A stretch of 64,000 nt of DNA from Phormidesmis priestleyi ULC007 (GTDB lineage Bacteria; Cyanobacteriota; Cyanobacteriia; Leptolyngbyales; Leptolyngbyaceae): contig NZ_MPPI01000001.1 of NCBI RefSeq assembly GCF_001895925.1, positions 190,099 through 254,098 of the forward strand, read 5' to 3'. Made by a program: the position numbers and the translations under genes. Numbering within the stretch: the stretch's first letter is position 1; each line of letters opens with the position of its first letter. The notes under the pieces are model-generated. The model was not told the DNA's origin and ran no database searches. It worked only from the letters and a program-made list of their open reading frames with translations. Below are positions 1 to 64,000 of this stretch, piece after piece.

Positions 1-755
1 GCCTCAGCCTGTCCAAATCGAAGTCCTACATGAAGGATGGTTTGGACGAGGATTTGTTCCAGAGGCATTTTACGTCGAAACAGATGGGAGAAGTAGCCCG
101 GAACACTCGCTGGCTGATAGACGATCGCTCGACCCAGTTCGTCAGATAAAGCAGTTGCCACTTCAACAAACGAAAGGGATTCAGATCCCGTCAGGGTATA
201 GATTTGCGCCTGGTGAGATGCGGGATTAATCAGCACGTTAACCGCAACTTCGGCAATGTCACGCCCATCGATGAAGGCAACTCGACCAGCACCCGCAGGC
301 AGGAAGATGCGATCGTCCTGAACAATATCGTCTCGGTAAGCATCGCCGAGATTTTGGGCAAAGAAACCGGGTCTGAGAATTGTCCATCCCTCAGATTTTT
401 GACGAAGGTGTTGCTCGACTGCGTGATGGGGCACGAGAGGATTGTCTGCGGCACCTGCGACGGAAACAAACACGATATGCTGCACACCCTGAGAGCGCGC
501 CACATCAAGAAACGAGTTGAGCGTTTTACGGGTGTCGGAGATGGCTGGAGGGCGCAGCAGAAAAACAGCATTGCAGCCTTGCACCGCCGATCGGAAAGTA
601 CTCGCATTGAGGAAATCGAATGGAACAATCTCAGCACCATCTTGCGAAACAGAGTTCGGCTTGCGTGAGCCGATGCGAAATGGAGCCTGACGAGCGCGGA
701 GACATTCAACCACTGTCGTTCCAATGTTCCCAGAAGCTCCTGTTATAAGAATCAT
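1..755 (-). CDS. NmrA-like NAD(P)-binding reductase, 3' end outside the window
   Basis: Reading leftward from the ATG at 755 gives 251 residues with no stop before the window edge, so the C-terminus is missing. The N-terminus MILITGASGNIG is a Rossmann nucleotide-binding loop with the GxxGxxG spacing of atypical short-chain dehydrogenases. Later segments such as HIVFVSVAGA, WTILRPGFFAQNL and FIDGRDIAEVAVNVL are characteristic of the NmrA/HSCARG-like group (quinone or flavin reductases and redox sensors). The substrate cannot be read from the sequence. The gene is divergent from the META-domain gene at 905, and the 150-bp gap presumably holds both promoters. Open frames of 150-160 codons on either strand inside this gene are out of frame with it and lack family features. 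Confidence 0.85.
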   Translation of the reverse strand, partial: MILITGASGNIGTTVVECLRARQAPFRIGSRKPNSVSQDGAEIVPFDFLNASTFRSAVQGCNAVFLLRPPAISDTRKTLNSFLDVARSQGVQHIVFVSVAGAADNPLVPHHAVEQHLRQKSEGWTILRPGFFAQNLGDAYRDDIVQDDRIFLPAGAGRVAFIDGRDIAEVAVNVLINPASHQAQIYTLTGSESLSFVEVATALSDELGRAIVYQPASVPGYFSHLFRRKMPLEQILVQTILHVGLRFGQAE

Positions 756-904
756 GATGTTTCACACTATCGTTAGTACTTTCTTGGGATGATAAAATTA
801 GCCTGTATTGAAGCAGTAATTAGTGCAGGCATGATACTGGCTCGATCGCTCACTGCTACCAAACACGGAGATTATCAAAACGGTTCATTATTTGGTGCTT
901 ATTT

Positions 905-1432
905 ATGAACTATAAGTCTTCCAGCCAACAATTAACGGGTTGTATAGTAACTTTGACGATCGGGCTAGTTGGAGTAACTGCTGCAAATTCTGCAATCGCA
1001 TACCCTGTCTCTGGAAAACCTCTGCTTATGGCTCAATCTGCTTCCTCAATTGCAGGTAGTTGGCGATTGGTCATTATGGCAGAGCCAACCTCTCCGGGTG
1101 TTGTTCCGCAAGCTACTAAACTGACAGCCGACTTTTCGGGCAATTCTTCAGAACCTGGGAAAGCCAATCACCTCACGGGTTCGGGTGGATGCAACCGCTT
1201 TATGGGAAGCTACCAAATCAAGGGGAATCACTTGAGTATTGGTACTCTTGCATCAACGCGCAAGGCTTGTGAGGAGTCTATCCTGAACCAGGAGTTCCGG
1301 TATCTCAAGGCTTTAGAAGGCGCTCAACGGTATGAGGTGGATAGTCAGGGTCAATTGACAATCTTTTATCAGACCGGGCAGGAGTCAGGGGTTTTGCGTT
1401 TTACCTCTCAAACTGTCCGAGAGTTATGGTAA
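905..1432 (+). CDS. Secreted META-domain protein (HslJ-like)
   Basis: This 175-residue protein starts with a hydrophobic segment (about residues 10-32, ending near ANSAIA) that looks like a Sec signal peptide, so the product is probably periplasmic. An LTGC string at residues 10-13 resembles a lipobox but comes too early to be convincing. The mature part carries the META fold signature: GSWRL near residue 51, then GSGGCNRFMGSY at 93-103, and a conserved Cys near residue 120 (TRKACEES). META/HslJ proteins are linked to heat, novobiocin or stress resistance in enterobacteria, but the biochemical role is unknown. It is monocistronic and divergent from the reductase gene upstream. Confidence 0.85.
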   Translation: MNYKSSSQQLTGCIVTLTIGLVGVTAANSAIAYPVSGKPLLMAQSASSIAGSWRLVIMAEPTSPGVVPQATKLTADFSGNSSEPGKANHLTGSGGCNRFMGSYQIKGNHLSIGTLASTRKACEESILNQEFRYLKALEGAQRYEVDSQGQLTIFYQTGQESGVLRFTSQTVRELW

Positions 1433-1544
1433 GAGGTAATATTTGAACACTCAACTGAATAAAGCCAATCCGCAGATCGGGAGTATCAATGTCACACGAT
1501 CGCTCCTCAGGATCGTGAATTAAATAACGTCGGTTACTTGCAAC

Positions 1545-1580
1545 GTCAATGGGCACGGCAGTGCCATGCCCCTACGTAAT
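1545..1580. repeat. Short dispersed GC-rich repeat
   Basis: The stretch around GGGCACGGCAGTGCCATGCC is a small imperfect palindrome followed by CCCTACG. Similar GTAGGGGC and GTGCC strings occur near 14695, 21300, 55440 and 62690. It lies just upstream of the DUF3611 gene and accounts for the implausible N-terminal extension of that reading frame. Confidence 0.5.
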
Positions 1581-1628
1581 CGGAAACCCCGACTCACCCT
1601 TCACATTCCTTCTATAGGAAACCCTTCT

Positions 1629-2228
1629 ATGTTTAACTTCCTCGATTCTGAAGCACCAAAACCGACTCCTCAACAGATTGCTCATTCCTTCCGCTGGTTG
1701 GGCTGGACTGGCTTCTGGCTGCAAGCTCTGCTGGGGTTTATTCCGATCTTAGTAGTGGTCGTGAACGTTCTGTTTAAACCAGGACAGAGCGGCGGATTTT
1801 CCTTTGGTTTGTGGTTGGCGATCGCCTGCTTAGTCGCCCTGATCTTCAGTATTTACTGGTGTTTTCGCTATACGCGGCTGGCAAGTAAGTTAGAGGTGCG
1901 GGATCAGCGCCCTGCAAAGTCTCAGGTCATGCGAGATGTCAAACTTGGGCTGCTGGCTAATATCGGTATTATGACGATCGCCGTGCTGATCGCGATGATG
2001 CGGGTGAGCGGGTTGACCTACAAAATGTTAACGCTGCCCCAAGGTGGAGCGGTGTTAACTCCCAATCAAATTGGAACAACGCTGGCAGCGCCAGGGGCAC
2101 TGATCACCCCATCGAGTATGATTGCAATTCAAGCGATGATTAGCGCGATCGCGGCTGGGCTAGTGGGAGCCGTTGTCGCCTTGCTGCTGCTCTATCAAGT
2201 CGGGCAACGTCGCAACACGAATGATTAA
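1629..2228 (+). CDS. DUF3611 family membrane protein
   Basis: The protein is 199 residues from the ATG at 1629 (MFNFLDSEAPKPTPQQIAHS). The frame is open back to 1566, but that part lies in repeat DNA and does not look like protein, so the internal start is preferred. About four transmembrane segments are visible: one after the conserved AHSFRWLGWTGFWLQ motif, one around LWLAIACLVALIFSIYW, one around LLANIGIMTIAVLIAM, and a C-terminal one around GLVGAVVALLLLY. DUF3611 is found in cyanobacteria and plastids and its function is unknown. It is followed 27 bp later by an AI-2E family gene on the same strand and may be co-transcribed with it. Confidence 0.85.
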   Translation: MFNFLDSEAPKPTPQQIAHSFRWLGWTGFWLQALLGFIPILVVVVNVLFKPGQSGGFSFGLWLAIACLVALIFSIYWCFRYTRLASKLEVRDQRPAKSQVMRDVKLGLLANIGIMTIAVLIAMMRVSGLTYKMLTLPQGGAVLTPNQIGTTLAAPGALITPSSMIAIQAMISAIAAGLVGAVVALLLLYQVGQRRNTND

Positions 2229-2255
2229 TTCTAAACCACCCATTGCAAACACCCT

Positions 2256-3326
2256 ATGCGTCCGCCGACCTCACCTCCGCCATCGTCTAACCTGTGGCAA
2301 ACCCTGAATCATTCCACCCTTTTTCGCTACATCTTGTTGGTTGGCTGTGGCTGGATCACCGTGTTGCTGATCAATTATTTCCACAGCACGATCGCCCTGT
2401 TTACAGCCGCAGGAATTTTTGCCGCGCTATTAAATTATCCGTCGGTTTGGCTATCGCGTTACATTCCCAGAGGGCTGGCGATCGCCCTTACTTTTATTGT
2501 GACAGTCGCCTTACTGCTGGTTGTGGTCACGTTTGTTGGAATAGAAGTGCTGAATCAGGGACAGGGTTTGCTAATCCATATCAGAGATGCTTTAGATCAG
2601 CAAAACGCCCTGCCATTCCAAGATCTCCTCAACCGACTAGACATCGGCAAAGTCGTTGGCACATTACAAACGGGTTTGACTTCTGGCTTAGGCATTGTGC
2701 GGGGCATCTTTTCCAGCCTCTTTACCGGAATTTTTGGGGCAGTCATCTGCATCTATATGTTGATTGACGGTGAAAAGCTGTGGCAGTCGTTTCTTAAACT
2801 GATCCCAGTCGCTTCTCGCGATCGATTTGCCAGGACTTTCCGGCAAAGTTTTCTCGGATTTATTCGCGGTCAACTGCTGTTGATGCTGTTTCTATCGAGC
2901 ACTACGGGTCTAATTTTTCCACTTTTAGGCGTGAGATATTCGCTGCTTTTGGCGGTCATTCTTGGCATAATTGACGCTATTCCTGGAATTGGAGCTACCC
3001 TTGGAACTATCATCGTCGTCTTTTTAGTCTTCACCTCTCAAGGAGGCGCGATCGCTTTAAAAGTGTTGATCGTTTGCCTTGTGCTGATTCAAATTCAAGA
3101 TAATGTGATCCGTCCTAAAGTTATGGGAAGTGCTCTGGAATTGAATCCAGTCGTTCTATTTCTTGCCCTGTTTATTGGCGAACGGGTGGCTGGATTATTG
3201 GGAGTCTTTCTGGCGATTCCAATTGCTGGCATGATTGCTCTCTGGATGGGATCAGTCAAAGAAGAGGCAGATCTAGCCCTGAAAGAGTCCACGGTGAACG
3301 TTGTTGAGCCATCAGAAAAGTCTTAA
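2256..3326 (+). CDS. AI-2E family transporter
   Basis: This 356-residue integral membrane protein has the usual layout of the AI-2E/PerM family. There are paired N-terminal helices (LFRYILLVGCGWITVLLINYF and ALFTAAGIFAALL), an amphipathic central region, and C-terminal helices that include the family motif IIDAIPGIGATLGT and PKVMGSALELNPVVLFLAL. Members include the autoinducer-2 exporter TqsA and Na+/H+ antiporters, so the substrate cannot be assigned. The gene sits 27 bp after DUF3611 and 12 bp before a YihY/BrkB gene, which suggests an operon of inner-membrane proteins. Nothing looks truncated. Confidence 0.9.
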   Translation: MRPPTSPPPSSNLWQTLNHSTLFRYILLVGCGWITVLLINYFHSTIALFTAAGIFAALLNYPSVWLSRYIPRGLAIALTFIVTVALLLVVVTFVGIEVLNQGQGLLIHIRDALDQQNALPFQDLLNRLDIGKVVGTLQTGLTSGLGIVRGIFSSLFTGIFGAVICIYMLIDGEKLWQSFLKLIPVASRDRFARTFRQSFLGFIRGQLLLMLFLSSTTGLIFPLLGVRYSLLLAVILGIIDAIPGIGATLGTIIVVFLVFTSQGGAIALKVLIVCLVLIQIQDNVIRPKVMGSALELNPVVLFLALFIGERVAGLLGVFLAIPIAGMIALWMGSVKEEADLALKESTVNVVEPSEKS

Positions 3327-3338
3327 TTAACAGTTCCT

Positions 3339-4304
3339 ATGATTCGCTATATCCGATCGACCCTCCTACCTTACGTTCGGTCTACTATCTTGCCCTCAAA
3401 GCCAGTTCAACTCCTGATCAAGACTGGGGTGAAGTGGGATCAAGATAATTGCCCTGGCATGGCAGCCGCCCTCTCGTACTATGCCCTCTTCTCACTGTTT
3501 CCCTTGCTGTTAGTCATACTGAGCATTATTGGTTCGCTCATTGGGCCGAATACGGAAGCATTTCAACATATTCAGGGAGTCATCGATCGCTATCTGCCTC
3601 CAGAAGTGCATGATTTGATCAAAGGAACCGTGATTGCCCTCAACGAAAATAGTGTCGGTGCCGGGATCGTGGGATTCACCTTGCTGTTATTTGCAGCCAG
3701 TAGTGTCTTCTCGATTCTCAGGAGTTCGGTGAATCGAATTTGGCGATCGCCGAGTCGAGTTTCTGAAGCCGGATCAATTTTTAAGATGGCGCTTTTCTTT
3801 GGGGTTAACCAACTTCTGGCGTTTCTATTAGTGTTGGGGACTGCCCTACTGATGCTAACTTCATTAGTCACAAGTATTGCTATCAAAACTATCCTAAATT
3901 TAATCGCAACCTTTCAAGAAACCTTCTCCTTCATCCAGGTTGACGAATTGCAGTTAGCTAAGGGGCTTCAAGCCGGGTCATCATTTTTGGTTCTGTCTCT
4001 GGTTGCCTGCATTCTGTTTAAGATTCTGCCGTCTGTTTATGTGGGCTGGCAGGATGTCTGGCTGGCTGCTTTACTCACCGCCTTGCTGCTGGTGGTGTTG
4101 CAACAACTAGTTAGTAACAGTGTGATTACGATCGGGAGTCATTTCCTTTCCTATGGCGTGATTGGGAGCGTCATGGTGCTGATGCTATGGATTTTTCTAA
4201 CGTGCCAAATCTTCTTTGCTGGCTGTGTGTTTTCCTACGTTTATGCCCATCTTTTTGGTAGCCGTCGTCACACAACAGATTATTTGAATGGTGTACAGCA
4301 ATGA
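3339..4304 (+). CDS. YihY/virulence factor BrkB family membrane protein
   Basis: The 321-residue protein has the BrkB/YihY signature AAALSYYALFSLFPLLLV near residue 43. Five further hydrophobic segments follow, for example VGFTLLLFAASSVFSIL, ALFFGVNQLLAFLLVLG and the C-terminal VLMLWIFLTCQIFFAGCVFS, giving six predicted helices as in the family. The family was once mis-annotated as ribonuclease BN; its function is still unclear, and transport or envelope roles have been proposed. It follows the AI-2E gene by 12 bp and precedes a lipoprotein gene by about 37 bp, so it probably belongs to the same transcript. Confidence 0.9.
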   Translation: MIRYIRSTLLPYVRSTILPSKPVQLLIKTGVKWDQDNCPGMAAALSYYALFSLFPLLLVILSIIGSLIGPNTEAFQHIQGVIDRYLPPEVHDLIKGTVIALNENSVGAGIVGFTLLLFAASSVFSILRSSVNRIWRSPSRVSEAGSIFKMALFFGVNQLLAFLLVLGTALLMLTSLVTSIAIKTILNLIATFQETFSFIQVDELQLAKGLQAGSSFLVLSLVACILFKILPSVYVGWQDVWLAALLTALLLVVLQQLVSNSVITIGSHFLSYGVIGSVMVLMLWIFLTCQIFFAGCVFSYVYAHLFGSRRHTTDYLNGVQQ

Positions 4305-4341
4305 TTTTGTGTAAGCTACCTCGTACCCAATCCTATTTCCA

Positions 4342-4869
4342 ATGAAGCGATACTTGTGTAGTTATCTCGTGCCCCTGTTTGTATTGCTTACAGCTTGCAC
4401 GCCATCAAAAACGCCACCAGAGGCTGCCCCTCCCCTGAAAGCAGTCACCCTTGACAACAGCGTAAAGATCATCGCAGGGCAAACGGTCTATGTTCCCATT
4501 TACTCACATATCTATACGTGGGAGCAGAGCCGAACAATCGACTTAACCGCTACATTAAGTGTTCGCAATGCTGACCTGACCCACCCAATTATTGTTGCTT
4601 CTGTAAATTACTACGATAGTAGCGGTAAGCCTGTCCGCAAATATTTAGAGCAACCCGTAGAACTTGAACCGTTGGCTTCGACCAGTTTTGTAGTGAATCA
4701 AGAAGACACTAGAGGCGGATCAGGAGCCGCTTTTGTTGTGGAATGGGTGACTCAAAAAGAAGTTTCTGTGCCCGTAATAGAGTCAGTCATGATCAATACC
4801 AGTACCAATCAGGGAATCTCCTTTGTTAGCCCTGGACGAGTGATCAAAAGTCGGGTAAGTAGCAAGTAA
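4342..4869 (+). CDS. DUF3124 domain lipoprotein
   Basis: This 175-residue protein begins with a lipoprotein signal peptide ending in LLTAC, with the modified Cys at residue 19. The rest matches DUF3124: VYVPIYSHIYTWEQSRTIDLTATLS, then NADLTHPIIVASVNYYDSSG, and a C-terminal GGSGAAFVVEWV segment. DUF3124 looks like an immunoglobulin-like beta domain and has no assigned function. It closes the run of membrane genes that starts at 1629. The 175-bp gap after it contains only a small GACGC/GCGTC hairpin at 4937-4951 before the copper locus. Confidence 0.85.
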   Translation: MKRYLCSYLVPLFVLLTACTPSKTPPEAAPPLKAVTLDNSVKIIAGQTVYVPIYSHIYTWEQSRTIDLTATLSVRNADLTHPIIVASVNYYDSSGKPVRKYLEQPVELEPLASTSFVVNQEDTRGGSGAAFVVEWVTQKEVSVPVIESVMINTSTNQGISFVSPGRVIKSRVSSK

Positions 4870-5044
4870 GAGCATTCTAAATTTAGGATAGGTGCCCTTA
4901 TTTGGCGTGATCGGCCTATTGAGTTATCAGCACGGAGACGCGATTAGCGTCAAGCGCAACTCCGCCGGAACCGCACAAACAATTCTCTAACGTGAAAGCC
5001 AGAAACTGTGATTCTGTTTTCTTGTTTTCTCCAGGAGGTAGATT

Positions 5045-5417
5045 ATGACCGCGACTCAATCTCATCAATCTCAACTTGAATCCTGCATTGAAGCCTGTCT
5101 CGATTGTCTGCGTGAATGTGAAAACTGCGCCACTGCTTGCCTCGATAGCGAGATGATAGAAATGATGGCTCACTGTATCAAGACCTGTCGTGACTGTGCC
5201 GATACCTGCGATATTTGCGCTCGGTTTATGGCTCGAAATTCCGATCTCCATGCTCAATTGTGTGGCGTTTGTGCAGAAGCGTGCGGTGCCTTCGGCTCTC
5301 GCTTTGCGAGTTCGCTGTGCGGCTGAGTGTGCAAAACACGATTATGACCCCTGCCAGCGGTGTGCTGAGGCTTGCCATCGTTGTGCCGAGTCCTGTCGTC
5401 AAATGGCAACGGCTTAA
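5045..5417 (+). pseudogene. Four-helix-bundle copper-binding (Csp-like) protein, frameshifted by a 25-nt insertion
   Basis: The first frame, from an ATG behind the strong ribosome site AGGAGGT, encodes 93 residues rich in CxxxC pairs (CIEACLDCLRECENCATAC, CIKTCRDCADTCDICARF). It ends in the non-family tail GAFGSRFASSLCG. The next frame supplies the missing C-terminus, CAAECAKHDYDPCQRCAEAC, ending at 5417. Removing the 25 bases at 5293-5317 joins the two frames as CAEACGACAAECAKHDYDPC, the expected Csp/DUF326 pattern. Intact members store cuprous ions on cysteines inside a four-helix bundle. The shortened product lacks the fourth helix, so it is probably impaired. It is the first gene of the copper locus. 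A sequencing error is unlikely because 25 structured bases are involved. Confidence 0.8.
5293..5317. repeat. 25-nt palindromic insertion inside the Csp gene
   Basis: The inserted bases contain the perfect hairpin CTCGC-TTT-GCGAG. Their removal restores a continuous, family-like protein, and 25 is not a multiple of three, so the insertion shifts the frame. No flanking direct repeat is evident, and no second copy was noticed in the window. Confidence 0.65.
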
Positions 5418-5445
5418 TGGCGACCTAAAACGGTTTTGCGCTGCC

Positions 5446-5490
5446 GAGGCTGTCTCTCAAACATAGAGACGGCCTCTTCTCAGTTTTTAG
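5446..5490 (+). terminator. Rho-independent terminator after the Csp gene
   Basis: The arms GAGGCTGTCTCT (5446-5457) and AGAGACGGCCTC (5465-5476) pair over 12 bp with one G-U pair around a 7-nt loop. A T-rich stretch follows, ending in GTTTTT. It lies 30 bp after the end of the Csp frame and should separate it from the chaperone gene. Confidence 0.75.
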
Positions 5491-5594
5491 GAGAATTTTT
5501 ATGCGGTTCCTGCACTAATCGCTTGACTCTCCAGTGGGCTAGACAGTTCAGAATGGAGTCAATCACAAAGTCACCTCAAGGAAGCTCTTATCTC

Positions 5595-5789
5595 ATGACC
5601 CTACAACTCACAGTTCCCAACATGGCTTGTTCTGCTTGCAGCGACACGATTACTAATGCTGTTAAATCGCTTGATTCTAATGCCAAAGTCAACGCTGACC
5701 CCAAAACGAAGATCGTCAGCATCGAAACGCAAGCCACAGAAGCAGATGTGAAACAAGTGATTACCGCCGCAGGCTATACCGTTGCCTAA
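5595..5789 (+). CDS. CopZ/Atx1-like copper chaperone (heavy-metal-associated domain)
   Basis: This protein is 64 residues from the ATG at 5595, preceded by AAGGAAG. The frame is open upstream to 5436, but that part crosses the terminator and is not protein-like. The protein is a single HMA domain: the metal-binding MACSAC (M-x-C-x-x-C) follows the first strand, and the C-terminal ITAAGYTV closes the ferredoxin-like fold. Such proteins carry Cu(I) in the cytosol to P-type ATPases. The CopA gene about 200 bp downstream has a matching N-terminal HMA domain, so the two are likely partners. The gap between them holds dispersed repeats. Confidence 0.88.
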   Translation: MTLQLTVPNMACSACSDTITNAVKSLDSNAKVNADPKTKIVSIETQATEADVKQVITAAGYTVA

Positions 5790-5827
5790 TCTTACGCGAC
5801 GTGCAACTTTCCTAAAACCGCTCAAAA

Positions 5828-5945
5828 GCAACCCTCACCCTAGCTCTCTCCCACAGGAGAGGGAACTAGAAAGTATCTGAAAGCCCTTCGTCTCCCTGGG
5901 AAGAAGGGTTGCGAGGGCTTCGCCCCCCTTCGTGAGGAGGGTTCT
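5828..5945. repeat. Dispersed CCCTCACCCT/CTCTCCC...GGAGAGGG repeat
   Basis: This gap holds CTCTCTCCCACAGGAGAGGG, a palindrome of a type common in cyanobacterial gaps, followed by a second GC-rich palindrome around GAGGGCTTCGCCCCCCTTC. Relatives occur at 23214-23305 and 51131-51160. No gene is apparent between 5790 and 5994. Confidence 0.6.
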
Positions 5946-5994
5946 GAGTCGCACATCGCGTTAATTTTCCTACCCTTCATTCCTTCTCTAACCG

Positions 5995-8295
5995 ATGGAA
6001 ACCAACACCCTAAAATTAAGCGGCATGAGTTGTGCCTCGTGCGCTCATAGCGTTGAAGATGCGATTCGATCGGTTCCCGGTGTCGCTGAAGTTAACGTCA
6101 ATTTTGGAGCTGAACAAGCCACTCTTCAGTACGATTCTAAGCAGACAAACTTGGAGCAGATTCAACACGCGATCGTTGACGCTGGATACAGTTCCTACTC
6201 GCTGCAAGACCAAGAGTTTATCACCGACGAAACTGAAGCTGAGAAAACAGCCCGATCGCGAGAATTTCGTCACTTACGCAATAAAGTCATTGTCGCGGGT
6301 GTGATCAGTGCGGTTCTAGTCATTGGTTCATTCCCGATGATGCTAGGGTTGCCGATTCCATTCATTCCCGCATGGCTCCACAATTCCTGGTTACAACTCG
6401 CTCTTTCAACAGCCGTATTATTTTGGTGCGGTCGAGAGTTTTTCATGAATGCTTGGAAAGCCTTCAAGCGGCACACGGCAACGATGGATACTTTGGTTTC
6501 ACTGGGCACGGGATCGGCTTATCTGTATTCGATCGTAGCGACGGTGATTCCTGGCTTTTTTATCGCTCAAGGACTTAATGCTGATGTCTACTACGAAGCG
6601 GCAAATGTGATTATCACGCTGATTTTGCTCGGTCGTTTGCTCGAAATGCGGGCACGAGGACAAACGTCAGACGCGATTCGGAAACTGATCGGGTTACAAG
6701 CGCGTGATGCCCGAATTATGCGGAACGGGCAAGAACTCGAAGTGCCGATTCAAGAAGTTCAGATCGGTGATGTGGTGATGGTGCGTCCGGGTGAAAAGAT
6801 TCCGGTGGATGGTGAAGTGGTGGAAGGGACTTCAACGATCGATGAATCGATGGTGACAGGCGAGAGTATGCCGACCAAAAAGCAGCCTGGAGATGAAGTC
6901 ATTGGCGCAACAATGAACAAAACTGGCAGCTTTCGATTTCGAGCGACTCGTGTGGGCAAAGATACCGTTCTGGCGCAGATTGTTCAACTCGTACAGCAAG
7001 CGCAAGGATCAAAAGCGCCGATTCAGCGATTAGCCGATCAAGTCACAGGTTGGTTTGTGCCTGTAGTGATTGCCATTGCGATCGCAACCTTCGTCATCTG
7101 GTTCAATGTTATGGGCAATGTGACGTTAGCTTTAATTACAACTGTTGGCGTGTTAATCATTGCGTGTCCTTGTGCATTGGGACTGGCAACCCCCACTTCT
7201 GTAATGGTCGGGACTGGCAAAGGCGCGGAGAACGGCATTTTGATTAAGGGAGCCGAAAGTCTAGAACTCGCCCATCAGATCGAAACGATCGTCTTCGACA
7301 AAACCGGAACCATCACCGAAGGCAAACCGACCGTTATTGATTTTGTGACCACCGTAGGCAGCGCAAACGAACTGAAATTATTAGGTCTTGCTGCTTCTGT
7401 AGAACGCAATTCCGAGCATCCATTAGCCGAAGCCGTGGTGCGATATGCTCAATCTCAGGAAGTAACTTTGGACGATGTACAGCACTTTGAAGCCATCGCA
7501 GGTAGCGGCGTTGAGGGAACCGTTTCTAACCATTTTGTTCAAATTGGAACGCAACGATGGTTGAACGAACTGGGTATCAATACTACCCCTCTCGAAACTG
7601 AGAAAAGCCGATTAGAGTCGCTTGGAAAAACAGTGGTGCTGATTGCGATCGATCGTCAACTTCAAGGGTTAATGGGCATTTCTGATGCGCTCAAACCGTC
7701 TTCTGCTCAGGCAGTTCGCGCATTGCAACGTTTGGGCCTCGACGTGGTGATGTTGACCGGAGATAATCAGCAAACGGCAGACGCGATCGCCCGTGAAGTC
7801 GGGATTCAAACCGTAATTGCCGAAGTCCGACCGGAGCAAAAAGCAGCCGTGATTGAATCGATCCAGAGCGGCAAGTTTGGCAAACCGTCAATGACTCAGA
7901 CAAAATTTCGCCATACTCAATCAACGATCGTGGCGATGGTCGGAGACGGGATTAATGATGCGCCTGCATTAGCTCAAGCCGATGTGGGTATTGCGATCGG
8001 AACGGGAACCGATGTCGCGATCGCAGCCAGCGACATTACCTTAATCTCTGGCGATCTTCAAAGTATTGTGACTGCAATTCAACTCAGCCGTGCCACCATG
8101 ACGAATATTCGTCAAAATCTTTTCTTTGCGTTTATCTACAATGCATTAGGTATTCCGATCGCAGCAGGCATTCTCTTTCCAGTCTTTGGCTGGTTACTCA
8201 ACCCAATCATCGCAGGTGGTGCAATGGCGTTTAGCTCAGTGTCAGTTCTTACGAATGCGCTCAGGTTGCGGAACTTTAAGCCCAAAGTAATTTAA
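5995..8295 (+). CDS. copA: Copper-translocating P1B-type ATPase CopA
   Basis: The 766-residue protein has all landmarks of a Cu(I) P1B-ATPase. One N-terminal HMA domain has CASC at residues 13-16. The CPC metal-site motif in [13 protein letters not shown] is at about 391-393. The phosphorylation loop DKTGT starts at about 435, an SEHPLAEA motif lies in the nucleotide-binding domain, and [10 protein letters not shown] starts near 650. TGES is present in the actuator domain ([12 protein letters not shown]). It pumps Cu(I) out of the cytosol or toward thylakoids; which of these cannot be read here. The neighbouring chaperone and cupredoxin support copper as substrate. A 9-bp gap containing AAGGAGA leads to the next gene, so the two are one operon. 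Confidence 0.95.
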
Positions 8296-8304
8296 GGAGA
8301 AACA

Positions 8305-8874
8305 ATGACGCAGAAATACTGGATTGTTAGAAGTTTGGCTTTTGGGTTGATGCTAGGCATCTCAGGCAAAGCGGTTGCCCAAATGCCGCACGACGAAATG
8401 CAACCCTCTGGAGCCGAGCAACCCACTCAGTTTCAACGCATCGACCAACCGCTTTGGCTCAAAAGTGCGGTGACAGCAGGCGGAATCGGATTGATTGGCG
8501 TAGAACTCTGGTGGTTTTTGTTCAGTCAGTCTAAGTCTCGCAAAGCCGACACGAACCAGGGCATCCAGGAAGCTACAATCACAGTGGATGGCGGCTATGA
8601 ACCCAATCGCATTGTGGTCAGTGTTGGGCAACCTGTGCGACTGAACTTCGATCGCCGCGATCCGTCTAGTTGTCTCGAAGCCGTGCGAATTCCTGACTTT
8701 CACATCGCAAAAGACCTGCCACTCAACCAAGTGACCGCGATCGAGTTCACGCCCACCCAACCCGGAGAGTATCCATTCACCTGTGGCATGAATATGTTTC
8801 ACGGCATGATTGAAGTGCAGGGAACAAAACGTTTAGAAGCGACGGCTCAAAATCTTGTTTCACAAAGGAGTTAA
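8305..8874 (+). CDS. Membrane-anchored cupredoxin-domain protein
   Basis: This 189-residue protein has a signal sequence (LAFGLMLGISGKAVAQ), a Met/His-containing linker (MPHDEMQ), one transmembrane helix around TAGGIGLIGVELWWFLF, and a C-terminal cupredoxin domain from about residue 90. The domain ends in FTCGMNMFHGMIEV, where Cys, His and Met stand as in cupredoxin copper sites, and the strand VGQPVRLNFDRRDPSSC is also conserved. Its place directly between copA and a MerR gene (9-bp and 2-bp spacing) argues for binding copper on the far side of the membrane. Whether it is a chaperone, a sink or part of an oxidase-like system is not known. Confidence 0.85.
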   Translation: MTQKYWIVRSLAFGLMLGISGKAVAQMPHDEMQPSGAEQPTQFQRIDQPLWLKSAVTAGGIGLIGVELWWFLFSQSKSRKADTNQGIQEATITVDGGYEPNRIVVSVGQPVRLNFDRRDPSSCLEAVRIPDFHIAKDLPLNQVTAIEFTPTQPGEYPFTCGMNMFHGMIEVQGTKRLEATAQNLVSQRS

Positions 8875-8876
8875 TC

Positions 8877-9290
8877 ATGTTTGTTCAGAATGAATCGAAA
8901 CTGATTGGTTCTGTCGCCAAAGAAAGCGGTATCCCGATCAAAACGATTCGCTACTACGAGGAGCTAGGGTTATTGAAGACAATGGGCAGAACCGAGGGCG
9001 GCTATCGATTGTTCAGCGCTGATGTGTTTACCCGCTTAAATTTCATCAAGCGTGCCCAGAACTTAGGCATGAGTTTGTCAGAAATCAGAGAGTTTTTGGA
9101 GGTTCACGATCAAGGTGATTTGCCGTGTGACCAGGTTCAAGAAAAGCTGAGAGATAAATTGGTGGACATCGATCGACAAATTCAGCAACTCCAAATTCTC
9201 AAGCAAGAGTTAGAAAGGCTTTTGGTGAGAGGGCAGGTCTTACCTGAAAATTCTGCGGCAACGATTTGTCCAATCATTGAGCAAATTTGA
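8877..9290 (+). CDS. MerR-family metal-responsive transcriptional regulator
   Basis: The 137-residue protein has the MerR winged-helix N-terminus (IGSVAKESGIPIKTIRYYEELGLL, then GGYRLFS), a long dimerisation helix from about residue 85, and a short metal-binding tail. Cysteines are at residues 84 (DLPCDQ) and 131 (ATICP). In the family, proteins of this kind bind between the -35 and -10 elements and untwist the promoter when metal binds. The start follows AAGGAGTTAATC, only 2 bp after the cupredoxin gene, so it probably autoregulates the copA operon. A Cys at about position 84 is more like divalent-metal sensors than CueR, so the inducing metal is open. Confidence 0.88.
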   Translation: MFVQNESKLIGSVAKESGIPIKTIRYYEELGLLKTMGRTEGGYRLFSADVFTRLNFIKRAQNLGMSLSEIREFLEVHDQGDLPCDQVQEKLRDKLVDIDRQIQQLQILKQELERLLVRGQVLPENSAATICPIIEQI

Positions 9291-9363
9291 GCAACTTCAA
9301 AGACCTTCTGCATGAATCCAACCTGCTTTCTACAATAGGAAGACGGTCTGCCAAAATCTAATT

Positions 9364-9768
9364 GTGAAAAAACGAGTCACGCTAACTTTCCCAAAACGAT
9401 CGGTGCAGATGCCTGTCACTTACCGATTGGCAAAAGATTATAACGTCGCGGCCAATATCATTCGGGCGCAGGTGGCTCCTAATCAAATCGGGAAGCTGGT
9501 TGTCGAGTTATCGGGTGATATTGATCAGTTAGATGCTGCGCTGGAGTGGATGCGATCGCAAGATATCGGCGTGTCTTTTGCAAGTCGTGAAATCATGATC
9601 GATGAAGTGGCTTGTGTCGATTGTGGCTTGTGTACAGGAGTGTGCCCGACTGAGGCGCTGACGTTAGATCCGCAGTCGTTTAAGTTGACCTTTACGCGAT
9701 CGCGCTGCATTGTCTGCGAACAGTGCATTCCTACCTGTCCAGTTCAGGCGATTTCAACAAACTTTTGA
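9364..9768 (+). CDS. NIL-domain 4Fe-4S dicluster ferredoxin
   Basis: The gene encodes 134 residues from a GTG start at 9364. The N-terminal half is a NIL domain (VTLTFPKRSVQMPVTYRLAKDYNVAANIIRAQ...GKLVVELSG), an ACT-like ligand fold also seen in methionine ABC transporters. The C-terminal half carries two 4Fe-4S motifs: CVDCGLCTGVCP (about residues 84-95) and CIVCEQCIPTCP (about 117-128). This domain pair is widespread in cyanobacteria; links to sulfur-amino-acid metabolism have been suggested, but the partner is unknown. It lies 73 bp after the MerR gene and 41 bp before rimM, so it may be transcribed on its own. Confidence 0.9.
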   Translation: MKKRVTLTFPKRSVQMPVTYRLAKDYNVAANIIRAQVAPNQIGKLVVELSGDIDQLDAALEWMRSQDIGVSFASREIMIDEVACVDCGLCTGVCPTEALTLDPQSFKLTFTRSRCIVCEQCIPTCPVQAISTNF

Positions 9769-9809
9769 GCGAACGATCGAATGGGCAAGATATCGCTGCA
9801 AAATAGTAG

Positions 9810-10379
9810 ATGAATCCCATTGGCAATATTTTTTCTGTGCAGACCTCCCACCCTCAAAATCCTTTTCTCGAAGTTGGCAAAATCGTCTCGACCCAAGGGT
9901 TAAAGGGCGAGGTGCGGGTTTATCCTGATTCAGACTTTCCTCAACGATTTGTAGAGCCGGGAAAACGCTGGATTTTGCGATTGAACGCCACTCAACCCGA
10001 AGAAATCCAACTCGTCAAAGGTCGCTATCTAGACGGCAAAGGCTTATACATTGTCCAGTTTGCCGGAGTCGAGACCTGCGAACAAGCAGAGGCTCTGCGG
10101 GGCAGCAAAATTTTAGTCTTAGCCAGCGATCGACCCGAATTAGAAGCGGGTGAGTTTCACGTTGCTGATTTGATTGGGCTGCAAGTATTTGATCAGGCGA
10201 CTCAAGAACGGGTTGGAACAGTCGTTGATATTTTGTCAGCCGGAAATGATTTGCTAGAAGTGCAGCGAGAAAATTCGGAGAGTCGGGTTTTGATTCCGTT
10301 TGTGATGGCGATCGTGCCGATCGTTGACCTCAAACAAAACCGGGTAGAGATTACACCTCCACCCGGCTTAATTGAATAA
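9810..10379 (+). CDS. rimM: Ribosome maturation factor RimM
   Basis: The protein is 189 residues. The N-terminal beta-barrel begins with LEVGKIVSTQGLKGEVRVYPDSDFP, the clearest RimM signature. A PRC-barrel domain (LIGLQVFDQATQERVGTVVDIL...NDLLEVQ) ends in VLIPFVMAIVPIVDL. RimM binds ribosomal protein uS19 and helps mature the 30S head. The first 15 residues before the barrel are typical of a loosely conserved N-terminus. It converges with the tldE gene on the minus strand; a palindromic repeat fills the gap. Confidence 0.95.
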   Translation: MNPIGNIFSVQTSHPQNPFLEVGKIVSTQGLKGEVRVYPDSDFPQRFVEPGKRWILRLNATQPEEIQLVKGRYLDGKGLYIVQFAGVETCEQAEALRGSKILVLASDRPELEAGEFHVADLIGLQVFDQATQERVGTVVDILSAGNDLLEVQRENSESRVLIPFVMAIVPIVDLKQNRVEITPPPGLIE

Positions 10380-10422
10380 CGTCAGTTCGATGAGTTCTTT
10401 CGCTTCGTTCTTCAGCGCTTCA

Positions 10423-10483
10423 GCCCCCTAAATCCCCCAAAATTGGGGGGCTTTGAACCTCAATTCTGGGGGATTTAGGGGGC
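10423..10483. repeat. Inverted repeat with GCCCCCTAAATCCCCC arms
   Basis: The arms GCCCCCTAAATCCCCCAAAA and the reverse complement of TTCTGGGGGATTTAGGGGGC pair almost perfectly. It lies between the convergent rimM and tldE genes, where it could act as a bidirectional transcription end. A related element with CCCCCTAGCCCC arms is at 12049-12117. Confidence 0.75.
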
Positions 10484-10585
10484 AGCCCGGATTGGCAACC
10501 GCAGCGAAAAGCTTCATCGAATTCACGTTGAATAAGGTTTCATTCTTGCATGAGTGGGCAAGATGCCACCCCACAAAACTTGAGA

Positions 10586-11926
10586 CTATTCGCCTGTGAT
10601 CGATAATTCGTCTACCCAGACTCTAGGCGCAACCCCAGACCCCGTAAACTCCAGCTCCTTCTCAACATAGATAACCGACTTGAGAACTTCGCGAATATCA
10701 CCTGCCACCGTCGCAGATTCAACACTGGTGCGCTTGCCGTTTTGCACCAGCCAACCATCAAACGGCAGTGAAAATGAACCTTGTGTCGCCTGAACCCCAG
10801 CATGAAGGGCACTCAAATCATCAATCAAAATCACATTATCAGCCGTGTCTAAGCTGTAGTCTTGCTCGGCAGATTCCCCGGCAAAGATGTGATAGAAGTG
10901 AGGACTCACCGTGATCTTAGACCCCATATTGGCATGCCCCGTGGGTTGAGCATTCAGGCGTTTAGCCGTGCCAGAACTGTGCAAGAAGCCCGACAACACG
11001 CCGTTGGTGATCAGAGCAACGCGACGAGTCGGAGTGCCTTCTCCGTCAAAGGTTTCTGCGCCGACGTTTTCGGGGTGCAGCGCGTCATCGCAGAGACAGA
11101 GCAGCGGTGAGGCAATCTGCGTTCCCAGCGATTCGGGGGTGGAGAGACTCTGGTTATCGAGAATGCTCTGAGCGTTAAACAAGTTAGAAAACGCACCAAT
11201 CAAACTGAGAATTGCTTCAGGCGAAAAAACGACACGATATTTACCCGTTTTCACCTTGTCGTAATTGAGGTGACTGATGGTTTTCTCGGCCGCTTCTTTA
11301 AGACAGCCGTTGATATCTAACTCGTCTAACCCATGACTGACGCGAAACGCACCTGCGCTGCGAGGCTTTCTGCCTTCTTCCTCAGTTTTGGTGTAGAGGT
11401 AGAGTGAGGCAAACGAATGCCCTTCATTGCGGACAGCCCCTTCGCTGTTGAGATAAAAGCGATCGATATCTCGCTGCGCCAGCCCGTTATAAGGAACGCC
11501 TTTAATCGCCGGATGTGCCGCCAGCAATTCTTTTTCTGCCTCGACCAGCGTTTCTAGCAGTTTAGAAACGGGCGCTTGAGGATTCTTTGCTTCAGCATGG
11601 GGCGCTGTGGGATCTGTCGCTTCAGGACTGAATTCCGGCACGTTTTCCTTCACGCCAAAAAAGCTGGCTTCGTGAGCCGTTTTTAAGGCGAGTTCTAGCC
11701 CGATCGGGTCAACATCCGTCGTCGAAGTTACCCCAACAGAATGCTCATCGTTCCACACGCGAACCGTAACGCTCGATCGCTGGGATGCCTTCATCTGCTG
11801 CGGTTCGCCTTGATCGACCTGGACGCTGGTTTCGTCGATCGCCGACCCATAAATATCGTATTTTTTGATGCCCAACTTGTGAGCCGTATCTTTTGCGTAG
11901 GATGCAATGTCGTCAATTTTAGGCAT
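10586..11926 (-). CDS. tldE: TldE/PmbA metalloprotease-family subunit
   Basis: The protein is 446 residues from the ATG at 11926 (MPKIDDIASYAKDTAHKLGI). The frame stays open to 12139, but that extension translates an inverted repeat (SPPELGLGGER), so the shorter start is chosen. It shares the PmbA/TldE layout: a long N-terminal regulatory domain, a central segment RVVFSPEAILSLIGAFSNLFNAQSIL, and a C-terminal domain with TGHANMGSKITVSPHFYHIFAG. It lacks the HExxxH zinc motif, as expected for TldE, and pairs with the TldD encoded just upstream. In E. coli the TldD/E heterodimer degrades unfolded peptides such as CcdA and trims microcin B17. Confidence 0.92.
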   Translation of the reverse strand: MPKIDDIASYAKDTAHKLGIKKYDIYGSAIDETSVQVDQGEPQQMKASQRSSVTVRVWNDEHSVGVTSTTDVDPIGLELALKTAHEASFFGVKENVPEFSPEATDPTAPHAEAKNPQAPVSKLLETLVEAEKELLAAHPAIKGVPYNGLAQRDIDRFYLNSEGAVRNEGHSFASLYLYTKTEEEGRKPRSAGAFRVSHGLDELDINGCLKEAAEKTISHLNYDKVKTGKYRVVFSPEAILSLIGAFSNLFNAQSILDNQSLSTPESLGTQIASPLLCLCDDALHPENVGAETFDGEGTPTRRVALITNGVLSGFLHSSGTAKRLNAQPTGHANMGSKITVSPHFYHIFAGESAEQDYSLDTADNVILIDDLSALHAGVQATQGSFSLPFDGWLVQNGKRTSVESATVAGDIREVLKSVIYVEKELEFTGSGVAPRVWVDELSITGE

Positions 11927-12048
11927 GAGAATTATTTGTGTTAAGGAGCAATATTGCGAGACATTCCACCGGAACGTCCCTGCTAGAAGAGGGTGCAAGA
12001 AAGGCGTTGCTGCATCGAAGTTTGATCTGTCAAGGTTGTAAATCCTCT

Positions 12049-12117
12049 CGCCCCCTAGCCCCAATTCTGGGGGACTTTGAGTAGATCTAATTCCCCCAGA
12101 ATTGGGGCTAGGGGGCG
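12049..12117. repeat. Perfect 26-bp inverted repeat between tldD and tldE
   Basis: The arm 12049-12074 (CGCCCCCTAGCCCCAATTCT continuing to GGGGGA) is the exact reverse complement of 12092-12117, around a 17-nt spacer. In RNA it would form a very stable hairpin between the two co-directional genes. The sequence family matches the repeat at 10423-10483. Confidence 0.85.
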
Positions 12118-12146
12118 TATTCATTCCTTGATTCTGCAACGCTAAA

Positions 12147-13619
12147 TTATCGTCCGCCGACTGTGATCGAATCGACTTTGATGTGGGGCTGTCCGACTGT
12201 GACGTAAACGCTGCCGCTCACAGAACCACAGAACCCAGCCGCTAATCCTAAATCGTTGGAACACATAGAGATTTTGTTCATGATTTCGGTGGCTTCACCA
12301 ATTAGAGTTGCGCCTTTGAGCGGCTTGGTGAGTTTGCCATTCTCGATTAAGTAAGCTTCGTCTACCGCAAAGTTAAATTGTCCGGTTGCGCCAACGCTGC
12401 CGCCGCCCATCTTTTTGCAATAGATGCCTTTGTCGATCGAGGCAAACAGTTCTTCAACCGAGTAGTCACCGGGTGCGATATAGGTGTTCCGCATCCGACT
12501 CGCAGCAGCATAGGTGTAGCCTTGACGACGACCGCTGCCCGTGCGAGGGTTGCCCGTGCGGACAGAACCCGCGCGATCGGCGATAAAGTTCTTCAAAATC
12601 CCGTTTTCGATCAGCAGGGTGCGCTGCGCGGGCATTCCCTCGTCGTCCATGTCGATCGTGCCAAATGCGTCGCTAGTCAATCCTTCATCCCAAGCGGTGA
12701 GATTTTCGTGAGCAATCTTTTCGCCTTTCTTATCAGCAAACGGCGTGGTTTTGCGCTCGATTTGCGTCGTTTCGAGTAAGTGACCACAGGCTTCGTGAAA
12801 GATTACGCCGCCAAACTCATTGGCCATGACGACTGGATAGTTGCCCGACTCTACATAGTCTGCATACAGCATCTTCGAGGCAGAATCAGCCACTTCTTCA
12901 GCATCTTTGCCATAGTTCCAGGTTCTTAAGAAACCGGGTTCGCTGGTGCTGCCGACTCGCTTGTTGATCGACGATCGTTGAGCGCCGTCAGCACACAGCA
13001 GGCTATACCCGACGGATTGCGATAAGCGAATGTCTCGCGCAAACGTGCCATCGCTAGAGGCAACCAAAACTTCTTGCCAATCTCGGAAGTAGACCGCGCG
13101 ACGAGACTGCACAAACTGGGCTTGGGTCGCTAACTCACCGTTTGCTGCCAGCAAGACATCACCCATTTCACGCATTGAGCTACAGTCAGCCAACCATGAT
13201 TCTTTGCCCTTTTTAACGGCGTAGTCTCTCAGCAATTCCAGGTTGATTTCTGGCACATAAGAATTGGGGGCAGGAAGCTGCAAACCCATGATCGATAAGC
13301 CTTTCTCAAGGGCAGCTTTCAGACCGTTGAACGATAAATCGTTGGTGCTGACATAGCAATCGGCTTTGCCGCGAAACACTCGCACCCCAGCACCCGTCGA
13401 GAGGCGAGGCGAAATGCTGGTGATCGCGTCGTCTTCTGCCATGCAGCTAATATAGTTAACGCGCTCTAGAAAAAACTCAATAAAATCGGCACCTGCTGCA
13501 CGTCCCCATCCCAAAAGAGTGGATAGCGGAGCCTCCCAAGTTTCATCGAAACGATCGGGCGTAGACTGATAGGTCAAACGGGGCAGTTCTTTTGAGATTA
13601 ATAAAATGGGGGATTGCAT
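12147..13619 (-). CDS. tldD: TldD metalloprotease-family subunit
   Basis: This 490-residue protein belongs to the TldD family. The zinc motif HEACGH sits near residue 273 within [15 protein letters not shown], and family segments such as [44 protein letters not shown] and [16 protein letters not shown] are present. It should be the catalytic half of the TldD/TldE protease, which admits unfolded peptides into an internal chamber. The tldE gene follows about 220 bp downstream, separated by a 26-bp-armed inverted repeat. The start at 13619 is followed by a plausible N-terminal cap that is longer than in E. coli. Confidence 0.93.
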
Positions 13620-13774
13620 GGGAAGCCTCTCTGCTAGGACTGTTGAGACAGTGGTTCACTTATTGTAACTTGCAGGGCTGAGAGGGGTAAGGCGGAATCC
13701 CGTATCTCTGGGTTTGGGGGCCTGAAAAAATCTTTTTGGTTGGGGTGCATAACCCGATCGAGCTATCCCTATGA

Positions 13775-13812
13775 GTGAGTGTAAGAGGTTAACGCCTCAC
13801 AAACACACTCAC
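13775..13812 (+). promoter_or_regulatory. Leader hairpin upstream of the Ser/Asn-rich secreted protein
   Basis: The arms GTGAGTGT (13775-13782) and ACACTCAC (13805-13812) enclose a smaller GAGG/CCTC pair around TTAACG. The ribosome site AAGGAG follows at once, so folding could change access to it. The leader at 14878-14900 has a similar string (GTGTAAGGGTTACAGCCCACC). Confidence 0.5.
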
Positions 13813-13828
13813 CTCAAGGAGAAATGCA

Positions 13829-14515
13829 ATGAAACTCGTCAAACTCTCTAGCTCTCTAGTTCTCGCCTCTGCTTTGTTCACTTCTTTGCTTCCGGTTAGC
13901 GCTGTACGCGCAGATGACAACTCGGCTCTGTTTGGTCAACTGGCGGGCAAGATTCAGTGCAGCGACGTGGGGTTAGGCTCTAACACTCAAAACAATCGCG
14001 GTAGCTCTAGCTCTGCTCGCAACAACTCCACTTCTAGCAACAACTCAGCGTCGGGCAAAAATGCCAGCAGTCAGTCGAGCAACAGCAGTAACAAAGATGG
14101 CGGTGGCGGTGGCTTTAACATCCTCGGCATCTTTGGTGCAAGTGGTGGTGGTCAAGCTCAGAGCAGTGATTCTAGCGCTTCTAACAACTCTAGCTCTTAC
14201 AATCGTGGTAACGCCTCCAATCAAGCTAGTGCATCACGCCAATCTAGTTCTTACAACCGCGATTCTTCTACAGTAGTGGTTGGTAAAGATTGCGATTCTA
14301 ACAACGCTGCTGCCGCAGTGGTGATTACAACGTTGGACACTAATAAAACTGCGAAAGAGATGAATTCTGAGAACAACACAACCTCGCGTTATGGAATCGA
14401 TGCTCAAATCAAAATCAACGATAGTAACAACAAAACTGCTGTTGATTTGTTTAACGCTCAACGCCGATCGGGTGCTGTCAACAATCTGACTCAATGGTAT
14501 ACACCGCAACACTAA
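13829..14515 (+). CDS. Secreted Ser/Asn-rich low-complexity protein, function unknown
   Basis: The 228-residue protein has a clear signal peptide (LVLASALFTSLLPVSAVRA, cleavage near residue 28). The mature part holds two cysteines (IQCSDVG near 39; GKDCDSN near 154). Between them is a long stretch dominated by Ser, Asn, Ala and Gly, with a glycine-rich GGGGGFNILGIFGASGGG patch. The C-terminal 70 residues look more ordered (VVITTLDTNKTAKEMNSEN, then IDAQIKINDSNNKTAVDLFNAQRR). I recognise no family. Translation starts after AAGGAG. A terminator hairpin follows at 14582. The disordered middle suggests an extracellular linker or matrix component; that is inference only. Confidence 0.75.
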   Translation: MKLVKLSSSLVLASALFTSLLPVSAVRADDNSALFGQLAGKIQCSDVGLGSNTQNNRGSSSSARNNSTSSNNSASGKNASSQSSNSSNKDGGGGGFNILGIFGASGGGQAQSSDSSASNNSSSYNRGNASNQASASRQSSSYNRDSSTVVVGKDCDSNNAAAAVVITTLDTNKTAKEMNSENNTTSRYGIDAQIKINDSNNKTAVDLFNAQRRSGAVNNLTQWYTPQH

Positions 14516-14581
14516 AAAATTGTGAGATTTGAATTAGAAACTACTCAAATCTCGTCCTGATATCCGCTCACTGTTTGTAAG

Positions 14582-14616
14582 TAGGAGTACCGCCTTGAGT
14601 ACTCCTATTTTCTTGT
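14582..14616 (+). terminator. Rho-independent terminator
   Basis: The arms TAGGAGTAC (14582-14590) and GTACTCCTA (14599-14607) pair perfectly around an 8-nt loop and are followed by TTTTCTTGTT. It lies 67 bp after the secreted Ser/Asn-rich protein. Confidence 0.85.
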
Positions 14617-14641
14617 TGTAATGCCTATTCTAAAAATAATT

Positions 14642-14764
14642 GCGGCATTGCTGAATAAAGGGATGATTGTGGTAAGGGCAATCCCCCCGTGGTTGCCCTC
14701 CGTCAGGGGTAGGCACGGGGGCGCTACCCCTACAGCTATTTCATCCCCTCATTCTAAAGCGCGA
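14642..14764. repeat. MITE-like dispersed repeat, copy A
   Basis: The block contains GGCAATCCCCCCGTGGTTGC and then GGGTAGGCACGGGGGCGCTA, bounded by loosely inverted ends (GCGGCATTGCTGAATAAAGG on the left). A second copy is at 62652-62824. It sits in the 403-bp gap between two secreted-protein genes, which otherwise holds only the terminator and the next gene's leader. Confidence 0.7.
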
Positions 14765-14918
14765 CAATTGCGATCGCGTCCTCGTGTGAATTTGTAGGGT
14801 TCATAAATCAAATGGGTATGGAATCATTGATTTTCTATAAACCTGCATAAACCTCAAATCTGCTCCCTATTAATGAGGTGTAAGGGTTACAGCCCACCCC
14901 AATCAAAGGAGACCCCCG

Positions 14919-15839
14919 ATGAACGTTCGCACTCTGTTAAATCTGGCTTTGTTGCTCTCTGTTTCCACTCCCGTTGCTCTGCCTGCGGTTGCCTCTGAAG
15001 CCATCGTCAGCACCTCTACCACCACGACTACGACCACTCGCCAGGGTTCGATGATTCCGCAAACGGCGGGTGTGGTGATCAAGCTTCCGGCGGCTGTAAC
15101 GGTTGATGTGGGGCAAAAGCAAGACTATCCGATGACGGTGCCCCTCGCACAGCCGTTGCTGGATTTGCAAGGCAATGAAGTCGTACCCATGAATACGCCT
15201 GTTACGATCAAGCTCAAGCCAGAAAACGGCGGCGCAAAAATTGTGGCAGAATCCATTGTGGTTAGAGGTCAGATTGTGGCAATTCAAGCCGCGAGTGCGG
15301 TGATTCCGGGTAACACGATTACGCAGCAGAGCGGTGCCGATCGCGCTCGTGAAAATAGCGGTGTATTGGGTAATCTATTTGGGGCGGTGATGGGGGCAAC
15401 GGCTCCCGAATCACGTAAAGCTTCTGCTTTTGATCAAGGCGGGATGATTGGTGGCGCGATCGGCATTCTCAGTGGCATGACATCGCCTAAAAATATTCGG
15501 ATTGTGCAGCTTCCTGCCGATAGTGTATATGTGTTGACACTACAAGCGCCGATTTCACTGCCCACGATCGCCGCTGCTCCCCAAACCGAATCTGTTCAAT
15601 CTAGCGCTAGTCAGCCTCAGTTTGATTTTCACAACATTATGGACTATAGCAAAGGCTTAGAGCAGGTGATCAACGGGTTTAAACAAGGGCAACTTTCTCA
15701 AGCCGAAGCTCGTCGTGTTGTAGTTAGTGCTGACCAATATGCAACCACCAAGCTGACTTCAAAACTTTATCCTCCGGCAGGTCTGCGTCGCCAGGTTGCT
15801 CAATTGTTTGACTACACTTATGGCATCGATCGTAAGTAA
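14919..15839 (+). CDS. Secreted protein of unknown function
   Basis: The 306-residue protein has a signal peptide (LLNLALLLSVSTPVALPAVAS, cleavage near residue 26), a threonine-rich stretch (STSTTTTTTTR) and a beta-rich middle. The segment NTPVTIKLKPENGGAKIVAESIVV recalls the C-terminal domain of TrbI/VirB10-type proteins, though too weakly for a call. A glycine-rich section around GGMIGGAIGILSGM may be a membrane-associating hairpin. The C-terminal 80 residues (YSKGLEQVINGFKQGQLSQAEARRVV) look helical. The start follows AAAGGAGA. It ends 31 bp before the caspase gene on the same strand, so a shared transcript is possible. Confidence 0.8.
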   Translation: MNVRTLLNLALLLSVSTPVALPAVASEAIVSTSTTTTTTTRQGSMIPQTAGVVIKLPAAVTVDVGQKQDYPMTVPLAQPLLDLQGNEVVPMNTPVTIKLKPENGGAKIVAESIVVRGQIVAIQAASAVIPGNTITQQSGADRARENSGVLGNLFGAVMGATAPESRKASAFDQGGMIGGAIGILSGMTSPKNIRIVQLPADSVYVLTLQAPISLPTIAAAPQTESVQSSASQPQFDFHNIMDYSKGLEQVINGFKQGQLSQAEARRVVVSADQYATTKLTSKLYPPAGLRRQVAQLFDYTYGIDRK

Positions 15840-15870
15840 ATCCCATCCTTCGTCCCTTGTCCCTCTGACT

Positions 15871-18800
15871 ATGCCCCGCGCCATTAGCCGACCCACCCTT
15901 TCCCTCGAAACTGGCAAAGCCAAACTGTGGATTCTGCTGGTCGGGGTCAATCACTACCAAGATACTCATCTACCTTCGCTGCAATATCCTGCCCTCGACT
16001 GTCAGGGATTAGCCGATGCGCTCACCGAGGCAACCCAAGAGTTTCCTCAACGAGAAATTCGCACTCATCATGATTTTGGGGCAGACGTGCCCAAACTAGA
16101 ATCGGTGCGGCAAACGCTGCAACAGATGGTCACAGACGCGCAGCCTCAAGACACTGTGCTAGTCTACTTTTCGGGACATGGCGTGTTAGACGATCGGACT
16201 CAGCAAGCAGTGTTGTGTCTGGCAGATACTCAGAAAGATCGCTTGTTAGAAACGGGGTTCGCGGTTGCAGAATTGTTGAATTTGTTGGGGCAATGTGCCG
16301 CCCGTCAGCAAGTGATTTGGCTAGATGCTTGCCACAGTGGAGGCATGACGCTAAGAAGTGCGAAAGGACAGTCGATATTGTCGAATCCCACCGCCCAAAT
16401 GATGAACGTGTTGGGACAACGTGCCGCTCAAAGTCAGGGGTTTTATGCGCTGTTGTCGTGCGATCGTGCTCAACAATCTTGGGAGTTCCCCGAATTGGGA
16501 CATGGGGTGTTTACTTACTTTCTGATGCGGGGTTTGCGCGGTGAGGCGGCAGACGCTCAGGGCACGATCGAGGCAGACGGACTTTATAAATATGTCTATC
16601 ACCAAACGCTGCAATATATCGATAAAACCAATCAACAACTGCGATTAATCAATCAACAAAAGCGCAGTCGCGGCGACACTCAGCTTCAAATTGAGTATCC
16701 AATGCAAACGCCAAAACGCATTGTTGAGGGCATTGGTGAATTGATTTTAGGCGTACGATCGGCAGCGATTTCTCCTCAAAATCCCCGTCAAGCGTTGGTG
16801 ATTGAAGGACTTCCTAGCCAGCAAACCACGCTGAGTTTAAGTAAGGTACTTCACAACGCAGGCGGCTTTGATTTGGACTATTATCCCCAACCGGGCAAAG
16901 ATTGGTCAGCCGTGCGTGAGGCGATTCAAACCTGCCTAAAATCTGCGGAACCTCTCCCCAGGCTTTCCACCACTGCTCTACTCTACTTGCGGGGACGGAT
17001 CGAAGAAACCACCGAAGGCGATTCTTGGCTAATTCTAGGCGATGGCACTCGGATTGCTCGATCGTGGCTGCGGCAAGAATTACGTCGCTCTCAAATGGCA
17101 CAACAAATTGTGGTGTTAGACTGCCCCGGCGCAACTTCTCTGACGGAGTGGGTTGAAGAGTTGCAACTCGGCAACAACCAAGGACAATGCCTGATCGCGG
17201 CAGCTTCTCCGGCAACAGAATCCGAAAAATTTGCTCAAATCTTGTTAGAAACGTTGAAAGTGGGCGATCGTCAAATCGGTCTTCCTGCCGCAGGTTGGAT
17301 CGCGCAACTTCAAATCGCATTAGCAGGAGAATTGCCGCTACACGTTTGGTTGTCAGGTGCCCAAGGCGTGATCGAAGTGTTGCCCGGACGAGTTGGATCG
17401 CGCAGCCCTGAAACCGCAGGCTTTGACCTGGGACTCTGCCCCTATATGGGGTTGAGGGCGTTTTCAGAAGATGATTCTAAATACTTCTACGGACGAGAAG
17501 GTCTGACTCGCAAGTTGATTCAAGAAGTCAGTCACCAATCTTATTTGGCAGTGGTCGGCGCATCGGGAAGTGGCAAATCTTCGATCGTACAAGCCGGATT
17601 AATCGCGCAACTGCGACAAGGAAAGCAAGTTCCCAGCAGTGAGCAGTGGTGGATTGGGCAAATGCGTCCGGGCGATCGCCCTTTAGAAGCCCTTTCTCGT
17701 AGACTAGTAGACGCTGGCACCGAGAAAGAAAAAACTCTTCAACAGCAGCAAATTGAAGGCATCTTGCACCAAGGGACAGAAGGCTTTGTTTATTGGCTAC
17801 GATCGCGCCCCGAACCTGTAGTTGTTCTCGTGATCGATCAATTTGAGGAACTATTTACTCTAGCAGCAACTGACGATCGCCAACAATTTTTAGATCTAAT
17901 TTTGGGTGCTGTGAACTATGCCAGCGATCGCTTTAAGTTAATCCTGACGCTCCGTGCAGACTTCATTTCGCCCTGTTTAGAAATTCCTGAACTGGCGCTT
18001 ATTTTGCAGCGATCGAGCGTTTTAGTACCGCCTTATTTGACCGAAAATGATTACCGTGAAGTGATCCTTCGTCCTGCCGAACAAGTCGGATTGCAGGTCG
18101 AATCGGGGTTAGTCGAAGTCCTTTTGCAAGAACTTGACCACAGTGCCGGAGACTTGCCCTTATTAGAATTTGTATTAGAACAACTGTGGCAACAACGTCG
18201 ATCGGGCACACTAACTCTACAAGCTTATCAGCAACAAATTGGCGGATTGCGGGGCGCATTAGAACGGAAAGCCCAAGCGGTTTATGACAGTTTAGAGGCG
18301 GATGCTCAAGCCTGCGCTCGTTGGATTTTCTTATCACTCACGCAGCTAGGAGAAGGCACCGAAGATACTCGTCGTCGGGTGTCTAAAGCCGATTTGGTAG
18401 TGAAGAAATATCCGGTAGAATTGGTCGATCGCACTCTTCAAGCCCTCGCAACCGCCAAACTGATCGTCATCGGACTCGATGAATTAGACGCACACAGCAA
18501 AGGAGCACCGCCACAGAACCCCGACTTCACGCTTGACACTTCTTTCACCGACGTTTCGATCGAGGTGGCCCACGAAATCCTAATTCGCTATTGGTCTACC
18601 CTGCGCTGGTGGTTAGAAGAAAATCGTAATCGACTGCGATCGCAGCGTCAAATCGAGCAAGCTGCCCTGCACTGGAAGCAGAGCGATCGACAACCCGATT
18701 TTTTGTTGCGAGGCATTCGACTGGCCCAAGCCGAAGAACTCTATGTCAAATACACCGACGAGCTTCCGGCAGATACGCAGCGATTTATTGAAGCCTGTTT

Positions 18801-20988
18801 TAACGAGCGCCAACGCGAACAGAATGAAATCAAACGCAGACTCCGCAAAGCACAGATAACAGCGATCGTGATTGGGTCATTAGGCATCGCCGCCTGTGGA
18901 TTAGCAGGATTTGCCTATTGGCAGCAGCGCAGTGCCCAACTCCGAACAATCGAAGCTTTAGCTGCCTCATCTGACGCGCTGCTATCGTCTAACCATCAGC
19001 TAGAATCATTGATTGCAGGAGTCAAAGCAGGACGGCAAATCAAACAAATCGATCGGGTCTGGAATCCGATTGCGATTGACTCTCGCATCGAGGCGATCAC
19101 TACACTGCAACAAGCACTTGCTCACACTCAAGAACTCAACCGACTAGAGAGACATAGCCAGAAAGTTAACGATATCAATATTAGTAACGATGGAAAACTA
19201 ATCGCTACAGCAAGCAACGATAAAACTATAAAACTATGGCGAGATGATGGCACCTGGATTAGAAACATAGAAAACCAGGAACGCATTAACACAGTCGTCT
19301 TCAGTCCGAATAGCAAAACTTTAGCAACTGCAAGCGCAGACAAAACAATCAAACTGTGGAATCAAAACGGAAAATTATTAAAAATCTTTAGTGGACATCA
19401 AGACTGGACAACCGATGTTCAGTTTAGCCCTGACAGTCGATTATTAGCCAGCGCGAGTCGAGACGGCACGATTAAACTTTGGCGACTCGATCGCAACATC
19501 CCAATCCAAACATTGCAAGGTCACAAAGGCTGGGTGAACAGCATTCGTTTTAGTCCTAATGGCAAAATCTTAGTATCTGCCGGAGAAGATGGCACCGTCA
19601 AACTCTGGCAAATTGACGGCAAAAATGATCGGTTACTGAAAAGTTTTATGGGGCATCGCGATCGCATCACCGCCACCACATTCAGTCCTGATGGCAAACT
19701 AATCGCTACTGCCAGCGCAGACAAAACGGCAAAACTTTGGTCACTCACCGGGCAGTTATTACAAACATTTGAAGGACATCTCGATCAAGTAAATGACGTT
19801 CGCTTTCATCCTCAAGGAAAAACGCTGGCGACGGCTGGAGCAGATGGCACCGTTAACTTTTGGAGCTTAGATGGAGCCTTGCTGCACACGATCAGCACCT
19901 CGCGCAATGAAGGAACCGCCGCCCACTCGGACGAGATTACCCGGATTCGCTTTAGCCCAGATGGAGCCATTTTGATGACTGCCAGCACCGACAAAACCGC
20001 CAGGCTTTGGAGTGTCTCTAACCTTAAGCCACTCAACAGTGGATTGTCTGTCACCAGTCTTAGCCCAGATGGTCAAACGATCGCCGCAGTCAATGACAAA
20101 ACCATTCAGCTTTGGAGGCGAAGCAACGGAACCATTCAACCATTAGCGATCGTCTTAAAAGGACACACCTCCACCATTACGGCGGTAGAGTTCAGTCCTG
20201 ATGGCATCTTAGCCTCTGCCAGCGCCGATAAAACCATCAAACTTTGGAATGTTACAGACGGATCGCGAATCAGAACGCTAACAGGACATCGCGATCGTGT
20301 CACCGCTCTCAGCTTCCGCAACGACAGCAAACTCTTGGCATCTGGCAGCGCCGACAAAACCATCAAACTCTGGAATGTTGCAAACGGCTCACTCTCAGGC
20401 ACTCTCAAAGGACACGACGACGAAATCACCGCCGTGCGCTTTAGCCCAGATGGGCGACTCCTCGCATCTGGAGGCTATGACAACACCCTCAGACTTTGGT
20501 ATCCAGACAGCACCGCGTCGATCGTAGTCGGACGACATCAACTCGCGATCGCGGCGATCGCCTTTAGCCCAGATGGACACTCGATCGCGTCTGGCAGTTG
20601 GGACAACACCATCAAACTTTGGACACTTGGCGATGTCACACCTAACAAAGAAGCCACTCCCAGCCAGACACTCACCGGGCACAGTGATGGAGTCACCAGC
20701 CTTAGCTTTAGCCCAGATAGCCAAATTCTTGCGTCTGGTAGCGCCGACACGACCCTCAAACTTTGGGATACCCAAAATGGTTCGCTACTCAAAACCTTGA
20801 GCGGACAGGGCGATCGCATTCAAAGCGTTAACTTCAGCGCCGATGGCAAAACTCTGATCAGCAGCAGCGATCGTCAAGGCGTAGTTTTGTCGAACTTAGA
20901 TTTAGACGACCTGTTAAAGCAAGGCTGCGATCGACTGCAAAACTATTTGCAAAGTCACCCCAACAGCGATCGTAATTTGTGCGATTGA
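15871..20988 (+). CDS. Caspase-STAND ATPase-WD40 protein (1705 aa)
   Basis: The start is placed at the ATG at 15871; the frame is open back to 15796 but would overlap the preceding gene. A C14 caspase domain comes first, with the dyad His in YFSGHGV (residue 103) and Cys in LDACHSGG (residue 154). A STAND-type NTPase follows, with Walker A GASGSGKSS near 563-571 and Walker B VLVIDQFEEL near 651. Next are helical repeats, one transmembrane helix (about 996-1020) and fourteen WD40 repeats from about 1091, enough for two seven-bladed propellers. In known proteins of this kind the propeller senses a signal, the NTPase oligomerises and the protease is activated. The target and trigger are unknown; cell death or defence is an inference. 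Confidence 0.93.
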   Translation: MPRAISRPTLSLETGKAKLWILLVGVNHYQDTHLPSLQYPALDCQGLADALTEATQEFPQREIRTHHDFGADVPKLESVRQTLQQMVTDAQPQDTVLVYFSGHGVLDDRTQQAVLCLADTQKDRLLETGFAVAELLNLLGQCAARQQVIWLDACHSGGMTLRSAKGQSILSNPTAQMMNVLGQRAAQSQGFYALLSCDRAQQSWEFPELGHGVFTYFLMRGLRGEAADAQGTIEADGLYKYVYHQTLQYIDKTNQQLRLINQQKRSRGDTQLQIEYPMQTPKRIVEGIGELILGVRSAAISPQNPRQALVIEGLPSQQTTLSLSKVLHNAGGFDLDYYPQPGKDWSAVREAIQTCLKSAEPLPRLSTTALLYLRGRIEETTEGDSWLILGDGTRIARSWLRQELRRSQMAQQIVVLDCPGATSLTEWVEELQLGNNQGQCLIAAASPATESEKFAQILLETLKVGDRQIGLPAAGWIAQLQIALAGELPLHVWLSGAQGVIEVLPGRVGSRSPETAGFDLGLCPYMGLRAFSEDDSKYFYGREGLTRKLIQEVSHQSYLAVVGASGSGKSSIVQAGLIAQLRQGKQVPSSEQWWIGQMRPGDRPLEALSRRLVDAGTEKEKTLQQQQIEGILHQGTEGFVYWLRSRPEPVVVLVIDQFEELFTLAATDDRQQFLDLILGAVNYASDRFKLILTLRADFISPCLEIPELALILQRSSVLVPPYLTENDYREVILRPAEQVGLQVESGLVEVLLQELDHSAGDLPLLEFVLEQLWQQRRSGTLTLQAYQQQIGGLRGALERKAQAVYDSLEADAQACARWIFLSLTQLGEGTEDTRRRVSKADLVVKKYPVELVDRTLQALATAKLIVIGLDELDAHSKGAPPQNPDFTLDTSFTDVSIEVAHEILIRYWSTLRWWLEENRNRLRSQRQIEQAALHWKQSDRQPDFLLRGIRLAQAEELYVKYTDELPADTQRFIEACFNERQREQNEIKRRLRKAQITAIVIGSLGIAACGLAGFAYWQQRSAQLRTIEALAASSDALLSSNHQLESLIAGVKAGRQIKQIDRVWNPIAIDSRIEAITTLQQALAHTQELNRLERHSQKVNDINISNDGKLIATASNDKTIKLWRDDGTWIRNIENQERINTVVFSPNSKTLATASADKTIKLWNQNGKLLKIFSGHQDWTTDVQFSPDSRLLASASRDGTIKLWRLDRNIPIQTLQGHKGWVNSIRFSPNGKILVSAGEDGTVKLWQIDGKNDRLLKSFMGHRDRITATTFSPDGKLIATASADKTAKLWSLTGQLLQTFEGHLDQVNDVRFHPQGKTLATAGADGTVNFWSLDGALLHTISTSRNEGTAAHSDEITRIRFSPDGAILMTASTDKTARLWSVSNLKPLNSGLSVTSLSPDGQTIAAVNDKTIQLWRRSNGTIQPLAIVLKGHTSTITAVEFSPDGILASASADKTIKLWNVTDGSRIRTLTGHRDRVTALSFRNDSKLLASGSADKTIKLWNVANGSLSGTLKGHDDEITAVRFSPDGRLLASGGYDNTLRLWYPDSTASIVVGRHQLAIAAIAFSPDGHSIASGSWDNTIKLWTLGDVTPNKEATPSQTLTGHSDGVTSLSFSPDSQILASGSADTTLKLWDTQNGSLLKTLSGQGDRIQSVNFSADGKTLISSSDRQGVVLSNLDLDDLLKQGCDRLQNYLQSHPNSDRNLCD

Positions 20989-21361
20989 TTTTTAGTAGAC
21001 GATCGCCTGACGTGCAGTGCAATTTTAGGTGATACTAATTAACCTGAGTTCGGGTTAAGCCGAAGGCTGAAATCCCCACTGCAAGTAGCTTGAGCCAAAC
21101 AACCAGCTAGTAATCTTTTCTCAATAAGTCCTACTATTAAGAATATTCTCAATTGTGAGGCTTATTGACAAGAGCCTGATGTGGAGCATAGCAGCAAGGC
21201 ACGGAAAATCAGGACTTCTGGCGATTTCTTATCCCGAACTCAGGTTAATTAATTTTAAGTGATACTAATTAATTTTAGGTGACAGATCCGCATAAGGGAC
21301 AATGCCATGCCCGTGCAGGAAGGGCGCGTGGGGTAGGGGCACGATATGTCGTGCCCTCTAT
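20989..21361. other. Intergenic region with two repeats, no gene seen
   Basis: This 373-bp convergent gap contains an inverted-repeat element at 21037-21250, copies of the string AATTTTAGGTGATACTAATT on both sides of it, and a hairpin (GGGCACGA-TATG-TCGTGCCC, 21337-21356) just beyond the exosortase stop codon. Confidence 0.7.
21037..21250. mobile_element. Non-autonomous inverted-repeat element (MITE-like), about 206 bp
   Basis: The left end AACCTGAGTTCGGGTTAAG (from 21041) is matched by the right end CTTATCCCGAACTCAGGTT (to 21246) with one mismatch over 19 bp. AATT flanks both ends as a possible 4-bp target duplication. The interior contains a smaller TCAATAAG/CTTATTGA pair and no reading frame. 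It is probably a deleted insertion sequence moved by a transposase elsewhere. Confidence 0.75.
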
Positions 21362-22285
21362 CTACTCTTTTACAGTTTGTTGATTCATAATCCACATTAC
21401 TAAGTAGTAGTAGACCGTGAACAAAATCGTCGAGAAGATCTGTCCGCCCCAGGTGCCGTGCCAGAAATCAAACGAATCTTTGCCCCAATAAACCGACGCG
21501 ATCGTCAACAGCATAATTCGAGGAATGTTGAAAATCAGGGCTAACATCACGCCAACCACGACCATCGCGATCGTGTTCAGGCGACTTTGCTTGAGCCACA
21601 GCCCCATCAGCAAGCTTGCCCCCGCCATCGTCACCGCCATCTCAAACCCATTGCACACAAACCCAATCTGCACGGCTCCGGCTGGCAACTCAATGATGAA
21701 TTCTTTTGCGATCGCAGGTTGTCCGATCGCTTGCAGTGCCAAGCTACCCGCCCAAGCCATCAAATTTTCGAGATAGTGAGCGGGAGTGATCATTTTCCAA
21801 ACCTCTCGGAGCGCGTAAGTCCAATCTGGGTAAAGGCTAACTAAAATGAGAATACTTTGAACAGCATAGATTTTGAAAAAACGAATGCCCCAAGAGCTAT
21901 AGGCAATGCCAATCAAAATCACTGCCCAGAGGAGCGCTCTTAGCGAAACCGATGAGAAGCAAACCGGAAAGAGCGCGGCACTCCCAAAAATAATGAGATA
22001 GCCCGTCAGCCGCTCTTCATCAGAAACCACCATGCGGTTCACCGATTTGCGGTGTTTCCATAAATGGTCGAGTCCCAAATAGAGAAAGCCAAGATTAAAG
22101 AGGATGTTTGACGACCCATGTAGGCATGTATCGACTGCAACCTTGAGCCAATCGGGTAGATAAAACAGCCCCATCAACAGACCAAAGGTAACGATGCGAT
22201 GATGAGGCGTGCAGGAACTAAATTGGGCTAGCCGAACAACGCCTCGTTGAATTTTTTGCTGGATCATAACCTGATAGGTGTTCAC
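21362..22285 (-). CDS. Cyanoexosortase (exosortase/archaeosortase family)
   Basis: The 307-residue protein has about eight hydrophobic segments. It also shows the three conserved positions of the exosortase family in order: a Cys in IGFVCNGFEMAV, an Arg in IFNIPRIMLL, and a His in FDFWHGTWGG. These membrane proteases cleave the PEP-CTERM signal of exported proteins, probably joining them to a carrier. The HpsJ-like gene directly upstream and the PEP-CTERM protein at 23399 agree with this role. I suspect the cyanoexosortase C type because of the HpsJ-like partner, but cannot separate subtypes by eye. Confidence 0.88.
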   Translation of the reverse strand: MNTYQVMIQQKIQRGVVRLAQFSSCTPHHRIVTFGLLMGLFYLPDWLKVAVDTCLHGSSNILFNLGFLYLGLDHLWKHRKSVNRMVVSDEERLTGYLIIFGSAALFPVCFSSVSLRALLWAVILIGIAYSSWGIRFFKIYAVQSILILVSLYPDWTYALREVWKMITPAHYLENLMAWAGSLALQAIGQPAIAKEFIIELPAGAVQIGFVCNGFEMAVTMAGASLLMGLWLKQSRLNTIAMVVVGVMLALIFNIPRIMLLTIASVYWGKDSFDFWHGTWGGQIFSTILFTVYYYLVMWIMNQQTVKE

Positions 22286-22380
22286 TATGGCGATCGTCTA
22301 ATTGCAACCAATTGTTGAGGGGCGATCGTCCAAAGATCTTCCCCCAAGGTTGGGTTGCCCCGGCAGCGACTTCTGATTGA

Positions 22381-22983
22381 TTAAGCTTTAGATGGACGAT
22401 TGCCATATTGCCCCAAGCCAATGAGTGCTATGCCGACAATCACTAAGTTGCCAATGCTCGAAAGGCTGGTTTTGACAATTCCAGTTTTGGCATTTTGTTT
22501 GAGTGTGGAAGCTTGTTGTGTCAAGGCTTGAGAGGCTTTTTGGATGTCTTCTGGGGTGACTTTGACTTTGCCCTGCACTGAGCCAGGCTGGACTGCTTGA
22601 ATTTGATTTTGCAGCGTTGAGGCTTGAGCGCTAATCGTGTTGACTGCTCTCTCTTGAAAAGCCAGCCCGTCGCGAATCACCAGCACACAGGCAAGATTGA
22701 ACAAAACGCCCAGAATCAGACAGGCGATCGCTAACCGCTTGCGTAAACGTCGCGATTCTAAGCTGCCATACATCAGCAGCGCTAAACCAAACAGTAGAAT
22801 AATGCTGCGATCACCAACCTGCTGAAACAAAGAAAGCCGCCACTCAATATTTCCAAATGCAGGCGGAATCACTAGCGCTAACACATCGAAAATGAATCCG
22901 GCAATGCAGGCGACCCCGACAATGCGACACAACCCTGTAGAGCTATAAGCAGGGGCAAAACTTTGAGAAGAAACTGTGGTCAT
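22381..22983 (-). CDS. HpsJ-like protein, exosortase-associated
   Basis: The 200-residue protein has four hydrophobic segments (VGVACIAGFIFDVLALVI, SIILLFGLALLMYGSL, LAIACLILGVLFNLACVLVI and a C-terminal NLVIVGIALIGLGQY). Between helices three and four is a hydrophilic region of about 60 residues rich in Gln, Ala and Thr (NTISAQASTLQNQIQAVQPG) that is predicted to be coiled. This is the layout of HpsJ-like proteins found beside cyanoexosortases and in the hormogonium polysaccharide locus, where loss of HpsJ affects polysaccharide secretion and motility. It lies 95 bp upstream of the exosortase gene on the same strand. Confidence 0.8.
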   Translation of the reverse strand: MTTVSSQSFAPAYSSTGLCRIVGVACIAGFIFDVLALVIPPAFGNIEWRLSLFQQVGDRSIILLFGLALLMYGSLESRRLRKRLAIACLILGVLFNLACVLVIRDGLAFQERAVNTISAQASTLQNQIQAVQPGSVQGKVKVTPEDIQKASQALTQQASTLKQNAKTGIVKTSLSSIGNLVIVGIALIGLGQYGNRPSKA

Positions 22984-23398
22984 AGAAGTTACAACAACTC
23001 ATTCAATACTAGATAGGAGCTTAATTCAACCCGTTGAGAGACAAACCGGATACTTATGGAAAACTTGAAGAAACGCCAAAACTCAACATCTGACCATGAA
23101 CGATCGAGGAGCAGACGCTTCAGAAAGGCAACAATGAATGCGTCTGTGAAGTGTCTGACTCCTGGCTCGATCGTGGTGTTTAAGGAACACGGGTTAAATA
23201 AGACCCGGATTTGCCCTCACCCCAACCCTCTCCCCAAGGAGAGGGAGTAAGATTCTGGTTCCCCTTCTCCTAGGGGAGAAGGGGTTAGGGGATGAGGGCG
23301 AAAGGCTAAAACGTAGCCCGAACAATGTGCAGTTTTATTTGACTCACGATCCTTAACTAGCAGACGAGTTTTCAACTCGGTGCCAATGGCACAAAAGA
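22984..23398. other. Intergenic region, no credible gene
   Basis: This 415-bp gap holds the HpsJ-like gene's promoter side and a repeat at 23214-23305. A 64-codon frame at 23056 ends inside the repeat and is not protein-like. Confidence 0.65.
23214..23305. repeat. Dispersed CCCTCACCCC inverted repeat
   Basis: Outer arms GCCCTCACCCCAACCCTC and GGGGTTAGGGGATGAGGGC pair imperfectly. The inside contains two smaller palindromes, CTCTCCCCAAGGAGAGGG and CCCCTTCTCCTAGGGGAGAA. It is the same family as 5828-5945 and 51131-51160. Confidence 0.75.
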
Positions 23399-24010
23399 CT
23401 AGGCTTCAGCGTTCGCTGCTGCCATCTCTTTCTTGCGCTTGCGGAGCATACCCATACCTAAACCAATCAACCCTGGCAACAGTGCAGGCGTTGGAATTGC
23501 AACAATTGATGCAGAATAGGTGGCAGGGTTAAAGTTAGTTAGCTGAGACGTGAACAGACCACCCTTCGCAGCAATGGAGTCAGCACCACTTCTAAAGAAT
23601 CCTTCAAAAGTTGCACTCGAAGTACTATTGTTGTAAATGAACTTTGTGAGATCGAAGCTGATGCCTCCTCCAATGTTGGTGATGAAGTTAGTCACTGGAG
23701 CACTACTGAAGAGGTTACCTCCAAGCGCGCTTAAAGTGAGGTTTTGAATTGAAGGCTCGGTTCCGCCCAAGCCAGCAAAGCTACCATTGCTACTAGCACC
23801 GATCGTAGTCTTTAGCAGATTGCCTGCGACAGAGGAGAATTCAAACTGAGTTGGGGCAGTGTTGTTGGGATTAGCTTGAACATTTCCACTAATGCTGAGA
23901 ACGCTACCAGGAGTGATGCTAAGGGCTTGAGCGGGGGATGCCGAAACTGTGGCAGCAGATAGGGCGATCGCGGTCGCGGCTGCCCCGAAAAACATTGTCT
24001 TTGATTTCAT
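23399..24010 (-). CDS. PEP-CTERM-type sorted secreted protein
   Basis: The 203-residue protein has a signal peptide (FFGAAATAIALSAATVSASPAQA) and a beta-rich body. The C-terminus has the three-part sorting signal in its cyanobacterial form: the motif IPTPALLPG, the hydrophobic LIGLGMGML, and the basic RKRKKE. It is followed by a short tail rather than ending there. Exosortases recognise this signal, so the adjacent exosortase is the likely processing enzyme. The body (FEFSSVAGNLLKTTIGASSN, FEGFFRSGADSIAAKGGLF) resembles other PEP-CTERM proteins of unknown function. The leader contains a large imperfect palindrome. Confidence 0.88.
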   Translation of the reverse strand: MKSKTMFFGAAATAIALSAATVSASPAQALSITPGSVLSISGNVQANPNNTAPTQFEFSSVAGNLLKTTIGASSNGSFAGLGGTEPSIQNLTLSALGGNLFSSAPVTNFITNIGGGISFDLTKFIYNNSTSSATFEGFFRSGADSIAAKGGLFTSQLTNFNPATYSASIVAIPTPALLPGLIGLGMGMLRKRKKEMAAANAEA

Positions 24011-24399
24011 TGATTTAACCTACTAACGTTTAGGGGCGTTCATTCGGAAGCAGTCTGAACAGAACCTAGTAGGCTACCGCTCTCAAGACAGGGCTGGAAA
24101 TCTTTGAGTAAAAGATGAGCAAAAAACAATCGCGTTTAATGTTGCCATTGTTTGCTCCAGCCTGAGTCGAGAGTCTTCCGATGCTGGTAGCCTGGAAATG
24201 CACGTTAGCCCTGATTTCTTAAAAACTTTTATCGTCTTAGGTGTAAGCACCAGGTAAACTAGTTGCTTTCCCTGATTGTGTCACTTTTGTCTATGACACG
24301 CATCTCCTAACATATTAGGCAATCTCACCGGGTTTGGCATCACCTGCTAAAGGACTTTACTGTTAGTTCACACAATTTCACTGACGTAAGCACAATAGC
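24011..24399. other. Intergenic region with the PEP-CTERM gene leader
   Basis: This 389-bp gap lies between the last glycosyltransferase of the polysaccharide cluster and the PEP-CTERM gene. It contains the nested palindrome at 24071-24193 and a GTAAGC/GCTTAC hairpin (24386-24403) that overlaps the glycosyltransferase stop codon. No gene is seen. Confidence 0.65.
24071..24193 (-). promoter_or_regulatory. Nested imperfect palindrome upstream of the PEP-CTERM gene
   Basis: Three pairs of arms nest in register: AGGCTACC (24071-24078) with GGTAGCCT (24186-24193), AAGAC (24085-24089) with GTCTT (24173-24177), and CAGGGCTGGA (24089-24098) with TCCAGCCTG (24156-24164, one bulged base). It lies 60-180 bp before the start codon. 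It could be a folded leader RNA or paired binding sites for a regulator. It does not match a riboswitch class I know. Confidence 0.5.
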
Positions 24400-25581
24400 T
24401 TACAAAACTGTGCCAGTTTGGATCGGTGTTAACGCTTGATCAGCCACCACACGCTCTAAAACTTGGGCAACTTTTTGACAAGTTCCATCCAGGTGAAAAG
24501 CTTGACTTGCATGCTGGTATGCACGTTGAGCGATCGCCGCCGCCAGATCGGGATCGGCATAGCACTCATTGATCACCTCAGCCAACTTTTCAGCATTATT
24601 GCCCGGCACCAACCACCCAGTCGCCCCCGGCTCAATCAACTCCACCACACCCCCGGCGGCAGTTGCCACGATCGGGCGTTGACACAGCATCGCTTCCACA
24701 ATCACCCGACCAAACGGTTCGGGTGAAGTTGACGTGTGAGCAACCAAATCGCAAGCACTCATTAGCTCAGACACATCTGCCCGAAAGCCGAGAAACTTGA
24801 CGCGATCGTGCAGCCCCAACTCTGCAACTTGTTGATGGAGGCGATCCACATATTCCTGTTCACCAAACAGCGCATCGCCCACCAACAGAGCTACCACATT
24901 GTTAGGACAGTGCGTCAAAGCTTCTAGCAAAACGTGTTGCCCCTTCCAGGGAGACAAGCGGCTAAAACTACCGACGACAAACCGCCCTTCCAGTCGAAGC
25001 TGCTGCCGTAACTGTGTTGCATTTTCGGGTGACTGTTGAAATCGCTCTGGCAAAAAACCGTTGTAAATCACTTCTGTGAGTTCTGTCTTACCGCCTGCCG
25101 CCACAAAAGCCGTTTGTGTTGCTTTTGAGTTGGCAATCACTCGCTCCGCAAACCAATTGGTCAAAATAGGAACTAGTCGGAAGTTAATTAGGCTGAAATG
25201 TTCCGCAGTGAGAATATCGTGCAAACAATGCACCAACGGACGGCGGCTGAGAAAACTCGCGATCGTTCCCACAACCAGCGCTTTTGCTGTATTGGTGCAA
25301 ATCACATCATAGTCTCGACTCAGCTTCAACACCTCCAAAACTAAAGGCACAATTTGCTTCAAGCTCGTAAAACTTTGCCAAGCGTTACTGCCTCGGTTCA
25401 CCCTGATCGCTTGTTTGCTCAACACCCGCACCGGAATTTGTTCTTGCTCTAGACGGGCCTGGAACGAACCTTCTGCCATCAGCGCAACTAAGCAAGAATC
25501 TCGGTACTGTCGAGCAATATCGAGTAGAAACAGTTCTGCGCCTCCCAATACTCCACTATGGTCTAAGAATAAAATCTTCAT
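24400..25581 (-). CDS. Glycosyltransferase family 4 (paralogue 1)
   Basis: The 393-residue GT-B protein begins MKILFLDHSGVLGGAELFLL, with the glycine-rich acceptor-side loop. It carries the GT4 donor-binding motif SPEPFGRVIVEAM (E-x7-E) followed by RPIVATAAGGVVELI. It probably transfers a sugar from a nucleotide donor during repeat-unit assembly of the polysaccharide on the cytosolic side. The gene is a tandem duplicate of the next one upstream (25681-26871). Within the donor domain 329 bp are identical but for one base, while flanking parts have diverged. It is the last gene of the minus-strand cluster. Confidence 0.9.
   Translation of the reverse strand: MKILFLDHSGVLGGAELFLLDIARQYRDSCLVALMAEGSFQARLEQEQIPVRVLSKQAIRVNRGSNAWQSFTSLKQIVPLVLEVLKLSRDYDVICTNTAKALVVGTIASFLSRRPLVHCLHDILTAEHFSLINFRLVPILTNWFAERVIANSKATQTAFVAAGGKTELTEVIYNGFLPERFQQSPENATQLRQQLRLEGRFVVGSFSRLSPWKGQHVLLEALTHCPNNVVALLVGDALFGEQEYVDRLHQQVAELGLHDRVKFLGFRADVSELMSACDLVAHTSTSPEPFGRVIVEAMLCQRPIVATAAGGVVELIEPGATGWLVPGNNAEKLAEVINECYADPDLAAAIAQRAYQHASQAFHLDGTCQKVAQVLERVVADQALTPIQTGTVL
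24662..24990. repeat. Near-identical tract shared by two glycosyltransferase genes
   Basis: This tract matches 25952-26280 at a constant offset of 1290 bp with one difference (24968 C against 26258 T). A second tract, 24476-24544, matches 25766-25834 with none. The 117 bp between the tracts and the DNA outside them differ at many positions. Confidence 0.9.
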
Positions 25582-25680
25582 AACGTAGGCTTTTTGGGTA
25601 GTGAAAAGGATTTAAGAAATAACGCTTTAACTTTAATTTTAAGAGAGACAGAAGCAAGAAACCGCCAAATCGCGGATTTA

Positions 25681-26871
25681 TTAGAGAATTTTTGCTCCAT
25701 TGCTCAATTTGTCATAAGGAGACAGATCCTCTATCACCAAGCTTGCTAAAAGTTGGGCAAATTTCTGACAAGTTCCATCCAGGTGAAAAGCTTGACTTGC
25801 ATGCTGGTATGCACGTTGAGCGATCGCCGCCGCCGCTTCTGGATGAATTTGACACTCGTTAATCACATGCGCTAATTTCACCGCATCATTCGCTGGCACT
25901 AACCACCCCGTTAGATTCGATTCGATCAGTTCCAAGACTCCTCCGGCTGCGGTTGCCACGATCGGGCGTTGACACAGCATCGCTTCCACAATCACCCGAC
26001 CAAACGGTTCGGGTGAAGTTGACGTGTGAGCAACCAAATCGCAAGCACTCATTAGCTCAGACACATCTGCCCGAAAGCCGAGAAACTTGACGCGATCGTG
26101 CAGCCCCAACTCTGCAACTTGTTGATGGAGGCGATCCACATATTCCTGTTCACCAAACAGCGCATCGCCCACCAACAGAGCTACCACATTGTTAGGACAG
26201 TGCGTCAAAGCTTCTAGCAAAACGTGTTGCCCCTTCCAGGGAGACAAGCGGCTAAAATTACCGACGACAAACCGCCCTTCTAAGCCAAGCTGTTGTCGGA
26301 GTTGTGTAGTCTGGGTGGGTGAGGTCTTAAACCGTTCTGGCAGAAACCCGTTGTAAATCACTTCGGTTAATTCAGCCCTGCCCCCTGCGGCTACAAACGC
26401 AGCTTGAGTTGCTTTAGAATTGGTGATCACTTTTGTCGCACAGACATTGGCGATCGTAACCACAATCCGCAAATTTGCCTGACTGAAGTGATCGGCTGAG
26501 AGAATGTCTCGTAAATAGTGAACTAGAGGGCGACGGCTAATCAGATTCGCGATCGCGCCAATCACCATTGATTTTTGCGTGTTGGTGCAAATCACGTCAT
26601 AGTCTCGACTCAGTTGCGCGATCTTAACGATCAAAGGAAATAGCTGTCGCAAATTGCTGAAACTTTGCCAAAGACTGCTGTCTCGCTGAACGGCGATCGA
26701 TTGATTGGTTAGCACCTGTACCGGAACGCGCTCTTGCTCTAATAGAGTTTTGAACGGGCCCTCGGCCATCAGCCCCACCAGACAATGATCCCGATGATAA
26801 CGAGCAATATCGAGCAGAGAGAGTTCCGCACCTCCTAAAACCCCACTGTGGTCTAAAAATAGAATCTTCAT
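25681..26871 (-). CDS. Glycosyltransferase family 4 (paralogue 2)
   Basis: The protein is 396 residues from the ATG at 26871, chosen because MKILFLDHSGVLGGAELSLL then aligns with the paralogue; an in-frame GTG at 26880 is possible. The donor half has the same SPEPFGRVIVEAM motif. The N-terminal, acceptor-binding half differs more (RVPVQVLTNQSIAVQRDSS against QIPVRVLSKQAIRVNRGSN), so the two enzymes may use the same donor on different acceptors. It lies 100 bp upstream of paralogue 1 and 18 bp downstream of another GT4 gene. Confidence 0.9.
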   Translation of the reverse strand: MKILFLDHSGVLGGAELSLLDIARYHRDHCLVGLMAEGPFKTLLEQERVPVQVLTNQSIAVQRDSSLWQSFSNLRQLFPLIVKIAQLSRDYDVICTNTQKSMVIGAIANLISRRPLVHYLRDILSADHFSQANLRIVVTIANVCATKVITNSKATQAAFVAAGGRAELTEVIYNGFLPERFKTSPTQTTQLRQQLGLEGRFVVGNFSRLSPWKGQHVLLEALTHCPNNVVALLVGDALFGEQEYVDRLHQQVAELGLHDRVKFLGFRADVSELMSACDLVAHTSTSPEPFGRVIVEAMLCQRPIVATAAGGVLELIESNLTGWLVPANDAVKLAHVINECQIHPEAAAAIAQRAYQHASQAFHLDGTCQKFAQLLASLVIEDLSPYDKLSNGAKIL

Positions 26872-26889
26872 GAGCGTCACTGAAAGTAT

Positions 26890-28083
26890 CTAATAAACGA
26901 TTTTAGTCTCAGGAGACGCGCCGATCGCGAGAGATGGGACTCGATCGGAAAGCGCACTGCTGTAGACTACTTTAATCTGTTGAGCCACTACAGACCAGGC
27001 ATAGTGATCTCTGACATAGGCTCTGCAAGCCTCAGCATCAGGCAGCGATCGCTGACCCGATAAAATTTCTAGCAGCCCTTGCGCCAGGTGTTCAGTAGAA
27101 GAACCCTCAAACATCAGGTCAGCAGACAATGGACGCAACACTTCTGGAATCGCTCCAACAGGTGTGCCGATGACAGGCGTTCCCGATGCCAAAGACTCGA
27201 TCATGATTAAGCCAAACCCTTCGAGTGAAAGCGTCGGCACCACCGAAAAATCAGCCGCCCGGTAAGCCAGTGCAAGCTGTTCGTCAGGGACAAACCCCAA
27301 CAATCGAACGTGATTGGTTAAATCGAGAGATTCAATTTGCTGATGTAGCGTTTCTGCTAATTCTCCCTTCCCAGCAATCAGCAACAAAGCATCTGGGTGG
27401 TGTTGTCGCACCGTCTGCATTGCGCTCACCAAATTTTCTAGCCCCATACGTTTTTTGAGTCGCCGTGTGGCAAAGAGAATCGGACGATCGCACTCCCAGC
27501 CAAGTTTTAGTCGCGCCTCTGATTTAGAATCGCTAAACGCAAAGCGATCGAGATCGACCCCAGGTGGCACAACGTGAATGCGATCGTAGGGGATCTGATA
27601 GGACTGATGCAACAGATCACGAAACGCTGTAGAAAGCACAATTAGCTTACTCGCACGTTGGTAATACTTTTGCTCTAACGTTTTCTTTAACCAGGTATTG
27701 ACAGTGGAATAGCCTTCAACCTGGCTTTCTAACGCCCACGGTCCGTGAAAATGAACAACTAAAGGACGATCGCCAATTAAATTTAGAATGGGAAACCCGT
27801 AGAGCGCAAAATGCGACACGACCAAAGGCAAATCTTCTTCTTTGAGCACCTGTTGCACCGCCGATCGTAGACCTTGCCAACGCTTCAGCAACGAAACCTG
27901 CTGCGGAGCAAACACTTGAATCTGTCCGTGAGACTCTCGAAAAACCTGGTCTGAACCCGTAACTAAACCACGCATTTTGATTCCGGCGGCGGGCAGGTGG
28001 CGGGTACAGTCATAGTAAAACCGATTGAGTCCTCCAGTTTGCTCAGGGAACCAATCCATACCGATCTGGAGTGTGTTTAGCAT
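26890..28083 (-). CDS. Glycosyltransferase family 4
   Basis: The 397-residue GT-B protein starts MLNTLQIGMDWFPEQTGGLN. The second domain opens with VVPPGVDLDRFAFSDSK and ILFATRRLKKRMGLENLV, and the donor site is EGFGLIMIESLASGTPVIGT. These are classic GT4 features. The acceptor is unknown, but the place within the cluster points to building the exported polysaccharide. It is separated by about 150 bp from the next gene upstream and may have its own promoter there, though I see no clear one. Confidence 0.92.
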   Translation of the reverse strand: MLNTLQIGMDWFPEQTGGLNRFYYDCTRHLPAAGIKMRGLVTGSDQVFRESHGQIQVFAPQQVSLLKRWQGLRSAVQQVLKEEDLPLVVSHFALYGFPILNLIGDRPLVVHFHGPWALESQVEGYSTVNTWLKKTLEQKYYQRASKLIVLSTAFRDLLHQSYQIPYDRIHVVPPGVDLDRFAFSDSKSEARLKLGWECDRPILFATRRLKKRMGLENLVSAMQTVRQHHPDALLLIAGKGELAETLHQQIESLDLTNHVRLLGFVPDEQLALAYRAADFSVVPTLSLEGFGLIMIESLASGTPVIGTPVGAIPEVLRPLSADLMFEGSSTEHLAQGLLEILSGQRSLPDAEACRAYVRDHYAWSVVAQQIKVVYSSALSDRVPSLAIGASPETKIVY

Positions 28084-28231
28084 ATTTGATACACTGCAAT
28101 AATGGAATTTGAGACCTTAGCACGCAATTTGACGGCAGTGATACAGCCTGATTGAAAGGGTAGAAGGCAGCAGGATCGAGACAAACGCCGTAAAAGTAGT
28201 TCAAAATACCCAACAACAACTTCTGTGTTTG

Positions 28232-29281
28232 CTAAATACGCTTACTTTGCATTGACTTAGCGATCGCCGTCAGATAGATGTCCTCATACTGCTTAGTGAT
28301 CTCTTGCCAATCAAACGCTTCAGCCCGCAAAAGTCCCTTAGCTACATAGGAAGATCGGAGTGTTTCATTTGCTAATAAATCATTAATCTGCTCACCTAGC
28401 GCAGAGTCTGCTGCCAACACTCCATACTGACCGTCGTCTAACACTTCACACGCGCCAAGATTTGGGCTGGCAACCACCGCAGTTCCAGATGCCATTGCCT
28501 CTATGTAAGGAACACCAAACCCCTCATAAGTGCTTGGCATACAAAACACCCAGGCTCGCTGATAAAGCTCACAAATTTTTTCGAGCGGAACCTTGCCAAA
28601 ATTAACAACCCCCTCGCCTTGAATCGGCTGGTCTGCCACAGTCCAAAGTTCTGCATTGGGAAAGCGCGATCGCACCTCTCTCACAAAGATGTCTGCCAAA
28701 AACGCACCTCGTTTGCGTCCTCCCACAGTGCCTACAAATAGAACACAAGGATAATCTGCCTTTTCACCTGGGCGAAATCGAGAGAGATCCACTCCACAGG
28801 GAATGATCATCGAAACAGCAGGAATGCGCCTCTGGGTTGCCCTTGACACCCCGATGTTGGCATCTGCAACCCACGAACCCACCTGTTCTAACCCGGCAAT
28901 GACAGTTTGATAGATGCGACGACGCAGCCGGACTGCATGTTTTGCCTCATCGATCGCAGAACCGTGAAACGTCCGTAAGTGAGGATGGCAACTAAAAAGC
29001 AGATAGTTATCGCCGTGAGTATGGACAATATCAAATTCAGAAAAGTCAGTTTGAGCAAGACAAGCCGCGAAAAAAAATGATTGTAGGCGCAGTCGTCTTA
29101 TAGCCGTAGGGATCGCATATTGATGCACCTGATAACGACACTCGTCATAAACAGGACTAAAGGTGAACATTGTTACCTCGTGTCCCTGATCTACCAGAAC
29201 ATTAGCTAGATAGTGAGACTGAGCCGCAACACCTCCTTTTGCTTCATTGGGTAAATCGACATGAGTCATTGCAATTTTCAT
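28232..29281 (-). CDS. Glycosyltransferase family 4
   Basis: The protein is 349 residues from the ATG at 29281 (MKIAMTHVDLPNEAKGGVAA). The frame is open further into the upstream gene, but those residues are out-of-frame translation of the polymerase C-terminus. A Rossmann-like first half with EFDIVHTHGDNYLLFSCHPH is followed by IIPCGVDLSRFRPGEK and the donor motif EGFGVPYIEAMASGTAVVAS. It starts 2 bp after the upstream stop, which indicates translational coupling. Confidence 0.92.
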   Translation of the reverse strand: MKIAMTHVDLPNEAKGGVAAQSHYLANVLVDQGHEVTMFTFSPVYDECRYQVHQYAIPTAIRRLRLQSFFFAACLAQTDFSEFDIVHTHGDNYLLFSCHPHLRTFHGSAIDEAKHAVRLRRRIYQTVIAGLEQVGSWVADANIGVSRATQRRIPAVSMIIPCGVDLSRFRPGEKADYPCVLFVGTVGGRKRGAFLADIFVREVRSRFPNAELWTVADQPIQGEGVVNFGKVPLEKICELYQRAWVFCMPSTYEGFGVPYIEAMASGTAVVASPNLGACEVLDDGQYGVLAADSALGEQINDLLANETLRSSYVAKGLLRAEAFDWQEITKQYEDIYLTAIAKSMQSKRI

Positions 29282-29283
29282 CG

Positions 29284-30699
29284 TTAACTCCCTTCTGTTT
29301 GATGGTCGTAATATTTTTGGGAAGCCACACCCAAACCAACGAAGCCCCAGAAAATAATTCCAGACTCCCTCACTAAGACATTTCCAAACACTAGCTGTAG
29401 ACACATAGCTAGGACGATCGCGCGAATCGTGCTTGTAAAGGAATCCGATCGACCTTTATTCCCCTTAAATAACCGGAGGAGCAGTAAGAGCAACCCTCCA
29501 CCATAAAAAACCATGCCAATCCAACCAAAGGTGAACAGCAGATCCAAAATGGCGCTATCGTAAGTTGGTATAACACCCGTTCCATATCCAGTTAAACTAG
29601 ATGAAGCCTGACTCAACAATCCCTCATAGGTTGCCCTGCGGACTTGAGCACTCGTATCGTTGTCTAGGTCAGACAAAGTGTCTATGCGACTGTTGATCGC
29701 CTCCGCGAAGGGTTCCATAGTCGTTAAGGGAATCACTGCAAGCGCAAGGACAAAGACGATCAGAATTAACCGCAACTGAAATTTGGGGCTAAGGGAGGTG
29801 CCCAATGCCACTAAGCCAAACATCCACCCACCCCAGGCAGAACGGACTAACGTCAACATAAAACTCAAGTACCCTGCTATGGAAGCGGGAATTTGCAGAA
29901 CCCCTTGAGCGCCTTGTCCACTTAGCATCATCAGTAGCCCTGCCATCATCCAGACAGCGAAGGGGCCGGGTGAGTTCATCGTGCTGAATAATCGAACCTC
30001 CTCATTGTCAATACTGCCGAAAGAGCCAGCACCTTTTTCAATGACGGCTGATAGCCAGAACGTGTCCCAAGCGGGCATACTCGTATATTGAATAATTCCA
30101 TAAACACCTGTCACCAAAACGCCCCAAAAGAAGACCCTTTGAGTGTTTTTTCGATATTCAGGATAGTTCTGCCAATGTAAAACTAAATAGAAACTAAATA
30201 GAACTGGAATTAGCCAATCTAACCCAGTTTTTGCCACGCTAAACAGTGAGCCATTAACGGCTCCAATGCCAAAACTGTAGGCAATTCCAACAAGCATCAA
30301 TATATAAGGAACCGTGTCTCCTCGACACAGTTTTGGAAGCTGTTGTAGCAGCGGCGGGAGGATCACCAAAACTGCTAAGTAGGGCGCTAATAGAACCAGA
30401 CGAGTCTCATCAAACTGACCTGCGTAGAAGTCAGATATACGACTCACACAAGGAGTCAGAAACCAGAGCCACCATGAAAAACCGAGGTAGAGGATTGGAT
30501 ATTTCTGATGCAGCAGAAACGCAACGAGCAAGGCTCCTAACGGATAACTGAATCGCAGAACACTCCCTAGATGCGCGAAAACACACACGCTTGTAAACAA
30601 GACAAACGCTAGGATTATAGCCCAAGCGGCCGCAGGCTCTAAGCCGATCGCGGCGAAAGCTGAGGGACGTTTGTAGAGGGTTGCGGTTTTATGATTCAT
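29284..30699 (-). CDS. O-antigen ligase/polymerase-like membrane protein (Wzy/WaaL type)
   Basis: The 471-residue protein has about ten to twelve hydrophobic segments. A large loop between helices (about residues 210-245, TFWLSAVIEKGAGSFGSIDN) is typical of Wzy polymerases and WaaL ligases. The segment LVRSAWGGWMFGLVALGTSL resembles the O-antigen ligase domain motif, with Arg near the periplasmic face. It probably joins or transfers lipid-linked sugar units outside the inner membrane. The same cluster encodes a Wzm/Wzt ABC exporter, normally used by a polymerase-independent route. No Wzx flippase was found nearby. Confidence 0.82.
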   Translation of the reverse strand: MNHKTATLYKRPSAFAAIGLEPAAAWAIILAFVLFTSVCVFAHLGSVLRFSYPLGALLVAFLLHQKYPILYLGFSWWLWFLTPCVSRISDFYAGQFDETRLVLLAPYLAVLVILPPLLQQLPKLCRGDTVPYILMLVGIAYSFGIGAVNGSLFSVAKTGLDWLIPVLFSFYLVLHWQNYPEYRKNTQRVFFWGVLVTGVYGIIQYTSMPAWDTFWLSAVIEKGAGSFGSIDNEEVRLFSTMNSPGPFAVWMMAGLLMMLSGQGAQGVLQIPASIAGYLSFMLTLVRSAWGGWMFGLVALGTSLSPKFQLRLILIVFVLALAVIPLTTMEPFAEAINSRIDTLSDLDNDTSAQVRRATYEGLLSQASSSLTGYGTGVIPTYDSAILDLLFTFGWIGMVFYGGGLLLLLLRLFKGNKGRSDSFTSTIRAIVLAMCLQLVFGNVLVRESGIIFWGFVGLGVASQKYYDHQTEGS

Positions 30700-30717
30700 G
30701 CGTGGATGCGAACCTGA

Positions 30718-31815
30718 TTAAATGTTGCTGTTGTCTAACGATCGGGTTGCGAAACAATCCGCAAAAGTTTTTGCTTGAGTGGATAGCTGGTGAGTTTGAT
30801 ACCAGCCGTAGGCACTGTCTGCAACCGCTTGTAAAGCACTTGAGCTAGAGACACCCACGTCTAAAGTCCAATACTGTTGTCCTGCTTGCAATCCATCACT
30901 GTCAGGATGAGGACGATGGCAGATAGGCAGTAAACCGTGAGCGCAATAGGCAGCAAAAATGGTGGATTTGGCTAAACGCCCACTGTAGTAGTGCAAAAAC
31001 CCTGCGATCGAGGTTGACAAAATCTCACTGATTTCTTCGGTGGGTCGTTTCCCTAACGCCGTGATAGGAACGGTACCAATCGTGGATAACTCTAATCCAG
31101 TTGGCATTCCGATATCCAAAATCTCCTCAATCTGCAAACGATTGCAGATCTGATGCAGCACCGATTGAGAATGACGATAGACGCGCCGTCGGTTTCCGGC
31201 TTGCCCAAAAATCACAAGCTGCTTCTTACGGGCTGAGAGAGGCAGAACAGATTGAGGTTCAGCAATGCCAGAAAACACTGGAAGACAGGGGATGTCAACG
31301 TGTTTTTGTTGGCTGAGTGTTTGCAAGGTTCTTGCATATTGTTCTGCACTGGTGATGCAGCGATCGCTCAAACATGCGACGCGACTTGCCAACTGTTGAT
31401 GAATTGGGGCCAGCCAAAACCCTGACCTCCAAGGCGGCTCAGTGGCAATCAGTTCATGAAACATCGTGATTAACAGCATATCAGGAGCCTGTTGCTTCCA
31501 GTTCTCTAGCCCATCAATCAGCCACCATGGACACCCACGTTTTGCGTAGCCATAGTTGACGTAATGCAGGAAGACTGGGGTGGTTGGTGGATGATTGAGC
31601 AAGGCAGTTTGAAGCGTCTTGGCAGAACGATCGCTCAACGTCTCAACTGAAAAATTAGCCAGTGGCTCTATGTCTCTCCAGTCACAATCTCCAACAATAA
31701 AGTGCGTTTTAATTCCAAAGTCTTGCTCTATTCGTCTCGCTAAACAAAATGCGTAATCGCCAATACCATCGATCGCGGGTGGCAGGCGAGGCACAATCGA
31801 AATGATGGTCATCAC
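30718..31815 (-). CDS. Putative GT-B glycosyltransferase
   Basis: The 365-residue protein starts MMTIISIVPRLPPAIDGIGD; PxxxGIGDYA is a common opening of GT4-like enzymes. The second half contains QLVIFGQAGNRRRVYRHSQS and ITALGKRPTEEISEILSTS, consistent with a donor domain. However, the usual E-x7-E is not clear (SGRLAKSTIFAAYCAHGLLP stands there instead). It may be a diverged or inactive glycosyltransferase. It lies 18 bp upstream of the polymerase gene and 7 bp downstream of a GT2 gene, within the operon. Confidence 0.7.
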   Translation of the reverse strand: MMTIISIVPRLPPAIDGIGDYAFCLARRIEQDFGIKTHFIVGDCDWRDIEPLANFSVETLSDRSAKTLQTALLNHPPTTPVFLHYVNYGYAKRGCPWWLIDGLENWKQQAPDMLLITMFHELIATEPPWRSGFWLAPIHQQLASRVACLSDRCITSAEQYARTLQTLSQQKHVDIPCLPVFSGIAEPQSVLPLSARKKQLVIFGQAGNRRRVYRHSQSVLHQICNRLQIEEILDIGMPTGLELSTIGTVPITALGKRPTEEISEILSTSIAGFLHYYSGRLAKSTIFAAYCAHGLLPICHRPHPDSDGLQAGQQYWTLDVGVSSSSALQAVADSAYGWYQTHQLSTQAKTFADCFATRSLDNSNI

Positions 31816-31822
31816 GTCCCCA

Positions 31823-32803
31823 CTAAGCTTTAAAAGGAGTCAACTGCTTGCCTTTCAATTGGTCGATCAACAGGCGATTTAATAAGTTGGGGCAAGCCAG
31901 CAAAATTGCCTGAGTCAACCCTCGTAGCGAAAGACGCTTCGACCAGGGATAGGAACTTGAGGTGTAAACACGGTAGGCCGATGCTTTATCAGAAATCGTC
32001 AACCATCGGTTAATTGCTGAACTTGCATAACGCTCAAGAAGCTCTTGACGCACTCCTTCAAGATTTTCGGGCAGATCGAGCGCCTCAATTAATTGATAAA
32101 CCAAATTACTATGGTTGTTACCCGTAGAGACAGCCCTTTCTGTCAATCGGTACATTGCAGTGTATTGGTTGAGGAAGAAAAACGGTGTATGGGCAGCAGC
32201 GATTCTTAAGCTGAAATCGTAGTCACACACATCTTCAACATCCGCCGTATCGCGATAGCGAATTGTTTTTGCCACCTCAGTAAGAATCATGTAGCCATCA
32301 TTAGGAAATTGAGCAACCAACGCTGACCAAAGTGCAGAAGGTTGCAATCCTGCATATTGATCAGTGCGATAATACCCGTCATTCAGATTTTGAGACGGCA
32401 TTTGCAGCACTTCACCTGCCATGTTGATGACAGACTGTTTGCCGAAACAGGCGACCAAATTAGGATGATCGATCCAGCAGTCTGACATCGATTGAACTGC
32501 ATTGGGGAGCAGGAGATCATCGTCATGCAGCAAAACCAGGCGATCGCCTTGTGCTAAATCAAATAATCGATTGACGTTTCCTGCTTGTCCGAGAGCGGGT
32601 CGATTTTGGTAATACCGGATTTTTTCTGACTTGTTTAAACCCTGAACCATCTGCTTAGAGGCATCATCCTTAGAATCATCGCAGACAATTATTTCAATTT
32701 CTGAATAGGTTTGAGCAAAGCAGGACGTGATTGCTTGATGCAGCAAGTCAGGGCGTTGATAAGTTGGGATGCAGATAGAAACAAGCGGGCTGAATGAACT
32801 CAT
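31823..32803 (-). CDS. Glycosyltransferase family 2
   Basis: The 326-residue GT-A protein opens with VSICIPTYQRPDLLHQAITS, the GT2 N-terminal strand and helix, then EIEIIVCDDSKDDASKQMV. The metal-binding DxD occurs in LVLLHDDDLLLPNAV near residue 96. The later VEDVCDYDFSLRIAAAHTPF carries the catalytic-base region. It likely adds one sugar of the repeat unit. The C-terminus (about residues 250-326) lacks a transmembrane anchor. The gene is followed 7 bp later by the GT-B gene. Confidence 0.92.
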   Translation of the reverse strand: MSSFSPLVSICIPTYQRPDLLHQAITSCFAQTYSEIEIIVCDDSKDDASKQMVQGLNKSEKIRYYQNRPALGQAGNVNRLFDLAQGDRLVLLHDDDLLLPNAVQSMSDCWIDHPNLVACFGKQSVINMAGEVLQMPSQNLNDGYYRTDQYAGLQPSALWSALVAQFPNDGYMILTEVAKTIRYRDTADVEDVCDYDFSLRIAAAHTPFFFLNQYTAMYRLTERAVSTGNNHSNLVYQLIEALDLPENLEGVRQELLERYASSAINRWLTISDKASAYRVYTSSSYPWSKRLSLRGLTQAILLACPNLLNRLLIDQLKGKQLTPFKA

Positions 32804-32861
32804 AAAAACTACCTCAACTCTTGCTCCCAGAAACCGATTGAAATTGTACAGGTTACATTCT

Positions 32862-33791
32862 TCATGATGAGATAGAGCTTAAGAACTCTGGTTTGACAAA
32901 TAAAACGTCATGCTGATGATTAAGAGCAGATGTAGATTCTTCAAATCGATAAGAACCAAATCCAGCTTTTTCAATTAAGTAGGGTCGAAAGCCATAGCTT
33001 TTTAATAAACAATGGACTTCGGAAGCTGATGATCCCAATTCTCGTAACCAGGTATCGGTAACTTCTACCAATAGAGCTATCTTCTGACTGCTGAGAAGTT
33101 TTTCCAAGCCTTTGAGTACCCTAAACTCAAAACCCTCAACATCTATTTTTATGAGCACTCTAGACTCAGACAAGTCTGGTAGAATGTCTTCACCACGCTC
33201 AACTTGAACTCGATCGATGTGCTGCTCAGATTCTACAATCGGTCTGAAGGTTGCTGTGCCTGTATTGAAATCTAGAGGATTACTGAGCACGAGTTCAGAG
33301 CGTTCGTCGCCTAGCCCCATCCAGTAGAGATGGACGTTTTTTAGTTTATTGATCACTAGCTGTGCTTGAATGATTTCAACTAACTTTTTCTGCGGTTCAA
33401 ACGCATAAACCTGCCCACTTGCTCCAACAATCTGAGCAGCCAAAATCGTGTGAACCCCAACATTTGAACCAATATCTACGAAAGTATCTCCTTGCCTCAG
33501 ATACTTTTTAATTACGTACTGGTTTTGTCGATCCTGATGTCGCCCTGTAAAGTAGTGAAGTCGCCCGCTAAAATCTGCCACGTCTGCACAAATGTATGCA
33601 TCAATGGCTCGATCATAAAAAGTTCGATACTGCTTTTTGTCTTGCCATAAAGATGCGTCAGAGTTTACTCCTCCTAGCCAACGCAACACGGTGCCTCGAC
33701 CTGCGGGCAACACCTGAATTAGGGGTTTCACAAGCTCACAAAGTTCAGGGGTAAGGGGATTTTTGCTAAAACGTCGTTTCATCTTGTCCAT
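32862..33791 (-). CDS. FkbM family methyltransferase
   Basis: The 309-residue protein contains the SAM-binding motif FVDIGSNVGVHTILAAQIVG (near residue 112), then QVYAFEPQKKLVEII with the acidic residue that binds the SAM ribose. Further on are VLIKIDVEGFEFRVLKGLEK and LLVEVTDTWL. These are the standard FkbM motifs. Family members O-methylate sugars or polyketides. Here, among glycosyltransferases, the likely substrate is a polysaccharide sugar. The N-terminal 80 residues are a variable cap. It has its own 58-bp gaps on both sides. Confidence 0.92.
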   Translation of the reverse strand: MDKMKRRFSKNPLTPELCELVKPLIQVLPAGRGTVLRWLGGVNSDASLWQDKKQYRTFYDRAIDAYICADVADFSGRLHYFTGRHQDRQNQYVIKKYLRQGDTFVDIGSNVGVHTILAAQIVGASGQVYAFEPQKKLVEIIQAQLVINKLKNVHLYWMGLGDERSELVLSNPLDFNTGTATFRPIVESEQHIDRVQVERGEDILPDLSESRVLIKIDVEGFEFRVLKGLEKLLSSQKIALLVEVTDTWLRELGSSASEVHCLLKSYGFRPYLIEKAGFGSYRFEESTSALNHQHDVLFVKPEFLSSISS

Positions 33792-33848
33792 AATCCATCT
33801 TTAGAATTGGGGTAGGTTACAAAACTATTTCTTGATCTCACAAACGAG

Positions 33849-34391
33849 CTAGTGAAATAGGCGACTATGGTTTAGTTGATACTGCTGATTTCCTTTACGC
33901 TCTCGAATCAGTCGGGCTGGGTTGCCACCCACGATCGTGTGAGGTAAAACATCTTTCGTCACGACCGAACCAGCAGCAACGATCGCATGGTGTCCGATCG
34001 TCACTCCTGGTAAAATCAGCGCTCGTGTCGCAATCCATGCATAATTTTCAACCACTACTGGTTTATCAATACCAGCAAAACACTCGCTATCCGGATCATG
34101 ATAGGCAGTTAAAATCATGACTTCAGGTGCCAAGTTGACGTTGTTGCCGATCGTGATCCCGCCCCTGCCGTCGAGTTGACAATCGCGGTCAATTACACAA
34201 TTGTCGCCGATGCTAATTTGACCTCGTGTGTAAAGTCTCAGCCGCATGTGAATTGAGCTACTTTTCCCCAAACTCATTTTCATGAAGTGACGCAGAAACC
34301 AGCGTCGAAGCAAATGGCTAGGAAAATGGGAAACAAAGGAATTGAAAACGTATAGCAGAACGCTTAACCCAACTGATTTGATCAGGAGCAT
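33849..34391 (-). CDS. Left-handed beta-helix acyltransferase (WcaF/LpxA-like)
   Basis: The protein is 180 residues from the ATG at 34391, which overlaps the upstream gene's end by 10 bp and so suggests coupling. After an N-terminal membrane-associated segment (SVGLSVLLYVFNSFVSHFP) come hexapeptide repeats: ISIGDNCVIDRDCQLDGRGG, ITIGNNVNLAPEVMILTAYH and VTIGHHAIVAAGSVVTKDV. The C-terminus HTIVGGNPARLIRERK is the usual acetyl-CoA site end. It probably O-acetylates a sugar of the polysaccharide. The His in ILTAYHDPDSECF is the expected catalytic base. Confidence 0.9.
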   Translation of the reverse strand: MLLIKSVGLSVLLYVFNSFVSHFPSHLLRRWFLRHFMKMSLGKSSSIHMRLRLYTRGQISIGDNCVIDRDCQLDGRGGITIGNNVNLAPEVMILTAYHDPDSECFAGIDKPVVVENYAWIATRALILPGVTIGHHAIVAAGSVVTKDVLPHTIVGGNPARLIRERKGNQQYQLNHSRLFH

Positions 34392-35533
34392 ATAGCCACC
34401 TTTTCTGCCTGCAAGGGTTTCCAAAAACGCGATCGCACCTCCTCTAAGCTGAACTGAGAACGCACTAATTGCAGTGCATTCTCAACGATCTGCGTGATCT
34501 GAGGTTGGGCCGCTTCAATGCTTTGCTCGATGATTGTAGGATCGAGGGAATGAGCTAGAATTGCAGCATTGTGTGTTTTTAGAAGTTGACCTGCCGCCGC
34601 GATCGCAGGGCCGTGATACAAGATTGGTAGTCCACTCCCTAAATAGGTCACCATTTTGGTTGAGAGACTATACTTCACGAAAGCTTCGGTCTCACTGCCA
34701 AACGGCAAAGGCATATACAAGGCATCTACTTGGTCTAAGTCGTTAGCGACTTCTGTTTGAGATCCCCAAGGCAAAAGCTTAATTGCAATGGTTGGGCTGT
34801 TGAGTTTAAACAGAACTCCGCCTCGAATTGTCAGCGAGACAGACCAATCTGAATGGGATTGCTGAAATCGATTAAGGGCTTCTAGCAAGGCACAGAAGTT
34901 TGCTTCATAGGTGAGATGAATCGCTCCCATAAAGTAAACTCTTAAATGCTGAGGCGGACGGGTCAGCGCCACCGCCGGAATGTCGGTGAGTCCATCGGTG
35001 ACGATCGTCCATGACCTCTGCCCATATCGCCGACAATACTCCTCCCCCATTTCTTTTGAGATCACAAATCGCTCGGCTGCATTTGCCCAAGCTTCGCCAA
35101 TATGCGCCATGCCAAATTTTTGTTCTAACCGATTTTGCAGCGCGTAAGCAAGATCGTCATGCACCGTTAGATAGTAAGGCAGACCCAATCGTTGAGCAAC
35201 TCGGTAGGCATACCAAAAATCAACCGAGTGAGCGATCGCATGAATGCCCGTTGCGTGGTGCTGCATACAAAGATCGCTTAATTGTTGTTCAAACTGTTTG
35301 ACGAACAGCGACTCGATTAGATAAGAATATCGACCTAAACGAGTTTGCTCAATTCGACCCAAACTAGGACGAATGGGTAAGTGGATTTCTTGCGCGATCG
35401 TAGTAGGTGGTGGACTTTGAGGTGACGTGCAAACACTTAAAAATGGCACGGGTGAATCTTGCAGCAGAGAGCGAAAGATCCGAGGACCGCCGCCCGGAGA
35501 GTTGAGTCCATAAGGTTGAACAAAAACCAGCAT
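34382..35533 (-). CDS. Putative GT-B glycosyltransferase
   Basis: The 383-residue protein begins MLVFVQPYGLNSPGGGPRIF with a glycine-rich loop. Its centre reads YYLTVHDDLAYALQNRLEQ and FVISKEMGEEYCRRYGQRSW, like the inter-domain part of GT4 enzymes. The second domain includes LRVYFMGAIHLTYEANFCAL and VDALYMPLPFGSETEAFVKY, followed by STKMVTYLGSGLPILYHGPA. The E-x7-E motif is altered, so its activity is likely but not certain. It follows the epimerase gene by 6 bp and overlaps the acyltransferase gene downstream. Confidence 0.75.
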   Translation of the reverse strand: MLVFVQPYGLNSPGGGPRIFRSLLQDSPVPFLSVCTSPQSPPPTTIAQEIHLPIRPSLGRIEQTRLGRYSYLIESLFVKQFEQQLSDLCMQHHATGIHAIAHSVDFWYAYRVAQRLGLPYYLTVHDDLAYALQNRLEQKFGMAHIGEAWANAAERFVISKEMGEEYCRRYGQRSWTIVTDGLTDIPAVALTRPPQHLRVYFMGAIHLTYEANFCALLEALNRFQQSHSDWSVSLTIRGGVLFKLNSPTIAIKLLPWGSQTEVANDLDQVDALYMPLPFGSETEAFVKYSLSTKMVTYLGSGLPILYHGPAIAAAGQLLKTHNAAILAHSLDPTIIEQSIEAAQPQITQIVENALQLVRSQFSLEEVRSRFWKPLQAEKVAICS

Positions 35534-35539
35534 TACAAA

Positions 35540-36610
35540 TTACCTCACACTCACAATCTGGCGTTGAGTCCAGCTTTGACAGATTTCCTCAAAAATGCTT
35601 TGCAAACTCTTCGTGATATCCCAATCGGGGTAATGGGACTTAATTTTGCTCAGGTCGCTGATATAACAGATGTGATCGCCTTCGCGGTTTTGGTCTACAT
35701 AGTCATAGACCATTTTCTGACCCGTGATTTTCTCAACTAGGGAAAAAGCTTCTAGAATCGAGCAGCTATTGTTGCGCCCGCCTCCCAAGTTGTAGACCTC
35801 ACCTTGTCGAGGATTTTGGATAAAGGCATGGATGAATCGGGCTACATCCCAAGAGTGAATGTTATCGCGCACTTGTTTGCCTTTGTAACCAAACACGGTG
35901 TAGTGCTTGCCTTCTAGATTGCACTTGACCAAATAGCTGAGAAAGCCGTGTAGTTCTACACCAGAGTGGTTAGGCCCCGTTAGACACCCGCCTCTCAGGC
36001 AACAGGTTTTCATGTCGAAGTAGCGTCCATATTCTTGCACCATGACATCGGCGGCAACTTTTGATGCGCCAAAAATAGAATGCTTGGATTGGTCAATTCG
36101 GCATTGTTCTGTGATCCCGCCGTAGTGTGTTGCCTGGGCATAGTCCCAGCGAGTGTCTTGCTCGGTCAGGGGTAGTTCGTTGGGTGAGTCGCCATAGACT
36201 TTGTTCGTAGACATGTGAACAAAGACTGCCTTTGGTGCATAGCATCGGGTCGCTTCCAATAGATTTAACGTGCCAACCGCGTTGGTATCAAAATCTTTGA
36301 AGGGAATTTTAGCCGCTAGGTCGTGGGAAGGTTGAGCAGCGCAGTGGACGATCGCGTCGGGCTTGAGCGTCTCAATTAGCTCTAGCACCTGCGGCCGATC
36401 GCGAATGTCTAGCTCATAATGCCTAAAGTTAGGCAAATCTGCTTCGAGCCGTTGTTGATTCCAGCGAGTATCGCCACCAGAGCCAAAAAAATCTGCCCGC
36501 ATGTTGTTATCAACGCCGCAGATTTCCCAACCCTCTTTAGCAAAATAAGTGCAAACTTCAGACCCAATCAAGCCCGAAGAGCCTGTAACCAATAGTTTTT
36601 TCATGCTCAT
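35540..36610 (-). CDS. NAD-dependent sugar epimerase/dehydratase (CDP-paratose 2-epimerase-like)
   Basis: The 356-residue extended short-chain dehydrogenase starts [20 protein letters not shown] with the NAD-binding GxxGxxG. It continues with [60 protein letters not shown] and a C-terminal [18 protein letters not shown]. The order and wording fit the CDP-paratose/tyvelose epimerase group. The catalytic YxxxK appears as FGASK ([13 protein letters not shown]), with Phe where Tyr is usual. The product presumably makes a nucleotide sugar for the cluster. A start at the second Met (36604) is equally possible. Confidence 0.88.
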
Positions 36611-36687
36611 CTCTATGCTCTAACCTCTACTTTCAGACGTATACTTACAGATCGGGAGTTTTACCATTCTTTTACATGGGTTTCTGC

Positions 36688-37695
36688 TTACCATCCAAAA
36701 ATTCTCAGGAGATTCTGAACAAGTCGAATTGTCCAGCGCTTTGAGTCTTTTTGAGTCTGCTTTAGCCAAGCATGAACTGATTTTTCAAACGAGTTGCGGG
36801 GATCAGCTAACGGCTCCCCTTGCTGCCACTCATACCCCATCTGCTGACTCATTTCCTGCCAGTCTGCCTGCCAAACGTCTAGCTTTCTAAATCGATCGAT
36901 TCCATACTTAGAGAAAAGATCCAACAACTCTCGATCCCAGTAATAGAAAGCGCGAGGTTGAATAGTTGTCATATCTACGCCTTGTTCAACATATTCTGCC
37001 AGCCATTCTGGTTTTAGCGGTTGAACCTCGGAGGGAGCAACCCCATACATATGACGATATTGTCGATAGATTTGAATGGGTCGCTTGGTCGGATTGTTGA
37101 TGCACTCCCAGCACTGATACCATCGCTGTTTGCTCTCCATTCGATCCCAATCGGTGTATTGGTAATGGAGGACTCGGATATCTTGTAGTGCGATCAAGGG
37201 AGCCTTTTCTGGCAGAGGAATTCGTTTGCTATGAATGGCTTGCCCCGAATGATCGCTGCCATCATCAACAAATCCAAACGGCAATTTAGTCTCGCAAAGC
37301 CAGCCTGAAGCACATCCTGGCATGACATTCACCCATTGGAAATACAGTACTGTCCCCTTGGGTGCTTGGAGAATCTGTTGCCATTCAGGACTGGTTGACC
37401 AATTTGCGGTCAGCATTTCATCGGCATCTAGCGCAATGATTAAGCGATCGCCCGGAATCTGTCGCGCGGCATTGAGCAAAAGTGCCTGCCGTGCGCCTTC
37501 ATCGTAAACAGGAGATGGATTCTCGATCAGCGTCACTTTGGGATACTGTCGGGCAATCTCTTGAGAGCCATCTGTAGAATTTTGGTCAGCAATGATGATG
37601 TGATCTGCCCAAAGACTCGCACATTGAATGAAGCGATCGAGAATCCAAGCTTCATTTTTGATGGGTGTAACACAGATAATTTTTGGTTCCATCAT
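36688..37695 (-). CDS. Glycosyltransferase family 2
   Basis: The 335-residue protein opens IICVTPIKNEAWILDRFIQC, a variant GT2 start seen in enzymes that begin with KNE. It has the metal-site motif LIIALDADEMLTANW near residue 90. The rest (VLHYQYTDWDRMESKQRWYQ, then FYYWDRELLDLFSKYGIDRF) recalls SunS/WaaE-like family 2 enzymes. It lies 50 bp downstream of a GT4 gene in the same direction. The sugar and acceptor cannot be read. Confidence 0.85.
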   Translation of the reverse strand: MMEPKIICVTPIKNEAWILDRFIQCASLWADHIIIADQNSTDGSQEIARQYPKVTLIENPSPVYDEGARQALLLNAARQIPGDRLIIALDADEMLTANWSTSPEWQQILQAPKGTVLYFQWVNVMPGCASGWLCETKLPFGFVDDGSDHSGQAIHSKRIPLPEKAPLIALQDIRVLHYQYTDWDRMESKQRWYQCWECINNPTKRPIQIYRQYRHMYGVAPSEVQPLKPEWLAEYVEQGVDMTTIQPRAFYYWDRELLDLFSKYGIDRFRKLDVWQADWQEMSQQMGYEWQQGEPLADPRNSFEKSVHAWLKQTQKDSKRWTIRLVQNLLRIFGW

Positions 37696-37744
37696 TTGTG
37701 ATGTTGGTAGAGATTGAGTGACTCGCTCAAGCGTCGCAGGGAGG

Positions 37745-39013
37745 TTACCTATTTTTCGACTCTGTTATGCCTTCACGATCGCGATCGCAGTGAACTGCTG
37801 TACTGTGTTCTATCAAAGATTGATACAGTAGCTGACGCTGATTGACGATCGCTTGCATTGAATAAGTTTGTTCAACCAACAACTTTCCAGATTGCCCTAG
37901 CTGATGGCGAAGTTGGGGATCTTGCAACAGATGGATAATGATCGAAGCAACATTTTCGGGGAATTGATCGACCGTCAACCCGCCGCCATTGCCCTCAATA
38001 AATCTTGGTAGCCCTGGAGCTTTGCCGCCGATGACAGGTTTACCATAGCTCCAAGCTTCTAAGTAGACTATTCCCAGGGTTTCATTGACTGAAGGCATAC
38101 AAAACACCGTGCAGGCAGCAAAAGCATTTGCTTTTTCCTGTTCACTGATTGTCCCTAGATATAAAATGCGGGGATCGCTGTCATCAAAATACTTTGCAGA
38201 TTCTGGTGTGTGTGAACCGATAAAGACAAAGCGAGTTTCAGGACAATGCTGCCAAATCTGCTGGGTTGCCTCCAAAATTGCTTTTGTTCCTTTGTACTCA
38301 CACATCCGTCCCACAAACAAAACAATGGGGAAATCTTGCAGCCCGTGTTGATCGCGAAACTGACCTGGATCAGCCATGGGTGGCAGAATCGGGCAAATGC
38401 CAATTACCTGAATTTGTTGAGCAGAGACACCCAAAGCGATCAAGTTCTCTCGATCTCCTTCTGTTAGAGCAACAACAGCATTACAACGCTGATAAAATTC
38501 TACATTCTGCCCATCATCGCCCCATTGTTTAGGATGGACATGAGGTGTGCAAATGAATGGAATTCCCAATCCGTGAGCCGCTTCTTGAGCTGCCCAACCT
38601 AAATAATCAATCGCTACAGAATGCACCACGTCAACATTCTGCATGATTTGACGCAGTTTGGGCACAAAGATTTGACGATAGCGTTGATAGCCAAATTCCC
38701 TGACAGCATCATTAGCGACCCGCCGGACTCCAGGGATGACTTGAACGGCGATTGGCAACAAACGTAGCCGATCCATCTGAGTTGGACTTAAGGCGTGTAT
38801 CGGAACTTGCCCATCTTTATGGCTCAGGTGCGGCTTCGCCAATAGATGTGGATGAAGAATCGTCAGCCGTCTTGGTAATTTGGATGTTGAAAAATTGACG
38901 GCGGCAATTTCGACTTGGCAACTGCTCGTCAGTTCTTGCCCCATCAATCGCACCTCAGTTTCGATGCCGCCCACGACCGGGTGATAGTGTTGAGCGACGA
39001 GTAAGATCTTCAT
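37745..39013 (-). CDS. Glycosyltransferase family 4
   Basis: The 422-residue GT-B protein starts MKILLVAQHYHPVVGGIETE, a textbook GT4 opening. The segment FPIVLFVGRMCEYKGTKAIL begins the donor domain, and NETLGIVYLEAWSYGKPVIG holds E-x7-E. The middle segment IDYLGWAAQEAAHGLGIPFI adds nothing specific. The next gene upstream ends 1 bp before this one starts, so the two are translationally coupled. The C-terminal 20 residues are polar (HCDRDREGITESK). Confidence 0.93.
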   Translation of the reverse strand: MKILLVAQHYHPVVGGIETEVRLMGQELTSSCQVEIAAVNFSTSKLPRRLTILHPHLLAKPHLSHKDGQVPIHALSPTQMDRLRLLPIAVQVIPGVRRVANDAVREFGYQRYRQIFVPKLRQIMQNVDVVHSVAIDYLGWAAQEAAHGLGIPFICTPHVHPKQWGDDGQNVEFYQRCNAVVALTEGDRENLIALGVSAQQIQVIGICPILPPMADPGQFRDQHGLQDFPIVLFVGRMCEYKGTKAILEATQQIWQHCPETRFVFIGSHTPESAKYFDDSDPRILYLGTISEQEKANAFAACTVFCMPSVNETLGIVYLEAWSYGKPVIGGKAPGLPRFIEGNGGGLTVDQFPENVASIIIHLLQDPQLRHQLGQSGKLLVEQTYSMQAIVNQRQLLYQSLIEHSTAVHCDRDREGITESKNR

Positions 39014-39014
39014 G

Positions 39015-39959
39015 TCAAGAATCGGCTTCCTTCATTAATTCCGGTAAAAAAGACCCAGCGTACCGTCGAAGCGCACCTCCATAGAACCGGAGGGACTGTC
39101 TAACTTCTCCCTGCTTGAGATGCCGTGTGCCAGCCTCTAACCCCTTGTGTGGAGTCACCCGACCCTGACGAAAACGCCATGCAGCTTTGACGAGTGCTTT
39201 TTGTTCGGCGGTTAAACTTTCTAAATGTCGCCATTTTTGATAAAGCTTTTGTTGCTGTTGAGCATACCTTTCTGAGTTTGTGGTTGACTGATGGTCATGC
39301 CGTCGATACCTAACCAGTTTTTGCGGCACAAAATGAACCTGGCTGTGCAAAGCGATGTGCAGAAATAGATCAGTATCTTCGCAGGGTTGACCAAAGGCTT
39401 GATCCCATCCGGGGGTGCGATCGTAGATAGCTCGTCGAATCAGTGAAATAGACGGCAAAATCACAGCAGGCATAAAAACACTCACAAAGGGCGTGATAGG
39501 CTCTTCGTCAGTCAACTCATGTACCCCAAAGCGAGAGGGTGCAAACCTGGGGAAATAGGGGGTTTCAATAATCGCGTCACTGTCATCGATGTAGTGATAG
39601 TGGCAATAGGCAAGCCCCACTTTTGGATGTTGATTTAGATACTCAGCTAACACAGACAGCATTTCTGGATCGAGGCAGTCATCAGCGTCAAGAAACAATA
39701 AATAGTCACTGTCTTTTGAGGAAGCATTAACTCCTGAAAGGCGCGCACTTGCAACTCCTTGATTAGATTGTTGAATCAAGCGGAGACGTGGATCGCCACT
39801 CAGGTACGATCGCACGACTTGAGCAGAATTATCTCGACTTCCATCATCGACAACAATATGTTCCCAGTCGGCGAACGTTTGCGATCGCACACTTTCGATC
39901 GTTTTGCCGATGTAGCGATCGCAGTTATAACAAGGCGTGATAATGCTAACTTTTGGCAT
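39015..39959 (-). CDS. Glycosyltransferase family 2
   Basis: The 314-residue GT-A protein opens MPKVSIITPCYNCDRYIGKT with the usual VVDDGSRDNSAQVV. It carries LLFLDADDCLDPEMLSVLAE near residue 88 as metal site, and FGQPCEDTDLFLHIALHSQV with the catalytic ED pair. The basic C-terminal domain (LKQGEVRQSLRFYGGALRRY) is typical of soluble GT2 enzymes. It overlaps the upstream GT2 gene by 14 bp and is coupled to the downstream GT4 gene. Confidence 0.93.
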   Translation of the reverse strand: MPKVSIITPCYNCDRYIGKTIESVRSQTFADWEHIVVDDGSRDNSAQVVRSYLSGDPRLRLIQQSNQGVASARLSGVNASSKDSDYLLFLDADDCLDPEMLSVLAEYLNQHPKVGLAYCHYHYIDDSDAIIETPYFPRFAPSRFGVHELTDEEPITPFVSVFMPAVILPSISLIRRAIYDRTPGWDQAFGQPCEDTDLFLHIALHSQVHFVPQKLVRYRRHDHQSTTNSERYAQQQQKLYQKWRHLESLTAEQKALVKAAWRFRQGRVTPHKGLEAGTRHLKQGEVRQSLRFYGGALRRYAGSFLPELMKEADS

Positions 39960-40956
39960 AGTGCTTCCTGTTAAGCAAATTTTTCACGTAAACTTTCAAA
40001 CCTAATAGATCGCAGGCGAAGGGATCTGTTTGCAGCATTTTGTGAAAGTAGAACATTGATCTGGCTCGATCGTGGTGCCAAAAATAATGTTCATTCGCAA
40101 ATCTTGCGTAGCACTTCGCGATCGCTCTTCTAATTCTATTCGTATCATTCTGCTCAAGAACTTCTTGATGAATTCGCTCCATCTCAACATCAAATTTATG
40201 TCTAGATGATTGGGTTTTAGAGAGATCGTGGAGCCTGTATTTAGACAGAACTACCGGAATGGAAGTAACTTTTGCATCCCTGAGTAACAATCTCACCCAA
40301 TATTCATAATCGAAAGCATATTGTAAGCGTTCATCGAGTAAGCCGCTTTCTCTGATCGACTGCGTATTTAAGAAACAGGATGGTTGTGGAATTAAATTCT
40401 TCTCTAAAATCGTGGATAAAGTCAGATTTTCTACATAGGGCCAGGAAAATAAAAAGCCGCCTTCAGTATCAACAAATTCACACTGTCCATAGCAGAGATT
40501 AAAGTTGTCTTTCCAGAAAGCTTTTGCAATATTCCTTAATACGTCTGGGGTGTAAACATCGTCTGAGTTTAGCCAGGTGAAAATTTCACCATTGATATAA
40601 CTAAACCCTTCATTGATTGCATTCGTCTGACCATTGTCAGGTTTACTAACCCAATAGGTTAGAAATGACTCATATTTTTTGATAATCTCAACAGAATTAT
40701 CGGTACTCCCACCATCCATAATGATGTATTCGAGATTAGGGTAGCTTTGCAAAAGCACCGATCGAATGGTTTCTTCAAGAAATGCTCCCTGGTTGTAGGA
40801 AGGAGTCACAATACTAATTCGAGGATATTCAGACCCGTCAGGTAAGCGATCTGGTGACGGCTGACTTTGTTCAGTCCAAGGAAACCCTGTCTTACCAGCA
40901 GGCGGAGTGGGCAAATCTTCCAAACTTAGGTGATGAGCTTTAGTTCTCATATCCAA
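39946..40956 (-). CDS. Glycosyltransferase family 2
   Basis: The 336-residue protein has a polar N-terminal lead of about 45 residues before ISIVTPSYNQGAFLEETIRS, the GT2 start. The motifs YIIMDGGSTDNSVEIIKKYE and IFTWLNSDDVYTPDVLRNIA (NSDD as metal site) and the later LQYAFDYEYWVRLLLRDAK with its acidic pair follow. NSDD instead of DADD is common in this subfamily. It ends 14 bp inside the next GT2 gene. Confidence 0.92.
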   Translation of the reverse strand: MDMRTKAHHLSLEDLPTPPAGKTGFPWTEQSQPSPDRLPDGSEYPRISIVTPSYNQGAFLEETIRSVLLQSYPNLEYIIMDGGSTDNSVEIIKKYESFLTYWVSKPDNGQTNAINEGFSYINGEIFTWLNSDDVYTPDVLRNIAKAFWKDNFNLCYGQCEFVDTEGGFLFSWPYVENLTLSTILEKNLIPQPSCFLNTQSIRESGLLDERLQYAFDYEYWVRLLLRDAKVTSIPVVLSKYRLHDLSKTQSSRHKFDVEMERIHQEVLEQNDTNRIRRAIAKCYARFANEHYFWHHDRARSMFYFHKMLQTDPFACDLLGLKVYVKNLLNRKHYAKS

Positions 40957-41003
40957 ACAATTTCCTCAAACTAAATTAATGTTAGATTATGCAGAACTAA
41001 AGC

Positions 41004-41681
41004 TTATTTAACTGCTTCAATGTTTAAGCTTACAGAGTAATCTGTATGATTCACGTAAACCTTGCCGATAGAGTAGTCATCAAAAGTCGTAAATTCGGAT
41101 GAGCCTGGTAGCCATTCTCGAACTTCACGAAATCCAGCATTGATTAACAAGGTTTCTAGCTTCTTCTTGTTAAAAGCAATCATGTGAAAATTATACTGAT
41201 AGTCCTGACCTCCCATCAACGGCGTAAGGATCGTATCAATATCACAACTGTTTTCTTGATAGATCTTGAGAAGCAAATCAAAGTTAGGAACAGACAATCG
41301 AAGAACTCCTTTCTTCTTCAAAACTCTAAACCATTCATCCAGAACTTGCGGAACATGAAGATGTGAGAAATGCTCTAGGCAGTGACTAGCATAGATAAGA
41401 TCAACACTCTCCGTCTTGAAAGGAGACAAATCATTAATTGCACGAACATAATGGATGTGAGGGGCTGGCAACCCATCTACGTTAATAAAATCTGGGTGAT
41501 CGACAGAACCACAGCCTAAATGTAGGTTGATGCTCCCATCTTGAACATTAGGGAAAGCCGGACGAAAAAACTGTCGCTTGAATTTTTCAGAATCAATTAG
41601 CAGCTTAAGCTTAAAATCATGCCATTGCAAACGATAGCGATCACGAATGGGTATAGGGATAAGTTTGACAACTGATTTCAT
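41004..41681 (-). CDS. SAM-dependent methyltransferase, class I
   Basis: The 225-residue protein has a shortened motif I (INLHLGCGSVDHPDFINVDG) with the following acidic residue. It then has VDLIYASHCLEHFSHLHVPQ, the motif with His-Cys-Leu-Glu-His seen in methyltransf_11-type enzymes, and EWFRVLKKKGVLRLSVPNFD. Genes of this type are common beside glycosyltransferases and are thought to methylate sugars or cap chains. It starts 41 bp inside the end of the Wzt gene. With an ABC exporter present, a terminal methyl cap recognised by Wzt is a reasonable idea. Confidence 0.88.
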   Translation of the reverse strand: MKSVVKLIPIPIRDRYRLQWHDFKLKLLIDSEKFKRQFFRPAFPNVQDGSINLHLGCGSVDHPDFINVDGLPAPHIHYVRAINDLSPFKTESVDLIYASHCLEHFSHLHVPQVLDEWFRVLKKKGVLRLSVPNFDLLLKIYQENSCDIDTILTPLMGGQDYQYNFHMIAFNKKKLETLLINAGFREVREWLPGSSEFTTFDDYSIGKVYVNHTDYSVSLNIEAVK

Positions 41682-42948
41682 TGTGGCTAGTCTCCCAGTA
41701 ATGCTCTACAACAATTGGAGTTCTTTCCTGATTTGGAGGAAATTTAGATCGATAAATGTCTGCTTCCGTTACTTCTATCGTGGCAAGATCTTCTTCCCAA
41801 CAAAGCCATTCCAGCATTGGAACAGCTAAACCAACATTTAACCTGTAGTTTCCAGCAGCCAATGGAAGACGAGGGATAATGCAATCAATAAAAGATTCAC
41901 CCTCTGAGATTGATAACTCTATGCCGCTAAGAGGCTGAGTTGAATATTGAATCAGCTTGTTTCCGTCAAACGTTGAAATCTCCAAAACAACCGACCCAGA
42001 AATCACAGGTCGAGGTGCATAATAACGAACTCTTATCCTTAAGTAATCCCAAGTTTTAATAATAGGAATAAGATGATTTTTTTCGTCTAAAACAGCAACT
42101 TCAGTAACCTGAAATTTAGAGTGATCAACTTTATCATTCTTGTAAATCACTCCGGCAGGATAAGATTGCCCCTTGTAAAGCGCCATCATATAGTCGTGTA
42201 CCACTTCATCAACTGAGCCAACACATTTGACTTGTCCTTGTTGCAAATAGATTCCTTGATTGCAGAGACTCGAAATCGCGCCAATATTATGACTAACGAA
42301 CAACACAGTTCTTCCTTCTTGACCAACCTGCTGCATTTTGCCTAAACACTTTTGCTGAAATTGAGCATCGCCGACTGCTAACACTTCATCCACAATTAAA
42401 ACTTCTGGTTCTAAGTGAGCAGCAACCGCAAAAGCGAGACGCACATACATCCCCGAAGAGTAGCGTTTTACAGGCGTATCAAGAAACTTCTCCACCTCTG
42501 CAAACGCTACAATCTCATCAAACTTTCGCGTAATTTCTACCTTACTCATCCCCAGGATTGCGCCATTGAGAAAAATATTCTCCCGACCAGTTAACTCTGG
42601 GTGAAAGCCCGTCCCCACTTCTAACAAACTGGCGACTCGTCCTTTGATGCGAATGGAGCCATTGGTTGGTTCTGTGATTCTGCTTAAAACTTTTAGAAGG
42701 GTTGATTTGCCTGCGCCATTGCGACCGATAATGCCAACCCGATCGCCCTGTTTAATCTCAAACGAAACGTCCTTCAGCGCCCAAAACTCTTCTTGAGCAG
42801 CGCGGTCTTTAGAGCGACCTTTAAACAAAGACCCAACGCCATTGGCGATCGTTTCTCGCAATGACTTATAGCTGCTGCTTCCTTCTTGCTGATGACCCAG
42901 AATATATTTCTTACTTAGGTTCTCAACTTGAATGATTGTGTCAGACAT
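41641..42948 (-). CDS. Polysaccharide ABC transporter ATP-binding protein (Wzt-like)
   Basis: The protein is 435 residues from the ATG at 42948 (MSDTIIQVENLSKKYILG); the frame is open 10 codons further. The ATPase domain has Walker A GRNGAGKST, the signature YSSGMYVRLAF and Walker B VLIVDEVLAVGD. A C-terminal domain of about 150 residues (from about 285, FQVTEVAVLDEKNHLIPIIK to ERTPIVVEHYW) matches the Wzt carbohydrate-binding domain that reads the finished chain end. It works with the Wzm permease at 43871, from which it is separated by the MNT/HEPN pair. Confidence 0.93.
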   Translation of the reverse strand: MSDTIIQVENLSKKYILGHQQEGSSSYKSLRETIANGVGSLFKGRSKDRAAQEEFWALKDVSFEIKQGDRVGIIGRNGAGKSTLLKVLSRITEPTNGSIRIKGRVASLLEVGTGFHPELTGRENIFLNGAILGMSKVEITRKFDEIVAFAEVEKFLDTPVKRYSSGMYVRLAFAVAAHLEPEVLIVDEVLAVGDAQFQQKCLGKMQQVGQEGRTVLFVSHNIGAISSLCNQGIYLQQGQVKCVGSVDEVVHDYMMALYKGQSYPAGVIYKNDKVDHSKFQVTEVAVLDEKNHLIPIIKTWDYLRIRVRYYAPRPVISGSVVLEISTFDGNKLIQYSTQPLSGIELSISEGESFIDCIIPRLPLAAGNYRLNVGLAVPMLEWLCWEEDLATIEVTEADIYRSKFPPNQERTPIVVEHYWETSHNEISCQTYPYTHS

Positions 42949-43042
42949 TACAACCCCTACCTGTTTCGCTATTATCAACTTCGACCACTCTGGACTGAAT
43001 CAGGACAATCAAATGACCTTTACTCACAACACACAATAGTTG

Positions 43043-43450
43043 CTATAAGCCCAAGTCAGGCGGCAAAACTTGAATCACAAACTTCACAAATGCCACTGCC
43101 ATTTCAAAGGCTTGATCTGCTTCAGATTGTCCTGGAGCTACAGCCTCTCCTGGGTAGCGGAACTCTGTTGCGTAAGGCGTTAGTTTAATTGCCATTGCTC
43201 TCCACTCACCAAAACCAGGCTCTAAAGGAATACAGAGTGCCAGTAGAGCTACCAAATTGTGAGTTTTCTGAAAAAGTACGTCCTGGTAAGTTAAGTAACC
43301 CTTGATTGCTTTCTCGGATGCCTGTTGACAGTGGTAAACCGATATATCAAGATAGGATTCCTCACTCTTGAGCAATAGCCGAGCCGCCCCCAAGTCTCGT
43401 TGGCTTTTGATCAACCACTGGCGAATCTCATCCCGCTTTGCCTCATTCAT
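43043..43450 (-). CDS. HEPN domain protein of an MNT/HEPN pair
   Basis: The protein is 135 residues from the ATG at 43450 (MNEAKRDEIRQWLIKSQRDL), which overlaps the end of the nucleotidyltransferase gene by 8 bp. The helical HEPN signature DISVYHCQQASEKAIKGYL is followed by KTHNLVALLALC. HEPN proteins paired with a minimal nucleotidyltransferase act in several bacteria as a toxin that is silenced by AMP addition. The expected RNase motif R-x4-6-H is not obvious here, so this may be a non-nuclease member. Confidence 0.88.
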   Translation of the reverse strand: MNEAKRDEIRQWLIKSQRDLGAARLLLKSEESYLDISVYHCQQASEKAIKGYLTYQDVLFQKTHNLVALLALCIPLEPGFGEWRAMAIKLTPYATEFRYPGEAVAPGQSEADQAFEMAVAFVKFVIQVLPPDLGL

Positions 43451-43763
43451 AAAGCACTCTACCCCTCTCAAGTGCTTGAGAGACCAGCGATGTCGCCACC
43501 GTAGCTGATTTCTCTACCTCTCGGCGCGTTAACACTAAAATCTCCGTTGGAGCGGTCAATCCCCACAGAGAACTATAAGCTTGACTTGCCCGCTGATGAC
43601 GGGGTTCATCAGAGTCAGGGACAATCACTAAAATGTCAATGTCACTGTCATCATTGGGTTCCCCATAGGCATGAGAGCCAAACAGAATTACCTTTTCTGG
43701 CTGCAAACCCTGCACCAACCGCTCAACAATTGCTTTGAGAAGTTCTGCTGATAGATGTTTCAT
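43443..43763 (-). CDS. Minimal nucleotidyltransferase (MNT) of an MNT/HEPN pair
   Basis: The protein is 106 residues from the ATG at 43763 (MKHLSAELLKAIVERLVQGL). The nucleotidyltransferase pattern GSHAYGEPNDDSDIDILVIV supplies the GS and the DxD metal ligands, and PTEILVLTRREVEK provides the third strand. In MntA/HepT systems this enzyme transfers AMP to a tyrosine of the HEPN toxin and neutralises it. The gene order and the overlap are the usual ones. The pair lies between wzm and wzt and is probably a passenger, not part of sugar export. Confidence 0.9.
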   Translation of the reverse strand: MKHLSAELLKAIVERLVQGLQPEKVILFGSHAYGEPNDDSDIDILVIVPDSDEPRHQRASQAYSSLWGLTAPTEILVLTRREVEKSATVATSLVSQALERGRVLYE

Positions 43764-43870
43764 CACTTTTAGCCTTGACGACCTACGACGATCTGGTTTA
43801 CACAACTAGTCTATTGCCATCCTTCAGGTTTTCAACTTCGTATGCGATGGGTAACGCCTGGTGACGATCG

Positions 43871-44713
43871 CTAAATCACATCTGCAAACGTCCGTTCTAC
43901 TTTCCGAAAATACCAAATGCCGCTGATCAGAACTAGAATGACCAGCCCGATCGACAAAGCAAATCCAGGTAGATAAATGTCAGCTTCTTTTCCCAAAATT
44001 GCCCAGCGAAACCCATCAATCACCCCCACCATCGGGTTGAGCGAGTAAAGCAACCGCCACTGCGCTGGCACAACACTACTGCTAAACCCAACGGGCGAGA
44101 TATACAATCCAAACTGCATCACAAATGGCACGATATAGCGAAAGTCTCGATACTTCACCGTTAATGCTGCAAACCATAGCCCAATTCCGATTGCGGCTGC
44201 CGATGCAATCAACACAAACAGCGGAAGCGATAAGATTCTCCAACTGGGAACAAAGTTATACCACGCCATTAGCCCCAGCAAGATCATGCCAGAGATCATA
44301 AAATCTACAAAGCTGACGGCCACGGCGCTGAGCGGCACGATTAAACGAGGGAAGTAAACTTTTGAAATCAAATTGGAGTTACCCACCAAGCTGTTGCTAC
44401 ACTCGCCCATTGCACTCGAAAAAAACTGCCAGGGCAACAATGCAGAAAAGATCAGAATCGGGTAGGGAACGCCATTAGACGGCAACTTAGCAATATTGCC
44501 AAACACGATCGTAAACACCACCATTGTCAGAAACGGACGAATTAGCGCCCAGGCGAGTCCGATCGCAGTTTGCTTATAGCGCACCAAAATGTCTCGCCAA
44601 GACAGAAAGTAGAGCAACTCACGATACTTCCACAAGTCTCGCCAATACTGCTTTTCAATCTGACCAGCGGCAATCACAATTTCTCTTCGAGCCGACTGTA
44701 TATTAGGTTGCAT
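43871..44713 (-). CDS. Polysaccharide ABC transporter permease (Wzm-like)
   Basis: The 280-residue protein has six predicted transmembrane helices and the ABC-2 permease features: an amphipathic lead (YRELLYFLSWRDILVRYKQT) just before LAWALIRPFLTMVVFTIVFG, and LYISPVGFSSSVVPAQWRLL. These match the Wzm/TagG/KpsM group, which makes a channel for lipid-linked polysaccharide. Its last base is shared with the sugar transferase start region (1-bp overlap), showing tight coupling. The partner ATPase Wzt is one small gene pair further downstream. Confidence 0.93.
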   Translation of the reverse strand: MQPNIQSARREIVIAAGQIEKQYWRDLWKYRELLYFLSWRDILVRYKQTAIGLAWALIRPFLTMVVFTIVFGNIAKLPSNGVPYPILIFSALLPWQFFSSAMGECSNSLVGNSNLISKVYFPRLIVPLSAVAVSFVDFMISGMILLGLMAWYNFVPSWRILSLPLFVLIASAAAIGIGLWFAALTVKYRDFRYIVPFVMQFGLYISPVGFSSSVVPAQWRLLYSLNPMVGVIDGFRWAILGKEADIYLPGFALSIGLVILVLISGIWYFRKVERTFADVI

Positions 44714-45624
44714 TAGTACGCTCCAAACCCTGAAATAACTTTGGGAATTGTCAACAGCAAGAATTTAAAGTCGCGCCGCAATGACCAGCTTTCTAAATAC
44801 TGAAGGTCAGTCCGATTGACGATGCTGATATCAAGCTGGGTCGATCGAGCCTGCACCTGCCACGCGCCCGTCATTCCCGGTAACGCATTCAAACGCTGAT
44901 GTAAGTCTGGGCTGATTCTCACCACATCATAGAGCGCCCAAGGACGCGGGCCCACCAGACTCATTTCACCCCGCAGCACGTTAATCAACTGCGGTAGCTC
45001 GTCTAAGCTATAGCGGCGTAACCAACGCCCTACACTGGTGACACGCGGATCATTTTCGAGTTTGTGTAACCCGGCTTGGTGATTCATGACTTGGTGGTGC
45101 ATCTGGTCTGCACCCTCCACCATTGTGCGGAACTTGATGATTTGAAACATCCGACCTCGCTCACCCACTCGCCACTGCCGGAAGAAGATTGAACCGCGAT
45201 CGCGCCGAATCAGCAGTGCCAACACCAGAAGGAGCGGACTGAGAATCAGCAGCAAGATAGCGGCAATGATGCGATCGGAGACTCGCTTCAGACCCCACCG
45301 CACAGGACGTTGTGCTTGCAGAAATCCGCGTTTAGTGGGGGTGCGAACAAACGCAGGTTTCCCCGCTTGCTGACAGGCTGCTGCCCAACGCTGTAGCGCT
45401 TCTTCGCCGATCGCCAAATCCAACTTCACTAGCTGAATCGGCGACAGACGTAGACAATCCACTAACCACGGAACTGCATTCAGATGGGGCAGTGAAACGT
45501 GAGGATGCGAACTCGCTGCGCGAACAATTAACTTCTGGAGCCGCCAGTTCAGAGCATATTTAGGTTCACTTAGAACGGAGCTAGTGAAGGCGCAATCTGA
45601 GGAAACAAGAGGGCTAGAGAGCAT
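44713..45624 (-). CDS. Undecaprenyl-phosphate sugar-1-phosphate transferase
   Basis: The 303-residue protein has a poorly conserved N-terminal 100 residues and then one membrane segment (IIAAILLLILSPLLLVLALL). After it come the catalytic-domain motifs of the bacterial sugar transferase family: SIFFRQWRVGERGRMFQIIKF, FRTMVEGADQ, RRYSLDELPQLINVLRGEM, SLVGPRPW and LPGMTGAWQV. This short monotopic form puts the first sugar phosphate on the lipid carrier, so it should start the cluster's glycan. It is coupled to wzm downstream. Confidence 0.93.
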   Translation of the reverse strand: MLSSPLVSSDCAFTSSVLSEPKYALNWRLQKLIVRAASSHPHVSLPHLNAVPWLVDCLRLSPIQLVKLDLAIGEEALQRWAAACQQAGKPAFVRTPTKRGFLQAQRPVRWGLKRVSDRIIAAILLLILSPLLLVLALLIRRDRGSIFFRQWRVGERGRMFQIIKFRTMVEGADQMHHQVMNHQAGLHKLENDPRVTSVGRWLRRYSLDELPQLINVLRGEMSLVGPRPWALYDVVRISPDLHQRLNALPGMTGAWQVQARSTQLDISIVNRTDLQYLESWSLRRDFKFLLLTIPKVISGFGAY

Positions 45625-45688
45625 AGGACAATTTTGTTGTGTAAGGGGCAGAAGACTGAACTTCAGAGCGGGTTAACCAAGTCAACCG

Positions 45689-47878
45689 TTAGTCTTGAGC
45701 AGAGTAGTAAGTCTCACGAACTGTTGGGCTACTCACACCGTTGGCAACGACCCCGATTAAATTGAGCTGGTTGAGCATCTCGATCGATTGAGTCAGTTTC
45801 GGTCGAGTCACTTGATTGATGCGCCCCACCAGCAAAACGCCACTACAGCAAGATGCCGTCAACACAGCGTCTACCATTCCCAGCGCGGGTGGGGCATCGA
45901 CAATCACCAGGTCATAGGTCTGCTCAAAGGTGGCAATAATTTCTTTCATCCGCTGAGAACTCAAAAGTTTGGCAGGGTCAGCCGGGGTCGGCCCTGCTGT
46001 CAGCACCGAGATGTTCCCCCGCAGGTTAGCGTCCTGAGTTTCAATCTGTTGAGGAATCGGACTCTGGCTGACCAAAAGCGTAGACAACCCCTGTTCGTTG
46101 GGTAGATTAAGCAACTTGTGCAAATTGGGTCGCCGGAGATCGGCATCAATTAACAACACTCGTTGATGCAGTCGCGCTGCGCTAATGGCTAACCCGACGG
46201 ATAGCGTAGATTTGCCTTCTCCTGCCAACGTAGAGGTGACGACGATCGAGTGCAGTTCAGCCGTTGCGTTAATCAGTTGCAGGTTTTGGTAGAGCAGATC
46301 GAGCGACTCGCGAAACGGCCTCCATTTGGTGAGTTGTGTGATCGGCGGCAGTAGCGCTTGAGTTTGCCCCGAAAGCCGCAGGGATGGTTTTCCGCTCATG
46401 GCCCCCAGCGAGAGTTCAGGAATCGTGCCTAGCAATGGCACAGCGGTTTGCTGTTTTAACTCGTCAGAACTGTGAACAGAATCGTCGAGCACTTCTCGCG
46501 ACACCGCCGCCACACCGCCTAAAAGAATGCCAACAACCAGACCCAGCATCAAATTTTTCTGAAGATTAGGGCCGGTTTTAGCACCAATTTGGGCTTGTTC
46601 GACCACCTGCCAGGCAAAGCCGCCTCGCGCAATCTCTAACCCTAGGTCTTGTTGAGCTTTGAGCAACTGTTTGAGGGTGTCTCGATTCAGTTCAATGTCT
46701 GGCTTTAACCGTTCATATTGGGCCAGCAGTTGAGGAAAGCGTTGCAGTTCTGCACGCACCTTCTGCTCACTGCTCAACAAACTGAGATATCGCGCTTGAG
46801 CCGTGCTTAAACTGCCTTGTGTCTCGACAAATTGACCGATCAGCGTTTGGTCAAACCCGCCCAGTTGTCCGGTTGATAAAAGACTTTCCCCAGAGCCGGG
46901 AGAACTGCTGCCCAAAAGACGACTGGCTTCAAGCTGGAGTTGCTTTAATTGTCGCTGACGCTGATCAAGCAATGGCTGCATGTTGAGCGTGTTTTCTTTA
47001 AATCGAACTCGCTGCTGCTGAATCGCCAACTCTGTTTTCTGAATTTCATTGAGTACCGCTTGATAGCGACCTGACTGATTGAGACGCGCCGTTAGCACCG
47101 CTTGCTGAGGCGAGAGATTGACCTTCTGCTGCAAATCACCGTAGCGCGTCTGCAACTCTCGAATTTGCACCAAAGTCGCTTGTTTGTCAGCCTGCAATCG
47201 GTTGAGCATCTCTGTTTGGGCGGCTGCCTCGGCAGAAGGCTCGATCAGCGATTGGTCGCGCCGAAACTGCTCTAGGGCTGCCTCAGCATCTTTGACTTTG
47301 CCTTCAACCTGCGGAAGTTGCTTATCGACAAAAGCCAGCCCTCGCGTCAGCCGATCTTGCTGCTGCTGGAGATTGTAATCTTGATAGACCTTTTGCACCG
47401 CTTGCAGAACTTTCTGCGTCTTAATCGGATCGTTGCTGGTGTAGGTGATGCTAAAAATTTTAGTGTCTACTTTTTTGGTTCCTACTTGCACGATCGTCAG
47501 CGCGCCTCTAAATCCACCGACACTTCCAGGATTGTCTGGATCAAGCTCTGGATATTCTGTTTGGAGTAATGTCATCGCTTTCTTCAGCAGATTAGAGCTT
47601 TGCATTAACGAAATCTGCGTGGCGTAATCGACTTCTACCGTGGCATCCGTAAAGGGGTCTGCTCCGCTATTCTTTCCCTGATAGTTTGGCTCAACCAGAA
47701 ACTGCATGCCGCTGATGTAAGTCGATTCTTGTTTGAGGGTGTAGGCAAAGGCGATCGCCACCGATACCGTACCAGCAGCCAATACCCAAAGATAATGACG
47801 CTTGAGAATGGCGAATAATTGTCCATATCCGGGATCGGTGGCGGCAGACAGATTCAGTTTTGGTTGAGCGGCTGTCAT
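45689..47878 (-). CDS. Wzc-like polysaccharide co-polymerase with autokinase domain
   Basis: The 729-residue protein begins with a Wzz domain containing a transmembrane segment (YLWVLAAGTVSVAIAFAYTL). A long coiled-coil region follows (about residues 180-400, rich in Gln and Leu), then a second membrane segment (NLMLGLVVGILLGGVAAVSR) and a BY-kinase domain. The kinase has Walker A TLAGEGKSTLS (near 545), Walker A' LLIDADLRRPNL and Walker B VIVDAPP. The C-terminal Tyr cluster is reduced to one pair (ETYYSAQD). Such proteins control chain length and couple export to the Wza pore. It follows a GT4 gene and precedes the initiating sugar transferase. Confidence 0.93.
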   Translation of the reverse strand: MTAAQPKLNLSAATDPGYGQLFAILKRHYLWVLAAGTVSVAIAFAYTLKQESTYISGMQFLVEPNYQGKNSGADPFTDATVEVDYATQISLMQSSNLLKKAMTLLQTEYPELDPDNPGSVGGFRGALTIVQVGTKKVDTKIFSITYTSNDPIKTQKVLQAVQKVYQDYNLQQQQDRLTRGLAFVDKQLPQVEGKVKDAEAALEQFRRDQSLIEPSAEAAAQTEMLNRLQADKQATLVQIRELQTRYGDLQQKVNLSPQQAVLTARLNQSGRYQAVLNEIQKTELAIQQQRVRFKENTLNMQPLLDQRQRQLKQLQLEASRLLGSSSPGSGESLLSTGQLGGFDQTLIGQFVETQGSLSTAQARYLSLLSSEQKVRAELQRFPQLLAQYERLKPDIELNRDTLKQLLKAQQDLGLEIARGGFAWQVVEQAQIGAKTGPNLQKNLMLGLVVGILLGGVAAVSREVLDDSVHSSDELKQQTAVPLLGTIPELSLGAMSGKPSLRLSGQTQALLPPITQLTKWRPFRESLDLLYQNLQLINATAELHSIVVTSTLAGEGKSTLSVGLAISAARLHQRVLLIDADLRRPNLHKLLNLPNEQGLSTLLVSQSPIPQQIETQDANLRGNISVLTAGPTPADPAKLLSSQRMKEIIATFEQTYDLVIVDAPPALGMVDAVLTASCCSGVLLVGRINQVTRPKLTQSIEMLNQLNLIGVVANGVSSPTVRETYYSAQD

Positions 47879-47927
47879 AGGGTTGTACTCAAGTTGGTAA
47901 ATGGCAAATGTCGAATGTGCAGACTTC

Positions 47928-49100
47928 TTATAGAACCGTTTCGCGGAGAATGGAGGAGATCGGGAAAGATTCTCTATCCAGGTCAGATTCTTGATGTAGA
48001 TGAGGGGTCGATCGCGGCGATTGGCAAACCTGGTCGATCACGGCTTCGAGTTTTTGGAAGAACGTGTCTTCTGAAAAGTGATCGATCGCGTGTTCTCGAA
48101 TCGCTTTGTAATCCCATTCTTGATTGCGCGATCGCACCAATCCTCGCTGCAATGATTCGGGTGTTTGGCGTTTAAACAAAATGCCTGTCTTACCGGGGAT
48201 TTGAGTATCTAAAACTCCGCCTGCCCCATAAGCGACCACTGGAGTGCCACTGGCATTCGCCTCGACGGGCACCAGTCCAAAATCTTCAAGCGCGGCAACA
48301 ATGACGGCACTGGCTTTAGACATCAGCCGAGTTCGCTCTACATCAGGCACATAGCCTAAAAATTCAATATTGCTGCGAGCCTGTGATTGAAGCCGTTCGC
48401 GCTCTGGGCCGTCTCCCATAATCACCAAGCGCCAGCCAAGCCAGTTAAAGGCTTCGACCACCAGGTCAATTCGCTTGTAGCTCAACAGTCGTGACGAGAC
48501 AAGATAGAAATCTTCTTTCACGTCTGACGGAGTAAATTTGCTCGTTTCGATCGGGCAGTTAATCACGATCGCAGGTTTACGGTAAATGCGCCGAATTCGA
48601 TCTGCCACCACACTAGAGTTACCGATATAAAGATCGGGTTCTTGAGCGTATTTCAAATCGGTCGTTCGCATGGCTCGAAAGATGTGTTCTAACGCTGGAG
48701 AAAAGCGGCGGAAGCTGCCATATTCGCGCAGGTAAGTTTGGGTATCCCACAAAAATCGAGTGATGTTATTGCAAAAGCAAATATGGTGAGCGTCAGGGCG
48801 TTTGCGGACTGCTTTTGCAAAACTGGTGGTGCTGCTAATAATCAGATCGTAGTCTTGCAAATCGAGCGATCGAAATGCCGGGTAGTATAAGGGAGCCAAC
48901 AGTCTGAAATGCTCGGCAGCGTTGGGAATATTTTGCAGCCAGGTCGTCTGAACTTGGCGATCGCCCAAATCAATACTTCTATCAGGATCGTAGAGAGAGG
49001 TATAAATATCTGCTTGAGGATAGCGTTGGCAGAGCAATTCAAAAACCCTCTCTGCTCCACCTTTTTGCGTTAAATAATCGTGGACTAGTGCAATTTTCAT
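47928..49100 (-). CDS. Glycosyltransferase family 4
   Basis: The 390-residue GT-B protein starts MKIALVHDYLTQKGGAERVF. It has NCPIETSKFTPSDVKEDFYL at the domain junction, LVSSRLLSYKRIDLVVEAFN at the start of the donor domain, and EDFGLVPVEANASGTPVVAY with E-x7-E. This close family (GT4 with GGAERVFELL) often occurs beside Wzc in cyanobacterial exopolysaccharide loci. It is the first gene after a 425-bp AT-rich gap, so its promoter, perhaps serving the long cluster downstream, should lie there. Confidence 0.93.
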   Translation of the reverse strand: MKIALVHDYLTQKGGAERVFELLCQRYPQADIYTSLYDPDRSIDLGDRQVQTTWLQNIPNAAEHFRLLAPLYYPAFRSLDLQDYDLIISSTTSFAKAVRKRPDAHHICFCNNITRFLWDTQTYLREYGSFRRFSPALEHIFRAMRTTDLKYAQEPDLYIGNSSVVADRIRRIYRKPAIVINCPIETSKFTPSDVKEDFYLVSSRLLSYKRIDLVVEAFNWLGWRLVIMGDGPERERLQSQARSNIEFLGYVPDVERTRLMSKASAVIVAALEDFGLVPVEANASGTPVVAYGAGGVLDTQIPGKTGILFKRQTPESLQRGLVRSRNQEWDYKAIREHAIDHFSEDTFFQKLEAVIDQVCQSPRSTPHLHQESDLDRESFPISSILRETVL

Positions 49101-49525
49101 TACCAGAAACCAGCGAAGCTAGATTGTAGGTGGTTCGTCAATAAGTTGTTAAAAAAAATGACACCCTTGACTTCTACTTCAATACGTAATCTGGTAGTTG
49201 TTCTGATTATTTAAGAATTATGGCTGCATATTTTGAGTGCGTGTATCAATTCATCAAGTTTTTACACTTTCAATATTTTTGCAGCCTTATAATTACCATC
49301 AGAATTGTTCTGAAAAATTTGAAAATCTGCAAATTTTTCGCACCCTGAATCAATCTCTTTGTAGGTCAGAGATTTTCTATCAGTAATCTATAGTTGATAG
49401 ATTACTTAATCATTAGCTTGTTCAACTTCGCGTTTCGTCATTACAAGCATTCTTTTCTAGTTAACTTGTGTTTTGTCTACGATCGCTGTTTTGCATCAGT
49501 TCGTCAATCCGTTAGAAACTGCATT
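49101..49525. other. AT-rich intergenic region, likely cluster promoter, with a 10-bp palindrome
   Basis: This 425-bp gap is visibly richer in A and T than its neighbours and holds no gene. At 49382-49406 the arms AGTAATCTAT and ATAGATTACT pair perfectly around AGTTG, without a T-run, so a protein-binding site is as likely as a terminator. I cannot point to a specific promoter. Confidence 0.6.
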
Positions 49526-50956
49526 CTATAAACCGAAAAGTCTAAACACACCCAACAATCCACTAAACGGAGATAGGATCGATTGGATCGTGGATGAAAC
49601 GCCCGCCAAAGCTGACTTTCGGACTACCAGCGTGTCATTATTTCGGAGGGCTGGATTGCCCTTCTCGTTAAGCCCTTGAGCAAAATCGACAGAAATATCT
49701 CGTTTTGTCACCGTTCCGTTGGGGTTGAGACGAATCAAAGTGACCGACCCTTTTCGTGCTCGATCGTTAAATCCCCCTGCCGCTAATAGTCCTTGATTAA
49801 GTGGCGTGTTGGGATCGATCGCCAGAGTTCCAGGTCGTCCCACTTCTCCCACCACATTGATGTTGATTTTGTTGGTTGAAAAACTGGCAGAGGCAATTCG
49901 AGTTGCTTCTTGATCGTTGAGTGTCGTCGCGGTTGGGATCTCGATCGTGTCGCCTTCTTGAAGCGGCACATCTTGACGCAGATCGCCCGATGCCAACAGC
50001 TTCCAAAAATCGACGTTAATGGTTTGAATGTCGCCCGATTGCGTCATTCGTCGCACCTGAATCTTGCGAACATCAGCAGTCTGAGTAATGCCGCCTGCCG
50101 TTTGAATCGCGCGAGTCACACTGTTTGCTTGCAGCGTTGGCGTATTCGTGTCACCGCTGCCGTTACCACCCGCCTGAGTGAGCGTATAAGGGCCCGGACG
50201 ATTGACCTCTCCCACCACAGCAATTTTGATCGGGCGAGTGGTGCTGGTGGCAAAATTAGCCGCCGCTAATCGTCTCATGCCGTTTAAATCAACTTGAGAA
50301 CTTGTAGGAATCAGAATGCTGTCGCCATCGCGCAACCGCAAATCTTGCCGCACATCTCCGGTTTGCAACAGTTGCCCTAAGCTGACGGTAATGATTTCGT
50401 CTGCACCTTGATTAAAAGGGCGAGGGCGACGAATCTGCACGCGATCGATATCGGCTGCCTGAGTCACCCCTTCAGCCAACTGCAAAACTTGCGTTAAACG
50501 AGGGCTGCCTCCCGCGGCGGCTGGCACTGGGTAAGAACCCGGACGATTCACTTCACCCGCGATCGCCACCGTCACAGGGCGCGCTGTCGTCAAGCTAACC
50601 GTTACCATCGGGCGCGTCAAGATGGCATCAAATCGCCTCGAAATGACCGTTGCCGCTTGCTTGAGCGTTCGACCCTGCAATGAGACGGCTCCCACTTGCG
50701 GAAAGTTGACCGTGCCATTGGGTAACACCTGGTAATCACCCGTAAACTCTGGCACACTAAAGAAATCGACGCGAATGCGATCGCCCCCATCTAAAAGATA
50801 GCCGTCGTCTTCAGACGGCGTGGGCACACTGGCAGGAGCCGGGTTTGGCTGCACACGAGCCTGGACGATCGCGGGAGAAAAGCAAGCAGTTGCCACCAGC
50901 AGCACTAGCGTAGATTGACCAATCAAACTGAGTTGTGACCGAACACGAGTTACCAT
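49526..50956 (-). CDS. Polysaccharide export protein with SLBB domains (Wza-like)
   Basis: The 476-residue protein has an N-terminal signal sequence (LSLIGQSTLVLLVATACFSPAIVQA). A Poly_export domain follows (GYLLDGGDRIRVDFFSVPEF, VLPNGTVNFPQVGAVSLQGR). Then come three SLBB domains, each opening like VAIAGEVNRPGSYPV (about residue 130), IAVVGEVNRPGPYTL (about 245) and INVVGEVGRPGTLAI (about 375). It should form the outer-membrane export channel together with the Wzc-like protein. Compared with E. coli Wza it has an extra SLBB domain and no obvious lipobox. It is the first gene of the minus-strand cluster. Confidence 0.92.
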   Translation of the reverse strand: MVTRVRSQLSLIGQSTLVLLVATACFSPAIVQARVQPNPAPASVPTPSEDDGYLLDGGDRIRVDFFSVPEFTGDYQVLPNGTVNFPQVGAVSLQGRTLKQAATVISRRFDAILTRPMVTVSLTTARPVTVAIAGEVNRPGSYPVPAAAGGSPRLTQVLQLAEGVTQAADIDRVQIRRPRPFNQGADEIITVSLGQLLQTGDVRQDLRLRDGDSILIPTSSQVDLNGMRRLAAANFATSTTRPIKIAVVGEVNRPGPYTLTQAGGNGSGDTNTPTLQANSVTRAIQTAGGITQTADVRKIQVRRMTQSGDIQTINVDFWKLLASGDLRQDVPLQEGDTIEIPTATTLNDQEATRIASASFSTNKININVVGEVGRPGTLAIDPNTPLNQGLLAAGGFNDRARKGSVTLIRLNPNGTVTKRDISVDFAQGLNEKGNPALRNNDTLVVRKSALAGVSSTIQSILSPFSGLLGVFRLFGL

Positions 50957-51130
50957 AAATCTTCGTTACGGATACGGAGTCCTTTGCTTTCTTCATACAA
51001 ACGACTCAGCAAATATCCGGGTAGTTTAAGTCAAAAGTAGAAAACTATCATTCAGTAAACACGTAAATTCACGGGGCCTATGTAGAAGCCGAAGATTTTA
51101 TTAAGTGCTCTAGCGACAATGAAACCACCT

Positions 51131-51160
51131 TGCCTCTCCCGCAGGAGAGGGGCTTTCAAA
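51131..51160. repeat. Short CTCTCCC...GGAGAGG palindrome
   Basis: The string CCTCTCCCGCAGGAGAGGGG forms a small hairpin of the same family as 5828-5945 and 23214-23305. It lies between the divergent wza and cheR genes. Confidence 0.6.
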
Positions 51161-51250
51161 AGTGTTAAACCAGTCCCTAGAGCTTTGCTAGAAATAATCT
51201 GCCCTAAGAGTGAGCAACTCTATGCCCTTTGCTGAGTAGACTATTCGCTG

Positions 51251-52087
51251 ATGGACACCATCTCATCCACCCCTAACTTAGAGGACATCGAAATTCAGTT
51301 GCTTTTAGATGGCATTTATCGTTACTATGGTCACGATTTTCGCAACTATGCTGCCGACTCGCTTAAGAGACGCATTCGTCGTTTTCTTAACGTAGAGGGG
51401 ATCGCAACTGTTTCGGCATTGCAGGCACAAATCTTGCACGATCGGGCTTGTCTGAAGCGGTTCTTGCTCAGCCTCACGGTCAACGTGACAGCCATGTTTC
51501 GAGATCCCAGCTTTTTTCTCGCCTTTAGAACATTGGTGGTGCCCCTGCTGCGAACCTATCCCTTCATTCGCATTTGGCACGCGGGTTGCTCGAGTGGGCA
51601 GGAGGTTTATTCAATGGCGATCGTGCTTCAAGAAGAAGGGCTTTATCATCGCTGTCGCATCTACGCAACTGACACGAACGAGATTGTTTTACAAAAAGCA
51701 AAGCAGGGCATCTTCTCACTAGAATTAATGCAAGAATATACGCAATTTTATTTGAAAGCAGGTGGCAAAAGTAGTTTCTCAGAATACTATACGGCTGCGT
51801 ATGACAGCGCCATATTTCGTTCATCGTTGAGAGAAAATATTGTTTTCTCGCAGCACAATCTTGCGACCGATTCATCGTTTAATGAATTTAACGTGATTAT
51901 TTGTCGCAACGTGTTGATTTATTTTAATCACCTCCTCCAAGATCAAGTTTGCAGTCTGTTTCATAGCAGTCTGTGTCCGTTTGGCATTCTTGGTTTAGGG
52001 CGACAAGAGTCTCTTAAATTCACTGCCTACGAAAAGCAGTATGAAGAGATTGCGATGGGTGAAAAGCTTTACCGGAGGTTGAACTAG
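51251..52087 (+). CDS. CheR-type methyltransferase
   Basis: The 278-residue protein starts with a CheR N-terminal helical domain (YRYYGHDFRNYAADSLKRRI, then LTVNVTAMFRDPSFFLAFRT). The SAM-binding domain follows, with IRIWHAGCSSGQEVYSMAIV, then IYATDTNEIVLQKAKQGIF and FNVIICRNVLIYFNHLLQDQ. CheR methylates glutamates of chemoreceptors, but in cyanobacteria free-standing copies often sit with hybrid kinases and have unknown targets. No CheB methylesterase is next to it. The kinase gene follows within about 65 bp. Confidence 0.92.
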   Translation: MDTISSTPNLEDIEIQLLLDGIYRYYGHDFRNYAADSLKRRIRRFLNVEGIATVSALQAQILHDRACLKRFLLSLTVNVTAMFRDPSFFLAFRTLVVPLLRTYPFIRIWHAGCSSGQEVYSMAIVLQEEGLYHRCRIYATDTNEIVLQKAKQGIFSLELMQEYTQFYLKAGGKSSFSEYYTAAYDSAIFRSSLRENIVFSQHNLATDSSFNEFNVIICRNVLIYFNHLLQDQVCSLFHSSLCPFGILGLGRQESLKFTAYEKQYEEIAMGEKLYRRLN

Positions 52088-52151
52088 TGAGACAACCTCG
52101 GCACAGTTTCCCTTGCAGTCAATTCATATTCTCTTCTACTCAGAAAAGCCT

Positions 52152-53774
52152 ATGCAGCCCGATATGAAAGTAAACATTCTGCTGGTAGACGATCAGCCAA
52201 AAAACTTGCTAGCACTAGAGGCGGTTCTCGGTGATCTGGGGAATTTGGTGAGAGCCAACTCTGGGCAAGAAGCATTACGACATCTGCTGAATCAAGACTT
52301 TGCTGTCATTTTGATGGATGTGCAAATGCCAGGCATGGATGGCTTTGAAACCGCTACATTAATTCGTAGTCGTTCGCGATCGCGCCACGTTCCGATTATC
52401 TTTCTCACTGCTTTTAGTGCCAGCGATCAGCTTATGTTTAAAGGCTATGCGCTGGGGGCAGTTGATTATTTGTTCAAACCCATTGACTCTAGCATTCTAA
52501 TTTCTAAAGTCACCGTATTCGTTGATCTGTTTAAGAAAACCGAAGCGGTGCAGCGACAAGCCGCCCAACTTGTGGCCATGAATGGGGAACTGCGCCAAAG
52601 CGAAGAACGATTTCGATCACTGAGTGCTTGCTCTCCGGTCGGCATCTTTGTCGTTGATTCGGTGGGGCGCTGCACCTATGCCAATCCGCGATTTCAGGCG
52701 ATTTGCGGTTTGACTGAAGCTCAGAGTTTAGCAGCAGGCTGGTTTCCGTCGGTCTGTAGCGAAGACCAGGAACGGGCGATCGCCCAGTGGCAAACCTATG
52801 TGTGCGAGGGCAGTCACTACTCTGAAGAACTGCGGTTTGACCCCAGTGACGACCACGCGCCACGCTGGATGCACGTGCGCTCTAGCCCCATGCTGTCGGC
52901 TCAAGGAGAACTCTTAGGCTATGTGGGCACGATGGAAGACATCACTGAGCGCAAACAAGCCGAAGAAACCCGTGCCGAAATGCTGCGCGAACAGATCGCT
53001 CGACAAGAAGCCGAAGCCGCCAGCCGCATGAAAGACGAGTTTCTCGCAGTGCTATCCCACGAGTTGCGAACGCCCCTTAACTCAATGTTGGGATGGGCGC
53101 GACTGCTGCGATCGAAGAAGATGGATGAGACTAGCGTGGCCCGTGCGTTAGCCACGATCGAACGCAATGCCGAAGCCCAATCGCGACTGGTCGAAGACAT
53201 TCTAGACGTGTCTAAAATGATTCGGGGCAAGCTTCAGCTTAACTACTGTGCGGTTAATCTTGTTCACGTAGTTGAGATTGCGATCGACTCGGTGCGACCG
53301 CAAGCAGATGCAAAATCAATTCAGTTAATTACCTCGATCGCTCCATCGGTCAGCAAAGTTTGGGGCGACCCGATGCGGTTGCAGCAGGTAATTCTCAACC
53401 TGCTCACCAACGCCATCAAGTTTACGCCCAACGAAGGCACCGTTGAGGTGAAGCTAGAGAAACAACTGAATGAAGAATTCCTTCAGCTTCAGGTCATTGA
53501 TAACGGAATTGGCATTGACTCCGACTTTTTGCCTAGAGTCTTCGATCGGTTTCGCCAAGCCGATAGCAGCACAACGCGATCGTTTGGGGGTTTAGGATTA
53601 GGGTTGGAGATCGTGCGTCACTTAGTCGAACTCACCCAAGGCACCATTCGCGCAGAAAGCCCCGGTGAAGGAAAAGGCTCAACCTTTACGGTTGTTTTAC
53701 CGTTGTGGCAGGGCAGCGATCCACTGCTCAATCATTTGGTGTCAGAAAATTTAGAAGGCGCAAATGTTAAATGA
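52152..53774 (+). CDS. Hybrid sensor kinase: receiver-PAS-HisKA-HATPase
   Basis: The protein is 540 residues from the ATG at 52152; an ATG four codons on (MKVNILLVDDQ) may be used instead. A receiver domain comes first (DVQMPGMDGFE contains the phospho-Asp; KPID closes it). Next is a short coiled linker, then a PAS domain (FRSLSACSPVGIFVVDSVGR to GTMEDITERKQ). The kinase core has the H-box FLAVLSHELRTPLNSML, the N-box NLLTNAIKFTP, DNGIGI and GGLGLGLEIV. With the receiver in front, it probably takes signals from another kinase. It overlaps the next gene by the 4 bp ATGA. Confidence 0.93.
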   Translation: MQPDMKVNILLVDDQPKNLLALEAVLGDLGNLVRANSGQEALRHLLNQDFAVILMDVQMPGMDGFETATLIRSRSRSRHVPIIFLTAFSASDQLMFKGYALGAVDYLFKPIDSSILISKVTVFVDLFKKTEAVQRQAAQLVAMNGELRQSEERFRSLSACSPVGIFVVDSVGRCTYANPRFQAICGLTEAQSLAAGWFPSVCSEDQERAIAQWQTYVCEGSHYSEELRFDPSDDHAPRWMHVRSSPMLSAQGELLGYVGTMEDITERKQAEETRAEMLREQIARQEAEAASRMKDEFLAVLSHELRTPLNSMLGWARLLRSKKMDETSVARALATIERNAEAQSRLVEDILDVSKMIRGKLQLNYCAVNLVHVVEIAIDSVRPQADAKSIQLITSIAPSVSKVWGDPMRLQQVILNLLTNAIKFTPNEGTVEVKLEKQLNEEFLQLQVIDNGIGIDSDFLPRVFDRFRQADSSTTRSFGGLGLGLEIVRHLVELTQGTIRAESPGEGKGSTFTVVLPLWQGSDPLLNHLVSENLEGANVK

Positions 53775-54145
53775 AGCGCGTTTTAATTATTGACAACGAA
53801 CCCTTTATTCAGGAAGTTGCAAAAATCTGTCTAGAGATGATTGCAAACTGGGAGGTGATCACGGCAAGTTCTGGAAAAGAAGGCATTATCAGAGCCATAG
53901 CCGAACAACCAGACGCGATTTTGCTCGATGTGATGATGCCTGAAATGGATGGACTGACCACCTTTGCCCAACTTCACAACAATGCTGCAACTCAGTCCAT
54001 TCCAGTCATTTTGCTAACCGCTAAGATTCAGACTTCTGCTCAGCACCACTATGCTCAACTGGGGATTAAAGCGACGATCGGCAAACCCTTTGAGCCACTA
54101 GAACTTGCCCATCAGATTGCCGCCGCGCTGAATTGGAACCTGTAG
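53771..54145 (+). CDS. Single-domain response regulator
   Basis: The 124-residue protein is a receiver domain alone: the acidic pair is altered to IIDNEPF, the phospho-Asp is in ILLDVMMPEMDGL, the Thr is in VILLTAK, and the Lys is in IGKPFEP. It overlaps the kinase gene by 4 bp and is therefore its likely partner in a phosphorelay. It has no output domain, so it may act by protein contact or by passing phosphate on. Confidence 0.93.
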   Translation: MKRVLIIDNEPFIQEVAKICLEMIANWEVITASSGKEGIIRAIAEQPDAILLDVMMPEMDGLTTFAQLHNNAATQSIPVILLTAKIQTSAQHHYAQLGIKATIGKPFEPLELAHQIAAALNWNL

Positions 54146-54259
54146 TCTCTCTGCCATTCGATAGGGATCTTTTGAAATGCATTGTCTACCAAAGTTAGAC
54201 GAAAGCCTACTCCTAACGGTCTAGTATTCCTTTAGATCAAGATTAACTCTAGGAATCTC

Positions 54260-54601
54260 ATGGCTGACACAAGCGTCAAAAAAGTCGATGCCCAGTCCTC
54301 GCCCCACGGTGATATGGGTCAAAAATATTTAGCATCGGGCAAGCAAGTTTCGATGCGGCTTTGGGAAAATGAGCAACCCAGCGAGGCAAAGCCCAACACT
54401 CAACGAGACTATGAAACTGTGGGATATGTGATCCAAGGTCGAGCAGAATTGCACATTGAAGGACAGATGGTTTTGCTAGAGCCAGGAAGCTCTTGGGTAG
54501 TGCCTCAAGGCGCGTCTCACACCTACAAAATCTTGGAGTCGTTTACGGCAGTCGAGGCAACGGCTCCTCCTGCTCAGGTGAAGGGCAGAGATGGAGGGTG
54601 A
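54260..54601 (+). CDS. Cupin-domain protein
   Basis: The 113-residue protein is a single small cupin. The first motif region is YETVGYVIQGRAELHIEGQM and the second is LEPGSSWVVPQGASHTYKIL, with the final His (SHTY) present. The first motif lacks the usual two histidines, so metal binding is uncertain. Small cupins of this type range from sugar-isomerase relatives to stress proteins. It stands alone, convergent with the small genes downstream. Confidence 0.85.
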   Translation: MADTSVKKVDAQSSPHGDMGQKYLASGKQVSMRLWENEQPSEAKPNTQRDYETVGYVIQGRAELHIEGQMVLLEPGSSWVVPQGASHTYKILESFTAVEATAPPAQVKGRDGG

Positions 54602-54745
54602 AGCCAGAGCTTGAGTTTCCAAGTGTGGAGAGGCAAATAGCGCCGCAGTTTGAGTTTGATGAAAAGACTGTGATGCTTTCTGAACATTTGCGATCGCGAA
54701 CAGATGGGCGATCTCCAATTTACGGAGAGATAATCGCTGAGATGC

Positions 54746-54937
54746 TCAAGCCACTTTTCGCGCTTCTTCGGCTTCCAATTCAGCAAGTGTCGCGGCTGCA
54801 TCGGCTAAATATTGGGCAATATTGGCGCGAACGATCGGGTCCTGTTCTTGTTGCAGTTCTTTGGTGTGAAATAAAACTCGGAGACGGCATCCTTGAAGCG
54901 ACTCAGGATCAATAGCGTAGTGATGTGGCTCAGACAT
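54746..54937 (-). CDS. Small acidic helical protein, function unknown
   Basis: This 63-residue protein is MSEPHHYAIDPESLQGCRLR followed by a helical, Ala- and Glu-rich C-terminus (LADAAATLAELEAEEARKVA). It starts within the last 8 bp of the gene at 54930, so the two are likely translated together. I recognise no family; the size and pairing would suit a small regulatory or toxin-antitoxin-like pair, but nothing in the sequence proves it. Confidence 0.55.
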   Translation of the reverse strand: MSEPHHYAIDPESLQGCRLRVLFHTKELQQEQDPIVRANIAQYLADAAATLAELEAEEARKVA

Positions 54938-55289
54938 CTAAACTTTCCTCCTGTACTTCAATCCTGACCAATTGCCGTTCTGTTTCGGAATAGATAAATT
55001 TTACACCAATCATCAAGTTGCTCCCTAACAAAATATCTTGAACAGCTTCTGTTGGAGATAGCGAAGGGTGACGGGCAATGACAGCGTAATGACCAGGAGC
55101 AAGATTTGCAAAGATCGCGATCGCAGACCGTAGCATTACAGGTTGCTGGTCAACAAAAGCTCTGTCTGAAGTCAGCAAGATCAAAACGAGTTCGCCATCA
55201 ATGGAGGACATCCCTGCACCTTGCTGATTGCGGATCACAGCAATAATGTCTGCCAACTGGTTCACTCCTGTCTGAGATTGAATCTGCAC
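54930..55289 (-). CDS. Small protein of unknown function
   Basis: The GTG at 55289 gives about 119 residues (QIQSQTGVNQLADIIAVIRN...). The frame is open back to an ATG at 55382, but that part (RDRWLIHDRNSRRKHHSFSS) is rich in charged and repeat-like codons. The core ELVLILLTSDRAFVDQQPVM and FANLAPGHYAVIARHPSLSP look like a beta-rich soluble domain. I recognise no family. It overlaps the 63-residue protein downstream by 8 bp. Confidence 0.5.
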   Translation of the reverse strand: MQIQSQTGVNQLADIIAVIRNQQGAGMSSIDGELVLILLTSDRAFVDQQPVMLRSAIAIFANLAPGHYAVIARHPSLSPTEAVQDILLGSNLMIGVKFIYSETERQLVRIEVQEESLDV

Positions 55290-55663
55290 AGTAGATAAGA
55301 GTTTAGCGCAGGTTGAGCGTGATGAGAAACTGTGATGCTTTCTGCGAGAGTTGCGATCGTGAATCAACCAGCGATCGCGCACCGCAAAAAATATTGAAAT
55401 CCAATGCCCATCAACCCATCAACACGTCACCACCATCGTAGGGGCAGTGCCCCCGCGCCTGCCCGTGCCACCATCGCACCCACGAATATCTCTAATCTAC
55501 GATCGCCCAACCATCCTCCCTCCAATTTTTGACGTACGATCGCCCAACCATTTCCCTCACACGAATGTCTTCAAAGAACCAGCGCTGAGGGGTTCGTTTA
55601 CCCGATGGTTTAAGGGGCAACTACAGGGGAATTGCCCGTACAATTTGCCTGCATGGGCAGGGT
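55290..55663. other. Intergenic region with short repeats
   Basis: This gap contains a GTAGGGGCAGTGCCCCCGC repeat near 55438, two direct copies of ACGATCGCCCAACCAT about 38 bp apart (near 55500 and 55538), and a GGGCAA/TTGCCC hairpin near 55614-55638. The hairpin lies just beyond the caspase-FGE stop codon. A 94-codon frame here is not protein-like. Confidence 0.55.
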
Positions 55664-57649
55664 TTAAGGAGTCCTGGGAGCAGGGAGGAGGACGCGAAAA
55701 CCGATGTTGTTGTTGCGGTCATCGCGCCTAGTCCTGTTGCGATACGCAGAACGGCAGAAGATAGGGTTGTTGCTCCAAGATCCGCCGCGCAGCAGACGAA
55801 GTGTATTTTCGCGATCGCTATCCAGTTCCCAAACCCGACCATCAGCAGGAGCATTGTCATAATTCTCATGCCAAGGATCAGCACACCACTCCCAAACGTT
55901 TCCGTGCGTATCATATAGCCCAAACGCATTAGGCGGAAAGCTGCCTACATCCGTTGTTTGTTTTCGGTAAACTCCTTTGGGAGAATCGCCATAAGTCTCG
56001 TTGCCGTCGTAATTTACCAAATCTGTTGTAATCGTTTCCCCAAAATGAAACGGCGTTGTCGTTCCTGCGCGGCAAGCGTATTCCCATTCGGCTTCGCTGG
56101 GTAGACGATAGGTTTTCTCAGTTTTTTGGGAGATGCGATCGCAAAACTCAACGACCTCATCCCAAGACACTTGTTCAACAGGTCGATTTGCTCCTTTGAA
56201 GTTTGACGGGTCGGGATCGAGATCAAGATTGATTTTGGGGAGACTTGCGATCACGCTCCACTGCGCCTGAGTGATCGGATACTTGCTCATGAAGAAGGGT
56301 GCGATCGTCACCTTATGCGGTGGCTTTTCACCGTCATACTCCATCGAACCCATCGTAAATGAGCCGCCCGGAATCGAGACCATATCTAGCTTGAGAAAGT
56401 CTTCTGTAAAATATTCAGCACGACCGGGACGAGTTTGAGTTGTCAATTTCTTCTGCCCAAACAAGCCCGATTTCTGCTGCACTTCTAAGGTGACAATATC
56501 AAACTCGAACGTTGAGACAGTTCGCGGGGTTGGTGGAGCAGGACGAGGAATAGAAGGCTCAACTGGTGGAGGAGCAGGGCGAGATTTAAGGACGCGCTGC
56601 TCGATCGCGCCCACATTTTCATCCGTGAGATTGAGATCTTTTTGCAAGGCTTTGAGTTCTTGACGAGTCCGATCGCTTAACGGAGACTCGATCGCAATCT
56701 CTTCTTGCAAAACCTCTTCATATTCCTGCAAATTGCGCTGATGCTGGAGATAAGGTTCTAAAACTTCAGCCTCGATCGCGGCGGCTTCTGCGATCGTGAG
56801 GTTGAGAGACTGCGATCGCCGATTCAACACACGCCGCCCAGCAGGACGAATGATTCCGTCTTGGCTAAATTCCTCAACCGTCGATCGATACAGCAACTTT
56901 GGATCACTAATCGGCGCATTTGCCAGAAAGATTTTCTCACCCTCTTGCAGAATATATCGCTGAGGACGCATCGAAGGAGCGGCTTTGCTCACTCTAGCTT
57001 TGGCACAATCGTGCAACTCATTGACCGAAACCTTGCCATCGCGATCGAGATCCGCCGCCCCAGTTTCAATGCCTTCGACCAAATAGCGAGTATAGACCGC
57101 TAACTCTTCTCCCTTGCGCTCAAACGAATATTCCACCGCCGAAGACGACGTAAGCACAATCCGACCTTCGCCGCCCAACTGCTGCTTAAAGTCGATCGCC
57201 CCTTCTGCATCTCTAGCAATCATGCCCTCGCCAAACGCGCCACTGTTGCAACAATCTAAAATCACAACCTGGCGATTAGAGGTGCAGTTTTCCATCACAT
57301 CATGCACAAAACTAGCCGGAACAGCCGTTCCTTTGTTGAGCTTGCCTTGCGAATTTTTTCGGGTGCTGCAATTGGTGAAATAGAACTTGCCAAACTCATC
57401 CGTGATGCCATGCCCAGAAAAATAGAGCAGCAGCAGATCATCTTCATGGCAATTGTCGAACAAGGTCGAAATTTCATTTTGCATCGTCAGCAAATCAGGA
57501 TTTTGAAGCGGTGTCACCCGATCGAATCCGCCAATCTCTGGATGTTGCAAAACCCGCCGCATTGCCTCGACATCGTTCGCCGCCGCAGGCAATGGGTTTA
57601 ACCCCGGCTCATATTCACTCACCCCAATCAACAGCGCAACTTTTGCCAT
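55664..57649 (-). CDS. Caspase-FGE-sulfatase fusion protein with a DGR-like C-terminus
   Basis: The protein is 661 residues from the ATG at 57649 (MAKVALLIGVSEYEPGLNPL); further-upstream Met codons lie inside the neighbouring gene. A C14 caspase domain comes first, with His in YFSGHGI (residue 80) and Cys in LDCCNSG (about 134). An EF-hand-like DLDRDGKVSVNEL follows near 215. A linker with a Pro-rich stretch precedes a formylglycine-generating-enzyme-like (C-type-lectin fold) domain from about residue 420 (MVSIPGGSFTMGSMEYDGEK, RLPSEAEWEYACRAG, GLYDTHGNVWEWCAD). The end, GGSWSNNPIFCRSAYRNR through NNNIGFRV, resembles retroelement-diversified variable regions. The EACC1-like gene lies 4 bp upstream. 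The role is probably recognition coupled to proteolysis. Confidence 0.92.
   Translation of the reverse strand: MAKVALLIGVSEYEPGLNPLPAAANDVEAMRRVLQHPEIGGFDRVTPLQNPDLLTMQNEISTLFDNCHEDDLLLLYFSGHGITDEFGKFYFTNCSTRKNSQGKLNKGTAVPASFVHDVMENCTSNRQVVILDCCNSGAFGEGMIARDAEGAIDFKQQLGGEGRIVLTSSSAVEYSFERKGEELAVYTRYLVEGIETGAADLDRDGKVSVNELHDCAKARVSKAAPSMRPQRYILQEGEKIFLANAPISDPKLLYRSTVEEFSQDGIIRPAGRRVLNRRSQSLNLTIAEAAAIEAEVLEPYLQHQRNLQEYEEVLQEEIAIESPLSDRTRQELKALQKDLNLTDENVGAIEQRVLKSRPAPPPVEPSIPRPAPPTPRTVSTFEFDIVTLEVQQKSGLFGQKKLTTQTRPGRAEYFTEDFLKLDMVSIPGGSFTMGSMEYDGEKPPHKVTIAPFFMSKYPITQAQWSVIASLPKINLDLDPDPSNFKGANRPVEQVSWDEVVEFCDRISQKTEKTYRLPSEAEWEYACRAGTTTPFHFGETITTDLVNYDGNETYGDSPKGVYRKQTTDVGSFPPNAFGLYDTHGNVWEWCADPWHENYDNAPADGRVWELDSDRENTLRLLRGGSWSNNPIFCRSAYRNRTRRDDRNNNIGFRVLLPAPRTP
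55691..55789 (-). other. Candidate DGR variable region
   Basis: The final 33 codons of the FGE domain include many AAC codons (three in a row before ATCGGTTTTCGC). At other positions where such proteins carry AAC there are AGC, ATC, TTC, TAT, ACT or GAT, the pattern expected from adenine-specific mutagenesis. No template copy and no reverse transcriptase are in this window. Confidence 0.45.
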
Positions 57650-57653
57650 AGGG

Positions 57654-58034
57654 TTACATCGACTGCGAGAGCCGCTTAATCGTTTCTTCAGCCGCCGCCA
57701 GTTCTTCGCGACTGCTGACTTCAAGCTCTATTTCTCGACCATCGGCAAACTTGGCTTTAATTTTGATCGGTTTGTTTCCCAATCGATCGCCCACAAATCC
57801 AAATAAGTTTTTGAGGCTGGCAACACTCACTTCCGCTTGCAGCAACCCCCAGAGAAACGCACCCAGAGCGCGGTTTCCTTCGGGTGGATTGGGGTCGGCA
57901 ACGCGATCGACCTTAACGCCTTCTAGCGATCGCATCTGTTGCCAGAGAGTTTGCGTCAGTTTTTCCTGCTTTTCAGGGCTAAGATCCGGGTCTTGAAACG
58001 TAAAGGTAAGCTCAACATTGGGGGCGATCGTCAT
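57654..58034 (-). CDS. EACC1-like effector-associated protein
   Basis: The 126-residue protein has the features I know from effector-associated constant component 1: an N-terminal strand, a helix (EKLTQTLWQQMRSLEGVKVD), a Gly- and Leu-rich middle (RALGAFLWGLLQAEVSVASL), then GNKPIKIKAKFADGREIELE and a final helix (EELAAAEETIKRLSQSM). EACC1 genes are adaptor components next to caspase, trypsin or other effectors in predicted conflict systems. Here the caspase-FGE gene follows after 4 bp, exactly that arrangement. The match is by eye, and molecular function is unknown. Confidence 0.72.
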   Translation of the reverse strand: MTIAPNVELTFTFQDPDLSPEKQEKLTQTLWQQMRSLEGVKVDRVADPNPPEGNRALGAFLWGLLQAEVSVASLKNLFGFVGDRLGNKPIKIKAKFADGREIELEVSSREELAAAEETIKRLSQSM

Positions 58035-58230
58035 GGCAAAATCTACATCTAACGGCGAGGACTAGACTGAATTCTAACCTTTCTCTATAGAATTCACGAA
58101 GCCTTAAGATTGCCCTGAATTTTTACTCATTGATGCGATCGCTAAATGCGCTATGCGTCGTTACCTTCTTCACTCCAAGGCCTGTCCTGTATCATCCTGC
58201 TCATCGAGATCGATCGCTTCCATCATCTAC

Positions 58231-58413
58231 TTAATGCTTCTCTCTCCCCTCAGTTTCAGAAAGGGTTTCTAGATAAAGTTCGACGGCTTCTTTGATATTG
58301 GCTTGCACTTCTTCCAAAGTGTCTCCTTGCGTTTGGCAACCTTTAAGCTGCGGACAGTAAGCATAGTAGCCACTCGCATCTTTCTCAATCACAACGTTGA
58401 TTTGGTAAGACAT
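58231..58413 (-). CDS. HicB-family antitoxin-like protein
   Basis: The 60-residue protein is the short HicB form: INVVIEKDASGYYAYCPQLK gives the partial RNase-H-like fold, and GCQTQGDTLEEVQANIKEAV the following helix. HicB normally binds and silences the HicA mRNA interferase. The DNA-binding extension of long HicB proteins is absent. No HicA gene is visible on either side within 200 bp, so it is an orphan. It is divergent from the Uma2 gene. Confidence 0.88.
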   Translation of the reverse strand: MSYQINVVIEKDASGYYAYCPQLKGCQTQGDTLEEVQANIKEAVELYLETLSETEGREKH

Positions 58414-58572
58414 AAGATTGTCGTTCTGTCCAAACTAGCAAATTATCCTACTCTTCATTTTAGAAGCGATCGCCAGCTTACATAGATGATTTGTGGGAAA
58501 GCTGCCGCAAACCAGCATACGCTCTCGCCCTTCAGTCAAAGCTATAATGCAACCACAGAGTTTGAACCTGCC

Positions 58573-59169
58573 ATGACGCAACTGCTTGTTCGCCACTCAA
58601 CCGATCAGCACCTCATTCACCACGGGCGGACGTGGGAACAATTTAAGCTGATCGAACAAGGGTTTGAAGATTCTCCAGGGGTGCGGCTATATTACTACGA
58701 TGGTACGATCGAGATTCTTATGCTAGGGCAAGACCACGAATTTTTCAGCCGAGTAATTGGGCTACTCATTAGTGTTTTCTTTGCTGAAATCGGCGTTGAG
58801 TTCGCTCCTACAGGCGCAATGACTCAAGAGAGAAAGGGAATCGTATCGGCACAAGCAGACGAATCTTATTGCATCGGAGACTTGAAGTCTAAGCCAGATT
58901 TGTCGATCGAAGTCATCTTCACCAGTGGCGGCCCCAACAAATTAGATCGATATAGAGCGCTTGAAATGCCTGAAGTTTGGTTTTGGGAAGATGGATTATT
59001 TAGCCTACATCACTTGCGAGAAAATGAGTATGAGCGAATCGAGCGCAGCGAGTTACCTCACCTAAAGCGTCTCGATATCAGTGTCTTAACCGAATGCGTT
59101 CTGATCGCTCAAACCTCCAGACTTGAAGCGATCCAAAAAATCAGAGCCGCAGCCGCTGAAAGTACCTGA
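58573..59169 (+). CDS. Uma2 family endonuclease (DUF820)
   Basis: The protein is 198 residues from the ATG at 58573 (MTQLLVRHSTDQHLIHHGRT); the frame is open to 58486, but those residues are not family-like. The PD-(D/E)xK core is seen as KPDLSIEVIFTSGGPNKLDR, with E-x-hydrophobic before the next strand, and PEVWFWEDGLFSLHHLREN follows. Uma2 genes occur in dozens of copies in cyanobacteria; their substrates are unknown, and links to mobile elements have been proposed. A tandem repeat follows the stop codon. Confidence 0.9.
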   Translation: MTQLLVRHSTDQHLIHHGRTWEQFKLIEQGFEDSPGVRLYYYDGTIEILMLGQDHEFFSRVIGLLISVFFAEIGVEFAPTGAMTQERKGIVSAQADESYCIGDLKSKPDLSIEVIFTSGGPNKLDRYRALEMPEVWFWEDGLFSLHHLRENEYERIERSELPHLKRLDISVLTECVLIAQTSRLEAIQKIRAAAAEST

Positions 59170-59195
59170 AGCCGAGATGAGGACATTCAACTATC

Positions 59196-59341
59196 GATAG
59201 ACGAGTCGATAGAAGGAATTGACTGTGCAAAATACTGAATTGACGAGTCAATAGAACGAATTGACTGTGCAAAACACTGAATAGACGGGTCAATAGAACG
59301 AATAGACAGGTCAATAGAACGAATTAACTGTAGATGACACT
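59196..59341. repeat. Degenerate tandem repeat, 42-bp unit built from 21-bp halves
   Basis: Three units (59196-59236, 59237-59278, 59279-59341) repeat GAATTGACGAGTCAATAGAA followed by CGAATTGACTGTGCAAAACA. The third has an extra 21-bp half, so lengths are 41, 42 and 63 bp. The half-unit contains TTGACGAGTCAA, a near palindrome. No coding role is evident. Confidence 0.85.
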
Positions 59342-59394
59342 GAATTAAGGCATGAATGGATGGAACAGGCAGGGCGATCGCTTCCCTGGAACGA

Positions 59395-61031
59395 TTATTG
59401 AGCGCGCCTCCAGTCATGCAAGGGAGAATAGAGCGATTGGTAACGATGCCAAGCAGCTTCTAGCTCTGGGGTGACAGTGTTTGGAGTAATGACTCGATCG
59501 TAACCCGCCTCCAGCTTGGGAACAGTAGAAAGGCTGCGGTAGATCTCCGTTCCTAACCCTGCTAAAATTGCCGCCCCTCGACTAGAAGCCGCAGACATAG
59601 TTAGAGGATGAAGCGGCACTTGCAGCACATCTGCAATCAGTTGTTGCCATACAGGATCGATCGTACCGCCGCCTGTCAGATTGAGCGCTGGCACCGAAAT
59701 GTTGATCGCCGTCATTGCCTCTAAACCTTGCTTCAGCGAAAACGCAACGCCTTCTAGCGCCGCCCGCATTAAGTGCGATCGGGAGTGGTGCAGCCCCAAA
59801 CCAACCCAGGCACCTCGCGCATTAGGATCAAGATGCGGCGTTCGCTCTCCGGTCAAATAAGGTAAAAACGTCAGTCCTTCACACCCCGCAGGAACGGCAA
59901 ACGCTTGAGTATAGACTTGCTGCCACGTCAGACCCAACATATCGCGCACCCATTCCAATGCCAAGCCAGCATTTTGGATGGCGGCGAGTGCATACCACTG
60001 TTGAGGCAACGCCGATCGATACAAATGAGTGTGTTTTCGAGGATCAGCGATCGGCTGATCGCGAAGGCTAACGATTTGGGCACCTGTTCCGATCGTCAGT
60101 TGCACTACTCCCGGATTCACAACACCACTTCCGAGAAGAGCGGCGGCTGTGTCGGCGGCTCCAGTGACTACAGGCAAACCAGGAGGCAAGTCTAGATGTT
60201 CTGAGGCTTCGGGGGTTAGATGTCCCGCAATACTGCTAGACGGAATTAGTTTAGGAAGCCAATCCGATCGCAGATTCAACGCATCGATGATGGTGGATGA
60301 CCAGCGGTCTTTGCTGACGTTATAAAGGGTGCGACCTCTACCTGATACTAAAGTGACTCAAGCCTCCTGCTGATAAGGTTTTTGAACGATTTCACAGTAG
60401 TCTTTTTGATTATTCATTGATCAATTTTACAGGCACTCAAAACCCTTATGGAGCAAAAGGTAATCGGTTTTTTCCAATGTATCGGATGGAGGTCGCACCC
60501 GTTATAAAGCAGTGTGCCTGATGCGTCGGAGGGGTCTGTGGCGACTTCTCCCGTCAGACGAAATCGCAGCCAATCTTTCGGCTGAAGTGCCCATCGAGCG
60601 TTGGTGTAAATATCTCGTTCATATTTGCGAAACCAGAGCAAACTCGTTCCTGCCATTCCGGTCGTGATTGGGTTGGCGAGTTTAGAGTGCAGACCCGACC
60701 CGATCGCGTGATAGGCGTAGAGCATTTCGCTCGATCGCGTATCTGCCCAAAGAATTGCCGGGTAGAGCGGTTGGGCGTTTGCATCGGTCAAGACGACTCC
60801 GTGCATCTGCCCCGATAGCCCGATCGCTCGAACATGTTTTCGGTGATCTTGAACCGCAGACTTAACGGCGATCGCCACCGATGCCCACCAATCTAACGGA
60901 TTGATCTCCGCCCATCCCGGTTTAGGCGTTTGCACCAAATAGCGACTCGACGATTCAGCAATGATTTTGCCATCATTGCCCAGCAACACCGCCTTCACCG
61001 AACTTGTTCCTAAATCAATGCCCAGCAGCAT
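59395..61031 (-). pseudogene. xylB: Xylulokinase (FGGY kinase) gene split by an inverted-repeat element
   Basis: The N-terminal part (from the ATG at 61031) reads MLLGIDLGTSSVKAVLLGND, with LSGQMHGVVLTDANAQPLYP and ILWADTRSSEM, as in xylulokinases. It runs to ASGTLLYN and then into the element, where it stops at 60414. The C-terminal part continues after the element as NVSKDRWSSTIIDALNLRSD with GAADTAAALLGSG (catalytic Asp region) and NLTGGGTIDPVWQQLIADVL. Deleting the 172-bp element and one 10-bp target copy (182 bp) restores one continuous frame of the length typical for the family, about 485 residues. The enzyme would have phosphorylated D-xylulose; it is most likely inactive now. Confidence 0.92.
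60328..60499. mobile_element. 172-bp MITE-like element inside xylB, with 10-bp target duplication
   Basis: The ends GGTGCGACCTC (60328-60338) and GAGGTCGCACC (60489-60499) are perfect inverted repeats, and the similarity extends to 21 bp with three mismatches. Both sides carry the direct repeat CGTTATAAAG (60318-60327 and 60500-60509). The inside is AT-rich and has no gene. A transposase acting in trans must have moved it; a 10-bp duplication would fit IS4-like families, but I cannot name the parent. Confidence 0.93.
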
Positions 61032-61112
61032 AATTGAATTTTGGATAAGGAAGCGTGAAAATCTGTGGATGGAATGACCTAATCTTGATTTTAGATCCAA
61101 ATTCAAAATCCT

Positions 61113-62048
61113 ATGTCTCTTCCTCACGTAGTCGTCTTCGGCAGCATCAACATGGATTTGGTCGCGAAAACCCCTCGCCTACCAAGACCCGGTGAAACGT
61201 TAACAGGTCACAGTTTCTCAACCGTTCCAGGTGGAAAAGGAGCGAATCAGGCAGTTGCGATCGCACGTCTAGACATTCCAACGGTGATGATTGGGCGAGT
61301 CGGAAACGATCGCTTTGGACAAGAACTTTTGCAAAGTCTACAATCCGCAAAGATTCAAATAGAAGATATTTTAGTGGATGATTCGGTTAGCTCTGGTGTT
61401 GCCCTGATTGCAGTCGATGATGAGGGTGAAAACACGATCGTTGTGATTCCGAGTGCAAACGGACGGGTGAATGAGTCTGATGTCGAAAGATTGTCATCTC
61501 ACTTAACCGGAGCAGATTCACTGTTGTTACAGTTAGAGATTCCGATCGCAGCCGTCAAAGCCGCCGCTCAAGCTGCCAAAAAATCAGGAGTCCGGGTGAT
61601 TCTCGATCCGGCTCCTGCACGGTCTGACTTGCCGATCGAACTCTATCCCCTAATCGACATTTTGACCCCAAATGAAGGAGAAGCCGAACAACTGGTAGGG
61701 TTTCCGATCGAGAGTCCGGCTTTGGTTGCCGAGGCAGCCACCATTTTGCAGCAGCGCGGAGTCAAAACCGTTGTGATCAAATTAGGGGCAAAAGGCGGAT
61801 TTTGTGCCACGCCCGACGAAGCATTCTTTTTTCCGGCGTTTCAGGTAGCGGCGATCGACACCGTAGCCGCCGGAGATGCTTTTAATGGAGGACTCGCTGC
61901 CGCGCTTGCAGCAGGAAAACCGCTTCGAGAAGCCATGACTTGGGGAGCCGCAGCCGGGGCACTCGCCACCACAAAACCAGGGGCACAATCTTCACTGCCC
62001 GATCGCGCCACTTTGATCACGTTTCTTGAGCAACAAACCAATCGATAA
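61113..62048 (+). CDS. rbsK: Ribokinase (PfkB family)
   Basis: The 311-residue protein opens VVVFGSINMDLVAKTPRLPR, then TVPGGKGANQAVAIARL, both PfkB N-terminal signature regions. ILTPNEGEAEQLVGF follows, with the NxxE motif. The C-terminal motif AIDTVAAGDAFNGGLAAALA contains the catalytic Asp of GAGD-type sites. The ribokinase subgroup is supported by the spacing and by NMDL. It phosphorylates ribose or a related sugar at C-5 in the cytosol. It is divergent from the broken xylB gene with an 81-bp gap, so a shared sugar-responsive control is plausible. Confidence 0.93.
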   Translation: MSLPHVVVFGSINMDLVAKTPRLPRPGETLTGHSFSTVPGGKGANQAVAIARLDIPTVMIGRVGNDRFGQELLQSLQSAKIQIEDILVDDSVSSGVALIAVDDEGENTIVVIPSANGRVNESDVERLSSHLTGADSLLLQLEIPIAAVKAAAQAAKKSGVRVILDPAPARSDLPIELYPLIDILTPNEGEAEQLVGFPIESPALVAEAATILQQRGVKTVVIKLGAKGGFCATPDEAFFFPAFQVAAIDTVAAGDAFNGGLAAALAAGKPLREAMTWGAAAGALATTKPGAQSSLPDRATLITFLEQQTNR

Positions 62049-62200
62049 GCTTGCGAGCGATGCTCAGTTTTGACAGAACTTTTGACAAATCGTGTTTGTC
62101 AAGCTATAGCAATCCTATTTCAATTGCCAGAGTGGAAAAGGCTTCCAGCCTGTACGGGCAAGATGCCCATCCCACAATTCATTTAGGATGCTATGGGCGG

Positions 62201-62572
62201 CTATGGTAGCACTTGTTCAGACGGCGAATGGTGGACTAACCAGCGATGCAGCCCAATCATCACGATCGCCAACGGCACCAAAAAAGCGGGAATGATTTCT
62301 AACCCTGCTCGATCGGCAACCCACCCCACGATTGTTGGAATCGACGCAGAACCTAAACTGCCGACACTTGCGAGAAACCCGATCGCATATCCCGTCACTT
62401 GACTGATAAACAAAACCGTCACCGTTGCTGGGGTCAGATGATAAGTTTCCAGAATCGAAGGCAGCAACACTCCTAATCCGCCTTCAGCAATGCCGATCGA
62501 AATAAAGGCATAAAAGGCTAAAGCGATGCCGATCCAATGGGGATGATTTGGGCGCGATCGTGACGAAATCAT
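62201..62572 (-). pseudogene. MFS transporter remnant with internal deletion
   Basis: The 123-residue frame begins like an MFS protein (WIGIALAFYAFISIGIAEGG, LPSILETYHLTPATVTVLFI, with GYAIGFLASV as helix two). It then passes directly into ASIPTIVGWVADRAGLEIIP and FLVPLAIVMIGLHRWLVHH, which resemble the last two helices of a 12-helix MFS protein. About 250 residues seem to be missing between residues 65 and 75, with the frame kept. A transporter this small would not work alone. It lies beside the ribokinase and the split xylulokinase. Confidence 0.75.
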
Positions 62573-62905
62573 TCAGACAACGGTAGCGACTAACAAGACT
62601 CCGAATGTATCTGATCTTCCTGCCGCTATCATCCTCTATCAGATTAGATTCCCGACATTCCTAAAATGGACAAATGATTTAGGTAGGGGCAATCCCCCCG
62701 TGGTTGCCCTCCATATTCTCCATATTCTCCCGTATTTCTCCATCTTTCGTTATTCCGTGAGTCAAGGGTAGGCACGGGGGCGCTACCCCTACAATCATTT
62801 CATTTCCTCATTCTGCAATGCCGCAGATTGGATTTCCTACACACTGATATTAGGTACAAAATAGAGCAAGTCTCTCCGTTGTACCCATTTTATTGGTCAA
62901 CTATT
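62573..62905. other. Intergenic region dominated by a dispersed repeat
   Basis: This 333-bp gap contains the repeat at 62652-62824 and the promoter side of the GTPase gene. No gene is seen. Confidence 0.65.
62652..62824. repeat. MITE-like dispersed repeat, copy B
   Basis: It shares GGCAATCCCCCCGTGGTTGC and GGGTAGGCACGGGGGCGCTA with copy A at 14642-14764. It carries about 50 extra bases in the middle, including two copies of CATATTCTC. The right end, GCGGCATTGCAGAATGAGGA on the minus strand, matches the left end of copy A, so the family has inverted ends. Confidence 0.75.
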
Positions 62906-64000
62906 ATGGTGCGCCTCAAACTTTGGCAGTGGGCAGTTTTAGGATTGCCGATCGCGTTCGTCGCTAGTTTTCTGCTGATCGCCGCTGGGTTTCAAATTCA
63001 CGCCTGGGGCATTAGCTGGATCTGGGCGATCGTCGGCTTAAGTCTTGTGGGCTGGCGCTGGCTTTTGGTGAAATGGACTCAGCCCGCCCTCGCCCAAGTC
63101 GAAGCCATTGTCACCGAACTCTCTGCCGACTTGCAGACAGAAACACCCACCACTGAGCCTGCCAATACGTCGTTTCAACAAGCCGAAGCAGCGCTTCAAA
63201 ACACCCTGCAAGTCTCTCGCACCGATCCCGCGCTCTGGGAAGACTGGAACGTATTTTGGCAACGCTGCCAGACTTTGATCAGCGACATCGCTCAGGTCTA
63301 CTATCCTCAAACTAAGCAGCCGCTGCTCAACATCTACATCCCCCAAGCTTATAAGCTGATGCGCGGCACGATCGACGACCTCGATCAGTGGATGCAGCGG
63401 TTGACTCCGGCATTAAATCAAGTGACGATCGGGCAAGCTTATCAGGCATACGAGGTTTATCAAAAGCTAGAACCGTCTGCCCGTAAGATTTGGCAAGCCT
63501 GGAATTGGGCGCAGTGGCTGCTCAACCCGGCGGCGGCGATCGCTAAAACGGTCACTCAGCGCACCAGCAACCGCGCCACTCAAGAGCTATTGTCTAATCT
63601 CAGCCAACTGATGCGAGAAGCGACTCTGAGAAATTTAGGCAGACAAGCGATCGCGCTCTACAGCGGCAGTGCCAATCCTGGATTAGAGGAGATGCCGCTC
63701 GCCCAACCAGTCTTGCCCAAGGCTCAAACGCAAACCCTGCGAGAGATTATTTCACAAGCGAATCCATCTCAAACCGTCGAACAATCGCCCGTTAACTTGC
63801 TCTTAGTGGGTCGCACCGGAGCCGGAAAAAGTAGCCTGATCAACACCTTGTTTATCGAAGCTCAAGCCGAAGTCGATGCCCTGCCCAGCACCGATCGCAT
63901 TCAAGATTATCACTGGCAAACCGCCACTGGAGAAACATTGACGCTGTGGGATTCTCCTGGCTATGAGCAAATCGATCGAGAAGACTTGCGCGATCAGGTG
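62906..64000 (+). CDS. Membrane-anchored GTPase, partial at the window end
   Basis: The ATG at 62906 opens a frame of 365 codons that runs off the window without a stop. Two N-terminal hydrophobic segments (WAVLGLPIAFVASFLLIAAG and SWIWAIVGLSLVGWRWLLV) anchor it. A helical region of about 220 residues follows, then a GTPase domain with G1 LLVGRTGAGKSSLIN (near residue 300) and G3 WDSPGYEQID. The expected remainder (NKxD and perhaps a DUF697 domain) is outside the window. It looks like the cyanobacterial Era-like or YcjX-like membrane GTPases of unknown role. Confidence 0.88.
   Translation, partial: MVRLKLWQWAVLGLPIAFVASFLLIAAGFQIHAWGISWIWAIVGLSLVGWRWLLVKWTQPALAQVEAIVTELSADLQTETPTTEPANTSFQQAEAALQNTLQVSRTDPALWEDWNVFWQRCQTLISDIAQVYYPQTKQPLLNIYIPQAYKLMRGTIDDLDQWMQRLTPALNQVTIGQAYQAYEVYQKLEPSARKIWQAWNWAQWLLNPAAAIAKTVTQRTSNRATQELLSNLSQLMREATLRNLGRQAIALYSGSANPGLEEMPLAQPVLPKAQTQTLREIISQANPSQTVEQSPVNLLLVGRTGAGKSSLINTLFIEAQAEVDALPSTDRIQDYHWQTATGETLTLWDSPGYEQIDREDLRDQV

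What the first reader, a model, noticed from the sequence alone, without database searches (positions are those of the whole stretch)
55691..55789. C-terminal variable-region-like sequence at the end of the caspase-FGE protein
The final segment (GGSWSNNPIFCRSAYRNR through NNNIGFRV) matches the form of diversity-generating retroelement targets: an FGE/C-type-lectin fold, an AAC-rich stretch, and substituted codons where AAC is usual (AGC, ATC, TTC, TAT, ACT, GAT). A short hairpin lies just after the stop. If diversified, a protease effector would have a hypervariable recognition surface. There is no template or reverse transcriptase in the window, so the machinery would have to act from elsewhere.
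Basis: partly seen in the sequence, partly recalled or inferred. Interest (0 to 1): 0.75.

Follow-up and report, generated by a model that had tools for sequence, protein, structure and literature searches.

The report
Orphaned hypervariable tip on caspase protein
The end of this cyanobacterial caspase-like protein is descended from a stretch that related bacteria rewrite at random with a reverse-transcriptase machine, but neither that machine nor its template was found in this genome, so the stretch is most likely a frozen leftover and not an active diversity generator.

Summary
The last 33 codons (55691-55789, minus strand) of a caspase C14 + FGE-sulfatase protein are a genuine relative of diversity-generating-retroelement (DGR) variable regions. 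Genomes of the same family carry DGR reverse transcriptases flanked by template repeats 72-80% identical to it in DNA. It also carries the variable-region 3' boundary (AGGACT; templates have AGTACT/AGCACT). The fold matches the DGR protein TvpA.

In this genome (98.97% complete, 118 contigs) no template repeat and no DGR reverse transcriptase was found. The same enzyme search recovers 30-46-residue relics in relatives. The sister species also lacks the machinery, and it lacks the whole ~4.8 kb segment carrying the caspase locus. Relatives assembled in 3-5 contigs show the same orphan state. Best explanation: an orphaned, now conventionally inherited variable region on the effector of an EACC1-like/caspase conflict pair. 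DGR-targeted caspase proteins and remote or orphan targets in cyanobacteria are already published.

Two claims fail: the downstream hairpin is chance-level, and A-biased change is not significant here (4/21 template-A columns changed versus 5/51 others, p=0.24). Oddly, this is the most template-like coding variable region of those compared.

The parts
55691..55789 (-). Orphan DGR-type variable region, 33 codons RGGSWSNNPIFCRSAYRNRTRRDDRNNNIGFRV
   Evidence: 72-80% DNA identity to template repeats of family relatives, most of them beside a DGR RT; 5 of 51 non-A template columns changed, as in other variable regions
55670..55690 (-). 3' boundary of the variable region (CTCCTCCCTGCTCCCAGGACT), IMH-like, with AGGACT as in variable regions
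   Evidence: 30 of 43 VR-class segments have AGGA(C/T/A)T; 14 of 15 templates have AGCACTC or AGTACTC
55664..56437 (-). FGE-sulfatase / C-type-lectin-fold domain carrying the variable region at its C terminus
   Evidence: Pfam PF03781 E 5.4e-57; PDB 2y3c TvpA E 2.6e-22, PvdO 5hha E 6.8e-42; tree
55664..57724 (-). Caspase (C14) + FGE effector protein, 686 aa; candidate catalytic His105 (SGHG) and Cys158 (LDCC)
57654..58034 (-). Small upstream partner gene, 126 aa, EACC1-like, overlapping the caspase ORF start
   Evidence: found next to the caspase gene in many relatives; PF19953 EACC1 E 0.026, below cut-off; 7 of 13 homologs match, best 1.6e-4
54650..59425 (.). Segment of about 4.8 kb holding the pair plus an Uma2-family gene; absent from the sister species at the same site (ends approximate)
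   Evidence: sister locus L103 joins the cupin and FGGY-kinase flanks directly; Uma2 by Pfam

Best explanation
This is an orphan variable region. The FGE (C-type-lectin-fold) C terminus of a caspase effector was once a target of a cyanobacterial-type DGR, whose reverse transcriptase copied an AAC-rich template with errors at A and wrote the copy into the 3' end of the gene. That descent is well supported. The gene now sits in a genome without a detectable template or DGR reverse transcriptase, either because the cassette was lost or because the ~4.8 kb caspase segment arrived without it. The stretch is therefore most likely inherited like any other sequence and fixed in one variant (inferred). 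The protein most likely works as a sensor-effector: the fixed FGE surface binds a ligand and the caspase domain, paired with the EACC1-like small protein, acts as protease. That last step is inferred from family knowledge only.
For: Template/variable-region pairs with DGR RTs (IGNLTSQ motif) occur in same-family genomes and match the segment. At non-A template columns the segment differs at 5 of 51, inside the range of other variable regions (0-11), whereas the divergent FGE protein L097 differs at 14. The 3' boundary is VR-type. The fold matches TvpA. No template by three different queries. The DGR RT query gives only 26-28% matches to RTs of group II intron type, while the same search finds relics of 30 and 46 residues in G027 and G011. 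One further RVT_1 hit is a DRT4/6-type defence RT. VR-bearing genes without a DGR RT also occur in relatives assembled in 3-5 contigs (G016, G018, G020). The paralog on C55 and its sister-species copy are 98-100% identical over most of the gene and share most variable codons. The window gene's FGE domain groups with genes of G029, G000 and G001, in none of which a cassette was found.
Against: The assembly is a draft (118 contigs, about 1% missing), and cassettes in relatives can lie on short contigs (G012 contigs of 3.8 kb). A-specific change is not significant in the window sequence itself (p=0.24). Direct evidence of freezing for this very gene is lacking, because the sister species has no copy.
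Confidence: 0.75

Rival explanations
1. The variable region is still active: the DGR cassette exists in this organism but lies in an unassembled stretch or on a plasmid missing from the assembly, and diversifies the gene in trans.
For: Trans-acting targets are reported in Thiohalocapsa (PMC10907252) and cyanobacterial DGRs occur on plasmids (PMC7517822; plasmid matches of 72-82% identity).
Against: No template, RT or relic in 98.97% of the genome, none in the sister species. The window variable region is the least changed of those compared, not what frequent rewriting would leave.
Confidence: 0.15
2. An ordinary FGE-domain C terminus without DGR history; the GGSW...CRSA...GFRV motif is simply the conserved end of the family.
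For: The framework residues are shared across FGE proteins, and a Nostocales clade keeps a conserved non-varying version. A-bias alone is not significant.
Against: The similarity is at DNA level to non-coding templates next to DGR RTs, including synonymous positions. Conserved Nostocales versions and L097 differ from the template consensus at 11-19 of 51 non-A columns, the window at 5. The boundary is VR-type.
Confidence: 0.06
3. A variant of the best explanation: the variable region was last overwritten from a template with little or no mutagenesis (or by plain gene conversion from a TR), leaving a near-template sequence in a coding gene.
For: Only 4 of 21 template-A columns changed; coding VRs of relatives have 7-17 (mean 11.9) and those of named cyanobacteria at least 6; templates have 0-4. 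The binomial chance at the usual rate is 0.0005. The last three AAC codons are intact.
Against: Templates were recognised partly by their Asn-rich reading, so the contrast is partly built in. The cognate template is unknown; one sequence only.
Confidence: 0.15

Closest known systems
Cyanobacterial DGR variable proteins with orthocaspase-CLec architecture (PMC7517822)
   Same: N-terminal caspase, C-terminal FGE/CLec domain, variable region at the 3' end, sequence homologous to templates; remote and remnant targets such as all3226 are described there
   Different: No template and no RT found anywhere in this genome; unusually few template-A positions changed
EACC1-caspase two-gene conflict system, 'System 4' (PMC7159879)
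   Same: 5' small gene followed by a gene with N-terminal caspase and a variable C-terminal domain
   Different: EACC1 match is below the Pfam cut-off; the system is described as mainly actinobacterial; the C-terminal domain here is a DGR-derived FGE
Treponema denticola TvpA (PDB 2y3c)
   Same: C-type-lectin/FGE fold with a variable region at the C terminus (phmmer E 2.6e-22)
   Different: Variable protein with its own DGR; no caspase domain

Membership tests
Diversity-generating retroelement (complete, active) | DGR-type reverse transcriptase in the genome | tested here: not met
   Only group II intron-like and DRT-type RTs in the assembly
Diversity-generating retroelement (complete, active) | Template repeat near-identical to the variable region | tested here: not met
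   Only self and a diverged coding paralog
Diversity-generating retroelement (complete, active) | Variation between individuals confined to template-A positions | not testable with these tools
   No strain reads; the sister species lacks the gene
DGR variable region (descent) | DNA homology to RT-adjacent templates, at the 3' end of a CLec-fold gene | tested here: met
DGR variable region (descent) | Differences from the template concentrated at template A | tested here: inconclusive
   4/21 A columns versus 5/51 others, p=0.24 for the window; strongly met for most related variable regions; cognate template missing
DGR variable region (descent) | Variable-region-type 3' boundary (IMH) distinct from the template's | tested here: met
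   AGGACT
DGR variable region (descent) | Downstream hairpin/cruciform | tested here: not met
   5-bp stem at chance level; no conserved hairpin after related VRs either, so not a defining feature in this family
EACC1-caspase conflict system | 3' gene with N-terminal caspase domain | tested here: met
EACC1-caspase conflict system | 5' gene encoding EACC1 | tested here: inconclusive
   E 0.026, 15 bits against a cut-off of 23.6; 7 of 13 homologs match at E up to 1
EACC1-caspase conflict system | Transmembrane helix in EACC1 | not tested
   -

The most novel reading that the evidence does not exclude
A DGR target that was reset to an almost template-identical state and then fixed when the machinery was lost, so that the coding gene preserves a record of the vanished template on the effector of an EACC1-like/caspase system.
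Probability: 0.15. Interest if true: 0.5.

Novelty: new member of a known kind. Interest (0 to 1): 0.4.

Why it matters
It shows how a hypervariable recognition surface on a cell-death-type protease can outlive the machine that made it. In this family of cyanobacteria orphan variable regions are common, also in genomes assembled in 3-5 contigs, so presence of a variable region should not be read as an active DGR. It also offers natural sets (active, orphan and long-fixed versions of one domain) for testing whether one fixed variant is useful.

Tried and rejected
Template search in the own genome with the window segment, with the G024 template and with the G017 template plus flank: nothing new. 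A 24-nt hit at contig C50 lies in an unrelated small gene. bAvd-type accessory protein PF05635: none; little weight, since I did not check whether cassettes of this clade carry one. Hairpin: chance level. Phages: no match. Plasmids: seven cyanobacterial matches, 72-82% identical, three under annotated genes, none of this genome. The order-level search covered the same 42 genomes. Repeats at the ends of the 4.8 kb segment: none that pair the two ends. Structure prediction was not run because the fold was clear from sequence.

Full report
WHAT IS THERE. The minus-strand ORF 55664-57724 codes for a 686-aa protein with an N-terminal caspase C14 domain and a C-terminal FGE-sulfatase domain. Its end, RGGSWSNNPIFCRSAYRNRTRRDDRNNNIGFRV, lies at 55691-55789. 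Six of the gene's seventeen AAC codons are in these 33 codons, although A content is not raised. The FGE domain matches PvdO and the DGR variable protein TvpA among solved structures.

IT DESCENDS FROM A DGR VARIABLE REGION. A DNA search of 42 same-family genomes found matches to the segment in 18, the own genome included. The best are AAC-rich repeats of 72-80% identity. I classed fifteen segments as template-like and treated eleven of them as RT-linked; for ten, a DGR-type reverse transcriptase with the IGNLTSQ motif was read in the same locus, and L029 was taken as a template from its pairing with a variable region on the same contig. In such loci neighbouring FGE genes carry variable regions that differ from the template mainly at A, the standard DGR signature. 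Against a consensus of these eleven templates, the window differs at 5 of 51 non-A columns; 41 other variable regions differ at 0-11 (mean 3.1), while the divergent FGE gene L097 differs at 14 and a conserved Nostocales type at 11-19. Fourteen of fifteen templates are followed by AGCACTC or AGTACTC, 30 of 43 variable-region-class segments by AGGACT or close variants; the window has AGGACT. Framework similarity alone could be the ordinary end of the FGE family, but DNA-level similarity to templates, including synonymous sites, and the boundary type cannot easily be so explained.

THE MACHINERY IS NOT FOUND. Three template queries found only the segment itself and the diverged coding paralog on contig C55. 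The RT domain occurs six times in the assembly: five look like group II intron enzymes or fragments by sequence, and one is a DRT4/6-type defence RT. A DGR RT query gives 26-28% identity at best, whereas it finds 30- and 46-residue relics in other genomes. The assembly is a draft with 98.97% completeness, so a missed cassette remains possible. Relatives assembled in 3-5 contigs (G016, G018, G020) also carry such variable regions without a DGR RT, so the orphan state is not just an assembly effect.

IS IT FROZEN? The window gene has no copy at the same site in the sister species: there, the flanking cupin and FGGY-kinase genes are joined directly, and about 4.8 kb (roughly 54650-59425) is missing. 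Whether this is an insertion here or a deletion there is open; no paired terminal repeats were found. The second VR-bearing gene of this genome (C55) is shared with the sister species, and within the variable region the two differ only at a few places while most variable codons agree, which speaks against frequent rewriting in this lineage. The nearest ortholog, in Myxacorys californica, is 81-94% identical per 90-nt block over the small gene and the caspase part but 60 of 99 nt (15 of 33 aa) in the segment, so the segment diversified or was replaced after those lineages split. A Nostocales clade of 38 sequences keeps one conserved form of the same stretch, a precedent for long-term fixation, whether or not it was ever a target.

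AN UNEXPLAINED DETAIL. The window changes only 4 of 21 template-A columns. Other coding variable regions of the family change 7-17, those of named cyanobacteria at least 6; templates themselves 0-4. So A-bias is not significant for the window (p=0.24), and it is the most template-like coding variable region compared. Templates were picked partly by their Asn content, so part of this contrast is built in; the boundary type and coding context still mark the window as a variable region. Light mutagenesis, conversion from a template, or chance are all possible.

CONTEXT. A 126-aa gene overlaps the caspase ORF start upstream, and homologs precede the caspase gene in many relatives. It resembles EACC1 below the Pfam threshold. 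This fits the EACC1-caspase two-gene conflict system of PMC7159879, with a DGR-derived FGE as the C-terminal part. DGR-targeted caspase-CLec proteins, remote targets and remnants without RT in cyanobacteria are published (PMC7517822), as is trans diversification (PMC10907252).

VERDICT. A real DGR-derived variable region, most likely orphaned and inactive; a new member of a known kind.

Noticed in passing
L006 (G000:C48:127365-127859): The genome encodes a defence-type reverse transcriptase matching PADLOC Drt6/Drt4 (E 2e-174), unrelated to DGRs.
   Followed up: partly
L038 (G041:C150) and L033 (G032:C14): Template-repeat-like sequences with the conserved downstream template flank in genomes where no DGR reverse transcriptase was found: possible orphan templates.
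   Followed up: partly
L044 (G016:C1) and L040 first copy (G022:C82): Coding variable regions followed by the template-type downstream flank (GTCAGAA...GTCCAG), suggesting recombination between target and template.
   Followed up: no
L132-L192, Nostocales loci: A clade of 38 FGE sequences with a conserved end (SFSPxLCRSASRSWNExDGGLRICGFRV), a fixed form of the same stretch.
   Followed up: partly
window 59174-59383: A 21-bp-period direct repeat (GAATTGACxxGTCAATAGAAC-like) lies between the Uma2 gene and the FGGY kinase, next to the edge of the segment absent from the sister species.
   Followed up: no

Follow-up and report, generated by a model that had tools for sequence, protein, structure and literature searches.

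In Phormidesmis priestleyi ULC007, a xylulokinase-like (FGGY kinase) gene on the minus strand of a 64-kb stretch of DNA, here called the window, is broken by a short non-coding insertion. The 5' part of the gene (60501-61031, minus strand) comprises its first 177 codons and matches the Pfam family FGGY_N, and its reading frame runs on for 28 more codons inside the inserted element to a stop at 60414. The 3' part (59395-60326, minus strand) matches FGGY_C, and its frame has no stop codon between the insertion point and the normal end of the gene. Taking out 182 bp leaves a single open frame of 484 amino acids that begins with the ATG at 61031, whereas with the insert present the product would be 205 amino acids long, the first 177 being common to both versions. 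Against the xylulokinase model TIGR01312 the 3' and 5' parts score 226.2 and 182 bits, respectively; the cut-off of this model, 380.25, is a whole-protein value and is reached by neither half. Since the remainder of both frames is open, the split gene has undergone no further decay, and both proposals of the initial annotation of this DNA, that removal of 182 bp restores the frame and that the gene is otherwise undamaged on either side, are borne out. The extra 182 bp put the rest of the gene out of frame, and translation would end after 28 codons supplied by the element; very probably, therefore, the gene is inactive, with a predicted loss of enzyme function. The genome has a second FGGY kinase-like gene at C102:194995-196383, which scores 224.3 bits against the XylB model, below its cut-off, and loss of the split gene may therefore be tolerated.

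The surroundings of the gene show two further features. Just downstream of it, at 59197-59324, lies a short tandem array that can be read as 2.6 copies of a 42-bp unit or 6.1 copies of a 21-bp unit. Further along, at 55664-57724 on the minus strand, is a gene whose 686-aa product combines a caspase-like and an FGE-sulfatase domain and matches the PADLOC 'caspase' model. It is overlapped by a gene for 126 amino acids (57654-58034) that has no Pfam match and resembles the small partner genes of caspase-like conflict systems in bacteria.

The inserted element is a MITE of 174 bp at 60327-60500 (plus strand), bounded by 12-bp perfect terminal inverted repeats, GGGTGCGACCTC, at 60327-60338 (plus strand) and 60489-60500 (minus strand); 21 of the outer 31 bases match between its ends. 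It is flanked by an 8-bp target-site duplication, GTTATAAA, at 60319-60326 and 60501-60508. Its size (below about 500 bp), the stops in all six frames and the lack of a transposase gene are those of a MITE, and it occupies the only site in the window at which an 8-bp direct repeat encloses 100-399 bp of sequence whose ends are perfect 10-bp inverted repeats. The initial annotation had placed the split correctly, but had described a 172-bp element with 11-bp inverted ends and a 10-bp duplication. Indeed, CGTTATAAAG is present at both 60318-60327 and 60500-60509, with 172 bases in between whose ends are inverted. However, in the window a C precedes the left duplication and a G follows the right one, and these are the same as the end bases of the element, so that the apparent 10-bp repeat arises from a chance equality of flanking and terminal bases. 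Comparison of copies decides between the two descriptions: the 174-bp borders are the same in all 14 full-length copies in the genome, and with the outer G and C assigned to the element nine of the 14 give a duplication of exactly 8 bp and one gives 9 bp. The 172-bp element with a 10-bp duplication is accordingly rejected.

The search for further copies that the initial annotation had suggested gave 18 matches in the genome, namely 14 at full length, one truncated by the end of its contig (C72:1-115, 98% identity) and three that match, in part only, and belong to a second family. The full-length copies lie at different sites and are 98.9-100% identical to the window copy, with 0-2 differences; nine of them, the window copy included, are identical to one another, and the others are within 2 nt. 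Exact duplications flank 10 of the 14, the single 9-bp case being L007, and in L011 seven of eight duplication bases agree. No duplication is present at the remaining three full-length copies (L003, L005 and L014). L003 and L005 have a left flank in common, as do L014 and the truncated copy L015, and copies that have recombined, or repeats that affected the assembly, are the likely reason for these shared flanks. The second family consists of three copies of a 172-bp MITE (L016, L017 and L018; C103:203804-203975, C62:58677-58848 and C45:1777-1948), with the same ends as the 174-bp family and an interior that can be aligned with it.

Other genes appear to have been split in the same way. At five of the 14 full-length copies (L001, which is the xylulokinase case, L004, L008, L009 and L012), long open frames of at least 86 codons, running in one direction, abut the insertion on either side. 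Open frames flank L014 as well, but this copy was left out of the count as it has no duplication. In two of the five, the two halves match the same family, FGGY kinase in L001 and RmlD in L004. One half only is matched in L008 (TPR), and Pfam gave no family for either half of L012 or for the one half of L009 that was searched, so that L008, L009 and L012 are only probable as MITE-split genes.

An empty site in a relative had also been proposed as a check, and one exists. P. priestleyi BC1401 has an unbroken orthologue (L094) with 81% DNA identity (1252 of 1547 aligned columns), in which the insertion site reads TTTATAACG, with no insert. In another genome of the genus, G001, the sequence matches in two pieces, one on either side of the site, and these overlap by exactly the 10 bases found twice around the insert in the window. 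The corresponding sequence of G001 (L095) is 100% identical to that of BC1401 over 3428 bp; G001 is strain BC1401 itself or one very near to it, and the two count as one witness rather than two. Copies of the element are nevertheless present at other sites in BC1401/G001: five were found, three of them with exact 8-bp duplications, and they are 84.5-85.6% identical to the ULC007 copies and 93.7-99.4% identical among themselves. Among the 144 genomes of relatives searched, the element is present in three, namely ULC007, G001 and a further member of the same family, G008, and a search at the level of the order matched the same three genomes of 42. Between species, elements and host gene have diverged to a similar degree (about 85% and 81-86% similarity, respectively), while the ULC007 copies are nearly identical, which suggests inheritance of the element from a common ancestor followed by a separate recent burst in ULC007. 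The identity of the window copy to eight others marks its insertion as young. In both relatives a MITE copy also lies inside a copy of the transposase gene of the partner insertion sequence described below (L117 on C118 of G001 and L108 on C292 of G008); L117 has no flanking duplication, and the sequence of L108 stops within the MITE.

A transposase-bearing element with matching ends, for which the initial annotation had suggested a search, was identified within the same genome. In a search with the end pattern, both ends occur 1386 bp apart at a single place, C69:7061-8446, and this insertion sequence (IS) contains one open frame, encoding a transposase of 434 amino acids that passes the cut-off of the NCBIfam ISKra4 model NF033572 (227.3 bits against 205). 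At E<=0.001 this protein matches nothing in Pfam, and there is no duplication around this complete IS. The outer 12 bases are the same in both MITE ends and both IS ends, with an end motif finishing in GCACCC. By BLAST the MITE and the IS share 14 bp exactly at each end, and a looser likeness can be followed by eye to about base 22. The ends of the IS itself finish in a terminal C and are identical to each other over 12 bp, with imperfect similarity further in. The two-ORF transposase with a -1 frameshift that is a feature of the ISMich2 subgroup is absent from the C69 IS, the 434-aa frame being single. A related multi-copy IS, whose protein is 87-88% identical in the part readable on contigs C54 and C102, has its copies at contig ends, where they break the assembly and leave the middle unassembled. 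Nine of its left ends, with seven different flanks, were compared with nine different right ends, an end listed under a second locus being left out, and four left/right pairs showed exact duplications of 8, 8, 9 and 9 bp. The same flank occurs at the IS end in two contig pairs, the starts of C101 and C118 and the end of C57 with the start of C102; these may be contig ends that the draft assembly contains twice, or real duplications. According to PMC3942029, the ISKra4-type superfamily is characterised by inverted repeats of 18-39 bp, a conserved terminal C and direct repeats of 8 or 9 bp, the ISKra4 family corresponds to p-MULT 4 of the Mutator-like DDE transposases, and members of the superfamily group are reported to occur in Cyanobacteria.

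Taken together, duplication length, terminal base and end sequence indicate the same transposase for the MITE and the IS. We are highly confident in a reading in which the ends of the 174-bp MITE are recognised by an ISKra4-family transposase of the same genome, which moves the MITE in trans, makes an 8-bp duplication on insertion and in this instance split the gene. In the proposed sequence of events, the transposase of an ISKra4-family (prokaryotic Mutator-like) IS would recognise the MITE ends and carry the MITE to a new site, and a staggered cut of 8-9 bp would yield the duplication GTTATAAA within the xylulokinase-like gene. The movement in trans is inferred from these shared ends and duplications, and the MITE may still be mobile today. 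The central proposal of the initial annotation, a recent insertion of a non-autonomous element, thus holds, being upheld by the 14 near-identical full-length copies, the unoccupied site in a congener and the same-genome IS with matching ends; the contrary observations that it had named, relatives with the same split between long-diverged flanks, or a lack of both further copies and matching transposase ends, did not materialise. A derivation of the MITE by deletion from the IS that was read is rejected, as similarity ends after the termini.

An 8-bp duplication is common to several transposase families and is not, by itself, specific to any one of them, so that the MITE might instead have been moved by an unrelated transposase of another family with this duplication length, such as ISL3. 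In a Microcystis study, a 187-nt MITE with 8-nt repeats that splits a gene for a sulfate-binding protein was assigned to an ISL3-family IS by its matching ends (PMC11448079). In ULC007, however, the single complete IS found with the ends in question has an ISKra4 transposase, the readable contig-end copies match the same ISKra4 protein, the ends are identical over 12 bp and the duplications fall in the same 8-9 bp range, and we judge the involvement of another family to be very unlikely. Less probable again is that the insertion is an assembly artefact or chimera and that the gene is intact in the organism. The draft genome is in 118 contigs and related repeats do cause contig ends, but the window copy is far from the ends of contig C30 and has an exact 8-bp duplication, and nine other copies have exact duplications of their own, each different, which misassembly would not produce. 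Least probable of all, to the point of being negligible, is that the insertion is old, or that the gene retains it as a functional element such as an RNA-level regulator or a spliced insert. The element does fold into a long hairpin, more stable than shuffled sequences (z of -6.68 and -5.57 for the two strands), and its family is retained in related species, but such a hairpin is expected from nested inverted repeats, the region 60200-60650 has no Rfam match at E<=1, the BC1401 site is unoccupied and the window copy is young. A role as a structural RNA was likewise rejected after RNAalifold on five sequences gave 39 pairs, four of them changed on both sides: inverted repeats give such pairs anyway, and the outermost pairs belong to the nearly invariant terminal repeats.

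Beyond movement in trans by the ISKra4-family transposase, a broader reading can be put forward, tentatively and as a whole rather improbable, in which the association of the MITE with its ISKra4 partner predates the divergence of the species in this Phormidesmis group, the MITE represents an undescribed family, and its interior may serve transposition or protect the element. The suggestion concerning the interior stems from its being unrelated to the IS, yet alignable between two families and among three genomes, and from its containing an inner stem. A search of viral contigs with an exact 24-base interior pattern found nothing.

The resemblance to the ISKra4 family lies in an IS that passes the NCBIfam cut-off, ends that finish in C and duplications of 8-9 bp, in contrast to which the MITE lacks a transposase and has only its ends in common with the IS. 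As described in PMC11448079, the 187-nt MITE of Microcystis aeruginosa PCC 7806 is comparable in being non-autonomous, of similar length, present in many identical copies, flanked by 8-nt duplications, gene-splitting and matched to an IS by its ends, but its ends are GGCTCTTCG and its partner is of the ISL3 family, as opposed to GGGTGCGACCTC and ISKra4 here. Judging by the title of the paper alone, as cited in the review PMC10969869, the Nezha MITE is also a short active cyanobacterial MITE, and the same review cites inactivation of the microcystin cluster by a MITE in Anabaena. Gene-inactivating MITEs are thus established in cyanobacteria, and the present element is of the same kind with another partner family. 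No description of a MITE tied to ISKra4 in cyanobacteria was found in the open-access literature, most subscription papers and ISfinder being outside the scope of this search. Within that literature we know of no description of this MITE itself; the ISKra4 and MITE papers, including PMC9208149, do not concern such an element, judging by titles and the openings of abstracts, and among the matches listed in a literature search with the end sequence none was on mobile elements by its title. The event is therefore ordinary in kind, and the MITE family is new as far as the open-access search reaches.

The corrected borders matter for the building of search models or for excision assays. With its partner IS, an unoccupied site and many sister copies at hand, the split xylulokinase-like gene of P. 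priestleyi ULC007 is a clean case of the disruption of a cyanobacterial gene by a MITE, and a ready system for testing how an ISKra4 (Mutator-like) transposase handles miniature elements.
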